This document shows, piece by piece, positions 1 to 64,000 of a DNA stretch of 64,000 bases. The DNA is from Roseinatronobacter alkalisoli (GTDB lineage Bacteria; Pseudomonadota; Alphaproteobacteria; Rhodobacterales; Rhodobacteraceae). The stretch covers positions 124,001 to 188,000 of the forward strand of contig NZ_JAQZSM010000005.1 in the NCBI RefSeq assembly GCF_028745735.1, given 5' to 3'. Both the position numbers and the translations under genes were made by a program. The notes beneath the pieces were generated by a model, which made no database searches, was not told the origin of the DNA, and saw only the letters and a list, made by a program, of their open reading frames with translations. Each line of letters starts with the position of its first letter. Positions within the stretch are counted from its first letter, which is position 1.

Positions 1-4
1 CGGT

Positions 5-934
5 ATGCGCAGCTTCACCCGCCGCCGTTTCCTGAGTATTGCCGCATGCGTGGCGGTTGCTGGCTCTGGTCGCCACGAGCCAGCAACCGCCGCGCGGGTG
101 ACATGGCGTGGCACGGCACTTGGGGCCGATGTCAGCATCACACTGGATGGACCCGAAGACCTGACGCGCCCGGCCCTTGCCCGCGCGCGGTTGGAAATTG
201 ATGCATATGAGGCGCGCTTCAGTTTGTTTCGCGCCAACTCGGAACTTGTCAGACTGAATGCGCACGGGCATCTGCCCGATCTGGATGCGCGCTGGCATGA
301 CATGCTGGCACTGTGCGACCGCTTGCATCGCGAAACCAATGGATTGTTTGACCCTACCATCCAGCCGCTATGGCTTGCCTATGCGGCTGGCGGCGTCCCG
401 GATGAGGCGCGCGCATCGGTAGGTTGGGACCGCGTCACGCTGCCAGATGCGGCCCGGCGCGGGGTACGTCTTGGTGCGGGGCAGGCGCTTAGTTTTAACG
501 GAATTGCGCAGGGCGCGGCCACAGATGCCGTCAGGAAGGTTCTGCAAGCCGCCGGAATGACGCGCGTGATGGTTGATATTGGCGAGGTGGCGACGCTTGG
601 CGGGCCGTGGCATCTGGGCGCGTCGGACCCCGATCAGGGGCATTTTTCCACTGTTCAACTGGACGATATGGCAATGGCTGTTTCCAGCCCGGCGGCCTTG
701 CGGCTGGACAACACAGCACATCATATTCTGCACCCGCATGGGCCTGCGCACCCCCGATGGTCCAGTGTTGCCGTCATCGCGCGCAGCGCGGCCATTGCGG
801 ACGGGTTGTCCACTGCCGCATGTTTCATGGATAAGGCCGCGTTGCGGTCCTGCGCGATGCGTCTGGGCGGGATAGACCGGGTTCTTCTTCTGGATCGTCA
901 TGGGGCCTGCGAGACAATACTGGTACAGGTCTGA
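5..934 (+). CDS. apbE: FAD:protein FMN transferase (ApbE family)
   Basis: This 309-residue protein matches the ApbE family, which attaches FMN covalently to Thr/Ser of target flavoproteins (Rnf/Nqr subunits, NosR) outside the cytoplasmic membrane using FAD. Residues 5-10 read TRRRFL, a twin-arginine motif followed by a short Ala-rich stretch, so Tat export is likely. The family pattern is visible: FNGIAQG near residue 163, the glycine-rich VDIGEVATLGG segment, HHILHP, and ADGLSTA near residue 265, which resembles the FAD/Mg-binding end of the family. The length fits. Only four bases precede the start, so its operon partner is unseen. It converges on the gntR gene downstream. The family is secure; which flavoprotein it serves cannot be read here. 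Confidence 0.88.
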   Translation: MRSFTRRRFLSIAACVAVAGSGRHEPATAARVTWRGTALGADVSITLDGPEDLTRPALARARLEIDAYEARFSLFRANSELVRLNAHGHLPDLDARWHDMLALCDRLHRETNGLFDPTIQPLWLAYAAGGVPDEARASVGWDRVTLPDAARRGVRLGAGQALSFNGIAQGAATDAVRKVLQAAGMTRVMVDIGEVATLGGPWHLGASDPDQGHFSTVQLDDMAMAVSSPAALRLDNTAHHILHPHGPAHPRWSSVAVIARSAAIADGLSTAACFMDKAALRSCAMRLGGIDRVLLLDRHGACETILVQV

Positions 935-994
935 AGGCACCCTTGCTTTGCTGCGCGTTCGTGTGCGCAGTCGTTGGCAATGCCTGCGCAATTG

Positions 995-1714
995 TCACAA
1001 GGCGCGCATGATCGCCCTGTACCGATCAAGACTACCATCAAGATGCGCCTTCATTGCGACTTCGGCCGCGTCGGGGTCATTTGCGATGATGGCATCCAAA
1101 ATCAACGCATGTTCGCTCACGATATTGGGGTTTGGCCGGTAGGGCCGATGCGGCCCTGTGCCTGTAACAAGTTCGGCGCGTGGGGTCAGGCCGGGGCGGA
1201 TCAGAATCAGAAATTCCGGGAAGCGCCGGTTCTGCGAGGCCGTGGCAATCGCAAGATGGAAGGAAAAATCCGCTTCGCGTGTCGATTGGCCCTGTGCCAG
1301 CGCCGTTGCGAGCTGGTCATTGTGGCGCATCATTGCATCGATCTCAGTACCGGAGCGGCGCTGTGCGGCCAGCGCTGCCGCCCGGATTTCAAAAGCCGCG
1401 CGCAACTCGAACAATTCAATCACCGACGACAGGCGCGCAACATCCAGATCGGAGAAGGGGCGCTGCGTGCTTTGGGCCGGGTCGCAGGCGAAAGCGCCCG
1501 CGCCTTTGCGGGTTTCAACCAATGCTTCGCTGCGCAATTCGGCAAAAGCTTCCCGGACCACTGTCCGGCTGACGGAATATTGCTGCGTCAACGCTGATTC
1601 GCTGGGCAACCGTGCGCCGGGTTTGAAGGTGCCATTCAGGATTGAGAGTCGCAGATCATTTGCAATCCGCGCTGCGCGGGTCCGGTTCGGGGCAAGCATC
1701 TCTGGTGGGGTCAT
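995..1714 (-). CDS. GntR-family regulator, FadR/FCD subgroup (paralogue 1)
   Basis: A 239-residue regulator with an N-terminal winged helix (about residues 12-75, including the recognition segment SVSRTVVREAFAEL) and a C-terminal all-helical FCD effector domain (about 85-215; conserved DFSFHLAIA and EHALILDAI segments). FCD domains bind small carboxylates or sugar acids, often through a metal site. I chose the ATG at 1714 over the longer frame from 1789 because AGGAAG lies nine bases before it. It is divergent from the enolase-superfamily gene and similar along its length to the regulator at 8541-9272, so the two are paralogues. It probably represses the dehydratase/binding-protein pair. The ligand is inferred to be a sugar acid. 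Confidence 0.88.
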   Translation of the reverse strand: MTPPEMLAPNRTRAARIANDLRLSILNGTFKPGARLPSESALTQQYSVSRTVVREAFAELRSEALVETRKGAGAFACDPAQSTQRPFSDLDVARLSSVIELFELRAAFEIRAAALAAQRRSGTEIDAMMRHNDQLATALAQGQSTREADFSFHLAIATASQNRRFPEFLILIRPGLTPRAELVTGTGPHRPYRPNPNIVSEHALILDAIIANDPDAAEVAMKAHLDGSLDRYRAIMRAL

Positions 1715-1806
1715 CAGACTGATCCTTCCTGAATTCGCTGCCGAACGGCACGCGTGTTGCAGTATATCGGACAAATTTGAACTGTGCAAAAGATCTGTTG
1801 ATAGAT

Positions 1807-1837
1807 TATGTCATATATGTCATACAAGTTGTTATAC
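1807..1837. promoter_or_regulatory. Tandem palindromic repeat, candidate GntR operator
   Basis: The nine-base unit TATGTCATA, itself a TATG/CATA palindrome around one base, occurs twice head to tail at 1807-1815 and 1816-1824. It is followed by ACAAGTTGTTATAC up to 1837. It lies in the gap between the divergent GntR and dehydratase genes, where a FadR-type regulator would control both. Function is inferred. Confidence 0.5.
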
Positions 1838-1876
1838 AGAGTCGGCAAGCCGACAGGAATACGGAGGAAGTCAGGC

Positions 1877-3025
1877 GTGATCATCACAGATGTTACCGTG
1901 CGGGTATTTAACCACAAGACACAACGCCATTCCGACAGCGCAGGCCATGCCCATCCCGGCCCGGCGCATGATGTACAGCAGGCAATTCTGACGATCCGCA
2001 CCGAAGACGGGAACGAAGGTCACAGCTTTACAGCGCCAGAAATTGTGCGCCCGCATGTGATCGAAAAATTCGTCAAGAAAGTTCTGATCGGGCAGGACCA
2101 TCGCGATCGCGAACGCCTGTGGCATGATCTGGCGCATTGGCAACGCGGTTCTGCGGCGCAACTGACGGACCGTACATTGGCCGTTGTGGATTGCGCATTG
2201 TGGGATCTGGCCGGGAGAACCCTGAATCAGCCGGTTTACAAGCTGATCGGGGGCTATCGTGACAAGGTTCTGGCCTATGGCTCGATCATGTGCGGCGATG
2301 AAATTGAAGGCGGACTTGCCACGCCCGAAGATTACGGGCGTTTCGCCGAAACACTGGTCAAGCGTGGCTATAAGGGGATCAAGCTGCACACATGGATGCC
2401 GCCGGTCAGTTGGGCGCCGGATGTGCGGATGGACCTGAAAGCCTGCGCTGCAGTGCGCGAAGCGGTGGGGCCGGATATCTCGTTGATGATAGATGCGTTT
2501 CACTGGTATTCGCGCGTGCAGGCGCTGGAACTGGGTCGCGGGCTGGAAAAGCTGGGCTTCGACTGGATTGAAGAGCCTATGGATGAGCAATCCATGTCAT
2601 CATATAAGTGGCTGGCCGATAATCTGGATATTCCGGTGATCGGACCTGAAAGTGCGGCGGGCAAGCATTGGCATCGCGCCGAATGGGTACATGCCGGGGC
2701 GTGTGATATCCTGCGCACGGGCGTGAATGACGTTGGCGGAATCACACCTGCATTGAAAACAATGCACCTGGCTGATGCGTTCGGGATGCAATGCGAAGTG
2801 CATGGCAACACAGCCATGAACCTGCATGTTGTCGCGGCATCGCGCAATTGCCGCTGGTATGAACGCGGACTACTGCACCCGTTTCTGGAATATGATGACG
2901 GGTTCGACTACCTCAACAGCCTGTCTGACCCGATGGATCAGGATGGCTTTGTCCATGTCCCCGACCGCCCCGGTCTGGGTGAGGATATCAATTTCGATCA
3001 TATCGAAAATAACCGCGTGGCCTGA
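1877..3025 (+). CDS. Enolase-superfamily (mandelate racemase/MLE) acid-sugar dehydratase
   Basis: A 382-residue protein of the mandelate racemase/muconate lactonizing branch of the enolase superfamily. The start is the GTG at 1877, preceded by ACGGAGGAAG. The N-terminal capping domain is followed by a barrel with the expected order of residues: the catalytic Lys strand KGIKLH (a K-x-H rather than K-x-K reading), metal ligands in MIDAFHW, IEEPMDE and GPES, and a catalytic His in EVHGN. Such enzymes abstract the proton alpha to a carboxylate; most in sugar-acid loci are dehydratases. With kdgD nearby, an aldarate dehydratase making 5-dehydro-4-deoxyglucarate is plausible. With dgoK/dgoA nearby, a galactonate-type dehydratase is equally possible. 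The 35-base gap to the ABC binding-protein gene suggests an operon. Confidence 0.82.
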   Translation: MIITDVTVRVFNHKTQRHSDSAGHAHPGPAHDVQQAILTIRTEDGNEGHSFTAPEIVRPHVIEKFVKKVLIGQDHRDRERLWHDLAHWQRGSAAQLTDRTLAVVDCALWDLAGRTLNQPVYKLIGGYRDKVLAYGSIMCGDEIEGGLATPEDYGRFAETLVKRGYKGIKLHTWMPPVSWAPDVRMDLKACAAVREAVGPDISLMIDAFHWYSRVQALELGRGLEKLGFDWIEEPMDEQSMSSYKWLADNLDIPVIGPESAAGKHWHRAEWVHAGACDILRTGVNDVGGITPALKTMHLADAFGMQCEVHGNTAMNLHVVAASRNCRWYERGLLHPFLEYDDGFDYLNSLSDPMDQDGFVHVPDRPGLGEDINFDHIENNRVA

Positions 3026-3060
3026 ATGCCACGTTCTGTTTCAAATCCAAGGGAGGAGTC

Positions 3061-4650
3061 ATGAAACACCTATTGGCAAGCGTTTCTGTCGCAGTTCTGA
3101 TGGCGGGGGCAAATCCTGTCACCGCTCAGACCCCGGCAGACCAGCTAATCGTTGCGTTCAACATGAACAACGTTCTGACGATGGACCCAGCCGCAATCAC
3201 TGGTGGTGATGCGGTGCAGATCCTGAACAACATCTATGACAGTCTGGTGTCGCTCGACCCGGAAACGCGCGTAGTTATCCCGCGTCTGGCAGAACGCTGG
3301 GAGGTTGCAGAGGACAATCGCAGTGTCACCTTTCACTTGAATCCCGATGCTGTCTTTGCCTCTGGTAACCCTGTGACAGCAGAAGATGTGCGTTTCAGTC
3401 TGACGCGCGTTCTGGAAATGAATCAGGCGCAATCTTCGGGCCTGCGCAGCCGGGGGTTCACCGCCGAGGAAGCAGAAAATCTGTTCGTGGCAGAAGACAC
3501 GCATACCTTTGTGCTGAACCTGCCACAGGATGACGATCCGCGCCTGATCCTGATGTATCTGACACAGGCCGGTGTGGGGTCGATTCTTGACAGCCAGCTG
3601 GTGCAGGAAAATCTGGGCGCGGATTACGGGCAATCCTGGCTGACAAACAATTCAGCGGGTTCCAGTGCCTTCACGCTTACGCAATGGCGCGCGAATGAAT
3701 TTGTCATCCTGAACCGCAATCCGAATTATTGGGCGGACGCACCGGAAATGGCGCGGGTGCTAATGCGCCATCTGCCGGAATCGCAATCACAACGGCTTGG
3801 TCTGGAACGCGGCGATATTGATGTGGGGTTCTCGCTGGCGGCAACCGATTTGCGCGCGCTTGCGGCGGTCGATGGCGTGACTGTCACGACCGAACCATCG
3901 TCGAATTTCTACTATCTCGCCGCGTCAATGGAGGATGAGCGTTTTGCAAATCCCAAGGTGCGCGAGGCGCTGCGCTACCTGATCGATTATGACGGGATCA
4001 ATGCGGCAATCATGCCCTATTTCGGTGTAAAACGGCAGATACCCGTCAATTCCACGGCCTTCGCGGCGCTGCCTGATCCGGGTTATACGCTTGATGTTGA
4101 ACGCGCGCGTGAGTTGCTGGCCGAAGCTGGGTATCCTGACGGGTTCAGCACCACCCTGCGTGTGATTTCCACACAGGAATTTCTGGACAGTGCAACCGCC
4201 ATTCAGGGTACGCTGGCGCAGGCCGGCATCCGGGCCGAAATCATTACCGGCGATGGCGGACAGATCTATGGTGCGATGCGCGACCGCCGGTTCGAGTTGC
4301 TGGTTGGCCGCGGCGGTGGCGGCCAGCAGCCGCACCCTGACAGCAACTTGCGCGCGCTGGTCTATAACCCCGATAACAGCCAGGAAGCCCAGCTGGACAA
4401 TTATCAGGGCTGGCGGACTTCGTTCTTCGACGAAGAACTGAACGCTATGATCGAAGCGGCCCTGATCGAGCGGGACGAAGACACGCAGTTCCGGATGTAT
4501 GAGGAGATTCAGCAGATGACACAGGACAAGGTTATCCCGATCCTGCCCTTCTCTGAACGTGTGGTGACGGCCGCCTATCAGGTCGGGATCGAAGGTATCA
4601 TCATCGATCCCTGGGTATCGCGGTTTGAATATGTGACCAAGGGCAACTGA
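3061..4650 (+). CDS. ABC transporter substrate-binding protein, family 5 (DppA/OppA-like)
   Basis: A 529-residue periplasmic binding protein with a signal peptide (residues 1 to about 22, cleavage after VTAQT). It has the SBP family-5 architecture: an early VLTMDPAAITGGDA segment, ILNNIYDSLVSLDP, LAERWEV, and AEDVRFSLTRVL. Family members bind peptides, nickel, or oligosaccharides and sugar acids. The ribosome site GGGAGGAG sits just before the ATG. It follows the dehydratase gene on the same strand, while its permease and ATPase genes run towards it from the other strand, with a terminator between. The location beside sugar-acid enzymes argues for a sugar acid or an oligosaccharide derived from it rather than peptide; this is inference. 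Confidence 0.9.
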   Translation: MKHLLASVSVAVLMAGANPVTAQTPADQLIVAFNMNNVLTMDPAAITGGDAVQILNNIYDSLVSLDPETRVVIPRLAERWEVAEDNRSVTFHLNPDAVFASGNPVTAEDVRFSLTRVLEMNQAQSSGLRSRGFTAEEAENLFVAEDTHTFVLNLPQDDDPRLILMYLTQAGVGSILDSQLVQENLGADYGQSWLTNNSAGSSAFTLTQWRANEFVILNRNPNYWADAPEMARVLMRHLPESQSQRLGLERGDIDVGFSLAATDLRALAAVDGVTVTTEPSSNFYYLAASMEDERFANPKVREALRYLIDYDGINAAIMPYFGVKRQIPVNSTAFAALPDPGYTLDVERARELLAEAGYPDGFSTTLRVISTQEFLDSATAIQGTLAQAGIRAEIITGDGGQIYGAMRDRRFELLVGRGGGGQQPHPDSNLRALVYNPDNSQEAQLDNYQGWRTSFFDEELNAMIEAALIERDEDTQFRMYEEIQQMTQDKVIPILPFSERVVTAAYQVGIEGIIIDPWVSRFEYVTKGN

Positions 4651-4747
4651 ACGCCATTCTTGGTGCAGAAAACAGCGTGGCAGGGAAACCTGCCGCGTTT
4701 TTTGTTTCTGGGCTGCGGCCAGAATATCTTATCACGACGCATATGGA

Positions 4748-4775
4748 AAAGCCCGGCCGTAAATGGCCGGGCTTT
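4748..4775. terminator. Bidirectional intrinsic terminator
   Basis: AAAGCCCGGCC at 4748-4758 pairs perfectly with GGCCGGGCTTT at 4765-4775 around a six-base loop, giving A-rich and T-rich flanks on either strand. It lies between the convergent binding-protein gene and the ATPase gene, and can serve both. Confidence 0.85.
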
Positions 4776-4805
4776 ATGGTGTTTGGGGCAGGGCACCTGC
4801 ATGAC

Positions 4806-5552
4806 TTACATGGCGCGCTCATATTCCAGACTGGCAGCGATCAATTCGCGTGCATAGCGTTGGGTGGCCTCATTTCCCGGGATCGCCGAACGCGGCAGCA
4901 CCTCTACAATGCGACCATGCTGCATGATGGCAAACCGGTCGCACATATGATCGACGACCGCCAGATCATGACTGACCATGACATAGGTGAAGCCCTTCTC
5001 CTCTCGCAGCCGGACCAGCAGGTTCAGTACCTCCGCCTGAACAGAGACATCCAGCGCAGAGGTGGGTTCGTCCAGAAACAGGATGTCCGGTTCCAGCACC
5101 AGCGCGCGCGCAATAGCCACACGCTGGCGCTGCCCGCCCGAAAGCTGATGCGGGTAACGGTCCAGAAATTCAACCGGCAGACCCACATCCTGCATGGCCT
5201 GCGCGATGCGTGGTTCGCGGTCGGTGATGCCATTCACCCGCAGCCCTTCCGCCAACGCCGAGCGGATGGAATGGCGCGGATGCAGCGAACCATATGGATC
5301 CTGGAACACCATTTGCAGCGTGCGGGCACGCTCGCGCACATCCATGTCGCGGACATTGCGCCCGTCGATCATGGCCTCTCCCGTCCAGTTTTCGTTCAGC
5401 AATGACGCGCAGCGCAGGACAGTGGATTTGCCCGACCCGCTTTCGCCGACAAGCCCGAAACACTCGCCCGGTGCGATGTCCAGATCGACATCATGCAACA
5501 CCTGAACGGCGCCGAAACTGACCGACATGGCATGAATGGAGATGGATTTCAT
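4806..5552 (-). CDS. ABC transporter ATP-binding protein (DppF/OppF-like)
   Basis: A 248-residue ABC ATPase with Walker A GESGSGKST, signature LSGGQRQRVAIARAL, Walker B ILFLDEPTSALD and switch histidine in VSHDLAVV. It is the last gene of the permease operon, and its ATG overlaps the stop of the preceding ATPase (ATGA). It is shorter than many DppF proteins because the C-terminal oligopeptide-transporter extension is mostly missing. It would hydrolyse ATP at the inner face of the membrane as a heterodimer with the product of 5549-6391. Confidence 0.92.
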   Translation of the reverse strand: MKSISIHAMSVSFGAVQVLHDVDLDIAPGECFGLVGESGSGKSTVLRCASLLNENWTGEAMIDGRNVRDMDVRERARTLQMVFQDPYGSLHPRHSIRSALAEGLRVNGITDREPRIAQAMQDVGLPVEFLDRYPHQLSGGQRQRVAIARALVLEPDILFLDEPTSALDVSVQAEVLNLLVRLREEKGFTYVMVSHDLAVVDHMCDRFAIMQHGRIVEVLPRSAIPGNEATQRYARELIAASLEYERAM

Positions 5553-6391
5553 GCGCGTTCCTCCTGCGGGTTCAGCCAGCTGTCCTGTCTGTCCAGTACG
5601 GAAAGCGGCGCACGTGTCCCGCCAATGCGGGGCTGTGCGGCCAGAAGCCCGCGTGTATATGGGTGCTGGGCATTGTCCAGATCGGCGGCGGCCAGCGTTT
5701 CGACCACGCGCCCGGCATACATGATCAGCACCCGGTCGCAGAAATTGCGCACCAGATTCAGGTCATGAGAGATCATGATCAGCCCGATACCCTTGTCGCG
5801 CACCAGCCCGTCCAGAATGCGCAGCACCTGTAGCCGTACTGTCACATCCAGTGCCGAAGTCGGTTCATCCGCTATGACCAGATCAGGGTTGGTCAGCAAC
5901 ATCATTGCGATCATGATGCGCTGCCCCATGCCGCCCGAAACCTCATGCGGATAAAGGTTACAGACGCGCTCGGGATCGCGGATATGTACCTGTTCCAACA
6001 TCTCGATCGTGCGGGCGCGGGCTTCGGGACCGGTCGCGCGGAAATGGGTGCGGTAAGCTTCTGCAATCTGGTCGCCACAACGCTGCGTCGGATTAAGCGA
6101 AAACTTCGGGTCTTGCAGGATCATCGAAATGCGCCGCCCGCGTACCTGCAACATCTGCCGTTCACTGGCGTTCAGGAGGTCCAGTTCCTCGAACTGCATC
6201 CGGTCGGCGGTGATATCGGCTGTGTCCAGCAATTTCAGCAGGCCCCGCCCTACGGTCGATTTGCCGGACCCGCTTTCGCCGACAATGCCCAGACGTTCGC
6301 GCCCCAGCTGAAAGCTGACATTGCGCACTGCAGGGGCAGGGGCACCGCGATAATGGATTGACATGTTCTGCACATCAAGAATGGGGGGCAT
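5549..6391 (-). CDS. ABC transporter ATP-binding protein (DppD/OppD-like)
   Basis: A 280-residue ABC ATPase. Walker A GESGSGKST, signature VSGGMGQRIMIAMML, Walker B LVIADEPTSALD and MISHDLNLV are all present. The C-terminal tail continues with PYTRGLLAAQPRIGG, the short extension typical of DppD/OppD subunits. It follows the second permease gene by three bases and overlaps the next ATPase by four, so the pair is translationally coupled. It forms the heterodimeric motor of the Dpp-type importer. Confidence 0.92.
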   Translation of the reverse strand: MPPILDVQNMSIHYRGAPAPAVRNVSFQLGRERLGIVGESGSGKSTVGRGLLKLLDTADITADRMQFEELDLLNASERQMLQVRGRRISMILQDPKFSLNPTQRCGDQIAEAYRTHFRATGPEARARTIEMLEQVHIRDPERVCNLYPHEVSGGMGQRIMIAMMLLTNPDLVIADEPTSALDVTVRLQVLRILDGLVRDKGIGLIMISHDLNLVRNFCDRVLIMYAGRVVETLAAADLDNAQHPYTRGLLAAQPRIGGTRAPLSVLDRQDSWLNPQEERA

Positions 6392-6394
6392 GGT

Positions 6395-7297
6395 TTACCT
6401 CCGGTTCATCTGTTTGGGGTCCAGCGCATCGCGCAGCCCGTCGCCCAGCAGGTTGAAGGCCAGACTGACCGCAAGAATTGCAATGCCGGGAAAGGTGACC
6501 AGCCACCAGTGATCGATCATGTAGCGCCGCCCCGTGGCAATCATCGCGCCCCATTCGGGCAGTGGCGGCTGCGCGCCAAGTCCAAGGAAACCCAGACCCG
6601 CAGCAGTCAGGATGACCGTTGCCATGTTCAGTGTCAGCCGGATGATGACCGAAGGCAGACACATCGGCACGATTGAATGCCAGATAATCCGCGCAGATGA
6701 CGCCCCCTGAAGCCGGGCCGCAGAAATATAGTCAGCGTTGCGGAAGGTCAGCGTTTCCGCCCGGGCCAGACGCGCGATCGGCGGCCAGGCCGTCAGTGCA
6801 ATGGCGATGATCGCATTGTTCAGGCTTGGGCCAAGTGCCGCAACAAAGGCCAGCGACAGGATAAGGGACGGGAAAGACAGGAAGATATCGGTAATCCGCA
6901 TCAGAACCATATCGATCTTGCCGCCAAAATATCCCGCAACAGTGCCAAACAACAAGCCGATTGGCCCCACTACCAGCGTCACCAGCGTGATGATCGTCAG
7001 CGTGATACGCGATCCATGCACCAGCCGTGAATAGATATCGCGGCCCAATTCATCCGTGCCGAAGAAATGTGCCATGGACGGGGGCTGAAGGACATTGTTC
7101 AGATTTTGCACATAGGGGTCATGCGTGGCCAGTAGCGGCGCGAAAGTCGCCATCAGCAACAATAGAACCAGCACGACAATACCGAAAAGGGATGTGGGCG
7201 TGCGCGCCAGAAAACGCAGGATATTTCCCAGCATGTATATGCCTTGCGGCATTTTGCGGCTTTTGTCGGGGATGGTCAGCGGCGGGGTCATGCTCAT
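6395..7297 (-). CDS. ABC transporter permease (DppC-like)
   Basis: A 300-residue membrane protein with six predicted helices. The N-terminus LARTPTSLFGIVVLVLLLLMATFAPLL is typical of DppC/OppC, followed by FGTDELGRDIYSRLVHGSR, the family landmark. The EAA loop is at about residues 190-210 (ISAARLQGASSARIIWHSI). Its start overlaps the dppB-like stop by four bases. It pairs with the product of 7294-8316 to form the pore. Confidence 0.92.
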   Translation of the reverse strand: MSMTPPLTIPDKSRKMPQGIYMLGNILRFLARTPTSLFGIVVLVLLLLMATFAPLLATHDPYVQNLNNVLQPPSMAHFFGTDELGRDIYSRLVHGSRITLTIITLVTLVVGPIGLLFGTVAGYFGGKIDMVLMRITDIFLSFPSLILSLAFVAALGPSLNNAIIAIALTAWPPIARLARAETLTFRNADYISAARLQGASSARIIWHSIVPMCLPSVIIRLTLNMATVILTAAGLGFLGLGAQPPLPEWGAMIATGRRYMIDHWWLVTFPGIAILAVSLAFNLLGDGLRDALDPKQMNRR

Positions 7298-8316
7298 TTG
7301 GTCCTCGGGTCGAATACGCGATACAGGATGTCGGACATAAGGTTTAGCGCGATGAAGATCACGCCGACAACCAGGACACAGGTCATGACCGCGTTCATGT
7401 CACCGATCAGCAGGTTGGATGTCAGGTATTGTCCGAAGCCCGGCCATGCGAACACGGTTTCAATCAGCACTGCGCCTTCCAGCAGTGAACCATAGGCAAG
7501 CGCGATGATGGTCACCAATTGCACGCGGATATTGCCAAACGCATGGCGCCAGTTGGTTTGGCGGCGGGACAGTCCCTTGACGCGCGCGGTGGTGATATAT
7601 TCCTGATTAAGTTGATCCAGCATGAAACTGCGTGTCATCCGTGTGATATAGGCCGCTGAGGAATAGCCCAGAAGTGCGGCAGGCAGGATGATATGGTTCA
7701 GCGCCGAACGGAACACGTCCCATTGCCCGGCCAGCGCGCTGTCGATCAGCAGGAAATGCGTGCGTTCCGGCACCATGCCGATGTAAAACTGACTCATCCG
7801 GCCAGACCCGCCGACCCATCCAAGCCCTGCATAGAAGATCAGAAGCGCAATCATGCCTGTCCAGAAAATCGGCATCGAATGGCCCAGCAGGCTTAACACC
7901 CGCACCAGATGGTCTATCCATCGGTCTTTGTTGACCGCAGCGATTACTCCCAAAGGTGCACCCAGACCGGCGCCGATAAGAATGGCAAAGGTCGCCAGTT
8001 CGAAAGTGGCGGGCAGTACACGCGCCAGATCACTGGTGATCGGTTGGCCCGTGCGGACAGCATTGCCGAAATCAAAGGTGACGACATCGCGCATATAGAA
8101 CACGAACTGCTGCCACATGGGCCGATCCAGACCAAGCTGTCGGAAAACATGTTCATAGACTTCGCGGGTGGCATCTTCGCCCACGATCGCGCGCACCGGA
8201 TCGGCTGGCATGACGCGGCCAATCACGAAGGTCAGCACCAAAAGCCCGAAAAGGGTGACAAGGATCGACAGGCTCTGGCGCCCCAGAACGTGCATGAAGC
8301 GGCGGTTTCGGGTCAT
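7294..8316 (-). CDS. ABC transporter permease (DppB-like)
   Basis: A 340-residue DppB/OppB-type permease with six helices. Its N-terminal helix is SILVTLFGLLVLTFVIGRVMPADPVRAIVGEDA, and its EAA loop is YITTARVKGLSRRQTNWRHAF. I chose the ATG at 8316 (GGAGGA seven bases upstream) rather than the longer frame from 8367. It is the first gene of a tight dppBCDF-order operon (overlaps or gaps of three bases or less), transcribed divergently from the second GntR gene. A palindrome at 8363-8390 lies 46 bases before it. Confidence 0.92.
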   Translation of the reverse strand: MTRNRRFMHVLGRQSLSILVTLFGLLVLTFVIGRVMPADPVRAIVGEDATREVYEHVFRQLGLDRPMWQQFVFYMRDVVTFDFGNAVRTGQPITSDLARVLPATFELATFAILIGAGLGAPLGVIAAVNKDRWIDHLVRVLSLLGHSMPIFWTGMIALLIFYAGLGWVGGSGRMSQFYIGMVPERTHFLLIDSALAGQWDVFRSALNHIILPAALLGYSSAAYITRMTRSFMLDQLNQEYITTARVKGLSRRQTNWRHAFGNIRVQLVTIIALAYGSLLEGAVLIETVFAWPGFGQYLTSNLLIGDMNAVMTCVLVVGVIFIALNLMSDILYRVFDPRTK

Positions 8317-8362
8317 CAATGCTCCTCCGTTGGTCCTGTATGGCAGGATGTCGGGCTGTTCA

Positions 8363-8390
8363 GTCATACATATATATCAACCTGTATGAC
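8363..8390. promoter_or_regulatory. Bipartite inverted repeat, candidate GntR operator
   Basis: GTCATAC at 8363-8369 is repeated inverted as GTATGAC at 8384-8390, a perfect seven-base pair of arms with centres about two helical turns apart. It sits between the divergent permease operon and the second GntR gene. The same arm core and spacing appear at 9284-9308 and 10862-10887. Operator function is inferred. Confidence 0.6.
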
Positions 8391-8540
8391 AGATTTAACA
8401 ATGTCAACCGGATTCGGGTAAAATCATCAGAAAACCATGCGCAGAATGCCGCAAAACCAGAAAAAACCGGTCGCATATCAGCGCATACCTGTCCTATGAT
8501 AGCACAGACAGGTCACATACGTGAGAAGGTACAGGTTCTG

Positions 8541-9272
8541 ATGCAGAAAATCGCAGGGCAAACCATGGTCCAGACAGTGCAGGAGGCGCTGCGACGCCAG
8601 ATTCAGGATGGTCAGTATGAACCCGGCGCCCGCCTGCCAAGCGAAGCCCAGCTGACGCAGGATTTCGATGTCAGCCGCACTGTTATTCGCGAAGCCATCG
8701 CAGCCCTGCGCGCGGATGGTCTGGTCGAAGCGCGGCAGGGCGCCGGGGTGTTCGTGCAGGTGCCGGCAGAAACGACGGGCCTGCCGTTCCAGAACCTGGA
8801 TTTTCAGTTAATTTCTTCGATGGTAGAGCTTCTGGAATTGCGCACTGCGGTGGAGACCGAAGCCGCAGCACTTGCCGCGCAACGCCGTTCGCCGGCCCAG
8901 GAGGAAGTGTTGATCGCCGCGCTTGGTGCTGTGCAACAAGCAGCCGAGTCCGGTGCCCCCACCATGGAAGCAGATTTTGCACTGCATCTTGCGATTGCAA
9001 ATGCGACCAACAATCCGCGTTTTGCTGAATTTCTGACCATGATCGGCCCGAACGTAATTCCCCGCCGCGCGCTTGCCGACAGCAGCGCGGAATCGGTGTC
9101 GCAGGATTACATCCTGGGTATTCAGGCTGAACACGAAGCCATTGTTTCCGCCATTCTGGACCGTGATGAGGATGCGGCGCGCGAAGCAATGCGCACGCAT
9201 CTGAAAGGCAGCCAGAAACGTTATCGCAGCCTTTTGCGTGACGCGGCGCGCAAGGGTATGCCCTTGTCTTGA
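8541..9272 (+). CDS. GntR-family regulator, FadR/FCD subgroup (paralogue 2)
   Basis: A 243-residue regulator counted from the ATG at 8541; the open frame extends upstream to 8319 but that part carries no domain and overlaps the promoter. Winged helix at about residues 8-75 (recognition segment DVSRTVIREAIAAL), FCD domain at about 90-225 (ADFALHLAIANATNNPRF, EHEAIVSAIL). It is closely similar to the regulator at 995-1714, including the GARLPSE turn and the AALAAQRRS segment, so a duplication is likely. It is divergent from the ABC permease operon and followed by a cupin gene on the same strand. Inferred role: repressor of the sugar-acid regulon. Confidence 0.9.
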   Translation: MQKIAGQTMVQTVQEALRRQIQDGQYEPGARLPSEAQLTQDFDVSRTVIREAIAALRADGLVEARQGAGVFVQVPAETTGLPFQNLDFQLISSMVELLELRTAVETEAAALAAQRRSPAQEEVLIAALGAVQQAAESGAPTMEADFALHLAIANATNNPRFAEFLTMIGPNVIPRRALADSSAESVSQDYILGIQAEHEAIVSAILDRDEDAAREAMRTHLKGSQKRYRSLLRDAARKGMPLS

Positions 9273-9281
9273 CCTGAAACA

Positions 9282-9310
9282 TATCATATGTATTTATAAT
9301 AGATATGATA
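9282..9310. promoter_or_regulatory. Bipartite inverted repeat before the cupin gene
   Basis: TATCATAT at 9282-9289 is inverted as ATATGATA at 9303-9310, perfect over eight bases with the same overall span (29) as the site at 8363-8390. It lies in the 53-base gap between gntR and the cupin gene, overlapping the likely start of the cupin mRNA. Confidence 0.55.
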
Positions 9311-9325
9311 AAACAGGTGACAAAG

Positions 9326-9643
9326 ATGACCATTCTGAAAAGCTTTCCTGCCATTTCGCCGGGTCCGGGCGTCACGCGGCAGGTGCTGGCGGATTCGCCA
9401 GAATTGATGCTGGTTTCGTTCCGCTTCGACGTGGGTGCGAAGGGCGCGCTGCACAGCCATCCGCATGTTCAGTCAACGCATGTGGCCAGCGGGCGTTTCA
9501 GGTTTCATCTGGATGGGGCGGAATTCGACATTGGTCCCGGCGACAGTTTCGTGATTCCGTCCGGGGTGATACACGGTTGTGAATGCCTGGAGGCAGGGCG
9601 GCTGCTTGATAGCTTCGCGCCGCGCCGCGATGATTTTCTGTAA
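9326..9643 (+). CDS. Small cupin-domain protein
   Basis: A single-domain cupin of about 105 residues. The first cupin motif is readable as GALHSHPHVQSTHVASGRFRF (His, His, and a later Gln/His position); the second is GPGDSFVIPSGVIHGCECLEAG with the metal-binding His in VIHG. I prefer the ATG at 9326 (CAGGTG upstream) to the one at 9305. Stand-alone cupins of this type in sugar-acid loci include KdgF, which promotes linearisation of unsaturated uronates; the length and the context beside kdgD fit that idea, but the identity is not proven. It ends at a strong terminator. Confidence 0.8.
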   Translation: MTILKSFPAISPGPGVTRQVLADSPELMLVSFRFDVGAKGALHSHPHVQSTHVASGRFRFHLDGAEFDIGPGDSFVIPSGVIHGCECLEAGRLLDSFAPRRDDFL

Positions 9644-9649
9644 GGACTC

Positions 9650-9676
9650 CCCGGCCTGCACATTTTGCAGGCCGGG
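9650..9676. terminator. Intrinsic terminator between cupin and kdgD
   Basis: CCCGGCCTGCA at 9650-9660 pairs perfectly with TGCAGGCCGGG at 9666-9676 around a CATTT loop, followed by ATTTG. It lies between two convergent genes. Confidence 0.8.
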
Positions 9677-9732
9677 ATTTGCATTCGGGGCATCCCGCGC
9701 GTGATCAAGATGAACGCAAGAGGCCCTTGCCG

Positions 9733-11083
<1,351 letters not shown>

Positions 11084-11851
11084 ATGACCCTTCCAACCTA
11101 TCCCGACCTGCGGAATGCGTCGGTCTTTGTCACCGGGGGCGGGTCCGGTATCGGCGCGGCCCTGACCGAAGCTTTTCTACGGCAGGGCGCGCGCGTCGCT
11201 TTCGTGCAGCGTTCGGATGCCACGGGTTTCTGCGATGACATGGAGCAGGCGACAGGTAACCGGCCCCTTTTCATTGCCTGCGATATCACGGACCGCGTGG
11301 CGCTGGTCGATGCCATCGCGCAGGCTGCCGCTGCGCATGGCCCTGTCCGGGTTCTGGTGAACAATGCCGCCAATGATCAGCGCCACTCCCTGGCAGAGGT
11401 GACAGAGGAATTTCTGGACTGGGCGCTGGCGGTTAATTTCAAATCCTACGTCTATGCCTGTCAGGCGGTGATTCCTGCGATGCAGACCATGGGCGGGGGG
11501 GCGATCATCAACATCACTTCGATCAGCTACATGATGGGGAGTTCCGGTTTTCCGGTCTATACTGCAGCAAATTCCGCGTTGAACGGGCTGACGCGCAGTC
11601 TTGCGCGGGAATTCGGGGGGGACCGCATCCGGGTGAACGCGCTGGCGCCCGGCTGGGTGATGACGCCAAAACAGCTGGAATGCTGGGTCACGCCTGACGC
11701 GCTGGCAGACCACCTGAAGCGCCAATGCCTGCCCGATACGCTTGCCGCCGAAGACATTGCCGGGGGCGTGTTGTTTTTGGCATCAGATGTCAGCCGCGCC
11801 ATGACCGGGCAGGCTTTGGTCATCGATGGCGGTGTGGTGGTCACAGGATGA
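11084..11851 (+). CDS. SDR-family sugar 1-dehydrogenase-like protein with altered active site
   Basis: A 255-residue classical short-chain dehydrogenase. The nucleotide motif TGGGSGIG is at residues 17-24, NNAAN near 92, the catalytic Ser in ITSISYMMG, and Tyr in VYTAANSAL. Relatives in this context are L-arabinose/D-galactose 1-dehydrogenases, which would feed the lactone to a galactonate-type route completed by dgoK and dgoA immediately downstream (the stop overlaps the next start as ATGA). The normally invariant YxxxK lysine is Asn here (codon AAT at 11570-11572 region), which should impair catalysis in the standard mechanism. The end [12 protein letters not shown] is intact. Either catalysis is modified or the protein has another role. 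Confidence 0.85.
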   Translation: MTLPTYPDLRNASVFVTGGGSGIGAALTEAFLRQGARVAFVQRSDATGFCDDMEQATGNRPLFIACDITDRVALVDAIAQAAAAHGPVRVLVNNAANDQRHSLAEVTEEFLDWALAVNFKSYVYACQAVIPAMQTMGGGAIINITSISYMMGSSGFPVYTAANSALNGLTRSLAREFGGDRIRVNALAPGWVMTPKQLECWVTPDALADHLKRQCLPDTLAAEDIAGGVLFLASDVSRAMTGQALVIDGGVVVTG

Positions 11852-12759
11852 GTGTGGTTGACTGGATCGCTGCCGATTGGGGCACCTCGCATTTACGGGT
11901 CTGGGGGTTTGCGGATGAAACGGTGGTTCACGCCGCGCAATCAGAACAGGGTATGGGCGTGCTGTCGCGCGGCCAGTTTGAGGATGCCCTGCTGACCCTG
12001 ACCGAAGACTGGTTGCCCGAAGGGCGCATTACCCCCGTCGTGGCCTGTGGCATGGTTGGCAGTCTTCAGGGCTGGGTTGAGGCACCTTATCGCGCAGTGC
12101 CCTGTCCGCCCGCTGGCGGGGGACTGGTCATTGCGCCCGCGCGCGATCTGCGCCTGCAGGTCGCTGTGGTGCCGGGACTGAAACAGGCGCGACCTGCCGA
12201 TGTGATGCGCGGCGAGGAAACACAGGTTGCGGGTTTCATGGCACGCAATCCCGGCTGGGACGGGGTGATCTGCCTGCCGGGCACGCATAGCAAATGGGTG
12301 CATGTCAGCGCGGGTGAAGTGGTCAGTTTCCAGACTTTCATGACCGGAGAGATGTTCGCGCTTCTGTCCAGACATTCAGTCCTGCGCCATTCGGTCAGCG
12401 GTTGGGAACAGGCAGGGTTCATTCAGGGGCTGGATCAGGGCATGGAACGCCCCGAATGGCTGATGTCGCGGCTGTTTTCAATCCGCGCCGAAGGGTTGCT
12501 GCAAGGATCAGATCCCGCGATGGCGCGCGCGCGGCTGTCAGGGCTGCTGATCGGCGCGGAACTTGCCGCTGCCAAACCCTATTGGCTGGGCCAGCCAGTG
12601 GCCGTGATTGGCGCTGATGAACTTGCGCAGAGTTATCAGGAGGCGCTTGAACGGCTGTCTGTGCCGGTCACCACCCATGATGCAACCGCAATGACGCTTG
12701 CGGGCCTGTCGCTGGCGCGGGGCCATTTACCGGAAGGGAACCCTTCATGCGTGAACTGA
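11848..12759 (+). CDS. dgoK: 2-dehydro-3-deoxygalactonokinase
   Basis: A 303-residue kinase of the DgoK family. The start ATG at 11848 overlaps the SDR stop codon. The N-terminal phosphate loop [15 protein letters not shown] and the segment [12 protein letters not shown] are characteristic, with [16 protein letters not shown] following. It phosphorylates 2-dehydro-3-deoxy-D-galactonate at O6 with ATP. The next gene, the matching aldolase, starts inside its last codons, so the two are translated together. The pair defines the lower De Ley-Doudoroff branch. Confidence 0.93.
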
Positions 12760-13355
12760 TTGCTATTCTGCGTGGGATCACGCCACCGGAAGCTGTGCCT
12801 GTGACACGTGTGCTGATCGATGCGGGGATTGACCGGATCGAAGTGCCGCTGAATTCGCCCGACCCGCTGAACAGCATTGCCGCAATGGTCGCCGCTTTCG
12901 GTGCGCAGGCGCAGATCGGCGCGGGAACAGTGCTGAGCGTGGAACAGGTGGCGCAGGTGGCCGCGACCGGCGCAAGGCTTGTGGTGTCCCCCGATTGCAA
13001 TCCTGCCGTGATTGCTGCGACCACAGCGGCCGGGATGCTGTCATATCCCGGTGTGTTCACCCCGACCGAAGCTTTCGCCGCATTGCGGGCTGGGGCTACG
13101 GCGCTAAAGTTGTTTCCCGCAGCAGCGATCGGCACCGGCGGACTGGCAGCAATGCGGGCAGTGCTGCCACCGGAATGCGCAATCTACGCTGTGGGCGGGG
13201 TAGGGGCCGCTGATTTCGGCACATGGCTGAAGGCGGGGGCCACAGGTTTCGGTCTGGGAACAGCACTTTACGCGCCCGGTATGTCGCCAGAGCAGGTCGG
13301 AAGACGCGCACAGGAAATAGTGGCAAGCTGGGACAAGGCGCAGGAACTGCTATAA
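12747..13355 (+). CDS. dgoA: 2-dehydro-3-deoxy-6-phosphogalactonate aldolase
   Basis: A 202-residue class I aldolase of the KDPG/KDPGal family. The catalytic glutamate lies in [12 protein letters not shown] near residue 33, and the Schiff-base lysine in [11 protein letters not shown] near residue 116. The IEVPLNSP wording resembles DgoA rather than Eda, which has VEVTLRT. It cleaves 2-dehydro-3-deoxy-6-phosphogalactonate to pyruvate and glyceraldehyde 3-phosphate. It overlaps dgoK by 13 bases and is the last gene of its operon, converging on the small gene at 13416. Confidence 0.93.
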
Positions 13356-13415
13356 AACGGCGCATACTGCTGCTGGCGGGCGGGTGCGGGTATTATGCGA
13401 TGAGTGCGCCGCCTG

Positions 13416-13715
13416 TCAGCACAGGTGCAACCGCAGGGGTTTTGTGTTTTCTCTGGCAATGATGCCTTTGGCTTCAAGGTCAAGCTGCGCGGCCTTCAGC
13501 CACCACCCTGCCTTGTCGCCGCCCGGAAACAATGCCTCCGGCAATAGTGGCAACAACGCCATCTTGGCTTCTGCCACGGTCAGACCGGGCGCTGCTTTGG
13601 GCAGGACGGACAGCAAGGCCGCGCGCATGGCTTCATATTTGGCGCGGTTCACCCGATAAACTCTGCCGGGGGACATGATATTCTCAACCTCGATCTTATC
13701 ACTGTCAGCGGGCAT
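13416..13715 (-). CDS. Small conserved protein of unknown function (99 aa)
   Basis: This short soluble protein carries a YRVNRAKYEAMRAALL segment followed by a predicted winged-helix-like region with LTVAEAKMALLPLLPEALFPGG and AAQLDLEAKGIIARE, ending in a strand PLRLHL. It resembles small DUF proteins (of the DUF6958 kind) that pair with GFA-like genes in alphaproteobacteria; I cannot give a function. A good site AGGAAA precedes the ATG. It overlaps the end of the upstream gene by 11 bases, so the two form an operon under the palindrome at 14269. Confidence 0.7.
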   Translation of the reverse strand: MPADSDKIEVENIMSPGRVYRVNRAKYEAMRAALLSVLPKAAPGLTVAEAKMALLPLLPEALFPGGDKAGWWLKAAQLDLEAKGIIARENTKPLRLHLC

Positions 13716-14238
13716 CCAGTTTTCCTTTCACATAGTCAAGCTTCGGTGCCCGGAACCCCATCGCGGCCCAGGCAGTAAGCAATACGGCGAAGAAACGAAA
13801 ATTATGGGTTCTGGGGTTTGGCACGTCATCGGGCAATACCACGCCTGCCGGGGCATCCCTTGTCATTGTCCGCAGTTCCAGCTTCGGAAGGGTGTCCTCT
13901 GGCCAAAGTGCGCCATAGACGCTTAACCAATGACCTTGCGTGAACTCCAGAAACATGGGCGTATTGCAGCATGTGGCGATTACCCGCCGCGTTTTGCTGC
14001 CATCCGTCAGCCGATGCTCTGACAGTAATTCCTGCCCGCGCGCGCAGCGCACGCGATCCTTTCGGTAAAGTATGAACCGCGTGGCGCCCTTGTCATCGGT
14101 CAGCGGGTGCGCTGTCGGTAAATCCTGAAATTCCGCCGCCGCCTGCTGGCAGTCCGAACACAGGCACTCAGTGCTCAGGATATGCGTGCCGGAAAGGTGC
14201 AGGGCTACCTGCCCGCAGGCGCATGTTACTTCTGTCAT
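13705..14238 (-). CDS. GFA-like / DUF6151-type cysteine-rich protein
   Basis: A 177-residue protein with cysteine pairs in the pattern of the GFA (glutathione-dependent formaldehyde-activating enzyme) fold: TCACG near the N-terminus, ECLCSDCQQ, and CCNTPMF in the middle. These would bind zinc or another metal. The C-terminal part (about residues 125-177) contains a hydrophobic helix NFRFFAVLLTAWAAMGF. I chose ATG 14238, where the cysteine motif begins soon after, over the frame open from 14295, which would run through the operator. It is divergent from a TetR gene, which makes it the likely target of that repressor. Substrate unknown. Confidence 0.75.
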   Translation of the reverse strand: MTEVTCACGQVALHLSGTHILSTECLCSDCQQAAAEFQDLPTAHPLTDDKGATRFILYRKDRVRCARGQELLSEHRLTDGSKTRRVIATCCNTPMFLEFTQGHWLSVYGALWPEDTLPKLELRTMTRDAPAGVVLPDDVPNPRTHNFRFFAVLLTAWAAMGFRAPKLDYVKGKLDAR

Positions 14239-14268
14239 CGTGCTTGTCCTGTCTTGTTCATTGATTAG

Positions 14269-14283
14269 ACTGGACGGTCCAGT
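14269..14283. promoter_or_regulatory. Perfect palindromic operator in a TetR divergent promoter
   Basis: ACTGGAC at 14269-14275 and GTCCAGT at 14277-14283 form a perfect inverted repeat around one G. It lies in the 103-base gap between the TetR gene and the GFA-like gene. Size, symmetry and place fit an autoregulating TetR operator; function is inferred. Confidence 0.72.
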
Positions 14284-14341
14284 TCCAATTGTCAAGAAGG
14301 GGTGCTAGACTACGACCACCACAGAAAAGAGGCGTCACATC

Positions 14342-14986
14342 ATGTCCAACGGTGCCGAAACCCGCATGCGCCGCACGCGTCAGAAAATCCTGACCGCTGC
14401 CGAGGATGTTTTTCTGTCAGCCGGATTTCTGGGGGCGAGCATGGATCAGGTGGCGGAACAAGCGGGCGTTTCGAAGCAGACCGTCTATGCACATTTCAAA
14501 TCCAAGCAGGCGCTGTTCATTGATGTTGTGGTGTCGATGTCCGGCGGGGCAGCACAGGAACTTCAGGTGTCTTCTGGTGCTCCGCTGGACGACCGGCCAG
14601 TGCGCGAGTTCCTTCTTGACGCGGCAACTGAACAGATGAATGTGGTGCTGACACCCCGCCTGATGCAATTACGCCGAATGGTGATTGGCGAAGTGGAGCG
14701 GTTTCCCGAACTTGGCAAAGCCCTGTTCGAAAATGGTCCGCAGCGTGCGATCACCCGGCTGGCGCGCGCCTGCGCGCATTACACTGCGTTGGGGCAACTA
14801 CAGACACCCGACCCTGCCGAAGCGGCAAGTTTCTTCAACTGGATCGTGATGGGCGCGCCAACCAGCGCGGCAATGCTGCTTGGTGACGCGGGCCTGCCGG
14901 ATCACCAAGCGCGCCAACGGCACGCGATTGAAAGCGTGCGAATTTTCCTTTGCGCATATGGGGCGACGGCGCAGGAACAGCGCTGA
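14342..14986 (+). CDS. TetR/AcrR-family repressor
   Basis: A 214-residue TetR-type protein. The N-terminal helix-turn-helix (about residues 10-60) reads TRQKILTAAEDVFLSAGFLGASMDQVAEQAGVSKQTVYAHFKSK, matching the family consensus. The C-terminal ligand domain is of the AefR/TetR_C type with QLRRMVIGEVERFPELG near residue 115. It is divergent from the GFA-like gene, with a palindrome between them. It probably represses itself and the two-gene operon on the other strand. The inducer is not identifiable. Confidence 0.9.
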   Translation: MSNGAETRMRRTRQKILTAAEDVFLSAGFLGASMDQVAEQAGVSKQTVYAHFKSKQALFIDVVVSMSGGAAQELQVSSGAPLDDRPVREFLLDAATEQMNVVLTPRLMQLRRMVIGEVERFPELGKALFENGPQRAITRLARACAHYTALGQLQTPDPAEAASFFNWIVMGAPTSAAMLLGDAGLPDHQARQRHAIESVRIFLCAYGATAQEQR

Positions 14987-15068
14987 CAAGGGGGTGCCAA
15001 TGCCGCCCGGTTCCTTCCGCGCCGGGGAACACGCGGCGCTTCCCGCAGGTGAATGGGGTGGCGTAAAC

Positions 15069-15611
15069 TCATGGTGTGTTGGTCACGCGGTCGCTGTCCG
15101 GCAATGCGCGTTCTTCCGAATGCGCCAGTTCGGCATGGGCTTTCAGCCCTGCATTCACTGCGTCGAATGCCGGTCGGAACTGCTGTACATCCATGACCCA
15201 TAGCAGCACGCCGCGAAAACACTCGCCATGGATCAGCCTTGTGCCGCCATCCTCTGCGATCAGCCGGAAATAGTGCTGGCCGTCAAACAGGCGTGGAAAT
15301 GCCAGACGGCCAAGCCAGCGTAATTCGCGTCCCGGATCGGCAACCAGTACATGTGGGCGAAAGGTCATCTTTCCGCCCGACGGGGTGCGCATTGTCAGCC
15401 TGAGACGCGCACCCTGCACAAACTGTCCCGCAACCGCATGCATAATCGGGTTCCACGCGACATGTGCAACCGGATCAGTCAGCAGCGCCCACACCAGGTC
15501 CGGCGGGGCGTTGATGGTGACCCCGGTTTCAAACCCGTCGCGCGGGGCAAAGGCCAAGGCGGCACAAAACCCAATCAGAACAGCTACAACAGCTACAAAT
15601 AGCATTGTCAT
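15069..15611 (-). CDS. SRPBCC (polyketide cyclase-like) protein with N-terminal membrane anchor
   Basis: A roughly 180-residue protein starting with one hydrophobic segment (residues 1 to about 22, MLFVAVVAVLIGFCAALAFA), then a START/SRPBCC helix-grip domain: INAPPDLVWALLTDPVAHVAWNP, LRLTMRTPSG and ELRWLGRLAFPRLFDGQHYFRL. The fold binds hydrophobic ligands; no catalytic signature can be assigned. A GTG three bases earlier is an alternative start. It is divergent from a LysR gene with a 93-base AT-rich gap and may be its target. Confidence 0.8.
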   Translation of the reverse strand: MTMLFVAVVAVLIGFCAALAFAPRDGFETGVTINAPPDLVWALLTDPVAHVAWNPIMHAVAGQFVQGARLRLTMRTPSGGKMTFRPHVLVADPGRELRWLGRLAFPRLFDGQHYFRLIAEDGGTRLIHGECFRGVLLWVMDVQQFRPAFDAVNAGLKAHAELAHSEERALPDSDRVTNTP

Positions 15612-15707
15612 CACGTGGCCCCCTGCACTGATTTACAATGCGAAATCTAGTGCCATCGCGCATATAGAGGAATTGCCGAAATACATATATTCGTTATAGA
15701 TAAACAG

Positions 15708-16595
15708 ATGAACAACATACCGATTCAATGGGATCATTGGCGCAGCTTCATTGCCGTCGCTGAACAGGGCAGCCTGTCGGGTGCCGCGCGCATGCTTGGC
15801 CTTACTCAGCCGACAGTCAGTCGGCATATTGACCTGCTGGAACAGGCTACAGGCACCACACTGTTTCTGCGTTCGCAGCAAGGTCTGGTGTTAAGTGATA
15901 TCGGGCGACAAATGTTGCCCGAAGCGCGGGCGATGGCCGCATCGGCCGCTGCATTGGAACGCAGCGCTTCGGCCCCGATTGCCCTGACGCGGGGAATTGT
16001 ACGGTTAAGCGCAAGCCATGTGGTGGGTGCGGAAATTCTGCCCGCTGTGCTGGCCCCGCTTCTGGCCGCCCATCCGGGGCTGGAGGTGGAACTGGTGCTG
16101 TCCAACCGCAATGAAGATCTGCTGCGCCGCGAAGCCGACCTGGCGGTGCGGATGGTGCGCCCTGCCCAGACCGGGCTGGTCGCACGCAAGATTGCCGATG
16201 TGCGCCTTGGGCTGTTTGCGCATGCGCGCTATCTTGCGGCGCGCGGAACACCCCGGAGCGTGGCGGAACTGGCTGGTCATGTGATGATCGGCCCTGACCG
16301 GGACAGCATGGCACTGGCTGGGCTCGCCGATACGGGGATAACACGCCGGATGCTGCGCTTTCGTTGCGACCGCGAAAGTGCACAGATCAATGCCATCCGG
16401 GCGGGCATGGGAATTGGCGTGCTGCAGGCCGGAATCGCGCGTGTCATGCCAGAGCTGCGCCCGGTCCTGGCCGACAGGCTTTCCTTCGGCCTTGAATGCT
16501 GGCTGGCCCTGCATCGGGATCTGCACAGCACCGCGCGTGTGCAACTGGTCGCCGATCATCTGGCGGAACATCTGCCACGGGCGCTGGCGGCGTGA
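15708..16595 (+). CDS. LysR-family regulator
   Basis: A 295-residue LysR protein with the winged helix at residues 8-67 (SLSGAARMLGLTQPTVSRHIDLLEQATGTTLFLR), then the periplasmic-binding-like effector domain from about residue 92. The start is set by the WDHWRSFIAVAEQG family opening. It is divergent from the SRPBCC gene; LysR regulators commonly control the neighbouring divergent gene. It converges on the universal stress gene across a 146-base gap without clear features. Confidence 0.9.
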   Translation: MNNIPIQWDHWRSFIAVAEQGSLSGAARMLGLTQPTVSRHIDLLEQATGTTLFLRSQQGLVLSDIGRQMLPEARAMAASAAALERSASAPIALTRGIVRLSASHVVGAEILPAVLAPLLAAHPGLEVELVLSNRNEDLLRREADLAVRMVRPAQTGLVARKIADVRLGLFAHARYLAARGTPRSVAELAGHVMIGPDRDSMALAGLADTGITRRMLRFRCDRESAQINAIRAGMGIGVLQAGIARVMPELRPVLADRLSFGLECWLALHRDLHSTARVQLVADHLAEHLPRALAA

Positions 16596-16741
16596 TGTTG
16601 TCAGATCAGGTCAAACTGCCGTAGCGGTTGGCTGATCTGCTGATCTGCTGAACTGCCAGCTTGTCAACGGTGCCGGTCCCGGAAAACCGGAATGCTGCAG
16701 CCTGTTGTTGTTTCTGAAAACGAAGCTGCATTGCCCTGGTA

Positions 16742-17179
16742 TCAGAACACCATCACCGGGCATTTGGCCAGTGCTGTAACCTTATGCGAGACCGAGCCAA
16801 GCAGATACCCCTCGATCGAACCCATCCCGCGCGAGGACAGCACAATCAGATCAACGTCCTTCTCCGCTGCCCATGCAACGATGGTGCGCGCAGGTTGCCC
16901 GGCCTTGACGAAGGCGCGCACTTTGCCCGCGCCCAGGTCTTGCGCCACCTTCTTGCCGTGGTCAGCGACCTCTCTTGCATGGGTGCGCATGATGTCATCC
17001 ATATTTCCCGGATCGCTGGGGCGTACCATTGAAAATGATGCCTCCAGCATGGAATGGTGCCTGTAAACCGTCAGGATCAGCACTTCGCCCCCTGTCAGGT
17101 CCGCCAACTCCACAGCCTTTTTCAGGGCGGCTTCCGCATTGGATGACCCATCAAACGGCACAAGGATTTTCTGAAACAT
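16742..17179 (-). CDS. Universal stress protein (UspA family, TeaD-like)
   Basis: A 145-residue Usp-fold protein starting FQKILVPFDGSSNAEAALKKA. The C-terminal ATP-binding pattern G-x2-G-x9-G(S) is readable in SRGMGSIEGYLLGSVSHKV. The gene follows the TRAP large permease by 12 bases and has AGGAGGA before its ATG, so it is the last member of dctPQM-usp. In Halomonas, TeaD is an ATP-binding Usp protein that modulates the TeaABC ectoine TRAP transporter; the same gene order makes a transport-regulating role likely here. Confidence 0.9.
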   Translation of the reverse strand: MFQKILVPFDGSSNAEAALKKAVELADLTGGEVLILTVYRHHSMLEASFSMVRPSDPGNMDDIMRTHAREVADHGKKVAQDLGAGKVRAFVKAGQPARTIVAWAAEKDVDLIVLSSRGMGSIEGYLLGSVSHKVTALAKCPVMVF

Positions 17180-17191
17180 CGCTTCCTCCTG

Positions 17192-18475
17192 TTACCTGAA
17201 GGCCAGATCGCGCAGGAACAGGGCGATCTGCGGGAAGAAAATCATCAGCACCGACACCAGAAGCAGGATGAAGATAAAGGGTGGGGTGCCGCGTATCACT
17301 TCATAATAGGGCCGCTTGAACACGGCTATGGCGGTGAAGATGTCGCAGCCGAATGGTGGTGTGGCAGACCCGATTGCCACCTGCAGCACAATGATCGCAC
17401 CCACATGCACCGGGTCCAGACCCACGGCATTCACCACTGGTGCAAAGATCGGCACCAGGACCAGAATCACGACAATCGGGTCCACGAACATGCAGCCTAC
17501 AAAGAACGCAATGGAGATAACGACAAGCACGCCGATCTGCCCCATCTGGTCAATCCCGATGGCCCCCAGCACTGCCTGCGGCACCTGCGCGAAAGAGATA
17601 ATCCAGGAAAATGCAGCCCCCGCACCCACCAGAATAAAGACTACGGCCGTAATTAACCCCGTCGATCGTGCTGTGGCCACCAGACCCTTCAAATCCATTG
17701 TGCGGAATACAATCATTTCCAGAATCAGCGCATAAAGCACGCAGGCCGCAGCCGCTTCCGTCGGGGAGAAGATGCCGCCATAGATACCACCAATGATGAT
17801 CACCGGAAAACCAAGCGGCCATAGTGCCTTTTGCACGGCCACCAAGCGTTCGCCCATGGGCAGGGGTGTTTCAGTAGGCACGTTGTTGCGCACCGCGTAG
17901 ATCCAGCAATAGATCGAAAACAGGAACAGGATCAGCAAGCCCGGCCCGATACCCGCGATGAACAATTCCGCGATAGAAGTGTTCGATATCACGCCATAAA
18001 TGATCATGCCGATGGAAGGCGGAATCAGAAAGGCGATGTCCGACGCATTGACGATCAGCGCCAGCGTGAAACTGTCCTTGTAGCCGGCCTTGAGCATGCG
18101 CGGCCGTAACGGAGAGCCGATGGCAACCACTGTCGCCTGTGTGGACCCCGAAACCGCGCCGAACATGGTGCAGGCGGCGGCGGTGGAAATGGCCAGCCCG
18201 CCCTTGCGGTGCCGCACGAAGGCCATCACCAGATCGATCAGCCGCCCCGCCGAATGGCCGCGGGTCATGATGTCCGCAGCAAAGATGAACATTGGCACCG
18301 CAATCAATGACGCGGGCCGGATACCGGCCAGCATTTGCGACACCATGGTTTCCAGTTGCCCGAAATCGCCGAACATCATGTAAAAACCCAGCCCCGCCGC
18401 AGCCATCAGCGGAATCATCATGGGAAAGCCCAGCAACAGCAGCACAACCATTACCGAAAAGATCGTCAAAGCCAT
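17192..18475 (-). CDS. dctM: TRAP transporter large permease (DctM family)
   Basis: A 427-residue membrane protein with about 12 helices, the Na+-coupled transport subunit of a TRAP system. Landmark segments include GAVSGSTQATVVAIG, IPPSIGMIIYGVISNTS and SATPPFGCDIFTA. I start it at 18475, 13 bases after the end of the small permease gene and behind GAAGGGG; the frame open to 18532 adds only a basic tail overlapping dctQ. It is followed by the usp gene. Substrate is undefined, but the Usp partner suggests an organic acid or compatible solute. Confidence 0.92.
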   Translation of the reverse strand: MALTIFSVMVVLLLLGFPMMIPLMAAAGLGFYMMFGDFGQLETMVSQMLAGIRPASLIAVPMFIFAADIMTRGHSAGRLIDLVMAFVRHRKGGLAISTAAACTMFGAVSGSTQATVVAIGSPLRPRMLKAGYKDSFTLALIVNASDIAFLIPPSIGMIIYGVISNTSIAELFIAGIGPGLLILFLFSIYCWIYAVRNNVPTETPLPMGERLVAVQKALWPLGFPVIIIGGIYGGIFSPTEAAAACVLYALILEMIVFRTMDLKGLVATARSTGLITAVVFILVGAGAAFSWIISFAQVPQAVLGAIGIDQMGQIGVLVVISIAFFVGCMFVDPIVVILVLVPIFAPVVNAVGLDPVHVGAIIVLQVAIGSATPPFGCDIFTAIAVFKRPYYEVIRGTPPFIFILLLVSVLMIFFPQIALFLRDLAFR

Positions 18476-18488
18476 GGCGCGCGCCCCT

Positions 18489-19184
18489 TCAGATTTCCTG
18501 TTCGCTTTCGTCCGCGTAGCCTTCGAGGACATTGGTGGACAGGTAGATGTCCTTTTCCAGCATGTTCTTGATCGCGGTCAGCAGATATTGCAGCCCGGTC
18601 ATGAAGAACCCCACGGGCACCCAGACCAATGTCCACCAGACCGGTATCTGCAACGAGGGCAGCAATCTGCCACGCCCCAGTGTCGTCTGCAGATAGCCCC
18701 AAGAATACCATGTCAGTGCAAACATGAAGCCCGCAGTCACCAACGCGATCAGGATCATCAGCAGTTTGCGCAGCTTCACCGGCATCATGTCGAAAAATGC
18801 CGTCATGCGTATATGGCGGCCATGGCGCGCGGCATAGCTGATCCCGGCAAAGGTGATCAGGATGATCAGAATGCGGTTCACCTCTTCGGTGGCCTGGATC
18901 GAGCTGCCAAAGCCGAAGCGCCCGACGACATTAGCGACTGTATTCGCAGCCATCAGCAGCACCCCGGCTGCCAGCAGAAAGGCTTCGGCGCGGGCGATGC
19001 CGTTGTCTATCCAGCCCAGTGGGCCGGGCAGATCTGATCTGTACGCAGTGGGGCTGTCGTCATGCTCTGGCACGGGGACATTCACTGCCTCCATGGCCCG
19101 GTCCTCGGCGTTTTCGCCGCGCGGAGGGCTGCCCACGGCATCCGGCGTTTCGGGGGGGGTCTTGTCGTCCCTGTGTTCGCTCAC
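18489..19184 (-). CDS. dctQ: TRAP transporter small permease (DctQ family) with N-terminal extension
   Basis: A 231-residue protein with four helices from about residue 70 on ([79 protein letters not shown]) typical of DctQ. The first 60 residues form an acidic, Pro-rich, probably disordered cytoplasmic tail absent from most DctQ proteins. It sits between dctP and dctM, behind an intercistronic hairpin. The function is to bridge or stabilise the large permease. Confidence 0.9.
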
Positions 19185-19223
19185 GGTTGCAATCCGATCT
19201 GACTGGAAAAGGAAGACCTAAAT

Positions 19224-19250
19224 GCCGGGGGCGCGCGTTTCGCCCCCGGC
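19224..19250. promoter_or_regulatory. Intercistronic hairpin between dctP and dctQ
   Basis: GCCGGGGGCG at 19224-19233 pairs with CGCCCCCGGC at 19241-19250 around a seven-base loop. No T-run follows on the coding (minus) strand, so an mRNA-protecting or attenuating stem that raises dctP over dctQM expression is more likely than a full terminator. Confidence 0.7.
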
Positions 19251-19260
19251 GCATACGCTA

Positions 19261-20271
19261 TCAGTCGGTAACCGCGTCACGATCGGCCTTCATCTGGTCC
19301 AGAATGGCCTGTCCGCTGTCGCCGGTCATGCGGATGAATTCGGCTTCGACCGATTCCGCCGCGTCCATGAAGGGCTGACGCTCTTCCTCTGACAGGATCA
19401 CGACTTCCATTTCTGGTTTAGATTCAAGAATCGTTTCCAGCGCGCTTTCGGTCAGACCATCCTGATATTCAAGAATGTGGTCGAAAGCGACCTCGACCGC
19501 ATCGCGGATAAGTTGCTGATCATCCTCTGACAGACCGTCGAAGAAATCCTTGTTGGCCATGAAGGCGGTTGTGAAATTATTGTGGCCGGTGAAGGTGATG
19601 TAGTCCGTCACCTCGTACATGCGGGTGGATTCCACGAAGAACATGGGGTTTTCCTGCCCTTGGATCATGTTCGTCTGCAGCCCGCCGTAAACCTCGCCCC
19701 ATGGCAGCGGCGTGGGCACAGCCCCGAAGGCGCGGTAGCTTTCCACCAGCAGCGGGTTGGTCATGACCCGGATGTTCTGTTCATTCAGGTCTGCGGGGCT
19801 GCGCACCGGTTGCTTGGTGGTCATCACCACCTCACCTTCCGGGTACATGGTCAGCAATTCCAGCCCGTGCTGCGCGTAAAGTTCGGGGAACATTTCGTTG
19901 ATGGCGACGGAGTTGCGGAAGAACTCGTTCAGAGCCTCACCTTCCTGCGGGAGCAGATAGGGGACAAAGAACACCTGGGCTTCCGGGATCAGCGCCCCGG
20001 TGAAACCCGGCGACTGGTTGACGAATTGCAGAATGCCCGCCTGCGTCTGTTCCATGATATCATCGGATTCACCCAATGTCCCGAACGGGAACAATTGCAC
20101 GGAATAGTCCGAATTTGCCTCGATATAGTCTTGGAATTGCTGGGCAAAGACGCCCTGTACCTCGTCGATGGCTTCCTCAAAGGCATAGCGCCAGGTTTGC
20201 TGCGCGGTGGCGCTGGTTGCCACCATGATTGCGGCGGTTCCAGCGCCGATAAGCAACGTCTTCAAACGCAT
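19261..20271 (-). CDS. dctP: TRAP transporter substrate-binding protein (DctP family)
   Basis: A 336-residue periplasmic protein. The signal peptide is residues 1 to about 22 (cleavage after ATAQ), then TWRYAFEEAIDEVQGVFAQQF. The DctP landmark is NIRVMTNPLLVESYRAFGAVPTPLPWGEVYGGLQTNMIQGQENP, which holds the carboxylate-binding Arg. The start at 20271 has AGGGAG upstream; the open frame to 20430 has no signal sequence. First gene of the dctPQM-usp operon. Confidence 0.93.
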   Translation of the reverse strand: MRLKTLLIGAGTAAIMVATSATAQQTWRYAFEEAIDEVQGVFAQQFQDYIEANSDYSVQLFPFGTLGESDDIMEQTQAGILQFVNQSPGFTGALIPEAQVFFVPYLLPQEGEALNEFFRNSVAINEMFPELYAQHGLELLTMYPEGEVVMTTKQPVRSPADLNEQNIRVMTNPLLVESYRAFGAVPTPLPWGEVYGGLQTNMIQGQENPMFFVESTRMYEVTDYITFTGHNNFTTAFMANKDFFDGLSEDDQQLIRDAVEVAFDHILEYQDGLTESALETILESKPEMEVVILSEEERQPFMDAAESVEAEFIRMTGDSGQAILDQMKADRDAVTD

Positions 20272-20497
20272 GTCTTGCTCCCTGGTTTGATGCGCCAGCA
20301 TGGACGCGTTGAATGATTGCGATCCCGGGGTGTGCGGGTGACTGCGGAAAATGCAAGCCCCACGACCCGTGCCGGTCCGCGAATGCAAGGGTGCCCCGGG
20401 GACATACCAGCGCGTAGGCGGTGGCATCACCCTTCCTGCGGATTACCGCAAGACAACGACAGGAACATGTTTCATGTCAATGCAAACATTGGATCAT

Positions 20498-20510
20498 GAC
20501 AATTTAGCAA
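20498..20510. promoter_or_regulatory. Candidate MocR box upstream of dctP
   Basis: GACAATTTAGCAA differs by one base from GACAATTTGGCAA at 21958-21970 just before the mocR gene. The two sit in the upstream regions of dctP and mocR in the same orientation, which points to shared control by the MocR protein. Inference from sequence only. Confidence 0.5.
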
Positions 20511-20539
20511 CGGCACTGCCACGCCGCCCGGAAGCAGGC

Positions 20540-21934
20540 TCAGAATGTCAGGAATTCGGGTCCGGGGCGATTCTGCGCCAGCCATGCTACAAGGCGCAGC
20601 GCCTCGGCCAGTTCAGCGTCATTTGGCCCACCCAGACAGATGCGCACCCCCCGGTGCGGGCTACGGGTGACACCGGTTTCAAACGCATGACCTGGTGCAA
20701 CCGCGACGCCATGCTGCCGGGCGCTGCTGACGAATGACGTTTCGTCCCAATGGCCGGGCAAGGGCAGCCACACATGCATTCCATGCGGATTTGACCACAC
20801 GCCCAGCCCGCCCAGATGCCGGCGTACAAGGGCGTTGCGGCGTGCCAGCATGTCACGCTGCCAGTTCAGAAGCTTCAGCGCGGTGCCATCCGCAATCCAG
20901 CGCGAAACAATATCCGCGCTTAGCGGGTTCGCCATCCAGTCAGTGACCATATGCTGGCTGAATGCGGCCGTGACATGGGGTTGGGGCACGACAAGCCAGC
21001 CAAAACGCAATGCCGGCATCAGGCATTTGGACACACCGCTGACATGGAATACCCGTTCTGGCGCCAATGCCGCCAGTGGTGGGGGGCGGTCCGGTTCCAG
21101 TGGTCCCCATGCATCATTCTCGATGATCTGCAGATCATATTTTCGGGCCAGTGCGACAATATCCGTGCGCCGTTTTGCCCCCATACTCAGCGTGCGGGGG
21201 CTGTTGCCCGAAGGCATGACATACAGCACACGCGCCCCGTGATGGCGCGCCGCGTGGTCAAGTGCATCGGGCAGAATGCCCTGTTCATCGCAGGCCAGCC
21301 CCGTCAGGCGCAGCCCGTATATGCGCGCCAAGGTCTTGAGCGTGTGATGCCCCATATCTTCGGTCACCACCAGATCACCTGATGTCGCGGCGGTCATGAC
21401 GGCGACATTCATCGCCACAGTGGCCCCGTTTACTGGCAGCACCTGTTCGGGATGTGGCGCAAGACCGCATAGTTTCAGCCAGCGCAGCGCAGGTTGCATA
21501 TGCGACTGATAGGCGTGGCGGGGTCGGAAGCTGAACCAATCCGCCGGCGGGGTTTCACGCGACATTTCCCGCAAGGCACTTGTCAGCGCGGTGTCATGCA
21601 GTGCACCGCGTACCGGCGTCAGCATGGAGCAGTCGATCACCCTTTCGCTGCCGTCGATGCGTTGAAACGGCGGGGCGCGATGGTCGCTGGCGGGGTCCTT
21701 GACATACGTGCCGCGCCCGACTTCTCCGACCACCAGATCAGTGCGGATCAGTTCTTCATATGCGCGGCTGACCGTCTGGACGGAAATGCCCAGCTGATAG
21801 GCCAGTTCACGATGCGTGGGCAGGCGTTCGCCGGGTTGCAACTTACCCGAATCAATCGCGCCTGCAATGCTGCTGGCAAGGGACCGGTACACCGGACGCA
21901 TGAGTTTTGCGGGATCTGGTGGCCAGGTTGTCAT
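20540..21934 (-). CDS. MocR/PdxR-type regulator with aminotransferase-like domain
   Basis: A 464-residue fusion of a GntR winged helix (about residues 10-78; LGISVQTVSRAYEEL, GTYVKDP) and a fold-type I aminotransferase domain. The PLP lysine lies in HVSGVSKCLMPALRFGW, the aspartate region in IIENDAWGPLEP. MocR regulators sense PLP-linked or amino compounds and usually control adjacent transport or metabolism genes. It is upstream of dctP on the same strand with a 268-base gap, and a perfect palindrome lies 28 bases before its start. It is probably the regulator of the TRAP operon, hinting at an amino-group-bearing substrate. Confidence 0.9.
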   Translation of the reverse strand: MTTWPPDPAKLMRPVYRSLASSIAGAIDSGKLQPGERLPTHRELAYQLGISVQTVSRAYEELIRTDLVVGEVGRGTYVKDPASDHRAPPFQRIDGSERVIDCSMLTPVRGALHDTALTSALREMSRETPPADWFSFRPRHAYQSHMQPALRWLKLCGLAPHPEQVLPVNGATVAMNVAVMTAATSGDLVVTEDMGHHTLKTLARIYGLRLTGLACDEQGILPDALDHAARHHGARVLYVMPSGNSPRTLSMGAKRRTDIVALARKYDLQIIENDAWGPLEPDRPPPLAALAPERVFHVSGVSKCLMPALRFGWLVVPQPHVTAAFSQHMVTDWMANPLSADIVSRWIADGTALKLLNWQRDMLARRNALVRRHLGGLGVWSNPHGMHVWLPLPGHWDETSFVSSARQHGVAVAPGHAFETGVTRSPHRGVRICLGGPNDAELAEALRLVAWLAQNRPGPEFLTF

Positions 21935-22410
21935 GGTTTGAGATCATGGGCAATCAGGACAATTTGGCAAGCCAAATCATGACGTGCGTTGTCATACTGA
22001 TGAGGGTCAGCGGCGCGGTGAAGTTCCTCAAAGCGCGGGACAAGGGCGCAGCCCGCCGCGCCATCGGTCTGGCCGTCCCGCGGCTTGCCTATTTCGTTGG
22101 CCTCAGTTCCGTCCTTTGATGGCGGAGTGATGCCGCAAGCATCAGGTGAGCCGATGCAACGCGGGACCGGTCGACCCCGGTCCACCGATGCCGCGGCTAT
22201 ATTAATGCCGTCACCATCCGCGGTGCGCCGGATGCGCCCGGTCTTGCGATTCCATCTGAAACAGGAATGCGCTAGTCTTTCTTAACATCAACCCAGGGTT
22301 TGAAAGGGTCAGTTTGGTTCACGGGGTCGATAGATGACCCGGCATTTTTCCATCATGCCTTCCCCATCCCCGGACGCGATTGTCTGGTTCAAACAGAAGG
22401 AGTGCAAAAG
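21935..22410. other. 476-base intergenic region
   Basis: The first 45 bases hold the mocR promoter region with the palindrome at 21962-21977. The remainder is GC-rich without a convincing coding frame; the part after 22200 must carry the promoter of the secreted protein gene at 22411, behind a run TCTTTCTTAACATC. Nothing else recognised. Confidence 0.5.
21958..21977. promoter_or_regulatory. Palindrome and MocR box in the mocR promoter
   Basis: ATTTGGC at 21962-21968 and GCCAAAT at 21971-21977 are perfect arms around AA. The left part belongs to GACAATTTGGCAA (21958-21970), repeated with one change before dctP at 20498. It lies 24 to 43 bases upstream of the mocR ATG, a position fit for autoregulation. 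Confidence 0.6.
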
Positions 22411-22938
22411 ATGATCAGAACATTTGGCGTTGTTCTTGCCACCGCGACCGTGTTGATGGCCCCTGCACAGGCCCAGACCACGAATGCGCAGGCGCAGCTT
22501 GGCTTTGAGTTGGCTCAGGCGCGTTCGGCTGATGATGTGATTGTGCATCTGCAGGAAGCCGGATTCACCATTCACGCTGTGACACGGACATTCCTTGGCC
22601 GGGTGCGCATCAAGGCCAGCAACGAAACCACGACACGTGAAATCGTCGTCAGCCGTTCCACCGGCGAAATTCTTTCGGACCTTGTTCGCGCCCGCGCTGA
22701 ATCAGAAGGCGATGCATCGACCGGTCCTTCGGCAACCGGCACGGCTGCCAGCCATGGGGTTGCGGGTGGAAATGCGACCGGTTCCGCTGAAACCGGCGCG
22801 ACAGCCAGTGGCGGAATCTCCGGTGGGGTTGATGCAGGCGGCGCGTCGGTCAGCATCGGCACAGAGGCCAGCGGCGGCGTTGGCGGTGGGAACGCCAGCG
22901 GCAACGCAGGCGGCAGTGTCGGCGTCGGCATCCGGTAA
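22411..22938 (+). CDS. Secreted protein with a low-complexity Gly/Ala/Ser tail
   Basis: A 175-residue protein. Residues 1 to about 21 are a signal peptide (FGVVLATATVLMAPAQAQ). A compact domain of about 70 residues follows (VIVHLQEAGFTIHAVTRTFLGRVRIKASN and TTREIVVSRSTGEILSD), which resembles a PepSY-type fold. From about residue 105 the chain is Gly/Ala/Ser/Thr repeats with no Lys, Trp or Cys. AGAAGGAG precedes the ATG. Function unknown; the tail may act as a surface or matrix spacer. The LuxR gene follows after 66 bases on the same strand. Confidence 0.75.
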   Translation: MIRTFGVVLATATVLMAPAQAQTTNAQAQLGFELAQARSADDVIVHLQEAGFTIHAVTRTFLGRVRIKASNETTTREIVVSRSTGEILSDLVRARAESEGDASTGPSATGTAASHGVAGGNATGSAETGATASGGISGGVDAGGASVSIGTEASGGVGGGNASGNAGGSVGVGIR

Positions 22939-23004
22939 ACCAACCATTGGCCTGCGCGGGCGATATGGTCCGGGCAGGCCCAAGCAGTATGGAAAACCTC
23001 TGAA

Positions 23005-23520
23005 ATGAATAATAAGCCCGTGTTTAAACGGTCAACGGTTATCGGATTATCAGCACTTGTTTTCGTTCAGGTGATGTGTGCGGCATTCTTCATTCTAGAG
23101 CTGGCGACTGATGTGCTGGGATTACGGCACTGGGCTGTCGCCTGGGAAGTGCGGGAGGCACTTCAGATCGGTGCCAGCCTTAGCCTCTTGCTTGGCGCGC
23201 TGGCATCCATCATGCTGTTACGCAGTACCCTGCACCGCGTTCACAAGGTAGAGCAGCAGTTGCGTACTGCATCGGGTCTATTTCTGGAAGTTATGGAGGA
23301 TCAGTTCTGCCTCTGGGGACTCAGCCCTGCGGAAAAGGATGTGGCGCTGTTTGCAATCAGGGGATATTCGAATCAGGAAATCGCCCGCGCCCGTGGCAAG
23401 AGCGAGGCGACAATCAAGACGCAACTGAATGCCGTGTTCCGCAAAGCCAATGTGGCGGGTCGTCCGGCGCTGGTCAGTCATTTCATCGACATACTTGCAG
23501 CTCAGGCACCACAGCCCTGA
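23005..23520 (+). CDS. Membrane-tethered LuxR-type DNA-binding protein
   Basis: A 171-residue protein with two predicted membrane helices (about residues 12-33 and 52-73) and a C-terminal LuxR helix-turn-helix (about 103-165: LSPAEKDVALFAIRGYSNQEIARARGKSEATIKTQLNAVFRKA). There is no receiver or autoinducer domain; a coiled segment of about 25 residues joins the second helix to the DNA-binding part. Both termini are predicted cytoplasmic. The preceding secreted-protein gene is the obvious partner. Targets unknown. Confidence 0.85.
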   Translation: MNNKPVFKRSTVIGLSALVFVQVMCAAFFILELATDVLGLRHWAVAWEVREALQIGASLSLLLGALASIMLLRSTLHRVHKVEQQLRTASGLFLEVMEDQFCLWGLSPAEKDVALFAIRGYSNQEIARARGKSEATIKTQLNAVFRKANVAGRPALVSHFIDILAAQAPQP

Positions 23521-23573
23521 TTCTGCATCTCGGATCGCGGGTTTTTTAACCCTGCTTGCTCTGTGTGAATTTT

Positions 23574-23587
23574 TGTTATATGTAACA
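23574..23587. promoter_or_regulatory. Inverted repeat upstream of the FAD oxidase gene
   Basis: TGTTA at 23574-23578 and TAACA at 23583-23587 are perfect arms around TATG, 22 bases before the ATG. A GntR/FCD regulator is encoded in this same gene group (28113-28814) and is the likely binder; inference. Confidence 0.45.
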
Positions 23588-23608
23588 CATAAGAGCAGAG
23601 GGGCGGGA

Positions 23609-25018
23609 ATGACAGATCAGGGGGCGACCATCGATATTCTGGCAGCGTTGCAAAATTCGCTGGGGCCTGCAGGGTGTTTTCGTGGCGATGACATTCCGGA
23701 ACGTTTTCGGACAGACTGGAGTTTTCTTCCCCCCGCAAAACCCATTGCGGCCTTGCGTCCCGCGTCAACCGCAGAGGTTTCGGCGATCATGCGGCACTGC
23801 CATGCCCATCGGGTGCCCGTCACGCCACAAGGGGGGCTGACCGGTCTGTGTGGCGGTGCCAGACCCCTTGATGGCGGGGTTGCGCTGTCGCTGGAACGCA
23901 TGTCGGGAATCGAGGCGCTGGACCGCGACGGCATGACCATGACCGTTCTTGCAGGAACCCCGCTGGAGGTGATTCAGAAAGCCGCCGCCGCAGAAGGGCT
24001 GTTTTTCCCGCTTGATCTTGGTGCGCGCGGGTCATGCACCATCGGCGGGAACATGTCGACAAATGCGGGTGGCAACCGGGTTATCCGCTATGGCATGACG
24101 CGTGATCTGGTGCTTGGCGTCGAAGTTGTGCTGCCAGATGGCACCGTTTTGCCGATGCTGAACAAGATGATCAAGAACAACGCGGGATACGATCTAAAGC
24201 AGTTGTTTCTTGGGTCAGAGGGAACGCTGGGTGTGATCACCCGTGCTGTCTTGCGCTTAAGCCCCCAGCCGGGTTGCACCAATGCCGCGCTGTGCATCGT
24301 CCGCGACTATGACGCGGTTCTGGCGGTTCTGGCAACAGCGCGCCGCCGACTGGGACCGTTACTCTCGGCGTTTGAGGTAATGTGGGCCGATTACTGGTAT
24401 CAGGCAACGACTTGTGTGCCGGGTATGCGTGCGCCGGTGACGATGGGCGATGGCAGTCATGCCATCCTGATCGAAATGCAAGGGCTTGATGAATCGATTG
24501 ACGGCGCGCGATTCGAATCCTTTCTGGAATTCCTGATGGAAGAGGGGCTGGTTCAGGACGGTGCGGTGGCGCAAAGCCTTGCCGACACCGCCGATTTCTG
24601 GGCCACGCGCGACGCCGCCGCGGAATTCGCCAACCCCGCAGTGATCGGCCCGCATATCAGCTTTGATGTCGGCCTGCCCGTCAGCCGGATGGATGAATTT
24701 GCGCACCGCGCAAAAGCCGCGCTGCTGGCGGAAGCTGGCTGTCAGTCGGTCTATTACGGGCATGTGGGCGACGGAAACCTGCATGTGGTGGCATGGTGTC
24801 CCGGTGCGAGCCCGCAGCCTTTGGCAGACGCAAGCAGGATCGTTTATGGCATCGTCAGCGACGTGGAAGGGACGGTCTCTGCCGAACATGGCATCGGGTC
24901 ACTGAAAAAGCCGTATCTGCCGCTCAGCCGGGGTGCTGCGGAAATTGATCTGATGCGCAGGCTAAAGGCCGCGCTGGACCCCAACGGGGTTCTGAACCCC
25001 ACCAAGATTTTCGACTGA
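23609..25018 (+). CDS. FAD-linked hydroxyacid oxidase/dehydrogenase (GlcD/D-LDH family)
   Basis: A 469-residue VAO/PCMH flavoprotein. The FAD-binding half has VTPQGGLTGLCGGA and GGNMSTNAGGNRVIRYGMTRDLVLGVEVVLPDG, then LFLGSEGTLGVIT. The C-terminal FAD-oxidase domain has the metal and substrate motif VYYGHVGDGNLHV and AEHGIGSLKK. The closest known families oxidise D-2-hydroxyacids (glycolate oxidase subunit GlcD, D-lactate and D-2-hydroxyglutarate dehydrogenases). I chose ATG 23609 with GGGGCGGGA upstream; the frame from 23429 overlaps the LuxR gene. It heads the TctCBA gene group, so its substrate may be the imported acid. Confidence 0.9.
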   Translation: MTDQGATIDILAALQNSLGPAGCFRGDDIPERFRTDWSFLPPAKPIAALRPASTAEVSAIMRHCHAHRVPVTPQGGLTGLCGGARPLDGGVALSLERMSGIEALDRDGMTMTVLAGTPLEVIQKAAAAEGLFFPLDLGARGSCTIGGNMSTNAGGNRVIRYGMTRDLVLGVEVVLPDGTVLPMLNKMIKNNAGYDLKQLFLGSEGTLGVITRAVLRLSPQPGCTNAALCIVRDYDAVLAVLATARRRLGPLLSAFEVMWADYWYQATTCVPGMRAPVTMGDGSHAILIEMQGLDESIDGARFESFLEFLMEEGLVQDGAVAQSLADTADFWATRDAAAEFANPAVIGPHISFDVGLPVSRMDEFAHRAKAALLAEAGCQSVYYGHVGDGNLHVVAWCPGASPQPLADASRIVYGIVSDVEGTVSAEHGIGSLKKPYLPLSRGAAEIDLMRRLKAALDPNGVLNPTKIFD

Positions 25019-25087
25019 TCATCGTGATCACCTGCCTGGACCTTGGGAGGACCAGCCCAGGCATTTCAAACCGAGGAGGAGACGATC

Positions 25088-26068
25088 GTGAAACTTACAA
25101 AACGTCAGATCATGGGCGGGCTGGCTTTGCTGGCAAGCAGTCTTGCACTGCCCGCTACGGCGCAGGACTGGCCTGATGGCCGCATCACGCTGATCGTGCC
25201 TTGGGGCGCGGGTGGTGGCACCGATGCAACGGCGCGCATAATCGGCACCCTGCTGCAGGAACGGGTCGGTGTGCCGGTTGCGGTTGAAAACCGTACCGGT
25301 GGGTCAGGGGTTATCGGCCATGCGGCCATTGCCGATGCCACGCCGGACGGGCAGACAATTGGTGTTGCGACACTCGAAATCGGTACGATGCACAATCTTG
25401 GCCTGACGGAACTTGATTATACCGCCTACACGCCGCTTGGCCTTTACAACTCTGACCCGGCAGCAATTTTCGTGAATGCCAGAAGTGACTTCGCCGATAT
25501 CGGCGGGCTGCTTGCCGCATTGGAAGACGCGCCGGACCGTCAGTTCAAGGGGTCAGGGTCTGCGCAAGGTGGCGTCAATCATCTGGCGCTTGCCGGTATG
25601 CTGATGGCCGCCGGAATGCCCGCTGAACGTGTGGCCTGGGTGCCGTCCGAAGGGGCCGCGCCGGGGCTGCAGGATCTGGCCGCAGGCGGGGTCGAGGTGG
25701 CAACCGCATCGCTGCCCGAAGCCGCCGCGCTGATGGGCGCTGGCCTGATCCGGCCATTGGCGGTTTTTGCATCCGAGCGTCTGGACATCGCCCCCGATGT
25801 TCCGACATTCAACGAAGCGACAGGTCATGACTTTGCCCTTGGGTCCTGGCGCGGTCTGGTTGCGCCTGCAGGTGTTGCGCCGGAAATTGCGGCACAGATG
25901 ACAGAAGTGCTGGGCGAGGTGCTTCAGGACCCGCAATATGTGAGTTTCATGACCGAACGCGGTTATGCAATGCAATGGACCACCGGTGCAGATTTCGAAT
26001 CCTTCATGATGACATCAGATGCAGCACTGGGTGATACCCTGCGGGCCGTAGGGCTGGCAGCACAGTAA
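25088..26068 (+). CDS. tctC: Tripartite tricarboxylate transporter binding protein (TctC/Bug family)
   Basis: A 326-residue periplasmic binding protein. Start is the GTG at 25088 behind GAGGAGGAG. The signal peptide ends near ATAQDW. Bug-family landmarks follow: ITLIVPWGAGGGTDATARI, VAVENRTGGSGVIGHAAIADATPDGQTIG, and the GSGSAQGGVNHLA segment. Bug proteins bind carboxylates through two water-bridged loops. It is separated from tctB by a hairpin. Substrate unknown. Confidence 0.92.
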   Translation: MKLTKRQIMGGLALLASSLALPATAQDWPDGRITLIVPWGAGGGTDATARIIGTLLQERVGVPVAVENRTGGSGVIGHAAIADATPDGQTIGVATLEIGTMHNLGLTELDYTAYTPLGLYNSDPAAIFVNARSDFADIGGLLAALEDAPDRQFKGSGSAQGGVNHLALAGMLMAAGMPAERVAWVPSEGAAPGLQDLAAGGVEVATASLPEAAALMGAGLIRPLAVFASERLDIAPDVPTFNEATGHDFALGSWRGLVAPAGVAPEIAAQMTEVLGEVLQDPQYVSFMTERGYAMQWTTGADFESFMMTSDAALGDTLRAVGLAAQ

Positions 26069-26086
26069 AACCGGCAATATACAAAC

Positions 26087-26116
26087 TTCCGGCACCGCAG
26101 ACAGGCGGTGCCGGAA
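26087..26116. promoter_or_regulatory. Intercistronic hairpin between tctC and tctB
   Basis: TTCCGGCACCGC at 26087-26098 pairs perfectly over 12 bases with GCGGTGCCGGAA at 26105-26116. There is no T-run after it, and tctB follows on the same strand, so it likely tunes binding protein over permease expression. Confidence 0.75.
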
Positions 26117-26152
26117 AGATGAATATGGTCCACACCAGAGGGGGGAGGGGGC

Positions 26153-26617
26153 ATGAAGCTTCATGACAGTGTCATCGGCGGGCTGCTGATATGCTTCGGC
26201 CTTTGGGTCGTCTGGACGTCCAGCAGCTTCCCTAAACTGACCGGGCAACCCATCGGGCCGGGGACATTTCCCGTGATCCTTGGGGTGGCAACTGTTCTGG
26301 GGGGGATCGGTATTGGCGTTCAGGGGCTGCGCAATGGCGGACCGCTGATGCAGCTGGCTTCTGGCTGGCGCAGTGCTGAACGGATCGCAAGTGCAATGGT
26401 ATTGATCATTGGAACTGCATTGCTGGCCATGAACTTTGAAACGATCGGGTTCCCGATAGGGGGAAGCATTTTGCTGATCGCCTTGTTCGCGACATCTGGC
26501 AAACGACACCCGGTCTGGATCGGGCTGGCAGTCGGGTTCATTTTCATGCTGCATATTCTGCTGTCCGGTGTCCTTCAGGTGCCGCTTCCCGCAGGCCCGC
26601 TGAAAGGACTGATCTGA
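26153..26617 (+). CDS. tctB: Tripartite tricarboxylate transporter small permease (TctB)
   Basis: A 154-residue membrane protein with four hydrophobic segments, starting LHDSVIGGLLICFGLWVVWTSSSFP and carrying the GPGTFPVILG segment typical of TctB. GGGGGGAGGGGGC lies just before the ATG. Its stop overlaps the first base of the tctA start (TGATG), so the two subunits are coupled. Confidence 0.9.
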   Translation: MKLHDSVIGGLLICFGLWVVWTSSSFPKLTGQPIGPGTFPVILGVATVLGGIGIGVQGLRNGGPLMQLASGWRSAERIASAMVLIIGTALLAMNFETIGFPIGGSILLIALFATSGKRHPVWIGLAVGFIFMLHILLSGVLQVPLPAGPLKGLI

Positions 26618-28116
26618 TGCTGACCCATATTGCCGACGCGCTTCCTCTGGTTCTGACATGGCACATGGCCGCGGTCATTCTTGCCAGTTCTGCCTTTGGG
26701 CTGTTTGTGGGTGCGGTGCCGGGCCTGTCCGCGACAATGGCGACCGCCATGCTGGTGCCGATCACGTTTTTCATGGACCCGGTGCCAGCCATCGCCGCTA
26801 TCGTGACAACGGCGGCCATGGCGATTTTCGCGTCCGACATTCCGGCGGCGCTTGTCCGGATTCCCGGCACAGCCGCCTCTGCTGCCTATATCGGGGATCT
26901 GAACGCCCTGATGCGCAAGGGGCAGGTTACGCGCGCATTGGGCATTTCGGTCACGGCATCTGCAATCGGCGGAATTTTCGGGTCGCTTGTGCTGATGGTG
27001 GCGGCCCCGCAACTTGCAATCATATCGTTGAATTTCACATCGGATGAATACTTTTTTCTTGCCCTTCTGGGCCTGTCGGCCGCGGTCATGCTTGGCACCG
27101 GGTCCATCCTGAAATCGCTGATGTCGCTGGCCTTTGGGCTGATGATTGCCAGTATCGGCATGGACACGACATCGGGGTATCCGCGCTATACATTCGGCAT
27201 GACGTCGCTTCTGGACGGGGTTGCCTTTGTGCCCGCACTGATCGGCATGTTCGCCATTCCCGAACTGATCCGGACATTCGTTAACCGGGACGTGGTTGCA
27301 CCTGTCGCCCCCGTCGGCAATCCGTTGCGGATGTTCACGGGTGTGGGCCGGTTGCTTTGGCGGTCCAAGGTAAACCTGCTGCGCGGGTCAGGTATCGGTA
27401 CCATTATTGGCATTCTGCCGGGTGCCGGGTCTGATATCGGGTCATGGATATCCTATGCCGTTTCCAAGCGCTTCTCCAAAACGCCGGAGGAATACGGAAA
27501 GGGCAGTCAGACCGGTCTGGTGGAGGCTTGCGCAGCCAATAATTCAGCATTGTCAGGGGCCTATGTCCCCGCGATGGTATTTGGCATTCCCGGTGACAGC
27601 ATCACGGCAATCGTGATCGGTGTGCTTTACGTAAAGGGGCTGAATCCCGGACCAATGGTATTTCTGACATCCGGTGACATGATCATGGCCATTTTCCTGG
27701 TGTTTCTGATCGCCAACCTGCTTATCGTGCCACTGGGGCTGCTGGCCATCGCCTTGTCCTCTCAGGTGTTGCGCGTGTCCAAACTGACGCTCGCGCCGCT
27801 GATCCTGGGTTTTTGTATTGCCGGGTCTTATTCGATTGATTCCTCGGCCAGTGGTATTGTCATCATGCTGGTTCTTGGTGTTTTTGCTTATCTGATGGAA
27901 GAAAACGGGTTTCCGGTTGCGCCCGCCATCCTGGGAATCGTCATGGGGTTGCTTGTGGAACGGAACTTCGTCACCTCGCTTATAAAAGCCGATGGCAGCA
28001 TCCTTGGCTTCTTTGATCGGCCCATCGCTGTGGGGCTGGCCTGTCTGGTGCTGGTGGTCTGGATCACGCCGGTTGTCCTGTGGTGGAACAGGCGTCGCGC
28101 GCGGGTGTCGGCATGA
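26617..28116 (+). CDS. tctA: Tripartite tricarboxylate transporter large permease (TctA)
   Basis: A 499-residue permease with about 12 helices. The two TctA signature loops are clear: FVGAVPGLSATMATAMLVPITFFMDP near residue 28, and GILPGAGSDIGSWISYAVSKRFSKTPEEYGKGSQTGLVEACAANNSALSGAYVPAMVFGIPGD near residue 265. These re-entrant loops form the Na+/carboxylate path. The next gene (gntR) begins in its stop codon (ATGA). Confidence 0.95.
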   Translation: MLTHIADALPLVLTWHMAAVILASSAFGLFVGAVPGLSATMATAMLVPITFFMDPVPAIAAIVTTAAMAIFASDIPAALVRIPGTAASAAYIGDLNALMRKGQVTRALGISVTASAIGGIFGSLVLMVAAPQLAIISLNFTSDEYFFLALLGLSAAVMLGTGSILKSLMSLAFGLMIASIGMDTTSGYPRYTFGMTSLLDGVAFVPALIGMFAIPELIRTFVNRDVVAPVAPVGNPLRMFTGVGRLLWRSKVNLLRGSGIGTIIGILPGAGSDIGSWISYAVSKRFSKTPEEYGKGSQTGLVEACAANNSALSGAYVPAMVFGIPGDSITAIVIGVLYVKGLNPGPMVFLTSGDMIMAIFLVFLIANLLIVPLGLLAIALSSQVLRVSKLTLAPLILGFCIAGSYSIDSSASGIVIMLVLGVFAYLMEENGFPVAPAILGIVMGLLVERNFVTSLIKADGSILGFFDRPIAVGLACLVLVVWITPVVLWWNRRRARVSA

Positions 28117-28814
28117 GTCTGACCCGTATCATCCCCGCCAGATCACTGGCAGAAATTGCCGCCGAGCAGATCCGTGATGCAATCCTGTCGGGCAGTTTTC
28201 GCCTTGGTGAGAAAATCTCGGAAGACCGCGTTGTCGACCTGCTGGGCGTGTCGCGTACCCCGATTCGTGACGCAATGGCGCTGCTTGCCCATGAAGGGTT
28301 GGTGATTGTCCGTCCCAAACGCGGGACTTTCGTTTTCGAAACCTCTCCCGATGATATCAAGGCGATCTGCGTCTACCGTGAAATCCTTGAAAACCAGACC
28401 GTGCGCGTGGCGCTTGCCTGCGCGCGTGACAGGTTCCTGTCGGAACTGATCAGCATCGTCGACGATATGCAAGCCGCCCTGGAACGTCAGGACACGGCTG
28501 GCTATGGTCGGCTTGACACACGATTCCACAACGCAGCCTTTGTTCATTGCGGAAATTCCTATCTGCGGGACGCCAATTCACTGGTAGCAGGGCGGATTGC
28601 CGCGCTGCGTGCCAATATCACGGCGCCTTATGCAGAACGACGCGCGGAATCCTTTCATGAACACCGGACGATGACCACCCTGCTGTCCGATGGGGCCATT
28701 GACGAATTCAGCGCATTGCTGAAAGCGCATATCAGCCGGACCGAAACCGTCTATAGCCGGGCGCTGGCAGAAGGTCACTTGGGCGGAACACCGATCTTTG
28801 ATGGGGGAAAATGA
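28113..28814 (+). CDS. GntR-family regulator, FCD subgroup (in tct operon)
   Basis: A 233-residue regulator: winged helix at about residues 8-72 (ISEDRVVDLLGVSRTPIRDAMALLAHEGLVIVRPKRGTFVF) and FCD domain at about 85-215 (TRFHNAAFVHCGNSYL, HRTMTTLLSDG). The ATG at 28113 overlaps the tctA stop; it in turn overlaps the following lyase gene by four bases, so it is an internal member of the operon. Such placement usually means feedback control of the operon by its substrate. It is clearly diverged from the two paralogues at the left of the window. Confidence 0.9.
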   Translation: MSLTRIIPARSLAEIAAEQIRDAILSGSFRLGEKISEDRVVDLLGVSRTPIRDAMALLAHEGLVIVRPKRGTFVFETSPDDIKAICVYREILENQTVRVALACARDRFLSELISIVDDMQAALERQDTAGYGRLDTRFHNAAFVHCGNSYLRDANSLVAGRIAALRANITAPYAERRAESFHEHRTMTTLLSDGAIDEFSALLKAHISRTETVYSRALAEGHLGGTPIFDGGK

Positions 28815-29701
28815 TGCGACAGACCGGGCTTCTGGACGGGGCAGAAAGACTGCGTGAAAGACTGGCAGAAGGCGGCCTGCTGACCTGTCCCGGTGCCGCC
28901 GACGCCCTGACCGCGCGACTGGTGTCCGACGCAGGTTTCGCCGCCGTTTACATGACCGGGCTGGGGGCCACGGCATCACGTCTTGGCACGCCGGATCTTG
29001 GTCTGATGACCCAGTCGGAAATGGCCGATCAGGCGCGGGCCATGGTGCGGGCCTGCGATCTTCCTGTCATCGCGGATGCGGATACCGGCTATGGCGGGCC
29101 ACTGAATGTCCGGCGCATGATACAGGACTACGCCATGGCGGGCGTGGCGGCGCTGCATATTGAAGATCAGGAAAGCCCGAAACGCTGCGGCCAGCTTGCC
29201 GGTGTGCGGCTGATCAGCCCCGCACAAGCCGTTGACCGGCTACGTGCCGCGGTCGCCGCGCGCAGCGAAATGCAGGTAAAGACCGTGTTGATCGGGCGCA
29301 CCGATGCGCTGCAACCAGAGGGGCTTTCTGCCGCGCTGGAGCGTGCGAAGGCCTATCGCGACACGGGCGTAGACCTTGTTTTTGTCGATGGGGTAAAGAC
29401 GCGCGCCGAAGTTGATGCCATCGCGCGCGGCATTGACGGGCCGAAGGTCATCAGTCTGGTTGACGGCACGGATGCAGCAACACTTCGTTTCACGGATCTG
29501 CAAGAGATGGGCTTTTCGGTCGCGCTGTATGCTGTGACCGCGTTGTTCGGTGCGATTGCCGGAATGCGGATGGCGCTGTCGGGATTGGGCCAGGACCAGC
29601 GACCGGCCAATCCGCCGCCTGCCACGTATGCCGAATATGCCGGGATCGTTGACCTGCAGGGTTATCAGCAGTTTTCGCATGATCATGAAGATCATTCCTG
29701 A
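28811..29701 (+). CDS. Isocitrate lyase/PEP mutase superfamily enzyme
   Basis: A 296-residue barrel enzyme. Motifs: CPGAADALTARLV, the metal-binding ADADTGYGG near residue 93, and ALHIEDQESPKRCGQLAG, where KRCG is the active-site loop of C-C lyases in this family. Isocitrate and methylisocitrate lyases, 2,3-dimethylmalate lyase and oxaloacetate decarboxylase are all relatives; the KRCG cysteine favours a lyase on an alkyl-malate type compound. It closes the FAD oxidase-tctCBA-gntR group, with an overlap that couples it to gntR. The precise substrate cannot be read. Confidence 0.87.
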   Translation: MMRQTGLLDGAERLRERLAEGGLLTCPGAADALTARLVSDAGFAAVYMTGLGATASRLGTPDLGLMTQSEMADQARAMVRACDLPVIADADTGYGGPLNVRRMIQDYAMAGVAALHIEDQESPKRCGQLAGVRLISPAQAVDRLRAAVAARSEMQVKTVLIGRTDALQPEGLSAALERAKAYRDTGVDLVFVDGVKTRAEVDAIARGIDGPKVISLVDGTDAATLRFTDLQEMGFSVALYAVTALFGAIAGMRMALSGLGQDQRPANPPPATYAEYAGIVDLQGYQQFSHDHEDHS

Positions 29702-30089
29702 CCGATTGAAAGCGGTTCTTTGCCGTCTGCGCGTCGCTGAATATTGAACGCGCAGCATGTGGACCATTCTGGCCTGAAGCGGACCAAGAGAGTCCCAAAG
29801 GCCGAAGCTGGTATGGGTCATAGAACTGGCCGTCCTGCGGCCTGACTTTATTTCTGAACCATAGTTGTGCTTTCACACATGCAGGGGCTGCCTGCTCGGC
29901 ATGGATGCGCTAGGCCCGACTCGAAGCGACATATGGGCGATGACTGGCCATCGGAATGGTGTTATGAATTCTACCTGTGGTTTAGTATCTAGTAGGCGAC
30001 TAGCCCTTAAGCTTGAATGACGGGTTGCCCAACAGATGCGCAGAACATCTGCCAGTTACGGCCCACACTGCAATGAAGAGAGGATTTAC
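29702..30089. other. 388-base gene-free region
   Basis: No convincing gene. A short readable peptide around 29760-29850 lacks a start and any family match I recognise. No strong hairpin follows the lyase gene. The last 60 bases must hold the ggt promoter and AGAGAGGA ribosome site. Confidence 0.5.
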
Positions 30090-31880
30090 ATGTTTCGTTT
30101 CGCTTCCACGGCCATTCTGGCCCTTGCCACGGCCCTGCCTGCAACGGCGCAGCAGGCTTCTGACATCATCGTGCCTGAACCCGAAACGCAGGTCACGCAG
30201 GACTTTCCGGGGCTTTCCGATGCGGCCAATCAGGCGCTTGCGGCAAAACGCGATGGCCGCCCGGTCGCGGCTGATGACTGGATGGTCAGCGCCGCGCATC
30301 CGCTGGCAGTCGAAGCAGGCGCGCGGGTACTGCGCGATGGCGGCAGCGCCGCAGATGCCATGGTCGCGGTGCAGGCCGTACTGGGACTGGTGGAGCCGCA
30401 ATCTTCCGGGCTTGGCGGCGGGGCGTTCCTTGTGTGGTATGACGCGCAGACGGGCGAGATCACAACCCTTGATGCGCGGGAAACAGCGCCACTTGCCGCT
30501 GATCCGCGCTATTTTCTGGACGCGGATGGTGAACCGCTGAATTTCATGACCGCTGTTGTCAGCGGCCGTTCGGTTGGCACGCCGGGCACACCACGGCTGA
30601 TGGAAGAAGCGCATCGCCGCTGGGGCCGGGCGAACTGGCGCGGCCTGTTTGACGATGCCATAGACCATGCCGAAACGGGCTTCACGGTGTCTACGCGCAT
30701 GGCGGAATCGGTTGCCGCAGCGGCTGAAAGCCTGGCGATGTTCCCCGCGACCGCGGATTACTTCTTGCCGGACGGTGCGCCCGTCGCGGCGGGCAACACG
30801 CTGGTCAACCCTGACTACGCCGATACCCTGCGCCAGATCGCGGGGCAGGGGGCAAACGCTTTCTATACGGGCGAAATAGCAGCCGACATCGTGGTCGCAA
30901 CCCGCACGGCCGACCATCCCGGGCTGCTGTCGATGACCGACCTTGCGCGCTATACGGTAATTGAACGGCCTGCTGTATGCTATGAATATCGTGGCAATGA
31001 TGTATGCGGAATGGGTCCGCCATCATCGGGCGCGGTGGCTATTGCACAGATCCTTGGAATGCTGGAGAATTTTGACCTTGGCGCGATGGATCCGCAGGAT
31101 CCGGAAGCGCGGCGGCTGATGGGTGATGCAACGCGGCTGGCTTTTGCCGACCGGGGCCGCTATCTGGCTGACAGCGACTTCGTGCCTGTGCCGCTGGAAG
31201 GGTTGATTGACCGCGACTATCTGGCGGCCCGCGCCGAATTGCTGCGCGGCGATGACGCCTTGCCGGAAGTGTCCGCGGGGGAGCCAGCCTGGGATCATGC
31301 CCTTCTGTGGGGGGATGATCTGCGCGAAGAACGCCCGGCCACGTCGCATATCTCTATTGTTGACAGGGATGGCAATGTGCTGTCGATGACCACAACGATC
31401 GAAAGCGGTTTCGGCGCCCGGATATTCGTGCGCGGCCTGCTGCTGAACAATGAACTGACCGATTTTTCCTTCCGGACCCATGCTGATGGCTGGCCCATCG
31501 CTAACCGGGTAGAACCGGGTAAGCGGCCACGCTCGTCAATGTCGCCCACCATCGTGCTGCGCGACGGGGAACCTGTGCTTGCCATCGGCAGCCCCGGTGG
31601 TGCCACGATTATCGGCTACACCGCGCAGGCGATCATCGCGCATCTGGACTGGGGCATGGATGTGCAGCAGGCCGCGATGATGCCACATCTTGTCAACAGC
31701 TTCGGGACCTATCAGATTGAGGCAGGCACCTGGGCCGAAGAACTGGTCGCGCCGCTGTCTGATCTGGGGTTCCAGACGAATGTGACCGCGCTGACATCAG
31801 GGCTGCATGCAATTTCGCTGGGCGACCAGCTGCTGGGTGGCGCCGACCCGCGTCGCGAAGGTATCGCCTTGGGCGAGTGA
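30090..31880 (+). CDS. ggt: Gamma-glutamyltransferase
   Basis: A 596-residue periplasmic Ntn-hydrolase. Signal peptide is residues 1 to about 21 (ALPATAQQ). The large-subunit segment GGSAADAMVAVQAVLGLVEPQSSGLGGGAFLVWYD is diagnostic. The self-cleaving nucleophile threonine is residue 418 in ATSHISIVD, giving about 397- and 179-residue chains. RPRSSMSPTI and the GSPGGATIIGYTAQ oxyanion loop follow. It releases glutamate from glutathione and other gamma-glutamyl compounds. It stands alone, with its own terminator. The start at 30090 is preceded by AGAGAGGA. Confidence 0.95.
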   Translation: MFRFASTAILALATALPATAQQASDIIVPEPETQVTQDFPGLSDAANQALAAKRDGRPVAADDWMVSAAHPLAVEAGARVLRDGGSAADAMVAVQAVLGLVEPQSSGLGGGAFLVWYDAQTGEITTLDARETAPLAADPRYFLDADGEPLNFMTAVVSGRSVGTPGTPRLMEEAHRRWGRANWRGLFDDAIDHAETGFTVSTRMAESVAAAAESLAMFPATADYFLPDGAPVAAGNTLVNPDYADTLRQIAGQGANAFYTGEIAADIVVATRTADHPGLLSMTDLARYTVIERPAVCYEYRGNDVCGMGPPSSGAVAIAQILGMLENFDLGAMDPQDPEARRLMGDATRLAFADRGRYLADSDFVPVPLEGLIDRDYLAARAELLRGDDALPEVSAGEPAWDHALLWGDDLREERPATSHISIVDRDGNVLSMTTTIESGFGARIFVRGLLLNNELTDFSFRTHADGWPIANRVEPGKRPRSSMSPTIVLRDGEPVLAIGSPGGATIIGYTAQAIIAHLDWGMDVQQAAMMPHLVNSFGTYQIEAGTWAEELVAPLSDLGFQTNVTALTSGLHAISLGDQLLGGADPRREGIALGE

Positions 31881-31937
31881 AGCTGCAGCGGGGCAGGACC
31901 CGTTTCCGCCCCGCAGTCATATGTTGAAATATCGTTC

Positions 31938-31967
31938 AAGGGCGCCCGACAGGACCGGGCGCCCTTT
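31938..31967 (+). terminator. Intrinsic terminator after ggt
   Basis: AAGGGCGCCCG at 31938-31948 pairs with CGGGCGCCCTT at 31956-31966, followed by T. It lies between convergent genes ggt and the PRC-barrel gene. Confidence 0.85.
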
Positions 31968-31993
31968 AGTTGCGTGTCAGCCCGTGGGGACAA

Positions 31994-32557
31994 TCAGTCC
32001 AGCGGCGGAAGCGGCGCATCCGCACCGTTCGTAACGACCGGAGCTGGTGCGTCGGTCCTTTCACGGAATACATATTCCGGCGCCGCATCGGCCTGATCGC
32101 GCGTCAGATTCAGGTAAATCTCGCGTGCATCAAAGTCGATTTCCAGTTCATCAAAGCGGACAGCAATCTGCTTTGCGCCCATGCCAAGGAAGCCACCGAC
32201 AGACAGAATCGCCGCTGTGATCGCGTGCGAATCCTGATCGATGATCAGATCGTCAATGCGGCCGATATTTTCGTCCTGACGCGAATAAACCGTTGTGCCG
32301 GTAATCCAGTCCACCCGCAATTCATTCGCGGCCTGCTGCTGAACAATTGTTTCGCCAGCCGGTTCTGCATCCGCTTCTGCGTCCATGTCACCCGCGTCAT
32401 CCGCTGGCGGATCCATATCCATGGTATCCGCAGGCATGGTTTCGGTCTGCTCGCCAACCGGCGGATCTGTCTGCTCAGGTGTGGGCGCTTCTTGCGCCAA
32501 CACAGACGCGGTCAGGAAGGGAAGGATGAGTGTTGAAGTCAAAAGTAGTCGTTTCAT
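31994..32557 (-). CDS. Secreted PRC-barrel protein
   Basis: A 187-residue protein. Signal peptide (1 to about 21, cleavage after VLAQ), then about 50 residues rich in Asp, Glu, Pro and Met, forming an acidic linker. The PRC-barrel domain begins near residue 75: LRVDWITGTTVYSRQDENIGRIDDLIIDQD, followed by AAILSVGGFLGMGAKQIAVRFDELEI. Such proteins are common in alphaproteobacterial envelopes; the role is unknown. A GAGGTTATC precedes the ATG, and the gene appears monocistronic. Confidence 0.85.
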   Translation of the reverse strand: MKRLLLTSTLILPFLTASVLAQEAPTPEQTDPPVGEQTETMPADTMDMDPPADDAGDMDAEADAEPAGETIVQQQAANELRVDWITGTTVYSRQDENIGRIDDLIIDQDSHAITAAILSVGGFLGMGAKQIAVRFDELEIDFDAREIYLNLTRDQADAAPEYVFRERTDAPAPVVTNGADAPLPPLD

Positions 32558-32821
32558 GATAACCTCCAGAATATGGCGGCATACTCACTCCCATATGGAG
32601 AGGTTTTCCGCCCTGCTGACAAAACGCCAGCGCGGGCAGTTGGGTTTCCGTGCAACGGGAGGGTTCGGCAAAAATCTGCCTACATCCGCCGGAACCTTTT
32701 GTGCGGGCGGTATGACTGGCACGCCCGCGAACGGAATGATTCAAGCGTCACCGAAGTCGCAACTTACATCAGGAACCGAAGCGCGACAGGCGTATTTCCG
32801 GGCTGTGGACTGGTAGAAATG

Positions 32822-33712
32822 TCAGCCACGCACATTTTTCCGCCAACCGTGCTGCGGGTCGAAACCGACAAGCTTCCGGGCCTTGTCGATGGCATAGAAA
32901 GTTTCATGTCCGCTGATTTCCCGGCGTTTGGGCACCCCGGGATAAAAGCGTTGCACAATCTCCTCTGCGTCCGCACTGACTGATGTATCGGCATTGGCGA
33001 CATTGAACACCTGATACCCAAGTCCGTCGTTGCGCAGGCAACATTCGACCATATGCCCCAGATCGCGCGCATCGATATAGGCAAAAATGTTGCGTCGACG
33101 CAGCGACGGATCCTGCACAAAGGCTGGAAACATATCGGCATATTCATGCGGTTCGATCACATTGTTGATCCGCAGACCATAGATGTCGATTCCGCTGCGC
33201 GCCTGAAATGATCGCGCAGTTACCTCATTCGCGACTTTCGACATGGCGTAGCTGTCATGCGGCACAGTCGGATGGTCTTCGTCCACCGGTAAATACTCGG
33301 GCAACATTTCCCCCTGCGCAAAGCAGATTCCATATGTCGTTTCCGAAGAGGCGAAGATCACCTTGGGGATTCCCAGTTTTACCGCAGCCTCGATGACATT
33401 ATAGGTTGTGATAGTGTTCACACGGAACACTTCTGAATCCGGGGCAATCAGAATACGCGGAATGGCTGCAAAATGCACCACGGCGTCAAAGCGTGGCACC
33501 CCGGTGGGGTGGTCCAGATCATCCAGCCCCGCCATTCCGGCCATCGCCGAATAGACCTGCCCGCAATCGGTCAGGTCCACCCGAAGATTATCGACGCGCG
33601 GGTCATCCAACGGGACAAGATCGGCATTAAGGACTCTGTGGCCGCGGTCAAGCAACCATGAAACGGCATGTTTGCCCGCTTTGCCCGCGCCGCCCGTGAA
33701 GAAAATCCGCAT
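32822..33712 (-). CDS. NAD(P)-dependent epimerase/dehydratase (extended SDR)
   Basis: A 296-residue extended SDR. The nucleotide motif TGGAGKAG is at residues 6-13, and the catalytic SYAMSK sits near residue 150 (Tyr-x3-Lys), with Ser/Thr in FASSETTYG. The family includes UDP-sugar epimerases, uronate dehydrogenases and aldehyde reductases; DLVPLDDPRVDNLRVDLTD is typical of uronate dehydrogenase-like members, but I would not assign this firmly. It is alone on its strand between the PRC gene and the LysR gene. Confidence 0.85.
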   Translation of the reverse strand: MRIFFTGGAGKAGKHAVSWLLDRGHRVLNADLVPLDDPRVDNLRVDLTDCGQVYSAMAGMAGLDDLDHPTGVPRFDAVVHFAAIPRILIAPDSEVFRVNTITTYNVIEAAVKLGIPKVIFASSETTYGICFAQGEMLPEYLPVDEDHPTVPHDSYAMSKVANEVTARSFQARSGIDIYGLRINNVIEPHEYADMFPAFVQDPSLRRRNIFAYIDARDLGHMVECCLRNDGLGYQVFNVANADTSVSADAEEIVQRFYPGVPKRREISGHETFYAIDKARKLVGFDPQHGWRKNVRG

Positions 33713-33917
33713 TTCTGTTCATCCTGCGTTTGGAAATATTGCGTCTTTATGCACGATTCAAATGCCTTGGTCCCGTCAATTCTGGTCCGTGGCAGTGGGC
33801 GGGAAACACCGGCAAGGAAACCTCCCGCACAACCGGAGAAAATCCGGATGATACATCCGCTGTTCCCCCGAATTGCAACCGTTGGAACAGCATATGCTTA
33901 AACTAACGGTGCATATG

Positions 33918-34853
33918 TCAAGACTGCTTTGTCTTCACCGTCGATATCAATCGACGAAAATCGGTGCTTAGCAACAAGTCGCGAAACGCACTTGCGGAAG
34001 GGGACGGCGTTCGTCCCGCAAGATAGACAAGTCCGATGCGGCGCACCATGATCGGTTTTTCCAGCGGGCGCACGACCAGTTGGCTACCCCCAAGAACCGG
34101 CAGTGTCAGCGATGGAAGTGCTGTAACGCCAAGCGCTTCGGCGACAAGTGCCCCGGCGGTGGCCAGATGTGACACCTCAAATCTTGGACGCAGACTCAAG
34201 CCTTGCTGGGCGACGGCGGATTCGATCAGCGCACGCACGCTCGTACCGGGCGACATGGCGATGAATGGCATGCCGACCAGTTCAGCCCAGGTGTATGTCC
34301 TTGGTTCATCAAGTGGGCCGCCGGGCCAGGCCACGGCCATGAACGGCTCGTCGAAGAGTGGCCGGAACGCCAGCCGCTCGGACGCGGTCACTGCACCAGC
34401 CGTGAAACCAAGATCGGCGCGCCGGTCGAGCAGCGCCGCGACAACACCATCAGAAAGGGCATCGAAAATCCGGACATCGACATCCGGTCGGTCGGCCGCG
34501 AAGCGCGCGATGATCGGCGGCAGCAGGCCTGCGGTCACTGACGGAAGCCCTGCAAGCGTCAATTGCCCGCGTCGCGCCGCCAGAAAGACGTCAAACTCAT
34601 CCAGCGCGGCCTCGGTCTCTGCCAGGATGCGGCCGCTTAATTCAAGTAACCGGTGCCCCTGTGGCGTCAGTTCGACATTGCGCGTATCCCTGTCGAAAAG
34701 CCGGGCATCAAGCTTTTCCTCGATCCTTGCAATCAGGCGACTGAGTGCGGAACCGGACAGACCCACATTTTCCGCGGCAGCGCGGAAACTTCCATGCTCG
34801 GCGAGCCGGACAAATGCCTGCAACTCGAACAGATCAAGATTGATGCGTCTCAT
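33918..34853 (-). CDS. LysR-family regulator of the TAXI-TRAP/atuA cluster
   Basis: A 311-residue LysR protein counted from the ATG at 34853 (MRRINLDLFELQAFVRLAEHGSF). The helix-turn-helix has AAAENVGLSGSALSRLIARIEEKLDARLF. The effector domain begins near residue 90. Divergent from the TAXI binding-protein gene with a 232-base gap, it is the probable regulator of transport plus the two AtuA-like genes. Confidence 0.9.
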   Translation of the reverse strand: MRRINLDLFELQAFVRLAEHGSFRAAAENVGLSGSALSRLIARIEEKLDARLFDRDTRNVELTPQGHRLLELSGRILAETEAALDEFDVFLAARRGQLTLAGLPSVTAGLLPPIIARFAADRPDVDVRIFDALSDGVVAALLDRRADLGFTAGAVTASERLAFRPLFDEPFMAVAWPGGPLDEPRTYTWAELVGMPFIAMSPGTSVRALIESAVAQQGLSLRPRFEVSHLATAGALVAEALGVTALPSLTLPVLGGSQLVVRPLEKPIMVRRIGLVYLAGRTPSPSASAFRDLLLSTDFRRLISTVKTKQS

Positions 34854-35085
34854 GCATCGAATAATGAAATACATTCACTTCCAGTACCAGTCCAAATTCG
34901 GCATGGTCAGTATTACGGCCTTTGGGAGGAGGCAGACGATCAGTCGGGGAAGGAGGCCCCGGGATCGCATCATTCCCTGAACCCGCTCAGCTATGGGCGC
35001 TGAACTCCTGACGCCGAATTTCGCACGGCGCGGCGCAATCGCGCAGCCCGACCAGATATGTCTGACTGCAAAACAGGAGTGCTTC

Positions 35086-36057
35086 ATGCCCCTTCGCAAA
35101 ATTATCCTTGGCAGTGTCGCTGCTTTCGCGTTCGTGCTGCCCGCAAATGCCACTGAACGGCTGCTGATTGGTTCTACATCGGCGTCGTCCAGTCATTACG
35201 GCTACTTCGTGGCTGTCGCCCAGCTTGTGAACGAACGCATCGCCGAAGTGGAGGCTTCGGTGGTCGAGACCGGCGCAACGCTTGACAACCTGCGGCGCAT
35301 TCAGCGTCGTCAGGTTGACCTTGGTCTTGTCACCACAAATGTCGCCCATCACGCCCTAGCCGGTACGAACGAATTCGCGGGGCAGCCTGTCGAAACGCAG
35401 CTATTGTGGGTCTATACGGCGGCCCCGCAGAACGTAGTTGTGCGCCGCGACGCCGGAATTACCGGCATGGACGAACTTGCGGGTAAGCGCCTTAATCCGG
35501 GCATACGCGGTTCGGCCACTGAACAGACATCAGAAGCAGTTTTCGCAGCGCTTGGGATCGAACCTGCCCATGTGCGCGGGTCCACCACCGATGTCGTCGA
35601 TATGATCAAGGACAACCGCGTGATCGGCTATGTGAAATCCGGCGCGGGGATGCGGCTTGATGCGTCCACCCTTGATATCGCGACATTCACACCAATCACT
35701 GTACTGAGCCTGACCGAAGATCAGCAGCAACGCCTGCGCGCCGAGATGCCCGACATTTCTATCGTCGGGATTCCGGCAAGTCCCGACGATGACATGCCAG
35801 CCTATACGACCTGGAGTTTCGGTGTTGGTGTCGCAGCAAGCCCGGATCTAAGCGAGGAAACCGCCTATCAGATCGTCAGGACGATCATGGAAGATGAAAA
35901 CGCGCAAGCGAATGCTATGGCTGAACTGCGCGGCGCCGATCTCGCTGATCTTACTGTGACCTATGGCACGATACCGTTGCATCCCGGCGCGTATCGTTGG
36001 TTCCGTGAACAGGGCATCGACGTGCCTGCACACCTGATGCCGGTATCGGCGAATTAA
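35086..36057 (+). CDS. TAXI-family TRAP substrate-binding protein
   Basis: A 323-residue binding protein of the TAXI type. The signal peptide ends near ANATER. Landmarks are IGSTSASSSHYGYFVAVAQLVNERI, TLDNLRRIQRRQVDLGLVTTNVAHHA and TGMDELAGKRLNPGIRGSATEQTSEAVFAALG. The start at 35086 follows ACAGGAG. It is directly upstream of the fused permease. TAXI systems that have been studied carry dicarboxylates or glutamate; the substrate here is unknown. Confidence 0.92.
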   Translation: MPLRKIILGSVAAFAFVLPANATERLLIGSTSASSSHYGYFVAVAQLVNERIAEVEASVVETGATLDNLRRIQRRQVDLGLVTTNVAHHALAGTNEFAGQPVETQLLWVYTAAPQNVVVRRDAGITGMDELAGKRLNPGIRGSATEQTSEAVFAALGIEPAHVRGSTTDVVDMIKDNRVIGYVKSGAGMRLDASTLDIATFTPITVLSLTEDQQQRLRAEMPDISIVGIPASPDDDMPAYTTWSFGVGVAASPDLSEETAYQIVRTIMEDENAQANAMAELRGADLADLTVTYGTIPLHPGAYRWFREQGIDVPAHLMPVSAN

Positions 36058-36093
36058 GGTAACGACTGGCAAGCGGCCATTGCGGGGACAGAC

Positions 36094-37971
36094 ATGCGTG
36101 AAACCCTTTCCAGGGGACTTGCCCTGACGATCGGATTGTTCGTCTTCTACACGGCCGCCACCGGCCCGTTCGAAAGCCTGATCCAGCGCGCGCTCTTTCT
36201 TGCGCTGGTTGTAAGCCTCGGGTTGACAATTTACCCGTTGGGCGCCGGCACCCGCTGGCGCCCGGTCGGGCTTGCGGTCGATCTGGCGCTTGCGGCGGTG
36301 ACGCTTGCGGCCTGCGGCTACATCGTCATGAATTATGATGCGATCATGACGTCCCTGCCTTGGGCGACGATGACCGACAAGATGCTTACTGCCGGGCTGG
36401 TCGTGGCGCTGCTTGAAACCGGCAGGCGCGCGGTTGGTCTGATCTTTCCTGTACTGGTGATTGCCGGTCTGGCCTATGCCCTGCTTGGCCATCAACTGCC
36501 CGGCGCGCTGGGGCATCGCGGTTTTGACGCGGATTTCGTGACAGAGACGATTTTCCTGAGTGACCTTGGCGTCTGGGGCATGCTGGTCGGTATTGCATCC
36601 ACGGTCATTGCTGCTTTCGTTCTGTTCGGCGCGCTGTTGCTGCATACCGGGGGTGGTCAGGCATTCATGGACCTTGCCATGCGCCTTGGCGGCAGAAGTC
36701 CGGGCGGCGCGGCCAAGATTGCCACTATTTCCTCTGGCTTATTCGGCATGGTCAGCGGCAGCGCAGTCGCCAATGTCGCGACCACCGGAAATTTCACCAT
36801 CCCGATGATGAAGCGCCTTGGCTATCCACGCCCCTTCGCCGCCGCAGTGGAGGCCGTCGCATCAACCGGCGGTCAGATCGCACCGCCGATCATGGGTGCT
36901 GCCGCCTTCGTGATGGCTGAAATCCTTGGCGTCAGCTATCTGACCGTCATGGTTGCAGCTATCCTGCCAGCCATGCTTTTCTACGTTTCTGTTTTCGTCA
37001 CTGTCCACATTACGGCGGTCCGTCGCGGTCTGAAGATCGTGCCGGAGGATGAACTTCCGGCATGGCGCGATATCGTGGCACCCCGGCGTATGTTGCCGAT
37101 TGTCGCCGCACTCGGCCTTCTGTTCACGGGTATTTTCCTGGGGCGTTCCATCGCGACTGCAGCGTTCTGGGGCATCATGGGCTTGCTGGTGGCCTTTGCC
37201 ATTACCCGTGCCGGTCGCATGCCCCTGCGTGACATGGCCGGGCGCGTGCTGGATGGCTTCGGGGATGCGGGGCGCGGGCTTGTCATCATCGGCGTGTTGC
37301 TTGCCGGTGCGCAGATCCTTGTTTCCATGATCAACCTGACCGGCATCGGCGTCACGCTCAGTTCGATGATAGTCCAGCTGGCGGGTGACCGAACCTTCTT
37401 TGTGGCGCTGATCGTTGCGGGCGTCTGTCTGATCATGGGTATGGGTCTGCCGACGACGGCGGCCTATGTTCTGGTCGCTGCGGTACTGGCCCCCGCGATG
37501 ACGGCGGTTGGTGTCGAACCACTCGCGGCGCATATGTTCGTGTTCTATTTTGCGACGCTTTCGGTCATCACCCCGCCGGTCTGTGTGGCGGTGTTCGTGG
37601 GCGCAGGCATCGCCGGTACCAACTGGTTACCAGCGGCAGTGGAGGCCGTTCGCCTGGCTGCGGTGGTTTATATAGTCCCCTTCATGCTGCTGCTCTATCC
37701 CGGAATGGTCGGGCAGGGCGGGGGCCTTGCGATTGCGGAAGCCGCGATATCGGGGCTGGTTCTGGTGATTGCGGTTCCGGGCTTGCTAAGTGGCCAGCCC
37801 CTTTTGGGCCACAGGGCGTTTGATGCAGCGCTGTATCTTGCAGCGGTCGCCCTTGCAATCACGCCCCACTGGGGCGGCCCGCCCCTTGCGCTTGCGTTGC
37901 TTGCGTGTGGTTTCTGGCGGCGCCGCATGACCGTCAGACAACATCGTGCAACCGCACCGCAGGAAGGGTGA
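36094..37971 (+). CDS. TRAP transporter fused permease (4TM/12TM, TAXI type)
   Basis: A 625-residue fusion of DctQ-like and DctM-like parts with about 17 helices. The segments SSGLFGMVSGSAVANVATTGNFTIPMMKR and EAVASTGGQIAPPIMGAAAFVMAEILG, and later MGMGLPTTAAYVLVAAVLAPA, are the family markers. The 3' end overlaps the longest reading of the next gene, whose better start at 37976 lies four bases after the stop. It forms the Na+-dependent transporter with the binding protein upstream. Confidence 0.93.
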   Translation: MRETLSRGLALTIGLFVFYTAATGPFESLIQRALFLALVVSLGLTIYPLGAGTRWRPVGLAVDLALAAVTLAACGYIVMNYDAIMTSLPWATMTDKMLTAGLVVALLETGRRAVGLIFPVLVIAGLAYALLGHQLPGALGHRGFDADFVTETIFLSDLGVWGMLVGIASTVIAAFVLFGALLLHTGGGQAFMDLAMRLGGRSPGGAAKIATISSGLFGMVSGSAVANVATTGNFTIPMMKRLGYPRPFAAAVEAVASTGGQIAPPIMGAAAFVMAEILGVSYLTVMVAAILPAMLFYVSVFVTVHITAVRRGLKIVPEDELPAWRDIVAPRRMLPIVAALGLLFTGIFLGRSIATAAFWGIMGLLVAFAITRAGRMPLRDMAGRVLDGFGDAGRGLVIIGVLLAGAQILVSMINLTGIGVTLSSMIVQLAGDRTFFVALIVAGVCLIMGMGLPTTAAYVLVAAVLAPAMTAVGVEPLAAHMFVFYFATLSVITPPVCVAVFVGAGIAGTNWLPAAVEAVRLAAVVYIVPFMLLLYPGMVGQGGGLAIAEAAISGLVLVIAVPGLLSGQPLLGHRAFDAALYLAAVALAITPHWGGPPLALALLACGFWRRRMTVRQHRATAPQEG

Positions 37972-37975
37972 CCCC

Positions 37976-39316
37976 ATGAGGACTGTCCGCATTGGCGCTG
38001 GTGCCGGTTTTTCCGGGGATCGTATTGAGCCTGCCATTGAACTGGCAGAAAAGGGCGATCTCGATTTTCTCGTTTTTGAATGCCTTGCAGAACGCACGAT
38101 TGCTCTTGCGCAGCAGGCCCGGTTGCGCGATCCCGCTGCCGGTTTCGACCCCCTGCTTGTTGCGCGGATGCGTGCGGTTCTGCCAGCATGTCGTGCGCGC
38201 GGGGTACGTATCGTCACCAATATGGGCGCGGCCAATCCCATTGCTGCGGCTGACGCGGTGCGTTCGGTGGCCCGCGAACTTGGCCTTCAGGGTTTGCGCG
38301 TCGCGGCCATAAGCGGCGATGATATCCTGCGTGAAGTGCAGGCAGGTGATTACCGGCTTGATGAGACGGACCAGCCGGTTTCCGGGCTTGGCAGCAGGCT
38401 GATTTCAGCAAATGCCTATCTGGGCGCTGCTCCGATTGCCGAGGCCCTGTCCCATGGGGCAGAAATTGTTATTACCGGCCGCGCCGCCGATCCCGCGCTT
38501 TTTCTTGGGCCGCTTGTTCATGCGTTTGGCTGGTCGATGACGGACTGGACCCGCCTTGGTCGCGGCACGATTGTCGGCCACCTGCTGGAATGCGCTGGCC
38601 AGATCACCGGCGGCTACTTCGCCGACCCCGGATACAAGGATGTGCCGGATCTGGCGCGTCTTGGATTTCCCATCGGGGAAGTTGACGAAGATGGCAATGT
38701 CACTGTGACCAAGGTCAGCGACACGGGCGGGGCCGTAACCCCGGCAACGGTCAAGGAACAGCTTCTCTATGAAATCCACGACCCGGCCCGCTACCTTCAG
38801 CCTGATGTCATTGCTGATTTTTCCGGCGTGCAGATCGCGGAAACCGGCCCGGATTCGGTCCGTGTTACCGGTGGCGGCGGGGCCGCGCGCACAGGGTTTC
38901 TGAAGGTGTCGGTCGGCTATATCGACTCCTATGTGGGCGAGGGTCAGATATCCTATGCTGGTCCCGGCGCAATGGAACGGGGTCGGCTGGCTGTCGAAAT
39001 CGTGGCGGAGCGTCTGAAGATCATGGGCGTTGCCTGTCATGAGACGCGCGGCGAGCTTATCGGCGTCGATTCCATTCTGGGCGCACGTCTGTCTGCAAGC
39101 AGTTCCACCCCACGAGAGGTTCGCGTGCGCTTCGTCGGTCGCACCGATAGTCTTGCAGAAGCGGAGCGGATCGGAAACGAAGTTGAATCGCTGTATCTGA
39201 ATGGTCCTGCCGGTGGTGGCGGGGCGGCGAAATCGACACGGGAAATCGTTGGCATCGTTTCGACACTGGTACCCGAAACGCAGGTCAGACCGTCAATCCA
39301 CATCAAGGAGGCCTGA
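37976..39316 (+). CDS. AtuA-like protein (DUF1446, acyclic terpene utilisation family)
   Basis: A 446-residue protein of the DUF1446/AtuA family. Visible features: RIGAGAGFSGDRIEPAIELAEKGDLDFLVFECLAERT at the N-terminus, RIVTNMGAANPIAAA, VITGRAADPALFLGPL and LSASSSTPREVRVRFVGRT near the C-terminus. In Pseudomonas, AtuA belongs to citronellol/geraniol utilisation, but its reaction is unsettled. Family members of full length carry a C-terminal domain of about 110 residues; here that domain is a separate gene right after this one. AGGAAGGG precedes the ATG. Context with a TAXI-TRAP importer suggests an acid substrate. Confidence 0.87.
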   Translation: MRTVRIGAGAGFSGDRIEPAIELAEKGDLDFLVFECLAERTIALAQQARLRDPAAGFDPLLVARMRAVLPACRARGVRIVTNMGAANPIAAADAVRSVARELGLQGLRVAAISGDDILREVQAGDYRLDETDQPVSGLGSRLISANAYLGAAPIAEALSHGAEIVITGRAADPALFLGPLVHAFGWSMTDWTRLGRGTIVGHLLECAGQITGGYFADPGYKDVPDLARLGFPIGEVDEDGNVTVTKVSDTGGAVTPATVKEQLLYEIHDPARYLQPDVIADFSGVQIAETGPDSVRVTGGGGAARTGFLKVSVGYIDSYVGEGQISYAGPGAMERGRLAVEIVAERLKIMGVACHETRGELIGVDSILGARLSASSSTPREVRVRFVGRTDSLAEAERIGNEVESLYLNGPAGGGGAAKSTREIVGIVSTLVPETQVRPSIHIKEA

Positions 39317-39317
39317 A

Positions 39318-39650
39318 ATGCGCTTGCGCGAACTTGCCCATTCCCGCACCGGGGACAAGGGCGATACATCGAATATCTCGGTCATCGCGTTCGACCTGGC
39401 GGATTTTGCTCTTATCGCCCGAGAGGTTACCGCCGCGCGCGTAAGCGAGCATTTCCGGGGCTTCGTGACCGGCGATGTGTTACGTTATGAATTGCCGCAA
39501 CTGGGTGCCCTGAATTTCGTGATGCGCGGCGCCCTGCGCGGTGGCGTCACCCGGTCGCTTGCCCTCGATGCGCATGGCAAGTGCCTTGGCTCGGCCATTC
39601 TTGACCTTGAGATTGAGGATGCAGCGGCTGGATATGAGTGCATGAAATGA
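39318..39650 (+). CDS. AtuA C-terminal domain protein (stand-alone)
   Basis: A 110-residue protein beginning RLRELAHSRTGDKGDTSNISVIAFD, the conserved start of the small C-terminal domain of AtuA proteins. It starts a single base after the previous stop, behind AAGGAGGCC. The close coupling of the two pieces suggests they form one complex, equivalent to the fused protein elsewhere. The function is not established. Confidence 0.85.
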   Translation: MRLRELAHSRTGDKGDTSNISVIAFDLADFALIAREVTAARVSEHFRGFVTGDVLRYELPQLGALNFVMRGALRGGVTRSLALDAHGKCLGSAILDLEIEDAAAGYECMK

Positions 39651-39748
39651 ATCCATAGGGTAGTTTCACATACGCCAGACCCGAAAGGGTTGCTCAAATC
39701 CGGCGTGAACCAGTCACAGAGCAGCGCAGGCGCGTATATGAAAACCAC

Positions 39749-41374
39749 CTATCCATCAACCATGCCAAGCCTTTCGCAAATCGCGTCGATGTCTATTCCT
39801 GAAACCGAACCCAACACATGGCCGCGATTGCCGTGAAGCCGTGTGGCGATGAATCCTTCCGCCACTGCGCCGTTGCCAAGTTCGAGCAGGTAGGCGGCGG
39901 CCAGCAGGTTTGCCGCACTTTCCGCAAACCAACGCGCTTCCGCTTCGGCGGGCAGGGCGGGCCAGCGATCCTGATGTGCCCTGAGCGTCGCATCGAAACG
40001 CCGGTCAAGCCCTGTGCTGGCGTTCAACCGCGCGGACAAGGTTTCGGCGGCCAGCGGGTCACGCGCAAGGGTGCGCAATATATCCAGACAGATGATATTT
40101 CCCGACCCTTCCCAAATTCCGTTGAGCGGGGCTTCGCGGTACAGCATGGGCATCGGTGTTTCCTCGACATATCCCATTCCGCCAAGGCATTCCATTGCCT
40201 CCACTATCATGACTGGAGCGCGCTTGTTTGAAATGAATTTCGCCAGTGCCACGCTGATCCGCGCAAAGGCGCGATCAGCCTGTGATGTCCCGTCAAAGGC
40301 GCGGGCCGCACCCATGCCAAGCGCCAGCGCGGCATCGGTTTCAAGCGTCAGGTCTGCCATAACGGCGCGCATCAGCGGTTGGTCAATCAGGCGATGCTGA
40401 AAAGCTGCACGGTGCGCGACCCACCAATACGCTTCTGCGAGGGCGGCGCGCATCAACCCTGCGGGCGCCATGGCCGTATCCAGCCGTGTGTGATGAACCA
40501 TTTCAATAATTGTCTTGATACCTTGCCCTTCCTCTCCCAGCCGGAAGGCTGTCGCATCGTGATATTCGATCTCGGCAGAGGCATTCGCCCTGTTCCCCAG
40601 TTTATCCTTGAGTCGCATCAGGTGAATTGTGTTGCGGCCATCGTCCAGCCATCGTGGCACAAGGAAACATGTCAGCCCACCGGGTGCCTGCGCGAGCGTC
40701 AGAAACCCGTCTGACATGGGGGCGGAACAGAACCATTTATGCCCACGCAGAATATAGTGGTCGCCCTGCGGCGTGGCGGTGGTCGTATTGGTGCGGACAT
40801 CAGACCCGCCCTGTTTCTCGGTCATCGCCATTCCCATCGTCGCTGCGTGTTTTCGCCCGATGGGTTCGATAGCGGGGTCATAGGCAAGGGCGGTCAGCCG
40901 TGGAACCCATGATTCAGCCAATTTGCTGCCCCGCAACGCTGCCACTGCGGCATAGGTCATGGTCAGCGGACAGCACACGCCCGGCTCAACCTGCGCCATG
41001 AAATAGACCATTGCGGCATGGGTGGCATGCCCGCCCGGTTGCCCTTTCCAGGCATGAGCGACATATCCCAGTTCCATGCCCGCGCGCAGCAGCGCATGAT
41101 AACCGGGGTGAAACGCGACTTCGTCACAGCGGCGGCCCGCGCGGTCAAATACCCGGAGTCGCGGGGCATCGCGCCGCGCGTCTTCCGCATGTTCCCACAT
41201 TTCGGCGCTGCCAAGGCAGGCGCCTGCCTTGGCCAATGCCTGCTTGTCGGCGTCGGCCAACCGGGCGGCCTGCCGGAGGGCAGGATCATCAGCCCAGAGA
41301 TCGCGATCTGTGCGCAAGCCGGGCTGATTTGTAACATCATGGGTGGCAAAGCTGGTATGCGGCTTGGCAGGCAT
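39749..41374 (-). CDS. aidB: Acyl-CoA dehydrogenase-like protein AidB
   Basis: A 541-residue flavoprotein, the same length as E. coli AidB. The N-terminus carries THDVTNQP (AidB family opening), then FHPGYHALLRAGMELGYV. The FAD site reads MAMTEKQGGSDVRTNTTTA, typical of AidB, and GHKWFCSAPMSDGFL follows. The C-terminal region contains the extra domain (about residues 440-541) that AidB uses for DNA contact. AidB is induced in adaptive response to alkylation; some relatives are isovaleryl-CoA dehydrogenases, which may suit the AtuA neighbours. The 98-base gap and opposite strand make it independent of atuA. The insertion element lies about 135 bases upstream of its start. Confidence 0.87.
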   Translation of the reverse strand: MPAKPHTSFATHDVTNQPGLRTDRDLWADDPALRQAARLADADKQALAKAGACLGSAEMWEHAEDARRDAPRLRVFDRAGRRCDEVAFHPGYHALLRAGMELGYVAHAWKGQPGGHATHAAMVYFMAQVEPGVCCPLTMTYAAVAALRGSKLAESWVPRLTALAYDPAIEPIGRKHAATMGMAMTEKQGGSDVRTNTTTATPQGDHYILRGHKWFCSAPMSDGFLTLAQAPGGLTCFLVPRWLDDGRNTIHLMRLKDKLGNRANASAEIEYHDATAFRLGEEGQGIKTIIEMVHHTRLDTAMAPAGLMRAALAEAYWWVAHRAAFQHRLIDQPLMRAVMADLTLETDAALALGMGAARAFDGTSQADRAFARISVALAKFISNKRAPVMIVEAMECLGGMGYVEETPMPMLYREAPLNGIWEGSGNIICLDILRTLARDPLAAETLSARLNASTGLDRRFDATLRAHQDRWPALPAEAEARWFAESAANLLAAAYLLELGNGAVAEGFIATRLHGNRGHVLGSVSGIDIDAICERLGMVDG

Positions 41375-41513
41375 GGCAATATCCCCTCTGACAGAATCTA
41401 TGCCACCAGTGCATCATGCATCAAGGCTGGAATATGATCATCCATTTTGATAAAGAATTCGCACTTCGTCTGTGAACCCATCCCGGCACACGGAATGTTG
41501 CAACCAAGTAGAA

Positions 41514-41545
41514 ATGTCACTCGATCTGCAAAGCAGAAGTGTCAC
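41514..41545. repeat. Left end of insertion sequence with two transposase-site repeats
   Basis: ATGTCAC and GTGTCAC, 25 bases apart, mirrored at 42979-43009 on the opposite strand. Confidence 0.7.
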
Positions 41546-41586
41546 CAAAAGCGCTGAGGGGAGCAAAGCCTGACAGGGCGGCGACC

Positions 41587-42933
41587 TCAGTTATCGCAGC
41601 CCTGGCTGGCTTTGCGGTCGGCGATGCGTTTGCGGTCGGCTAGTGTGTTCCAACCATCATTTCGGCGACCAGTTGGCTCATAGCGAGAACGCTGCTTTCC
41701 CGCCCGGCGTTTCTTTGGCGGTGTCTTGTCCTGTTCCGCTTTGATGTGCTCCAACACTGCGCTCAAGTGCTTGTTCTCAGTGATTGCCGCATGGGTAACG
41801 CGCTGATCCTTGTCGAAGACGGAGTAGGGGAGCGAGACACCCTTCCAGCGGAATTCCAGACGGCCGTCCGGAAACTCGTAGCTGTCGACATATTTACCGG
41901 GCAGGCCGCGCGTGATTTCATTCTCTTGCAAGATGATCCGCAGCCGCTGGTAGGAAAAGGCCAGTTGCTGGCCGACATAGCGTTCATCGCGCAAGCACAG
42001 AATATCCGCCAGCCGATCCGGCGCCACATTCAGCGCGCGATGCAGATCGTTCGGGCGGCGCGGGGCCTTGGCGAACTTGGCGTTGTAGCGGTCAATAAAA
42101 TCCGGAAGGAAAGCATTTGCGGCTTCCATGTCCGAGATGCCCGCCAGGCGTAACTCTTTCACCAGCCGATCCTGAAGCGTCCGGTTCGCGCGTTCAACAC
42201 GACCCTTGGCCTGCGAGCTGTTCGCGCACAAGATCTCGATGTTGAACTCGTTCAAAACCCGGCCGAACTGGGTCATGCCATGGCCTGACTTCGCGCCTTG
42301 GTTTGCTACGCGGAACACTGTGTGCTTGTCGCTGTAGAACGCCACCGGGCGTCCATGCGCATGCAGATAAGCTTCCAGCGCGCCGAAGTAGCTGAATGTG
42401 CTCTCAGACGGCACGAACTCCAGATGCATCAACGTGCTGGTCGCATCGTCGATGAAGACAAGCAACGTGCAGGGAGGGCCGCGATCTTCAAACCAGTGAT
42501 GATCCGATCCGTCGATCTGGATCAATTCGCCATAGCATTCCCGGCGTAATCGTGGCTGATGGAATGTCCTGCGTTGTCTGCGCGACAACCAGATCCCGGC
42601 ATCCTGCATCCACTTGCGCAGCGTCTCGCGCGAGACTTTAAACCCATGATGCTCGGCCAGCATCTCCGCCGCCAGGGTCGGCCCAAAGTCGGGATAGTTG
42701 TCTTTGATCAGCGACAGCGCGTAATCCTGTTTGGCTTTGTGGATGCGATTGTTCGGGGGCTTGCCGCGCGCCTTGTGCCGAATCGCCGACGCGCCATCCT
42801 GACGATAAAGCTTCAACAGCCGGAAAATCTGCCGACGCGTCAGTGCCAGCATGTTCGCAGCATTGTCGACGCTCAGCCGTCCATCATCGACCTGCGCCAA
42901 AACCTCCACGCGGTTCAACTCGCGCTCGCTCAT
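41587..42933 (-). CDS. ISNCY-family DDE transposase
   Basis: A 448-residue transposase counted from ATG 42933; the frame is open to 42954. An N-terminal helix-turn-helix (LSVDNAANMLALTRRQIFRLLKLYRQDG) is followed by a second DNA-binding domain (ETLRKWMQDAGIWLSRRQRR), then the integrase core with Asp in LIQIDGSDHHWF, Asp in VAFYSDKHTVFR, and Glu in SSQAKGRVERANRTLQDRL. A basic C-terminal tail (KKRRAGKQRSRYE) ends it. All core acidic residues are intact, and no stop or frameshift is seen, so the element may still be active. Confidence 0.92.
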   Translation of the reverse strand: MSERELNRVEVLAQVDDGRLSVDNAANMLALTRRQIFRLLKLYRQDGASAIRHKARGKPPNNRIHKAKQDYALSLIKDNYPDFGPTLAAEMLAEHHGFKVSRETLRKWMQDAGIWLSRRQRRTFHQPRLRRECYGELIQIDGSDHHWFEDRGPPCTLLVFIDDATSTLMHLEFVPSESTFSYFGALEAYLHAHGRPVAFYSDKHTVFRVANQGAKSGHGMTQFGRVLNEFNIEILCANSSQAKGRVERANRTLQDRLVKELRLAGISDMEAANAFLPDFIDRYNAKFAKAPRRPNDLHRALNVAPDRLADILCLRDERYVGQQLAFSYQRLRIILQENEITRGLPGKYVDSYEFPDGRLEFRWKGVSLPYSVFDKDQRVTHAAITENKHLSAVLEHIKAEQDKTPPKKRRAGKQRSRYEPTGRRNDGWNTLADRKRIADRKASQGCDN

Positions 42934-42978
42934 AACCACCCATCCCATGCCCAATCTCCCTCAGTCTCGGAAGGGAGA

Positions 42979-43009
42979 GTGACATTCCTGAATTGCTCAT
43001 GGGTGACAT
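42979..43009. repeat. Right end of insertion sequence with two transposase-site repeats
   Basis: GTGACAT at 42979-42985 and 43003-43009 are the inverse of the left-end heptamers. Confidence 0.7.
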
Positions 43010-43017
43010 TTTAGCTT

Positions 43018-43433
43018 TGCGGCTACATGCAATTACCCCATAATCAGTATTATGTTAACAAATATCACGACAAATCGTTACAAGCAAACCATCCGAAAAC
43101 CTGAAATGAATAAATTTGTAATCCGCTATGGCGTGATCTCTTGCCGCGCATAGCATGATTTGCTTTGCCCGTTAGGTATTAATTCTATAAGATAATTCCA
43201 ATATTCATGCAAAATATCATATGAAAATACAGGAATAATCCGGCCTCACACACATTGTTGCATTTTCAAGTTTACAAATGTGTTCATGCGCGCGATGAAT
43301 GGATATCATTCATGGGGTCGTCCCCTGCCAAAAGGCACTGCGCCATCTGCTTGCCGGTTCTGCCTGCTGCATCGCGCAATCCACGCCTGACATGAGAGGT
43401 GTTCAGTCTGCCTTTCCACCAACGGATGCTGAC
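43018..43433. other. About 415 bases of AT-rich sequence
   Basis: From 43018 to about 43290 the sequence is far richer in A+T than any gene in the window, with runs such as AATATCATATGAAAATAC. No open frame of note, no RNA gene recognised. It probably carries the promoter of the DMT exporter gene and may be foreign DNA beside the insertion sequence. Confidence 0.5.
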
Positions 43434-44327
43434 ATGCGCGCAATCTGGAACCGCACAGGGCCGACAGGACAGGGAATTGCCTTGCGTATTCTGGCAGGGG
43501 TGCTGCTTGCGGCCATGATGGCCTGTGTCAAGGTGCTGTCCGACAGCATTCCGCTGGGGCAGATCGTGTTTTTCCGGTCCTTCTTTGGTATGGTGCCGTT
43601 GGTTATATATCTGGCATTGTTGCGGGATTTTCCGTCGGGATTGCGCACCCGCAAGCCAGCGGGTCATATTCTGCGGTCAGTGCTGGGGGGCATATCCATG
43701 TTTGCGTCATTTGCTGCCGTGGCCCGCCTGACCGTGGCAGAGGCCACGTTGCTAAGTTACATGTCACCCCTGTTCATGGCGTTGCTGGCGGTTCTGCTGA
43801 TGGGCGAACGGCTGACGCCCGCGCGCCTGGCGGGGCTGGTTCTGGGGCTATCTGCGGTGCTGGTGCTGACCTTGCCGGAAATTGTGGGAGACTGGAATGC
43901 AGAACGCTTGACAGGCATTGCGCTGGGGCTTTCGGCGGGCATTCTGACGGCGCTGGCCATGTTGCAGGTGCGTCACCTGACGCGGACAGAACATCCCGGT
44001 GCGATTGCGTTTTACTTTGCGCTGATCGCGGCCATTGGCGGTCTGGCGACCCTGCCGCTGGGATGGGTCATGCCGCAGGGGCTGGCGTTGGTTCTGTTGA
44101 TTGCGGCGGGGCTGTTTGGCGGGCTTGCGCATATCGCAACAACCCTGTCGCTGAAACTGGCAGAAGCTTCCGCCATCGCGCCGTTTGAATACCTGACGCT
44201 GATCTGGGCTGTGATGACGGATCTGCTGTTATTCGGCACCCCCATAGGGCCTGCATTTTTTCTGTCGGTACCCTTGCTGATGACAGGTGCTGCGGTCGCG
44301 GCAAGCGGCAACAGGCGCAGGAAATAG
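43434..44327 (+). CDS. DMT-family transporter (EamA)
   Basis: A 297-residue membrane protein with ten helices in two EamA repeats. The first is GIALRILAGVLLAAMMACVKVLSDSIPLGQIVFFRSFFGMVPL (start of repeat 1, about residues 12-54), and the second starts near ERLTGIALGLSAGILTALAMLQVRHL. ATG 43434 is chosen because the hydrophobic region begins soon after; ATG 43392 is possible. DMT proteins export amino acids, nucleosides or drugs; the substrate is undetermined. It converges on a GntR gene, with only nine bases between stops. Confidence 0.9.
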   Translation: MRAIWNRTGPTGQGIALRILAGVLLAAMMACVKVLSDSIPLGQIVFFRSFFGMVPLVIYLALLRDFPSGLRTRKPAGHILRSVLGGISMFASFAAVARLTVAEATLLSYMSPLFMALLAVLLMGERLTPARLAGLVLGLSAVLVLTLPEIVGDWNAERLTGIALGLSAGILTALAMLQVRHLTRTEHPGAIAFYFALIAAIGGLATLPLGWVMPQGLALVLLIAAGLFGGLAHIATTLSLKLAEASAIAPFEYLTLIWAVMTDLLLFGTPIGPAFFLSVPLLMTGAAVAASGNRRRK

Positions 44328-44336
44328 CGTGTCCGC

Positions 44337-45056
44337 TCAGGTCGGGCTTTTACGCAGGTCAACCAGAACACCGCCGAACAACCTGCTGCGGGAATGTTCG
44401 ATATGGCTGAACATTTCCTGCTGTGCCACGCGCGCATTTCCGGCTTCTATCGCATCATGAATGCGGCCATGTTCGTCCAGCACCTGTTGCAGGCTTTGCT
44501 GCCCGTCACGCAGCAATGACTGGCCATGCATTTTCATTCCGACCGCGATGTTTTCGTGCAAGGCGCGCAACGTCGCTTCAAAGAAAAAGTTGTTCGCCGC
44601 CCGGGCAACGGCAAGATGAAAGGCGAAATCCGCATCTTCGCGGTGGGTCATTGACCCTGTCGCCGCGCGCATCAGGTCCAGCGCGCGCGACAATTCCGCC
44701 AGTGCGACCGGGTCGCGCCGTTCTGCGGCCAATGCGGCCGCCTGCGGTTCAATTGTCAGGCGGAATTCATAGCAGCGCTGGATATCGGAAATGGTTTCAA
44801 CCTTGCCATATCCCAAAGGCCTTTGCATTCGCGTGGTCACAAAGCTGCCTGCGCCCTGACGGGAACTGACAAGCCCTTCTTCGCGCAGTCGTTCCAGCGC
44901 ATCACGCAGCACAGGGCGGGAAATGCCCAGTTCTTCGGACAGCGCAGTTTCCGGCGGTAGTTTCTGGTCCGGCAGGTAATCCCCGTTCGCAATCCGGCTG
45001 TAAATCGTATGATAAACGCGTTCAGCCAGATTTGTGCGTGGCTTTTGTTGGGACAT
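44337..45056 (-). CDS. GntR-family regulator, FadR/FCD subgroup (TAXI-TRAP/BNR cluster)
   Basis: A 239-residue regulator with the winged helix at about residues 8-78 (LAERVYHTIYSRIANGDYLPDQKLPPETALSEELGISRPVLRDALERLREEGLVSSRQGAGSFV) and an FCD domain (ADFAFHLAVARAANNFFFE, EHGRIHDAIEAGN). It is the last gene on the strand after SBP-permease-BNR, 128 bases downstream of the BNR gene, so it likely controls that set. The ligand would be the imported acid or a catabolite. Confidence 0.9.
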   Translation of the reverse strand: MSQQKPRTNLAERVYHTIYSRIANGDYLPDQKLPPETALSEELGISRPVLRDALERLREEGLVSSRQGAGSFVTTRMQRPLGYGKVETISDIQRCYEFRLTIEPQAAALAAERRDPVALAELSRALDLMRAATGSMTHREDADFAFHLAVARAANNFFFEATLRALHENIAVGMKMHGQSLLRDGQQSLQQVLDEHGRIHDAIEAGNARVAQQEMFSHIEHSRSRLFGGVLVDLRKSPT

Positions 45057-45184
45057 TTCCGGACCTTGGGTTATATGCAGGCGTGCTATATTACGCTTTA
45101 CTCCATAGCCTTATCAAGCATTCCGGCAGGCGGCACCAGCATGATATGCTTGTGAAATTTTCACTCGCTCCCTTCATAAGCCCC

Positions 45185-46303
45185 CTACCCGTCACGCAGC
45201 GCGGTTTCAGGAACAACCATATGGCGGATGGTCTGGCGAAAATGGGTGTAGGTGACATGAAGCTGGCCATCGCTTGTCTGCAAGATGGCGGGATAGGACA
45301 ATTCGCGGTTGATCTGCTCCTCGGAATTGTTCGACAGGCAATACCCGTCGCTGAAAGCCAGATCGATGCGCTTGTCCCATGTCTGACCGCCATCGGATGA
45401 CAGCGCCAGTGACAAGGGTGCGCGCGGCGCCCCCCAGAAGGCACGGCCAGCCGGGGCCTGTGGCTGATCGGCGCTGCTGTCATCCTCTATCTCATCATAA
45501 AGGGAAACGCGCCGCCCCTGCGCATCGGCGCGGCTGGCATGATTATAGACCAGCGCCACGCGCCCGCCTGCAAGCCGTGTTGCCTGAACCGATGAATTGT
45601 TGTTTGGCAGGCCCGCAGGTTCCGGCATGCTCCATGACCGGCCCGCATCATCGGATGTGCAGCGATAGACATGTTCGGCCCAACGGCTGCGGAAAAACGC
45701 CACCATATGCGGCCCGTCCAAGGGAACGATATTCATATGCACGCAACCTGCGGACTCCGCCAGAACATGTTCGTGCCATGTCGCACCCTGATCCATGGAC
45801 ACCATGATTGCGGCGTCATCCGCTTCGCCTGTCCATGGCAGGTCGCCTTGTTTCAGGCAACGAAACACCGGTAATAGCCAGCGCCCGTCTGCAGTGACAA
45901 CCGGTGTCTGGCGTACGAAACGCCCCAGTTCCGGGAAAAGCTGCTTGGGCGGTGACCAGCTTTCACCCATATCCAGCGACAGGCGATAGCGCACCTGCGC
46001 GTCATTCTGGCGGCCACCCGGCTGGGCGGTATAAATCAGCCAAAGGCGATTTTCAGGGTCCAGAAACAGAACGGGGTTCTGTTCTGACCGGTCCGGGTCA
46101 TCCGACATCTGTTGCGCGGGGGTCCACCCCTGAGCGCCAAGCCGTGACATGAAGATGGATATGTCGGGTTTTCCTTCCATCGTGCCCCCGAACCATGCGC
46201 AGAGCAACCCGCCATCGGGTAATTCGCACAGGAATGATGCATGGTTCTGGACCCGCGTTGTTGGCAGGTCTGTTGTGGGGAAGGCAGTGTCAGGTTGGGT
46301 CAT
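45185..46303 (-). CDS. Sialidase-like BNR-repeat hydrolase, cytoplasmic
   Basis: A 372-residue beta-propeller with four Asp-boxes (S-x-D-x-G-x-S/T-W): residues 109-116 SLDMGESW, 169-176 SMDQGATW, 217-224 SDDAGRSW and 302-309 SSDGGQTW. The N-terminal FRIP motif of true sialidases is missing: the equivalent site reads CAWFGGTMEG. There is no signal peptide, so the protein acts in the cytoplasm. It belongs to the BNR_2/sialidase-like group of unknown specificity. It lies 23 bases after the fused TRAP permease and probably cleaves an imported glycoside or conjugate. Confidence 0.85.
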   Translation of the reverse strand: MTQPDTAFPTTDLPTTRVQNHASFLCELPDGGLLCAWFGGTMEGKPDISIFMSRLGAQGWTPAQQMSDDPDRSEQNPVLFLDPENRLWLIYTAQPGGRQNDAQVRYRLSLDMGESWSPPKQLFPELGRFVRQTPVVTADGRWLLPVFRCLKQGDLPWTGEADDAAIMVSMDQGATWHEHVLAESAGCVHMNIVPLDGPHMVAFFRSRWAEHVYRCTSDDAGRSWSMPEPAGLPNNNSSVQATRLAGGRVALVYNHASRADAQGRRVSLYDEIEDDSSADQPQAPAGRAFWGAPRAPLSLALSSDGGQTWDKRIDLAFSDGYCLSNNSEEQINRELSYPAILQTSDGQLHVTYTHFRQTIRHMVVPETALRDG

Positions 46304-46326
46304 GTGCGGTCTCCGCCAGATATGAT

Positions 46327-48219
46327 TCAGGTGCGTGCAAGGGCCAGACGGTCACGCAGGATCAGCCGCCATAACAACAGTACCCCGATCCCTGCCAGTG
46401 ACAGGCCCCAACCCGGCGACAATGTGGGCAACAGAACCAGCGCAAGGCTGCAGGTCAGAAACAGCGCGCGTTCGATATAGCCCAGATTGCCCTTCATCCA
46501 GCCCATCAGGAACACCGCCCAGGCGAATGTCGCCAGCAGCATGCCGCCTGCGCCGATACCGATTTCAAGCGCCGTACCCTGCCACAATATATGCGGGTCG
46601 TTGATGAAGCCGAAAGGCACCAGAAAGATGACCAGCGAATACCCGAAGGCCAGCAGGCCGGTCTTGCTGGCATCTGACCTGGCAATGGCCGATGCGGCAT
46701 AGGAACACAGCGCCACAGGTGGGGTTACCATCGACAGCACGCAGTAATACAGAACGAACAGATTGGCCGCCAGCCGGTCAATGCCCAGTTCCATCAACGC
46801 GGGGACAAACACCAGCGATCCGATGATATAGGCCGCCACCGTGGGCAGCCCCATCCCCATGATGATGCAGCCGAAAATTACCAGCACCAGCGACAGATAC
46901 AGATTGCCGGACCCGATATCGGACAGCAGCCGCACGAATTTCAGTGCCAGGTTCGATTGCGTCGCAATCACCATGACAACGCCGACTGCTGCCAGCGGTG
47001 CGGAAATCCACGCCATCTGTCTGGCGGTGTCCAGCACGCAATCAAACAACCCACGCAGGCTGTAGCGGGTCGATTTGCGCAGCATTGGCACGACCAGTGC
47101 GGCAGCGGTACCCGCAAGCGCGGCATATGCGGCGGAATATCCGACAATCAGCGTGACAATCATGACCACTGGCGCAAGCAACAGGTGCACACGCGGCAGC
47201 ACTGGCGGGATATTCAGCAATTCAGGCGCAACATTTCCCACGCCGTATTTGCGCGCGCGCAGATCCACGATGACAAACAGCGCAAAATAGAATGCCAGTG
47301 CAGGGATCAGCCCCGCAGCCGCAATGGTGGCATAGGGTATCCCCAGCATATCTGCCATCACGAATGCCGCGACCCCCATGATAGGCGGCATCAATTGCCC
47401 GCCGGTGGACGCGATGGCTTCCGTCGCGGCGGCCTGATCCTTGGTGTAGCCCGAACGTGTCATGATGGGGATGGTCAGAACACCGGTCGATGTCGTGTTG
47501 GCAATGGCCGAGCCTGACACCATGCCAAACAGCGCTGAGCCGACCAGCGACATCTTTGCCGCCCCGCCCTTCAGCCTTGCGGTCATGCGCATGGCAAGGT
47601 CGATGAACAGTGCGCCGCCGCCAGTGAAGGTGAACACGGCCCCGAACAGCACGAAGAAAAACACGAAATTGATGGCGGCACTGGCTGTGATGCCAAAAAT
47701 GCCTTCGGTCTGCATGGTTATAAGTTCGGCATTCGTAGCCAGACTGAAACCGGGGAAAGCCATCCAGCCGGGGAAGATATAGCCGAAATACCCATAGGCC
47801 AGAAATATCAGGACAACACTGAGCAAGGACCAGCCAACGGACCTGCGCACGGCCTCGAATATCAGCACCAGCCCCGTGACATGCAGGAAAATATCCAGTG
47901 CAAAGACCGGATCAATCATTTCAAACCGGCGCTCAAGGCGACGGATTTCGCCCATGTAAAGCCAGACAATGGCAAGCGACAGCACCACTGCCGACAAGTC
48001 GATCGCGCGGCCCAACAGCCGCTTTGCAGCGCCTTCCCAGTTCAGCGGATTGAACGCAAAAACCAAGGCCACCGCCATGTAGACATGAAAGGATGCGGCC
48101 GCCAGCGGGGCGACCGGTTGCCAGAACTGGCGCAGCAGGAAGCCAACATAGACAAAGGACAGCACGATCTGAAATAACCGCAGTATCATGTCGAAGGTCA
48201 GGAAATTCCGGGCGGTCAT
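46327..48219 (-). CDS. TRAP transporter fused permease (TAXI type)
   Basis: A 630-residue DctQM fusion, from ATG 48219 behind AGGAGGA. Family markers include LVGSALFGMVSGSAIANTTSTGVLTIPIM, AIASTGGQLMPPIMGVAAFVMADMLG and GMGLPTVAAYIIGSLVFVPALMELG. Roughly 17 helices are visible. It follows the TAXI binding-protein gene after a hairpin and precedes the BNR gene. Confidence 0.93.
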   Translation of the reverse strand: MTARNFLTFDMILRLFQIVLSFVYVGFLLRQFWQPVAPLAAASFHVYMAVALVFAFNPLNWEGAAKRLLGRAIDLSAVVLSLAIVWLYMGEIRRLERRFEMIDPVFALDIFLHVTGLVLIFEAVRRSVGWSLLSVVLIFLAYGYFGYIFPGWMAFPGFSLATNAELITMQTEGIFGITASAAINFVFFFVLFGAVFTFTGGGALFIDLAMRMTARLKGGAAKMSLVGSALFGMVSGSAIANTTSTGVLTIPIMTRSGYTKDQAAATEAIASTGGQLMPPIMGVAAFVMADMLGIPYATIAAAGLIPALAFYFALFVIVDLRARKYGVGNVAPELLNIPPVLPRVHLLLAPVVMIVTLIVGYSAAYAALAGTAAALVVPMLRKSTRYSLRGLFDCVLDTARQMAWISAPLAAVGVVMVIATQSNLALKFVRLLSDIGSGNLYLSLVLVIFGCIIMGMGLPTVAAYIIGSLVFVPALMELGIDRLAANLFVLYYCVLSMVTPPVALCSYAASAIARSDASKTGLLAFGYSLVIFLVPFGFINDPHILWQGTALEIGIGAGGMLLATFAWAVFLMGWMKGNLGYIERALFLTCSLALVLLPTLSPGWGLSLAGIGVLLLWRLILRDRLALART

Positions 48220-48263
48220 TGGCGTCCTCCTGTTGCATGGGTGCCGGCACGGGCGGGTAGCAA

Positions 48264-48292
48264 GCCGCCGCCGCAATCGCTGCGGCGGCGGC
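48264..48292. promoter_or_regulatory. Intercistronic hairpin between TAXI binding protein and permease genes
   Basis: GCCGCCGCCGCA at 48264-48275 pairs perfectly with TGCGGCGGCGGC at 48281-48292 around ATCGC. It stands in the 90-base gap of the operon; no T-run follows on the coding strand. Confidence 0.75.
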
Positions 48293-48309
48293 CCGTCATG
48301 CCTGACGGA

Positions 48310-49311
48310 TCATTCGATCCAGCCGCGTTCGCGGTAATAGCGCGCGGCACCTTCATGCAGTTCGATCACCGCCTGATCAGGCTGCGCCCCTGCTTGCGGA
48401 TCCCAGTCTGCCAGCGCAGGATAGGCTTCTGCAATCGCGTCGCGTTGCTCGACCAGCGCTTTGGTCACCTGATAGATGACATCTGCCGACACGTCCTTGT
48501 TTGCAATCAGGATGGTGGCCGATGTCGGGTTCACGTAATCCCCGTCCTGCCCCGGATAGCTGCCAGCGGGCATAGGACCGGCAGGTGCGCCAAGTGCTGT
48601 CATATGATCAAGCACTTCCTGCGGGAAGGGAATGAATACCATGTCGGTTGTCAGTGTCACCTCGGTCATGGTCGCCTGTCCAACGGGCGAGTTTTCGATA
48701 TACACATCTGCTGTGCCGTCGCGCAGCATCTGTGCAATCTGTGCCGTGCTGATCTGGGTGATTGCGCCCTTGTCGCGCATGTCTTCAAGGCCGGACCCCA
48801 TGGCCTCGAACATGTAATCGGCCATGATGGGCACTTGTGACCCCTGCGGTTTCATGACGATGGTCGGATAATCCGGGCCGGCCATCATTGCTTCCAACGT
48901 GTCTTTTCCGGTGCTTTCGACATAAGCCTTGCGCGCGGCGATTGTGGAATGCGCGATCTGCAAGCCGCCGACGACTGCGCGGATATCCTCGCTTTTGCGA
49001 CCCTCGAAATCCTCGCCAATGCCATCGCGCGCCCAGACTGCGGCATTCGCGGATGCAAATGCCAGATCGGCCACGCCCTGACTGGCTGCGACCGGGTTTG
49101 TCATGCCACCCCCACGCGGCAGAACTTCAACCGCAATGTTGAAATCCCCGTCTGATGCGGAAATGATTTCTCCGAAGGTTGATCCGTAGGAATACCAGCT
49201 GCTGCCCGGCGCCTGACTGATCAGACTAAGCGCGACATCTTCGGCCAGCACAGGCTGCGCCAATACGGCAAATGTTGCCGCGGCGGCTATCTGCTTCACG
49301 TTTATATGCAT
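48310..49311 (-). CDS. TAXI-family TRAP substrate-binding protein (second)
   Basis: A 333-residue periplasmic protein. Start ATG 49311 behind GTGGAGGAAAGA. The signal peptide ends near VLAED. TAXI landmarks: LISQAPGSSWYSYGSTFGEII, GGGMTNPVAASQGVADLAFASANAAVWARDG. It heads the operon SBP-permease-BNR-(gntR). It differs clearly from the TAXI protein at 35086-36057, which has no such spacer hairpin to its permease. Confidence 0.92.
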   Translation of the reverse strand: MHINVKQIAAAATFAVLAQPVLAEDVALSLISQAPGSSWYSYGSTFGEIISASDGDFNIAVEVLPRGGGMTNPVAASQGVADLAFASANAAVWARDGIGEDFEGRKSEDIRAVVGGLQIAHSTIAARKAYVESTGKDTLEAMMAGPDYPTIVMKPQGSQVPIMADYMFEAMGSGLEDMRDKGAITQISTAQIAQMLRDGTADVYIENSPVGQATMTEVTLTTDMVFIPFPQEVLDHMTALGAPAGPMPAGSYPGQDGDYVNPTSATILIANKDVSADVIYQVTKALVEQRDAIAEAYPALADWDPQAGAQPDQAVIELHEGAARYYRERGWIE

Positions 49312-49641
49312 TCTTTCCTCCACTCTGGTCTGTCGTCCGGCGTTGCGTTGCCAAAACCTGGCCATGGCCGCATGCCCCCTCCTTTTGCGCTGTCGGTAAA
49401 CAGCAACGCGCCAAATCTGTTTCCTTTTCATAAATTTGTCAATAGGTAATTTTTGTGCGGACGTCTGGCTTGCGATTTGATCGCAACGGGGATGTTCTGA
49501 AAGTGACTTCGTATATTAAATAATTTAATAACAGTAACTTAAATTATTATCTCTCTCTGAGAGGCTCAAGAATCACAAATCATAGCCGTATTAGCATGTT
49601 GACAAGTTGTAATATAATACTTAGCGTCAGAGGCAAGATTT
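49312..49641. other. 330-base divergent control region, AT-rich core
   Basis: The region between the TAXI operon and the alcohol dehydrogenase operon. Around 49430-49560 A+T is very high, and it holds the palindromes at 49514-49548. TTGTCAA at 49436-49442 faces an inverse copy TTGACAA at 49599-49605, one near each operon start. No coding frame was seen. Confidence 0.55.
49514..49548. promoter_or_regulatory. Nested AT-rich inverted repeats
   Basis: TATTAAATAATTTAATA at 49514-49530 is a perfect palindrome. AATAATTTAA at 49519-49528 is inverted again as TTAAATTATT at 49539-49548 with a ten-base gap. It may be a dimer-pair operator or simply an AT-rich promoter core. Confidence 0.45.
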
Positions 49642-50781
49642 ATGGTTTTGGGGCATATCGACATGATGAGACGCGTGATCGAGGTTTTGCAACCGCAGCG
49701 CCTGCAAACTGGCACCGGGGCGGCGGGTTTTGTGGCCGGGCTTTTGGCAGACACGGGGCGCACCCGCCCTGTCGTGATTGCGGATGCATTCAATGCGACG
49801 CGGCTGGATGCGCTTGGGCTTGACCCTGCGACACCGTGCCACCCGGTTGCACCGGAGCCTGACACTGATGGGTTGGCAGGCGCATTGCAGGCCGCCCGCG
49901 CGGCACAACCGGATGTTATTATCGGGTTTGGCGGCGGCAGCGCCATGGATATGGCGAAACTGGTTGCTGTCATGGTCGGCAACTCCCTTGGCTTTGACGA
50001 CGTCAGCGGACCGGGGCGCGCGCCGTCCCGCAGTGTCATGCTGGTTCAAGTGCCCACCACCGCCGGAACCGGAAGCGAGGCAGGCACCCGCGCCCTGCTG
50101 ACCGAACCCGGAACCATGCGCAAAATCGCCACGGAAAGTCCGCATATGCTGGCGGATCTGGTGGTTCTTGACCCCGAACTTACCCTGTCCCTGCCGCCTG
50201 CAATCACGGCCGCGACAGGTATTGATGCGCTGGCGCATTGTGTCGAAGTCTTTACCAGCCGCCGCGCCCATCCGATGATCGACGGATTCGCATTGCAAGG
50301 AATCCGGCTGATTGGCCAGAACCTGCATAACGCGGTGCATAACGGCAATGACAGCAGCGCACGCGCGGCGATGCTGCTGGCATCCTATTATGGTGGGGTC
50401 GGGCTTGGACCGGTGAATACGACCGCAGGGCACGCAGTAGCTTATCCGTTGGGCACCCGTCATCACCTGCCGCATGGTCTGGCCAATGCGTTGATTTTCC
50501 CGCATACATTGGCTGCGAACTTGTCAGAATGCCCTGAAAAGACCGCGCAGATATGTGATGCGCTTGGATTTGCGGCAACAGATGAGGCGGCGGTACGCGA
50601 CGGGGCAATCGCATGGTGTGAATCGCTGGGGCTGGATATGTGCCTGCGTGCGCATAATGTCCCGGAAACCGACCTGCCGGAAATGGCTGCCGAAGCGCAT
50701 GCAATCCGCCGGTTGCTGGATTTCAACCCGCGCGATCTGTCAGCCGGTGACATTCTGGAACTGTACAAGGCCGCCTATTGA
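49642..50781 (+). CDS. Iron-containing alcohol dehydrogenase
   Basis: A 379-residue group III (Fe-dependent) dehydrogenase. The nucleotide loop is IGFGGGSAMDMAKLVAVMV, followed by PTTAGTGSE. Metal ligands are in GIDALAHCVE (Asp, His) and in AGHAVAYPLGTRHHLPHGLANA (two His). Family members oxidise alcohols or reduce maleylacetate and hydroxy-aldehydes. It opens a three-gene operon with pdxA2 and an SDR, divergent from the TAXI cluster. It may take part in stepwise oxidation of a polyol or sugar acid. Confidence 0.92.
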   Translation: MVLGHIDMMRRVIEVLQPQRLQTGTGAAGFVAGLLADTGRTRPVVIADAFNATRLDALGLDPATPCHPVAPEPDTDGLAGALQAARAAQPDVIIGFGGGSAMDMAKLVAVMVGNSLGFDDVSGPGRAPSRSVMLVQVPTTAGTGSEAGTRALLTEPGTMRKIATESPHMLADLVVLDPELTLSLPPAITAATGIDALAHCVEVFTSRRAHPMIDGFALQGIRLIGQNLHNAVHNGNDSSARAAMLLASYYGGVGLGPVNTTAGHAVAYPLGTRHHLPHGLANALIFPHTLAANLSECPEKTAQICDALGFAATDEAAVRDGAIAWCESLGLDMCLRAHNVPETDLPEMAAEAHAIRRLLDFNPRDLSAGDILELYKAAY

Positions 50782-50835
50782 TACAGTGCCTTTACACCCA
50801 TACGGGCCAGTGCCCAGCCTGAAACGGAGAAACGC

Positions 50836-51837
50836 ATGCACACCACCCCCATCGCCATTACCATCGGCGACCCGTCCGGCGTTGGTGCCGAAGTGACCCT
50901 GCGCGCCGCCGCTGAACTGCCTGCCGCACGCCGCGCCGGTCTGGTGGTGGTGGGCGACCGCGCAGTGCTGGAGCGCGCGAAGGCGGCCTGCAACATTGAC
51001 CTGCCGCTGGTGAACTGGGATGCGGCGGAAAAGCCCGATGGCGCGCTTATGCTGCGCCACGTTCCTTGCGACGGGTTGCCGGATACATTCGGCGTACTGT
51101 CCCCGGCCTGTGGCGAAGCGGCCTATCGTTATATCAAGACTGCTGTGGACATGGTGCAGTCCGGTCACGCCGCAGGCATGGTCACTGCCCCCATCAACAA
51201 GGAAGCGCTGAACGCCGCCGGTCATCACCATGACGGGCATACCGGCCTGCTGGCGCATCTGACCGACCAGCGGGGCGCATGGATGCTACTGGCATCGGAA
51301 CGGCTGAATGTCATTCATGTCTCAACACATGTTGCGCTGCGCGATGCGATCACCCGCGCGACCCCGGACCGCATTCTGCAAACCATCCGCACAGGTCATG
51401 CGCATATGCAGCGCATGGGGCTGAACCGGCCGCGCATTGCGGTTGCAGGCATTAACCCCCATTGTGGCGAAGCGGGCCTGTTCGGGCGCGAAGATGATGA
51501 TCAGGTTGTCCCCGCCGTTGCCGCGGCCCGCGCCGAAGGCATTGACGTCACCGGCCCCATTTCCGCGGATACCGTCTATCACCGCGCCTATAACGGGGCG
51601 TTTGATCTGGTTGTGGCGCAATATCATGATCAGGGGCATATCCCCATCAAGCTGGTTGCCTTTGATACGGCGGTCAATGTCTCGCTGGGACTGTCGATCG
51701 ACCGCAGTTCCGTCGATCATGGCACCGCGTTTGACATTGCCGGAACCGGCAAGGCCAATCATGCAAACATGATCTGCGCCATTGATTACGCGCTGCGGCT
51801 GGCCAATGCGCCGCGCCGGGCGGATGGCGCGCAATGA
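50836..51837 (+). CDS. PdxA-family 4-phospho-acid dehydrogenase (PdxA2-like)
   Basis: A 333-residue protein of the PdxA family, starting with [21 protein letters not shown]. Metal-binding and substrate motifs are [25 protein letters not shown], and [16 protein letters not shown]. It lacks the usual pyridoxine neighbours (pdxJ, ksgA), and in catabolic operons PdxA2 enzymes oxidise and decarboxylate 4-phospho-threonate or 4-phospho-erythronate. The DUF1537 kinase usual to those pathways is not in this window. It overlaps the following SDR gene as ATGA. Confidence 0.9.
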
Positions 51838-52511
51838 CCAAACGCGCGCTGGTCACCGGCACCAGTTCCGGCATTGGCCATGCTATTGCCCGCGACCTGC
51901 TGGCGGATGGCTGGCATGTGACCGGGCTTGCCCGCCGCGGGCCGAGTTTCGACAGCGCAGCCTATAGTCATGTCCCGGTTGATCTGGCCAATGCCGATGC
52001 CACGCAAGCCGCGATTGCGGAACTGCCCGTGCCGGATGCACTGATCCATGCTGCGGGATTGCTGCGTGTCGGCGCCTTGGCGGATATGGACAGGGCTGAC
52101 GGTGCGCGGATGTGGCGCTTGCATGTAGATTGCAGCGCGCAGCTTTTGCAGCATTTCGGCCCGCGCATGGCAAATGGGGGGCGGGTTGTGTTGTTGGGCA
52201 GTCGCGTGTCCACCGGCGCAAAGGAAAAGGCGCTTTATGCAGCGTCCAAGGCAGCGTTGGACGGATTGGCGCGATCCGTTGCTGCGGAACTTGCCCCGCA
52301 GGGGGTGACGGTGAATATCGTGGCACCGGCGGCCACGGACACACCGATGCTGGCCGACCCGGCGCGCGCGTCCTTCAGCCCTGCCCTGCCCCCGATGGGC
52401 CGCCTGATTGACCCGACAGAGGTGTCGGGAACCGTGTTGTTCCTGCTGTCACCCGCAGCGGCATCCATGACCGGCCAGAGGCTGGTTATCTGCGCGGGCG
52501 CATCGCTATAA
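51834..52511 (+). CDS. SDR-family oxidoreductase (third gene of Fe-ADH operon)
   Basis: A 225-residue classical [11 protein letters not shown] (residues 8-15) binds the nucleotide, the catalytic Ser is in LLGSRVS and YAASK holds the Tyr-x3-Lys. [13 protein letters not shown] gives the usual turn to the C-terminus. The stop is 48 bases before the stop of the next, convergent SDR gene. Its substrate is unknown; three different dehydrogenases in one operon suggest sequential oxidation. Confidence 0.9.
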
Positions 52512-52559
52512 GCCCTGCCGCCCCCCGCTTCTGACCGGGGCATCCCGCGGCCTGGCGCG

Positions 52560-53327
52560 TTACATTCCGCCCGATTGCGCGCGCAGTGCAGGCAGGCCCA
52601 CGCCAACCGCATCAAACCCGCCATCCACCGCAATGGTCTGGCCGGTAACATAGCTGGCCCTGTCGGAGCACAGGAACGTAATCACCTCTGCAATCTCGAA
52701 CTCGGTGCCATAGCGGTTCAGGGGGATGGCATCATGATAGGCCGCGCGGATTTCCGGTGAATGCACCGCCAGCGCAAGTTTCGTATCCACTGGTCCCGGT
52801 GCCACGCAATTGGCGCGGATGCCCCATTCACCCAGTTCCGCCGCCTGCTGACCCGTCAACTGGATGACAGCTGCTTTGGACGTGCCATAGGCCACCCGCA
52901 ATGTGCTGGCGCGCAGCCCCGAAATGGATGCGATATTCACAATCGCCCCGCCCCGCTGTTTCAGATGCGGGATAACCGCCTGCGATGTCAGGAAAACCCC
53001 GTCAAGATTGACCGCCATCACCTGACGCCAGATTGCGAAATCAGTGTCGGCCAGCGAGCGGAAATCAGCAATGCCGGCGTTATTGACCAGCGCATCCATG
53101 CGCCCGAAGTGATCCAGCACCTGCTGAACCATGGCGTCAACCTGGTCAGGAACGGACACATCGCAGGCAACCGCATGGGCACCATCAAGGCCCTTTGCGG
53201 CATCTTTCAGCGCGGACGTGTCGCGGTCAATCATCGCCACACGCCAGCCCTGCGCCAGAAACAGGCGCGTTGTCGCCAGGCCAATGCCGCGTGCAGCCCC
53301 GGTTACGATTGCTGTTTTCAGTGTCAT
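52560..53327 (-). CDS. SDR-family oxidoreductase (downstream of dctPQM)
   Basis: A 255-residue classical SDR. TGAARGIG (9-16), NNAG, IASISG with the Ser, and YGTSK with the Tyr-x3-Lys are complete. TVAVDGG and the family end are present. It lies 28 bases after dctM on the same strand, so it is a late member of the TRAP operon and may oxidise the imported compound. No cofactor specificity is readable beyond DRD after strand two, which favours NAD(H). Confidence 0.9.
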   Translation of the reverse strand: MTLKTAIVTGAARGIGLATTRLFLAQGWRVAMIDRDTSALKDAAKGLDGAHAVACDVSVPDQVDAMVQQVLDHFGRMDALVNNAGIADFRSLADTDFAIWRQVMAVNLDGVFLTSQAVIPHLKQRGGAIVNIASISGLRASTLRVAYGTSKAAVIQLTGQQAAELGEWGIRANCVAPGPVDTKLALAVHSPEIRAAYHDAIPLNRYGTEFEIAEVITFLCSDRASYVTGQTIAVDGGFDAVGVGLPALRAQSGGM

Positions 53328-53355
53328 TCAGAATGCCTTTCTGTTTCCGGGGTTT

Positions 53356-54690
53356 TCAGCGCAACCAGTGCAGCAGGATCTGCGACATCGACGGCACTGC
53401 CGCGACAATCGCAATCCCCACCAGACTTGCCAGCAGGAACGGCAGTGCCCCGCGCGCGACGTGTTCAATCTTCATACGGGTGACATTGGCTGCCACATAC
53501 AGGTTGATGCCGACAGGCGGCGTAATCAGCCCGATCGCCAGATTGACCATGACCAACACCCCGAACCACACCGGATCCCAGCCCATTTCGCGCGCAACCG
53601 GCAGGAATATAGGCAGTGCAATGAACATCACCGTCACAGGGTCCATGAACATGCCCGCAACCAGCAGGATCACCATGATGACCAGCAGGATGACCCATTC
53701 ATTCTGACTTAGCCCCAGCAATGCGCCGGAATAGCTGCGCACCAGATCATCGACAGTGACCACCCAACCAAACAAGCTGGCATAGGCGACAATCAGCATG
53801 ACAACCGCCGATGACGCCGCCGCTGTTCCCAGTGCATCATAAAGGTTACGCAGGCTTAATGTTCGGTAGGCCAGTGCCCCCACTGCCAGCGCATAGACCG
53901 TGGCCACAAGTGCGGCCTCTGTCGGGGTGAAGATGCCGGAATATATGCCGCCCAGAATGACAACTGGCGTCATCAGCCCCCAGAAACTGTCACGGAAACT
54001 AAGCCACAGCCTGCGCGCGCGGGCCTCATCCGCATAGGGTTCGGGCATCAGCGCTGCCAGGCTGGGGCTGCGGGACGGGGCATTGCGGCGGCGTGCAAAA
54101 GGCAGCACGGCAACCATGGTCAAGGCCATGAACACACCCGGAATGATGGCCGCAATGAACAACCGCGAGATGGATGTTTCCGCGATGACCCCGTAAATCA
54201 CCAGCCCGATGGATGGCGGGATCACGATGGAAAACGCAGCGCCCGTACAGACCAGCCCCGCGGCAAAAGCGCGGTCATAGCCGTCTTCTTCCATGCCCTT
54301 GATGATCATCGGGCCTATTGCCGCAACCGATGCAGGGCCGGACCCGCTGACCGCGCCCCAGAACAGGCAGACCACGGTTCCCACAACCCCCATCCCGCCG
54401 GGCAGGCCACCCACAGCAACACGGAAAAACCGGATCATCCGCTCGGCAATGCCAAGACTGCCCATCAGCGTGCCCGCCAGAATGAAGAACGGAATGGCCA
54501 GCAACGAAAATTTGGTAATGCCGGTGGCAATCAGGTCACCTGCCAGCTCCAGCCCAAAACCGATTTTCCACATGGCGTAAAGTGCGGATAACCCCAGCGC
54601 AAAAGCCACTGGCAGGCGCAGCGCCATCAACAGGAAGAAAATGATGATCATCTGCGTGCCAACTGATGAAATGCCAATGAATTCAAACAT
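53356..54690 (-). CDS. dctM: TRAP transporter large permease (DctM family, second)
   Basis: A 444-residue permease with about 12 helices. GAVSGSGPASVAAIGPMI, IPPSIGLVIYGVIAETSISRLFIA, and LITPPVGINLYVAANV are family landmarks. The ATG at 54690 lies inside the end of the dctQ gene (eight-base overlap). It precedes the SDR gene. Substrate is unknown. Confidence 0.93.
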   Translation of the reverse strand: MFEFIGISSVGTQMIIIFFLLMALRLPVAFALGLSALYAMWKIGFGLELAGDLIATGITKFSLLAIPFFILAGTLMGSLGIAERMIRFFRVAVGGLPGGMGVVGTVVCLFWGAVSGSGPASVAAIGPMIIKGMEEDGYDRAFAAGLVCTGAAFSIVIPPSIGLVIYGVIAETSISRLFIAAIIPGVFMALTMVAVLPFARRRNAPSRSPSLAALMPEPYADEARARRLWLSFRDSFWGLMTPVVILGGIYSGIFTPTEAALVATVYALAVGALAYRTLSLRNLYDALGTAAASSAVVMLIVAYASLFGWVVTVDDLVRSYSGALLGLSQNEWVILLVIMVILLVAGMFMDPVTVMFIALPIFLPVAREMGWDPVWFGVLVMVNLAIGLITPPVGINLYVAANVTRMKIEHVARGALPFLLASLVGIAIVAAVPSMSQILLHWLR

Positions 54691-55171
54691 CTGGCATGCT
54701 TTCTTCATCTTTTCCTTTAAGCACATCCCAGGCATGCTGCAAATAGCGCAGGATGATCAGGCCAAACCCGAAGGGCAGCGCCGCCTGATAGTACCAGGCC
54801 GGGATGCCCAGCCCGTAGGACCGCATGCCGACGCGCTTGATATTCATCATGGCGTCCCATGAAAACCACGCCGACAGCGCCAGCAATCCCACCGACAACA
54901 GGACCGACAGCAAAAATACCGGCACCCACAACAGGCGCGGCAACATATCATGCACCAATGTCACCGCCAGATGCTCGCCCCGCCGCGCCGCCAGTGCCGC
55001 ACCGAAAATGGTCAGCAACAGAAACCCGTTGACCAGTAATTCCTCGCTTGCGGCAAAGGACAGGTTGGTGCCGTAGCGCACCACGACATTGGCAAACCCC
55101 AACAGCGTCATGCCCAGAAACAGAATTGCGCAGATGATCTTCTCGGCGTCGCGCAAAAGGAAATGTAACAT
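54683..55171 (-). CDS. dctQ: TRAP transporter small permease (DctQ family, second)
   Basis: A 162-residue protein with four helices, starting LHFLLRDAEKIICAILFLGMTLLGFANVVVRYG. The start at 55171 avoids the long upstream frame that runs through the hairpin. Ordinary DctQ length, unlike the extended one at 18489. It overlaps dctM by eight bases and lies behind an intercistronic hairpin after dctP. Confidence 0.9.
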   Translation of the reverse strand: MLHFLLRDAEKIICAILFLGMTLLGFANVVVRYGTNLSFAASEELLVNGFLLLTIFGAALAARRGEHLAVTLVHDMLPRLLWVPVFLLSVLLSVGLLALSAWFSWDAMMNIKRVGMRSYGLGIPAWYYQAALPFGFGLIILRYLQHAWDVLKGKDEESMPDV

Positions 55172-55195
55172 CTGTCGCCGCCCCGCTAAGAAATA

Positions 55196-55224
55196 TCCCA
55201 CGGCCCCGAGCGGGGGCCATGGGA
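55196..55224. promoter_or_regulatory. Intercistronic hairpin between dctP and dctQ (second system)
   Basis: TCCCA(C)GGCCCC at 55196-55207 pairs with GGGGCC(A)TGGGA at 55213-55224 with one mismatch. Same operon position as the hairpins at 19224, 26087 and 48264. Confidence 0.65.
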
Positions 55225-55236
55225 CAGAATTAAGCC

Positions 55237-56241
55237 TTAGTTGGCAGCGGAGATCGCGTCCTGAAACGCGCCCACAATTTCCGGGCCCACACGCTCGGCC
55301 CATTGGTCAAACGCCGGTTGGGTTGCAGTGCGGAATGCGGCCAGTTCGTCAGCGCTGGGTTCATAGACTTCCATGCCCTGTTCGCGCAGGAACGCGATGC
55401 CTTGCGCCGTTCCTTCGCGGGTGATTTCGCGCTGATAGGCCATGGCGTCCTGTGCAGCCTCGCGCAGGATGGCTTGCATGTCTGCATCATAGCTGTCCCA
55501 TTTTGCCTTGGAAATGCCAAGGAAAATGGGGTCATAGGAATAATGCCACGCGGTCAGGTGCTTTTGCACTTCATAAACCTGCTGGGGAATGATCACAGCC
55601 CCGATGGGGTTTTCCTGACCATCCACGACACCCTGTTGCAGCGCCGACATGGTTTCGCCCCACTGCATTTGCTGTGGGTTGGCCCCAAGCGCGTTCATGA
55701 CGTCAATATACATCGGCCCTGCCACGCGCATGTTCAGCCCGCGCATGTCTTCGGGGCTGCGAATGGGGCGGACATTGTTTGTCACTTCACGGAAGCCGTT
55801 TTCACCCCATGCCAGCACGACAATGCCCTTGTCCAGCAGGATATCGGCCAGCATTTCGCCGGGCGCGCCCTGGGTTGTGGCATCAACCTGTTCATAGTTG
55901 GCATACAGGTAAGGCAATGAGAATACAGCCATTTCCGGCACCAGCGGCGTGACGTTGATGGCAGAGGTCACAACCAGATCCAGCGCGCCGCGCCCGACCA
56001 TTTCCGCCTGCCGCATCTGGTCGCCGCCCGAAAGCTGCGCATTGGGGAAAACCCGCACATCCAGCGCACCATCTGTGCGTTCGGCCAGCAATTCCCCGAA
56101 CTTTTCAGCGCCCTGATGCCAGGTTGTCGTGTCGCCGGTATTATGTGACAGGCGCAGGGTTTCCGCCCCCGCCGCCCCAAGGCCAAGCATGCCGGCCAAT
56201 GCGGCAGCAAGTGCTGTCCCGCTTACGCGTGCAAATGTCAT
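55237..56241 (-). CDS. dctP: TRAP transporter substrate-binding protein (DctP family, second)
   Basis: A 334-residue binding protein. Start ATG 56241 behind AAAAGGAGGAGAAC. The signal peptide ends near AAGAET. DctP features: LSHNTGDTTTWHQGAEKFGELLAERTDG, SPEDMRGLNMRVAGPMYIDVMNALGANPQQMQWGETMSALQQGVVDGQENP. Heads the operon dctPQM-SDR, divergent from an IclR regulator that is its probable controller. Confidence 0.93.
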   Translation of the reverse strand: MTFARVSGTALAAALAGMLGLGAAGAETLRLSHNTGDTTTWHQGAEKFGELLAERTDGALDVRVFPNAQLSGGDQMRQAEMVGRGALDLVVTSAINVTPLVPEMAVFSLPYLYANYEQVDATTQGAPGEMLADILLDKGIVVLAWGENGFREVTNNVRPIRSPEDMRGLNMRVAGPMYIDVMNALGANPQQMQWGETMSALQQGVVDGQENPIGAVIIPQQVYEVQKHLTAWHYSYDPIFLGISKAKWDSYDADMQAILREAAQDAMAYQREITREGTAQGIAFLREQGMEVYEPSADELAAFRTATQPAFDQWAERVGPEIVGAFQDAISAAN

Positions 56242-56432
56242 GTTCTCCTCCTTTTGGTGTTCTGCGGTCTGCACATGACATCGCACAAACCGCCCCCTCC
56301 GTAGCGTTCATATAGTGGACCCGTCATTTTCCGGATTGCAAGAAAAACTTGCAACCTTGAAAAGAAAAAATAACAATGCCAATACCAGATGAATATCTGA
56401 TGCGGACATATTCGCAAGTATGGGTTCATATT

Positions 56433-57236
56433 ATGAAACATGAAATGGCAGAATCCGCAATGGGCGGCGCGCAAAGCGTCGACCGTGCGCTGTCATTGCT
56501 GGGTCTGATCGGGCGGCATACTGCAGATGGGGCAACCCTGTCGGTGCTGGTCGCACAGTCCGGCCTGAACAAGGCTACGGTGCGTCGCCTGCTGCTGGCG
56601 CTGATACGCGCGGGACTGGTGGAACAGGCTGCCGGTTCGCGCGCCTATCATCTGGGGGAAGAAGCCTATCTTCTCGGGCTGATGGCACAGGGGCGGCATG
56701 GGTTGCTGTCGCTGGCCATGGACAGTCTGCAACGCCTTGCACGCGATACCGGCGATGCGGCGTTCCTGTCGGTGCGGCGCGGGCCATATTCTGCCTGTCT
56801 GCACCGCGAGGATGGCGCGCATCCCATCCGCACCTACGCGCTGATGCCCGGCGCGCATCATCCATTGGGGGTGGGCGCGGGGTCGCTGGCCATGCTGGCC
56901 GCCTTGCCCGACCGGGAGGTGGACACCATCATCGCGGCAAATGCCGACGAATTGCACCAGAACTACCCGCGGCTGAAAGCGGATGAGTTGCGCGCCCAGG
57001 TGGACCGCACGCGCGCGGATGGGTATTCAGTCAATCCCGGCCTGATATTTGAGGATTCATGGGGTCTGGGAGTGGCGCTGCATGGGCCGGACGGGCGGCT
57101 TGTCGGCGCGCTGTCGCTGGCCGCCATCGAAAGCCGGATGCGCGAACCACGCCGCGCCGACATGATTCGGGCCCTGCGCGCCGAGGCCCGCAAAATCGAA
57201 AACCGGCTGGCGCAGGGCAGCGCCCCACGGCCATGA
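56433..57236 (+). CDS. IclR-family regulator
   Basis: A roughly 267-residue IclR protein. The winged helix is at about residues 12-72 (SVDRALSLLGLIGRHTADGATLSVLVAQSGLNKATVRRLLLALIRAGLVEQ), followed by the GAF-like effector domain (AFLSVRRGPYSACLHREDG, LGVGAGSLAMLAALPDRE). The reading frame extends to 56376, and several ATGs (56433, 56445, 56460) are possible; none has a strong ribosome site. It is divergent from dctP, and the thiolase gene follows 18 bases later on the same strand, so it may regulate both. Confidence 0.87.
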   Translation: MKHEMAESAMGGAQSVDRALSLLGLIGRHTADGATLSVLVAQSGLNKATVRRLLLALIRAGLVEQAAGSRAYHLGEEAYLLGLMAQGRHGLLSLAMDSLQRLARDTGDAAFLSVRRGPYSACLHREDGAHPIRTYALMPGAHHPLGVGAGSLAMLAALPDREVDTIIAANADELHQNYPRLKADELRAQVDRTRADGYSVNPGLIFEDSWGLGVALHGPDGRLVGALSLAAIESRMREPRRADMIRALRAEARKIENRLAQGSAPRP

Positions 57237-57254
57237 CAGCAAGGACACCATGAC

Positions 57255-58424
57255 ATGACACGCGCACAGATCATCGGCTGGGGGCATACCCCTTTTGGCA
57301 AATCTGACCACCCCGACACCGAAACCCTGATGGCCGCCGCCATTGCCCCGGCGCTGGAACATGCGGGCATTGATGCTGCCGATGTGGATGGCATTTTCGC
57401 AGGTGTCTATAACAACGGCTTTGCCAAACAGGATTTTCAGGCGGCCCTTGTGGCCATGGGGGACGGGCGCTTTGCCCATACACCCGCAACACGGTTTGAA
57501 AATGCCTGTGCCACGGGGTCGGCAGCACTGTATGGCGCAATGGATTTCATCGAAGCGGGGCGCGGGCGCATTGCGCTGGTGGTCGGCGCGGAAAAGATGA
57601 CCGCCACCCCCACCGCCGAAGTGGGCGACATTCTGCTGGGCGCCAGCTACCGCGCGGAAGAAGCAGATATTGACGGCGGGTTCGCAGGGTTGTTCGGCAC
57701 CATCGCCAATGCCTATTTCCAGCGCTACGGCGACCGGTCCGAAGAACTGGCCATGATTGCCGCTAAGAACCACACCAATGGCATGGCCAACCCCTATGCC
57801 CACATGCGCAAGGATTTCGGCGTAGACTTCTGTAATACTGTGTCGGACCGCAACCCCATTGTGGTCGGTCCCCTGCGCCGCACGGATTGTTCGCTGATAT
57901 CGGATGGCGCGGCCGTGCTGGTGCTGGCCGATGCCGAGATCGCCGCCACCATGCCCCGCGCGATTGGCTTTCGCGCGCGCGAACAGGCCAATGACATCAT
58001 GGCCCTGTCACGCCGCGATTTGCTGGAATTTCGCGGCGCGCGCATGGCATGGGCCCGCGCGCTGGCGGCAGCGGGCATCACGCTGGACGACCTGAATCTT
58101 GTCGAAAGCCATGATTGTTTCACCGTCGCCGAGATGCTGGAATATGAAGCGATGGGACTGGCCGAAGCGGGACAGGGCCACCGTGTTATCCGCGACGGGA
58201 TCACGCGCAAGGACGGGCGCTTGCCGGTCAACCCCTCGGGTGGGCTGAAATCCAAGGGGCATCCGATCGGCGCAACCGGCGTGTCCATGCATGTCATGGC
58301 TGCAATGCAGCTTATGGGGGATGCCGGCGAGATGCAGATCAAGGACACCAACCTCGCGGGCGTGTTCAACATGGGCGGTGCGGCGGTGGCAAATTACGTG
58401 TCGATCATGGAGCGCGTGAAATGA
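57255..58424 (+). CDS. Thiolase-family protein (SCP2/acetyl-CoA acetyltransferase-like)
   Basis: A 389-residue thiolase fold protein. The first catalytic Cys is residue 85 in ENACATGSA. The active site His is in ESHDCFTVAEM and the GHPIGATG segment follows in GGLKSKGHPIGATG. This is the SCP2-like subgroup, which often acts on CoA esters in side-chain degradation. It is the first of three tightly overlapping genes (thiolase, ligase, PPC protein). The exact reaction is not known. Confidence 0.9.
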   Translation: MTRAQIIGWGHTPFGKSDHPDTETLMAAAIAPALEHAGIDAADVDGIFAGVYNNGFAKQDFQAALVAMGDGRFAHTPATRFENACATGSAALYGAMDFIEAGRGRIALVVGAEKMTATPTAEVGDILLGASYRAEEADIDGGFAGLFGTIANAYFQRYGDRSEELAMIAAKNHTNGMANPYAHMRKDFGVDFCNTVSDRNPIVVGPLRRTDCSLISDGAAVLVLADAEIAATMPRAIGFRAREQANDIMALSRRDLLEFRGARMAWARALAAAGITLDDLNLVESHDCFTVAEMLEYEAMGLAEAGQGHRVIRDGITRKDGRLPVNPSGGLKSKGHPIGATGVSMHVMAAMQLMGDAGEMQIKDTNLAGVFNMGGAAVANYVSIMERVK

Positions 58425-60025
58425 GGGATGACCTTTCGGCGGGCATCACGCCGTATTCCACGCGGGTCATGAACCTGTCGCATTTCCTGACCGAAAGCGC
58501 GCGCAAGCTGGGTGACGCAACGGGCTTTGTCTGGGGCGCGCGCACTTGGTCATGGGCTGAAATGGAATTGCGCGCCAGCGCTTTTGCGCATGCGCTGGCC
58601 CATGATTTTGGCGTGACCAAGGGCGACCGCATTCTGGTGCAATCCTCCAATTGCAACCAGATGCTGGAAGCCATGTTTGCCTGCTGGCGTATCGGCGCGG
58701 TCTGGGTGCCTGCGAATTATCGCCTGTCGCCCGATGATCTGGCGGGGCTTGCGCAATCATCAGGTGCGCGCGGGTTGATTTGCGGCGCGCAGTTTCCCGA
58801 CCATGCGGCAGCTTGCGCTGATCTGGTGGATTTCACGATTGCCATCGGCACCGCCGGTTTCGCGCAGGATTATGAAGCGCTGGTTACCCGTCATTCCGGC
58901 CAGAACCCCACCGCTGTGGCGGTGGACCGCGATGATCCGGCGTGGTTTTTCTTCACATCCGGCACAACGGGCAAACCCAAGGCGGCGGTGCTGACGCATG
59001 GGCAACTGGCCTTTGTGGTCACGAACCACCTGTGCGACCTGATGCCCGATACTGGCCCCGATGATGCATCGCTTGTGGTGGCGCCCTTGTCGCATGGCGC
59101 GGGCATTCATCAGCTTGCGCAGGTGGCGCGCGGGGTCAGGACAATCCTGCCCGCGGGCGCAGGCTTTGACCCGGCCGAGATATGGGAACTGGTCGCGCAA
59201 TGGCGGGTCAGCAACATGTTTACTGTGCCTACCATCGTCAAGCTGCTGGTTGAGCATGACGCGGTGGACCAGCATGACCATTCCAGCCTGCGCCATGTCG
59301 TTTACGCAGGCGCGCCGATGTACCGCGCCGATCAGCTGCGCGCGTTGCAAAAGCTGGGGCCGGTGCTGGTGCAGTATTTCGGACTGGGAGAGGTGACAGG
59401 AAATATTACCGTGCTGCCGCCCTGCCATCACCATCTGGATGATGGCAAGATGCGTATCGGCACCTGCGGCTTTGCCCGTACCGGCATGCAGGTGCAGATA
59501 CAGGATGATGTCGGCGCGGAAGTGCCCTTCGGGCAGACCGGTGAAATTGCGGTGATCGGTCCTGCGGTCTTTGCGGGCTATTTCAACAACCCCGACGCCA
59601 ATGCCAAAAGCTTTCGCAATGGCTGGTTCCTGACCGGCGATCTGGGCCATATGGATGCGCAGGGGTTTGTCTATCTGACTGGGCGCGCGTCTGACATGTA
59701 TATTTCAGGCGGGTCAAACATTTACCCGCGCGAGATAGAGGAGAAGCTGCTCCTGCACCCGGATCTGTTGGAAGTTGCGGTTCTGGGCGTGCCGGACCCT
59801 GTCTGGGGCGAGGTGGGCATGGCAGTCTGCGTGCCGCGCGAAGGGGTTGCGCCTTCACCGGCATCGGTGCTGGACTGGCTTGGGCCGAAGCTGCCACGCT
59901 ACAAGATGCCGCGCCATATGGTGTTCTGGGATGCATTGCCGAAATCGGGCTATGGCAAGGTCACCAGAAAGATGATTCATGAAGAACTGCAAACCCGCGG
60001 GGAACTGCCCGTGCCATCAGCATGA
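58421..60025 (+). CDS. Acyl-CoA synthetase (class I adenylate-forming enzyme)
   Basis: A 534-residue AMP-forming ligase. P-loop FFFTSGTTGKPKAAVLTHG near residue 178, YFGLGEVTGN (in place of the usual YGxTE), LTGDLGHMD, the hinge ASDMYISGGSNIYPREIEE and the catalytic Lys in PKSGYGKVTRKMI. It starts in the thiolase stop (ATGA) and overlaps the next gene the same way. It would activate a carboxylic acid to the CoA ester used by the thiolase. Confidence 0.92.
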   Translation: MRDDLSAGITPYSTRVMNLSHFLTESARKLGDATGFVWGARTWSWAEMELRASAFAHALAHDFGVTKGDRILVQSSNCNQMLEAMFACWRIGAVWVPANYRLSPDDLAGLAQSSGARGLICGAQFPDHAAACADLVDFTIAIGTAGFAQDYEALVTRHSGQNPTAVAVDRDDPAWFFFTSGTTGKPKAAVLTHGQLAFVVTNHLCDLMPDTGPDDASLVVAPLSHGAGIHQLAQVARGVRTILPAGAGFDPAEIWELVAQWRVSNMFTVPTIVKLLVEHDAVDQHDHSSLRHVVYAGAPMYRADQLRALQKLGPVLVQYFGLGEVTGNITVLPPCHHHLDDGKMRIGTCGFARTGMQVQIQDDVGAEVPFGQTGEIAVIGPAVFAGYFNNPDANAKSFRNGWFLTGDLGHMDAQGFVYLTGRASDMYISGGSNIYPREIEEKLLLHPDLLEVAVLGVPDPVWGEVGMAVCVPREGVAPSPASVLDWLGPKLPRYKMPRHMVFWDALPKSGYGKVTRKMIHEELQTRGELPVPSA

Positions 60026-60858
60026 CCCCTGCTCTGCGCCGCATTGACCATCCGGGCCAGCCCGCGCGTGCCCGCGATTGCGCGCTGGTCTGTCATGCAT
60101 GCCCTGTCACGCTGACATTGCGCGCGGGTGAAAGTGTCACACAGGCCATTACTGATGCGCTGGCGCAGGCGGGTATTCACGCCGCCTATCTGCGGCTGGA
60201 CGGGGCCACACTTGACCCGCTGCGGTTTGTCATTCCGGCACCCGCGCCCGGCGACGGGCATGCCGCATGGTATAGCCGGACACATGCCCCCGCGCGGCCA
60301 GTGCGCCTGTTGCAAGCAGGCGTGCATGCGGGCTGGCGCGACGACGCGCGTTTTCTGCATTGTCATGGCCTGTGGGACGGGGCCGCCCCTGCCATGGGCC
60401 ATGCGCTTTGTCCCGAGTCCATTCTTGCGGCGGAGTATCAGGCGACGGGCTGGGCAATCGAAGGCGCCGGTTTGTATGTTGAATACGATCCGGAAACTGA
60501 ATTTTCCCTGTTCCAGCCGCATTCAGTACCCAGTGCCACGGCCGCCAATGCCGTGTTGGCAACCCTGCGCCCCAATCAGGATATCGGGCAGGGGTTGCGA
60601 CGGATTGCAGCGCGCCATGGAATGCAAAATGCCAGTATTCACGGGATCGGCAGTCTGGTTGGCACCTGTTTTCAGGACGGCAGTAACCTGGACAGCTACG
60701 CTACCGAAATCCTGATCCGTGACGGCAGGGTGCAGGCCGGCAATGTGGCGCTGGATGTGGCGTCAGTGGGGTTTGACGGGCGTGTTCATGCGGGCAAGCT
60801 GACCCTTGACGCAAATGCGATCTGTGTCACTGCAGAGGTGCTGTTGATCGCGGAATGA
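60022..60858 (+). CDS. Protein with two PPC/DUF296-like domains
   Basis: A 278-residue protein with two copies of a PPC (DUF296) fold: about residues 25-150 (RAGESVTQAITDALAQAGIHAAYLRLDGATL, HCHGLWDG) and about 165-278 (RPNQDIGQGLRRIAARHGMQNASIHGIGSLVG, LTLDANAICVTAEVLLI). Single-domain PPC proteins form trimers with putative DNA or ligand binding. The double form beside acyl-CoA genes is uncommon. Its role in this operon is unknown. Confidence 0.75.
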   Translation: MTPALRRIDHPGQPARARDCALVCHACPVTLTLRAGESVTQAITDALAQAGIHAAYLRLDGATLDPLRFVIPAPAPGDGHAAWYSRTHAPARPVRLLQAGVHAGWRDDARFLHCHGLWDGAAPAMGHALCPESILAAEYQATGWAIEGAGLYVEYDPETEFSLFQPHSVPSATAANAVLATLRPNQDIGQGLRRIAARHGMQNASIHGIGSLVGTCFQDGSNLDSYATEILIRDGRVQAGNVALDVASVGFDGRVHAGKLTLDANAICVTAEVLLIAE

Positions 60859-61008
60859 ATCCGGAACCGTGTTTTGTCGGCAGGGGACAGTGGGCATGGA
60901 CTTCGCCCGCGCTATTGGCGGGACGGCCTGCGGCCTTGATTCCGCACCTTGCGGTTCTCCAACGCCAGCCTCAGGCCAAAAAGTGCGCAACACTACCATT
61001 GGTTCCGG

Positions 61009-63378
61009 TCAGTCGCGAATGCTGAATGACTGCCCATGTGACACAGCCTTGCCCCCGATGCGCACAGGGAACGGCGCGGTTTCCGGCAGGGCTAGCAACA
61101 ACGTTTCAGGCGCGAAAGCGCGCTGTCCCGACAGGGTCACGGCAAGGGCCAGTTCCGCCCCGTCACATGACAGCTCAAACCGTGTCACGCAATGATTGCC
61201 CGACAGGGCGTCAGCATTGTCGCCGCCATCATCATAACCTTCCGATACATACACGCCCTGATCGCGCGCAGGGAATACGGCGGCCACGCTGGCCGCTTCG
61301 TCAGACCGCGCACCGTGCCGCGCCAGCGGCAGAACCGCGCCCGCGCGCACAAATAACGGAATACTGTCCAGCGTCACCGCAAGGTCCAGCCATTGCCCGC
61401 CGGGGTGCCATGTGCCTGCGTGGAAATCCCACCAGCCGGTCGCATTGCGCGGCAGATAGACCCGCCGGTTCTTTACGCCTGCCTCGACCACATTGGCCAC
61501 AAGCAGATCGCGCCCCAGCATGAAATCATCTGTATCGGCCAGGCATTCGGGGTCATCTTCATGGTCAAGGAAGGTGGGCCGCAGCATTGGTTCGCCGCGG
61601 CTCACGGCCTGCCACAGGCAGGTATACATATAGGGCAGCAACCTGTAGCGCAGCGCAAATGCATCGCGGATCAGCGGCAACATATCAGGGTGTGTCCATG
61701 GTTCTGTCACCGACCCGTCATCATTCCAGCTGTGGATTACGAAACGGGGGTGAAAAATGCCGTTCTGCACCCAGCGCAGCAGCAATTCACCATCAGGCTG
61801 CGGGCCGGCAAAGCCGCCCACATCATGCCCGATATTGGAAATGCCCGACAGCGCCATTCCCAGCCCCATACGGATATTCCAGCGCAGGCTGTCCCAACTG
61901 GTGCGGTTGTCCCCGGTCCATGTCTGGGCGTGGCGTTGCAGCCCCGCGCAACCCGCCCGCGTAATCAGATAGGGGCGTTTATCCGGGGCATGTGCCTTTT
62001 GCGCGGTTTCTGACGCCTGGCTCATCAGCAATGCATGCAAGGGCCGGATCAGCCCCATATCGATTGGTTCGCCAAAGCCGTGGCATTGCGCGTGGTGATC
62101 CCAGACCTCGAATTCATTATTGTCATTCCATGTGCTGTCGAGGCCCTGATCCAGCAGCGCAGTTGTGACATTGCCCTGCCACCAGTCCAGCGTGTCAGGG
62201 TTGGTGAAATCCAGATGCGACCCTTTCGCATCCCAGAACATTGACAATTCGGGCGCGCCCGTGTCGCTGTCGCGGATGAACAGCCCCTGCCCTGCCACGT
62301 CGTCATAACGGGGATGGTCCTGCAACAGGCAGGGTTTGATATTGGCGATAATATGAATGCCCGCATCGGCATAGGCGCGCGTAAAACCCGCGATGTCGGG
62401 GAATTTGTCCGTGTTCCAGTTGAACACATAGCGCTTGCCATCAATCGAGGTATAGCCCGATGACAGGTGAAAACTGTCGCAGGGGATGTCATGCGTGTGC
62501 AGCGCGTCAAGAAAGCCCAGCATCTGCACCTGCGCATCCGGCGCGTCGGTATAGGCCATGGTAGACCCCGAATAGCCTAGCGACCAGCGCGGCGGAAAGG
62601 CCATCCCGCCGGTCAGCTGTTGCTGCGCCTTGACCAGCGCCAGCATGTCGGGCGCCCAGGTGAAGTAATAGTCCAGATCGCCATCTTCTGCCCTGAAACT
62701 GCGATAGGGGGCGTGGTAATTGTCCAGTTCATTGCCAAGGTCGAACCAGCACCCTGCCAGCGTGTCATAAAACAGGCTGAAACTGCCCGCATCCGGCGTG
62801 CGCGTCAGGGTGAAGGGGATATGTTTGTAAAGCGGGTCGGTCGTTTGCGCATCATACCCCATCGCATCAAGGTTGCGCATCTCATACCGGCGTCCGCTGC
62901 GTTCCAGCAGGCCCGCCTTTTCGCCCAGCCCGAACACGCATTCATTGCGGTGCCGGTTCAGGAAATGCGCGTTACGGTGGTCGCGCCGCCCCAGCATATA
63001 AGCCCCTGTCGGGCGGTCCTGCGCGACATCGCGCCATTGCCCGTCCATCATGGCTTGCCAGCAGATCTGCAAGGGCGTGCGGATGATGGCGCGCAACCTG
63101 TCGGTGGCAATGGTAATCCTGTCGTCTGCCTGCGTTACGTCCGCGGCCGGACAGGTAAAACCGTCGCGCGCATCGCGCGCCCGCCCTTCGCGTGGCAGCG
63201 GTCCTTCGGGGGCAACGGTCCAGCTGCGCCCCAGACGCCACTGCCCGTCCTTGCGCAGGCGGACACGAAACCGCGCGCTGTCCAGCGCCTCAATGCTCAG
63301 GGTGTGCCTGCTTTCGACCAGCAATGTCACTGAACATTCGTCACACGACAGCAGGCACCAGTTTTCCAGTGTTTTCAT
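61009..63378 (-). CDS. Glycoside hydrolase family 31, cytoplasmic
   Basis: A 789-residue GH31 protein. The start is ATG 63378, two bases after the end of the TRAP permease gene. The N-terminal beta domain (to about residue 210) is followed by the barrel with ARWSLGYSG and FHLSSGYTSIDGKRYVFNWN. The nucleophile region is STWNDNNEFEVWD, the acid/base region WTGDNRTSWDSLRWN, and GHDVGGFAGPQPDGELLLRWVQNG follows. This combination matches alpha-glucosidases/alpha-xylosidases more than sulfoquinovosidases. No signal peptide, so it cleaves an imported glycoside inside the cell. It is the second glycosidase-like gene placed after a TRAP permease. Confidence 0.92.
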   Translation of the reverse strand: MKTLENWCLLSCDECSVTLLVESRHTLSIEALDSARFRVRLRKDGQWRLGRSWTVAPEGPLPREGRARDARDGFTCPAADVTQADDRITIATDRLRAIIRTPLQICWQAMMDGQWRDVAQDRPTGAYMLGRRDHRNAHFLNRHRNECVFGLGEKAGLLERSGRRYEMRNLDAMGYDAQTTDPLYKHIPFTLTRTPDAGSFSLFYDTLAGCWFDLGNELDNYHAPYRSFRAEDGDLDYYFTWAPDMLALVKAQQQLTGGMAFPPRWSLGYSGSTMAYTDAPDAQVQMLGFLDALHTHDIPCDSFHLSSGYTSIDGKRYVFNWNTDKFPDIAGFTRAYADAGIHIIANIKPCLLQDHPRYDDVAGQGLFIRDSDTGAPELSMFWDAKGSHLDFTNPDTLDWWQGNVTTALLDQGLDSTWNDNNEFEVWDHHAQCHGFGEPIDMGLIRPLHALLMSQASETAQKAHAPDKRPYLITRAGCAGLQRHAQTWTGDNRTSWDSLRWNIRMGLGMALSGISNIGHDVGGFAGPQPDGELLLRWVQNGIFHPRFVIHSWNDDGSVTEPWTHPDMLPLIRDAFALRYRLLPYMYTCLWQAVSRGEPMLRPTFLDHEDDPECLADTDDFMLGRDLLVANVVEAGVKNRRVYLPRNATGWWDFHAGTWHPGGQWLDLAVTLDSIPLFVRAGAVLPLARHGARSDEAASVAAVFPARDQGVYVSEGYDDGGDNADALSGNHCVTRFELSCDGAELALAVTLSGQRAFAPETLLLALPETAPFPVRIGGKAVSHGQSFSIRD

Positions 63379-63380
63379 TC

Positions 63381-64000
63381 TTAGTATCCCAGAAGAAGGC
63401 GCGGCAGAAACAGGCTGATTTCCGGCACGAATGTCACCAGCAGCACAATCGCGATCAGTACCGCATAGAAGGGCATCATCGGGCGCAGCACCTTGGCGAT
63501 TGACACACCGCTGATGGAACAACCCACAAACAATGCCGACCCGACAGGCGGTGTGCAGATACCGACGCACAGGTTGATTGTCATGATGATGCCGAAATGC
63601 ACCGGATCAATTCCCAGATCATTCATGATCGGCATGAAGATGGGCGTGAAAATCAGCAGTGCCGGCGTCATGTCCATGAATGTGCCGATCACCAGCAGGA
63701 TAAATACCACCACCAGCAGAATCATGTATGGATTGTCGGTCAGCCCCAGCATGAAACCGGAAATTGCGCCGGGAATGCCACCAAAGGCCATGACCCGTGA
63801 CATGGCAATCGAACAGCCGATCATCAGTAGTACAATTGACGTCGTGACCGCAGAATCGATCAGGATTCGTGGCAGATCGCGCAGGCGGATCTCGCGATAC
63901 CACACCAGCGCCAGTACCAGTGCATAGACCACGGCAATCGCCGATGCCTCTGTCGCGGTGAAAACACCGCCGACAATCCCGCCCATGATGATGACAATCA
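63381..64000 (-). CDS. dctM: TRAP transporter large permease (DctM family, third), C-terminal part
   Basis: The gene runs off the right edge; about 206 residues of the C-terminal half are seen. Features: DMTPALLIFTPIFMPIMNDLGIDPVHFGIIMTINLCVGICTPPVGSALFVG and the following helices are typical of DctM. The GH31 gene follows after only two bases. The rest of the system (dctP, dctQ) should lie beyond the window. Confidence 0.9.
   Translation of the reverse strand, partial: IVIIMGGIVGGVFTATEASAIAVVYALVLALVWYREIRLRDLPRILIDSAVTTSIVLLMIGCSIAMSRVMAFGGIPGAISGFMLGLTDNPYMILLVVVFILLVIGTFMDMTPALLIFTPIFMPIMNDLGIDPVHFGIIMTINLCVGICTPPVGSALFVGCSISGVSIAKVLRPMMPFYAVLIAIVLLVTFVPEISLFLPRLLLGY

Follow-up and report, generated by a model that had tools for sequence, protein, structure and literature searches.

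The window, the whole stretch of 64,000 nucleotides of the Roseinatronobacter alkalisoli genome that was analysed, holds an importer and a sialidase-fold propeller on the minus strand, divergent from three metabolic genes on the plus strand. The TAXI-type TRAP solute-binding protein (48310..49311, minus strand; PF16868) and the fused TAXI-TRAP permease (46327..48276, minus strand) both scored above curated cut-offs (TIGR02122 TRAP_TAXI, 118 bits against 84; TIGR02123 TRAP_fused, 486 bits against 321), which bears out the importer named in a preliminary description of this DNA. The open reading frame (ORF) of the binding protein is open up to 49431, and the start at 49311 yields a putative leader. 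The same strand carries the gene of an apparently cytoplasmic propeller (45185..46303; PF13088 BNR_2, E 1.1e-67) and that of a GntR/FCD regulator (44337..45056), which is 57% identical to one beside the DUF1537 kinase of this genome. The divergent genes (49642-52511, plus strand) encode an iron-containing alcohol dehydrogenase (Fe-ADH; 49642..50781; PF00465 and PF25137), a proposed semialdehyde reductase; a PdxA-family dehydrogenase (50836..51837; PF04166), PdxA2-like by structure matches; and a short SDR (51834..52511; PF13561) that is optional in the cluster.

The propeller has exactly four S/T-x-D-x-G-x-x-W boxes (residues 109, 169, 217, and 302), and the arginine motif of sialidases (RIP, or FRIP) was not found in it by eye; ORFs and motif scans agree with the earlier account on both features. 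The motif was also not found in the scanned members of the clade, save one unrelated C-terminal match. Foldseek matched an AF2 model of the propeller (pLDDT 92.1) to sialidases, with TM scores of 0.73/0.75 against 1eus that denote the sialidase propeller fold. Homology to 5mqr, a rhamnogalacturonan-II (RG-II) enzyme of B. thetaiotaomicron, was considered and dropped as too weak (E 0.77 for a single query sequence, 0.025 for the profile). As judged by a crude hydropathy proxy for signal peptides, the propeller has no apparent leader, as had been claimed: the peak was at most 1.56 (median 0.59) in the 59 aligned propellers (that of the window and those of 58 of the 80 genome loci), and 1.83 for the binding protein read from 49311.

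Active-site residues were compared between every second of the 59 clade rows (n = 30) and nine sialidases. The nine remained after five of the 14 non-clade ORFs hit in the motif scan had been dropped, among them two repeats, a protein present in two loci, and an ORF lacking a plausible motif. The nucleophile Tyr (Y337), Arg2 (R205), and Arg3 (R294) are kept in 30/30 and 9/9 sequences, respectively, and the catalytic Glu beside the Tyr in all nine sialidases is His189 instead throughout the clade sample. The motif arginine (Arg1), also present in 9/9 sialidases, corresponds to Asp12 by MAFFT and global hhalign, the N-terminal alignment being uncertain and an ungapped reading placing His21, not Asp12, in that column. 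The acid/base Asp of 8/9 sialidases aligns with Gly44, close to the invariant Glu43 and Asp47. As modelled, the protein is a GH33 fold with an altered active site: it shares with GH33 sialidases the fold, the Asp boxes, the Tyr, and two of the three Arg, but differs in its missing RIP Arg, in His for Glu, in the apparent lack of a leader, and in insertions with invariant polar residues that occur in the propeller clade only. With another residue in place of the catalytic Glu, hydrolysis of the sialidase kind cannot be taken for granted. The propeller may release the acid from a conjugate or lactone that the cell has taken up.

Near the propellers of Proteobacteria, relatives of the divergent genes are found time and again; in Actinobacteria they come with aldolases and reductases of other families. 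A pyruvate-type aldolase, an aldehyde reductase, and a DUF1537 kinase or PdxA (hereafter the core) occurred near the propeller in 78 of 101 loci and in 0/20 control stretches; the loci are not independent, with several Pectobacterium, Arthrobacter, and Roseomonas relatives among them, and 12 of the 20 controls came from a single contig. All 101 counted loci hold the propeller; one further genome (L123) was left out of this count, its propeller, Fe-ADH, and GntR genes being split over several ORFs, and two others (L182 and L183) lay outside the analysis. Fe-ADH stood beside the propeller in 75 loci and the SDR in 64 (it was absent from 30 of the 78 complete loci), whereas five propeller loci had no core gene nearby. 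A YhcH protein, nearest to sialic acid anomerase, was present in 15/101. No shared GntR operator turned up in the stretches examined. Within the family, the kinase was found in 11/12 propeller-positive vs. 3/283 propeller-negative genomes (Fisher p 1.4e-16, phylogeny ignored). The recurrence supports the link between the divergent operon and the importer and propeller genes. In two genomes of the same family, the genes for aldolase, reductase, kinase, and PdxA form a cluster from which the propeller is missing; therefore, the propeller probably feeds the core pathway.

The importer type is swapped freely among propeller loci and is interchangeable; SSS, TTT, and TAXI types are among those found there. 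Importers of these types carry small acids. Besides the window, two of the 101 loci have a TAXI importer. Their binding proteins show 69% and 62% identity to that of the window, vs. at most 26% for eight other TAXI proteins of the window's own genome (which has 12 TAXI matches in all). The fused permease is 70-77% identical to the permeases of loci L033 and L106, the former with the undivided TAXI layout of the cluster; at E 1e-100, with at most three candidates scored per genome, relatives were found only in its own genome out of 385 in the class.

The aldolase and reductase steps, too, are taken over by unrelated families in some lineages. Neither DHDPS nor Fe-ADH was found in the 14 actinobacterial propeller loci; 12 hold an HpcH/HpaI aldolase with an aldo/keto reductase, and two the aldo/keto reductase only. 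Two loci from Vreelandella lack Fe-ADH but encode a GarR-like enzyme. The HpcH/HpaI proteins are nearest to 2-dehydro-3-deoxyglucarate and 4-hydroxy-2-oxoheptanedioate aldolases (GarL-type model, 142 against a cut-off of 393), and the GarR-like protein to tartronate semialdehyde reductase (182 bits against a GarR cut-off of 397). The D-glucarate/galactarate route consists of the GarL aldolase, the GarR reductase, and the GarK kinase. Its aldolase yields pyruvate and a semialdehyde acid that is then reduced and phosphorylated, as proposed for our cluster, and relatives of its enzymes fill the aldolase and reductase slots in some propeller loci. However, the cluster would act on a substrate one carbon longer and finish with a DUF1537 kinase plus PdxA, and it has the propeller upstream.

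The divergent operon may take part in processing the released acid, as suggested earlier, but only as part of the picture: the DUF1537 kinase (G000:C38) and the DHDPS-type aldolase (G000:C42) of this genome are located on other contigs, out of view of the preliminary description. This aldolase is 70.5% identical to a cluster aldolase. The DHDPS proteins of the clusters fall into two groups, about 25-29% identical, that may differ in substrate; the one at L033 scored best with dapA (189 bits, slightly below the cut-off of 206). The window PdxA exceeded the general PdxA equivalog model (357 bits vs. 290) but not the D-threonate-phosphate model (296 bits, cut-off 583), and reached 262-285 bits to 6e85, 2hi1, and 4jqp vs. 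179 to E. coli PdxA (1ps7). The best score of the window Fe-ADH, with sulfoacetaldehyde reductase, was far under the cut-off. The step-defining NCBIfam matches all fall far below cut-off, and family scores by themselves are no proof of the pathway steps.

Followed step by step, the core enzymes suit a 3-deoxy-2-heptulosaric acid, judging from their families. The fit is to a seven-carbon diacid of this kind and not to a generic glycoside or uronic acid; the earlier grouping of importer, propeller, and divergent genes held. We tentatively propose, with a probability of roughly 0.4, that importer, propeller, and core constitute a breakdown route for the D-lyxo isomer (Dha). In this scheme, the TAXI importer would bring in the substrate, and the sialidase-fold enzyme would set the ulosaric acid free, with C2 hydrolysis via Tyr337 as a possible mechanism, a role suggested by its fold, its residues, and the existence of the core without it. 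A pyruvate aldolase (here G000:C42) would then produce pyruvate together with D-threuronate, a C4 semialdehyde acid that Fe-ADH would reduce to D-threonate, the product that follows from the D-lyxo configuration. The kinase (here G000:C38) would phosphorylate D-threonate, and the PdxA2-like enzyme would oxidise and decarboxylate the phosphate to DHAP, both as reviews describe for the published D-threonate route. D-threonate catabolism (DtnK, PdxA2) has a DUF1537 kinase and a PdxA2-like enzyme in common with the cluster, but in the latter they would follow an aldolase and a reductase, and the kinase reached only 88 bits with its nearest model, that of DtnK (cut-off 450).

According to excerpts of two papers, Dha is a component of RG-II and of green-algal walls, a signature sugar of RG-II and of the scales and thecae of green algae (PMC12168206, PMC10762512). 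No bacterial route for Dha carbon was found in the open-licence literature searched, and no substrate for this cluster among the matches listed. That aldolase, reductase, kinase, and PdxA2 belong to the first complete bacterial Dha pathway, spanning Proteobacteria and Actinobacteria, is conceivable but rather doubtful. If the Dha reading is true, many proteins of rhizobia, Pantoea, Azospirillum, and other bacteria that now carry the annotation 'exo-alpha-sialidase' would gain a function, and a TAXI subfamily a named substrate. The prediction extends to stereochemistry and is directly testable.

It is possible, though unlikely, that the core works on free imported heptulosarate with the propeller serving as a lactonase, mutarotase, or hydratase and not as a glycosidase. 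This would be consistent with the importer types at the loci, which carry small acids, with the absence of any aglycone-processing gene common to them, and with the replacement of the catalytic Glu by His, but the propeller keeps the nucleophile Tyr and two Arg, and YhcH is another candidate for anomerisation. We consider it more improbable still that aldolase and kinase/PdxA act on two pieces of a conjugate split by the propeller (e.g., a 2-keto-3-deoxy acid and a tetronate), with no involvement of Dha. The aldolase and reductase substrates are predicted from family only and the DHDPS groups are divergent; nonetheless, the two genomes with the core and no propeller indicate that splitting is needless.

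Very little speaks for kinase and PdxA serving vitamin B6 salvage or 4-hydroxythreonine detoxification, as in print for related pairs. In the excerpted texts, the kinase STM0162 yields 4-hydroxythreonine phosphate (PMC10971088), and the pdxA-like clusters described for S. meliloti and E. coli BEN2908 GR6 share with ours a COG4692 protein, DapA-like, Fe-ADH, and OtnK-like proteins, and PdxA2, but have a CitT-like or ABC importer, not TAXI; two genes, a pair in E. coli, are linked there to PLP synthesis, and that excerpt names no catabolic substrate (PMC12928451). The window PdxA does pass the general PdxA model. Against this, the genome has another PdxA, importer, aldolase, reductase, and propeller would have no place in such a role, and PdxA2 is assigned to organic acid catabolism in an excerpt of PMC9997740. 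True sialic acid use by a cytoplasmic sialidase and a NanA-like lyase was rejected as scarcely credible: nan sets share a sialidase-fold enzyme, a DHDPS-superfamily lyase, and, at some loci, a YhcH anomerase relative with the cluster, but the RIP Arg and catalytic Glu are not retained here, the L033 aldolase is far from NanA (78 bits, cut-off 382), and kinase and PdxA are those of another route.

The TAXI binding protein (window 48310-49311), the fused TAXI permease (46327-48276) and the BNR_2 propeller (45185-46303), all on the minus strand, were named in the preliminary description and proved to be real genes with the coordinates claimed for them. Beyond these three genes lies a GntR/FCD regulator (44337-45056), and Fe-ADH, PdxA and SDR (225 residues) genes at 49642-52511 are divergent from them. 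The propeller had also been described as a four-Asp-box protein without a signal peptide and without the sialidase arginine motif. We found the four boxes, no strongly hydrophobic N-terminus in any of 59 clade sequences (the window protein and its close relatives; crude hydropathy measure), and no Arg in the position of the motif's arginine (Arg1) of the window protein in a combined alignment with nine sialidases.

Among 295 genomes of the family, 12 had a relative of the propeller; 313 plasmid records held one too, every one of these at <60% identity. The genome_contigs search confirmed 587 relatives, of which the best 80 were used. With these 80 genome loci, the window, ten plasmid regions and ten family genomes, 101 loci were available, and their genes were assigned by home-made profiles. 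A DUF1537 kinase or PdxA lay near the propeller in 89 loci, an aldolase in 86 (DHDPS type 68, HpcH/HpaI 18), and a reductase in 91 (Fe-ADH 75, aldo/keto 17, GarR-like 3; two in some loci). All three core functions were present in 78/101 loci and, where the locus spanned 18 kb or more, in 67 of 83; twenty 19-kb control stretches, taken at arbitrary positions from seven of these family genomes, contained no kinase/PdxA, one aldolase, two reductases and no complete set. An SDR was found in 64 loci and was absent from 30 of the 78 complete ones. Five of the 101 propeller loci had no core genes nearby, and L102, the sole Firmicutes locus among those examined, was without them. Across the 295 family genomes, the kinase was present in 11/12 propeller-positive vs. 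3/283 propeller-negative genomes (Fisher p 1.4e-16, phylogeny uncorrected). At locus L123 (G067:C50), the propeller, Fe-ADH and GntR are each broken into two ORFs, with matches to kinase, PdxA and DHDPS alongside, and this cluster looks as if it were decaying.

Twelve of the 14 actinobacterial loci held an HpcH/HpaI aldolase with an aldo/keto reductase and two the aldo/keto reductase alone; by profile classification, neither DHDPS nor Fe-ADH was found in any of the 14. HpcH/HpaI was present in six further, non-actinobacterial loci, two Vreelandella loci had a GarR-like enzyme without Fe-ADH, and a third GarR-like match (locus L088) occurred with Fe-ADH also present. The nearest NCBIfam models, all below cut-off, were 2-dehydro-3-deoxyglucarate and 4-hydroxy-2-oxoheptanedioate aldolases for the replacement aldolases and tartronate semialdehyde reductase for the GarR-like enzyme. 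Because unrelated families fill the same slots, the sequences argue for pyruvate aldolase and aldehyde reductase as the probable reactions. The aldolase assignment needs to be read with caution, given that the DHDPS-type protein of L033, a Rhodospirillales MAG locus, has dapA as its top model (189 bits vs. a cut-off of 206) and that the cluster DHDPS proteins form two groups with a mutual identity of about 25-29%. Together, co-inheritance and step replacement lend the core gene set good support.

In the proposed route, the aldolase would yield pyruvate and an aldehyde, which the reductase would convert to an alcohol, namely the C4 acid accepted by the kinase and PdxA2. If so, the aldehyde would be a four-carbon semialdehyde acid, and the route would begin with a 3-deoxy-2-heptulosaric acid. 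The window PdxA scored 262-285 bits against structures labelled PdxA 2 and D-threonate 4-phosphate dehydrogenase vs. 179 for E. coli PdxA, and also passes the general PdxA model; the model nearest to the kinase is D-threonate kinase, with a score far below cut-off. By Fischer projection, we derived that the D-lyxo isomer would give D-threuronate and then D-threonate; the same stereochemical rule leads from KDO to D-arabinose. The acid 3-deoxy-D-lyxo-2-heptulosaric acid (Dha) is assigned this configuration in rhamnogalacturonan-II (PMC12168206), and is likewise reported in green-algal scales and Tetraselmis theca (PMC10762512). Dha would be the best-fitting candidate substrate of the core, and we infer the whole chain from core genes to Dha. 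Import of a larger acidic glycoside or conjugate and its cleavage inside the cell had been suggested earlier, and this interpretation is supported in part: the core with Fe-ADH/PdxA is backed by the co-inheritance and replacement patterns, and the substrate fit is to the seven-carbon Dha instead. We give a probability of roughly 0.4 that importer, propeller, aldolase, reductase, kinase and PdxA2 together form a Dha breakdown route, and consider it unlikely that the set is the first complete bacterial Dha pathway, in Proteobacteria and Actinobacteria. These odds were placed slightly lower because more weight was given to the model scores that speak against the step assignments, and because the core was found in two phyla, not three, L102 being without it.

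In literature mostly excluding subscription papers and preprints, no paper contained more than one of the terms heptulosaric, threonate, tartronate semialdehyde and Dha lyase, and COG4692 was named in two papers. PMC12928451 lists CitT-like, YhcH-related, COG4692, DapA-like, Fe-ADH, OtnK-like and PdxA2 proteins in GR6 of E. coli BEN2908, compares GR6 with an S. meliloti cluster, and ascribes to the kinase/PdxA pair a part in PLP synthesis. It cites Thiaville et al. 2016.

In two of the three kinase-only family genomes (L178, L179), a single cluster comprises aldolase, PdxA, Fe-ADH, kinase and GntR alongside a TTT-type binding protein, and the propeller is absent; in the third (L180), the stretch examined holds kinase and PdxA but no aldolase or Fe-ADH. 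Since the core cluster exists without it in L178 and L179, the propeller is best placed upstream of a self-sufficient core. Its AF2 model from 59 sequences reached a pLDDT of 92.1 and a pTM of 0.91, and the 50 Foldseek matches listed were sialidases or putative neuraminidases, save the designed protein 4j9t and 5hx0 (function unknown). Aligning the clade with nine RIP-type sialidases gave hhalign probabilities of 98.5 in local and 99.2 in global mode. Tyr337, Arg205 and Arg294 are conserved in 30/30 clade sequences of the combined alignment, and the sialidase Glu column is His189 in all 30. R264, R265, Y269, N325, N332 and E334 are invariant in the clade, in columns gapped in all nine sialidases; residues 261-290 are a low-confidence region of the model. 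From alignment and model, we read the propeller as a putative sialidase-derived enzyme for a different acidic substrate, for which the name sialidase is unwarranted; it may hydrolyse a conjugate or, alternatively, convert a lactone or an anomer. Two neighbouring non-clade BNR_2 proteins of a Nonomuraea solani genome (L137, L143; 323 and 170 bits to the clade profile) have NHAA and VHAA where the clade has QNHA.

The single DUF1537 kinase of the R. alkalisoli genome lies on a different contig, where the adjoining GntR regulator is 57% identical to the regulator at 44337. A DHDPS-type protein, likewise encoded elsewhere in this genome (G000:C42), shares 70.5% identity with the cluster aldolase of another locus, L118, and 59% with that of L033. 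L033, whose propeller scored highest among the 80 genome loci, is undivided: PdxA, kinase and Fe-ADH lie on one side, and the genes for TAXI binding protein, permease, propeller and aldolase diverge from them. Of the 295 family genomes, 7 held a member of the narrower aldolase group (E 1e-80), five of them propeller-positive.

Importers in the 101 loci were oligopeptide-type ABC (39; weak matches in the actinobacterial loci), SSS (30), TTT (29), another ABC (4) and TAXI (3), and three loci had none of these types. The three TAXI cases belong to a single subfamily, the other two sharing with the window 62-69% identity in the binding protein and 70-77% in the permease. At L106, a TTT system separates the propeller from the TAXI pair, which lies ~6 kb away and is followed by an HpcH/HpaI aldolase. 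The link between TAXI and propeller is thus supported by few genomes. The window also holds a second TAXI system (34993-37971, plus strand; binding protein C76:159167-160015 and an ORF 37% identical to the TAXI permease) and, adjoining the propeller locus, a TRAP system of the DctM type (53356-56286, minus strand) that includes a DctP-like protein and stands beside an SDR (52560-53327). An ORF at 41587-42954 (minus strand) appeared integrase- or transposase-like on reading its sequence.
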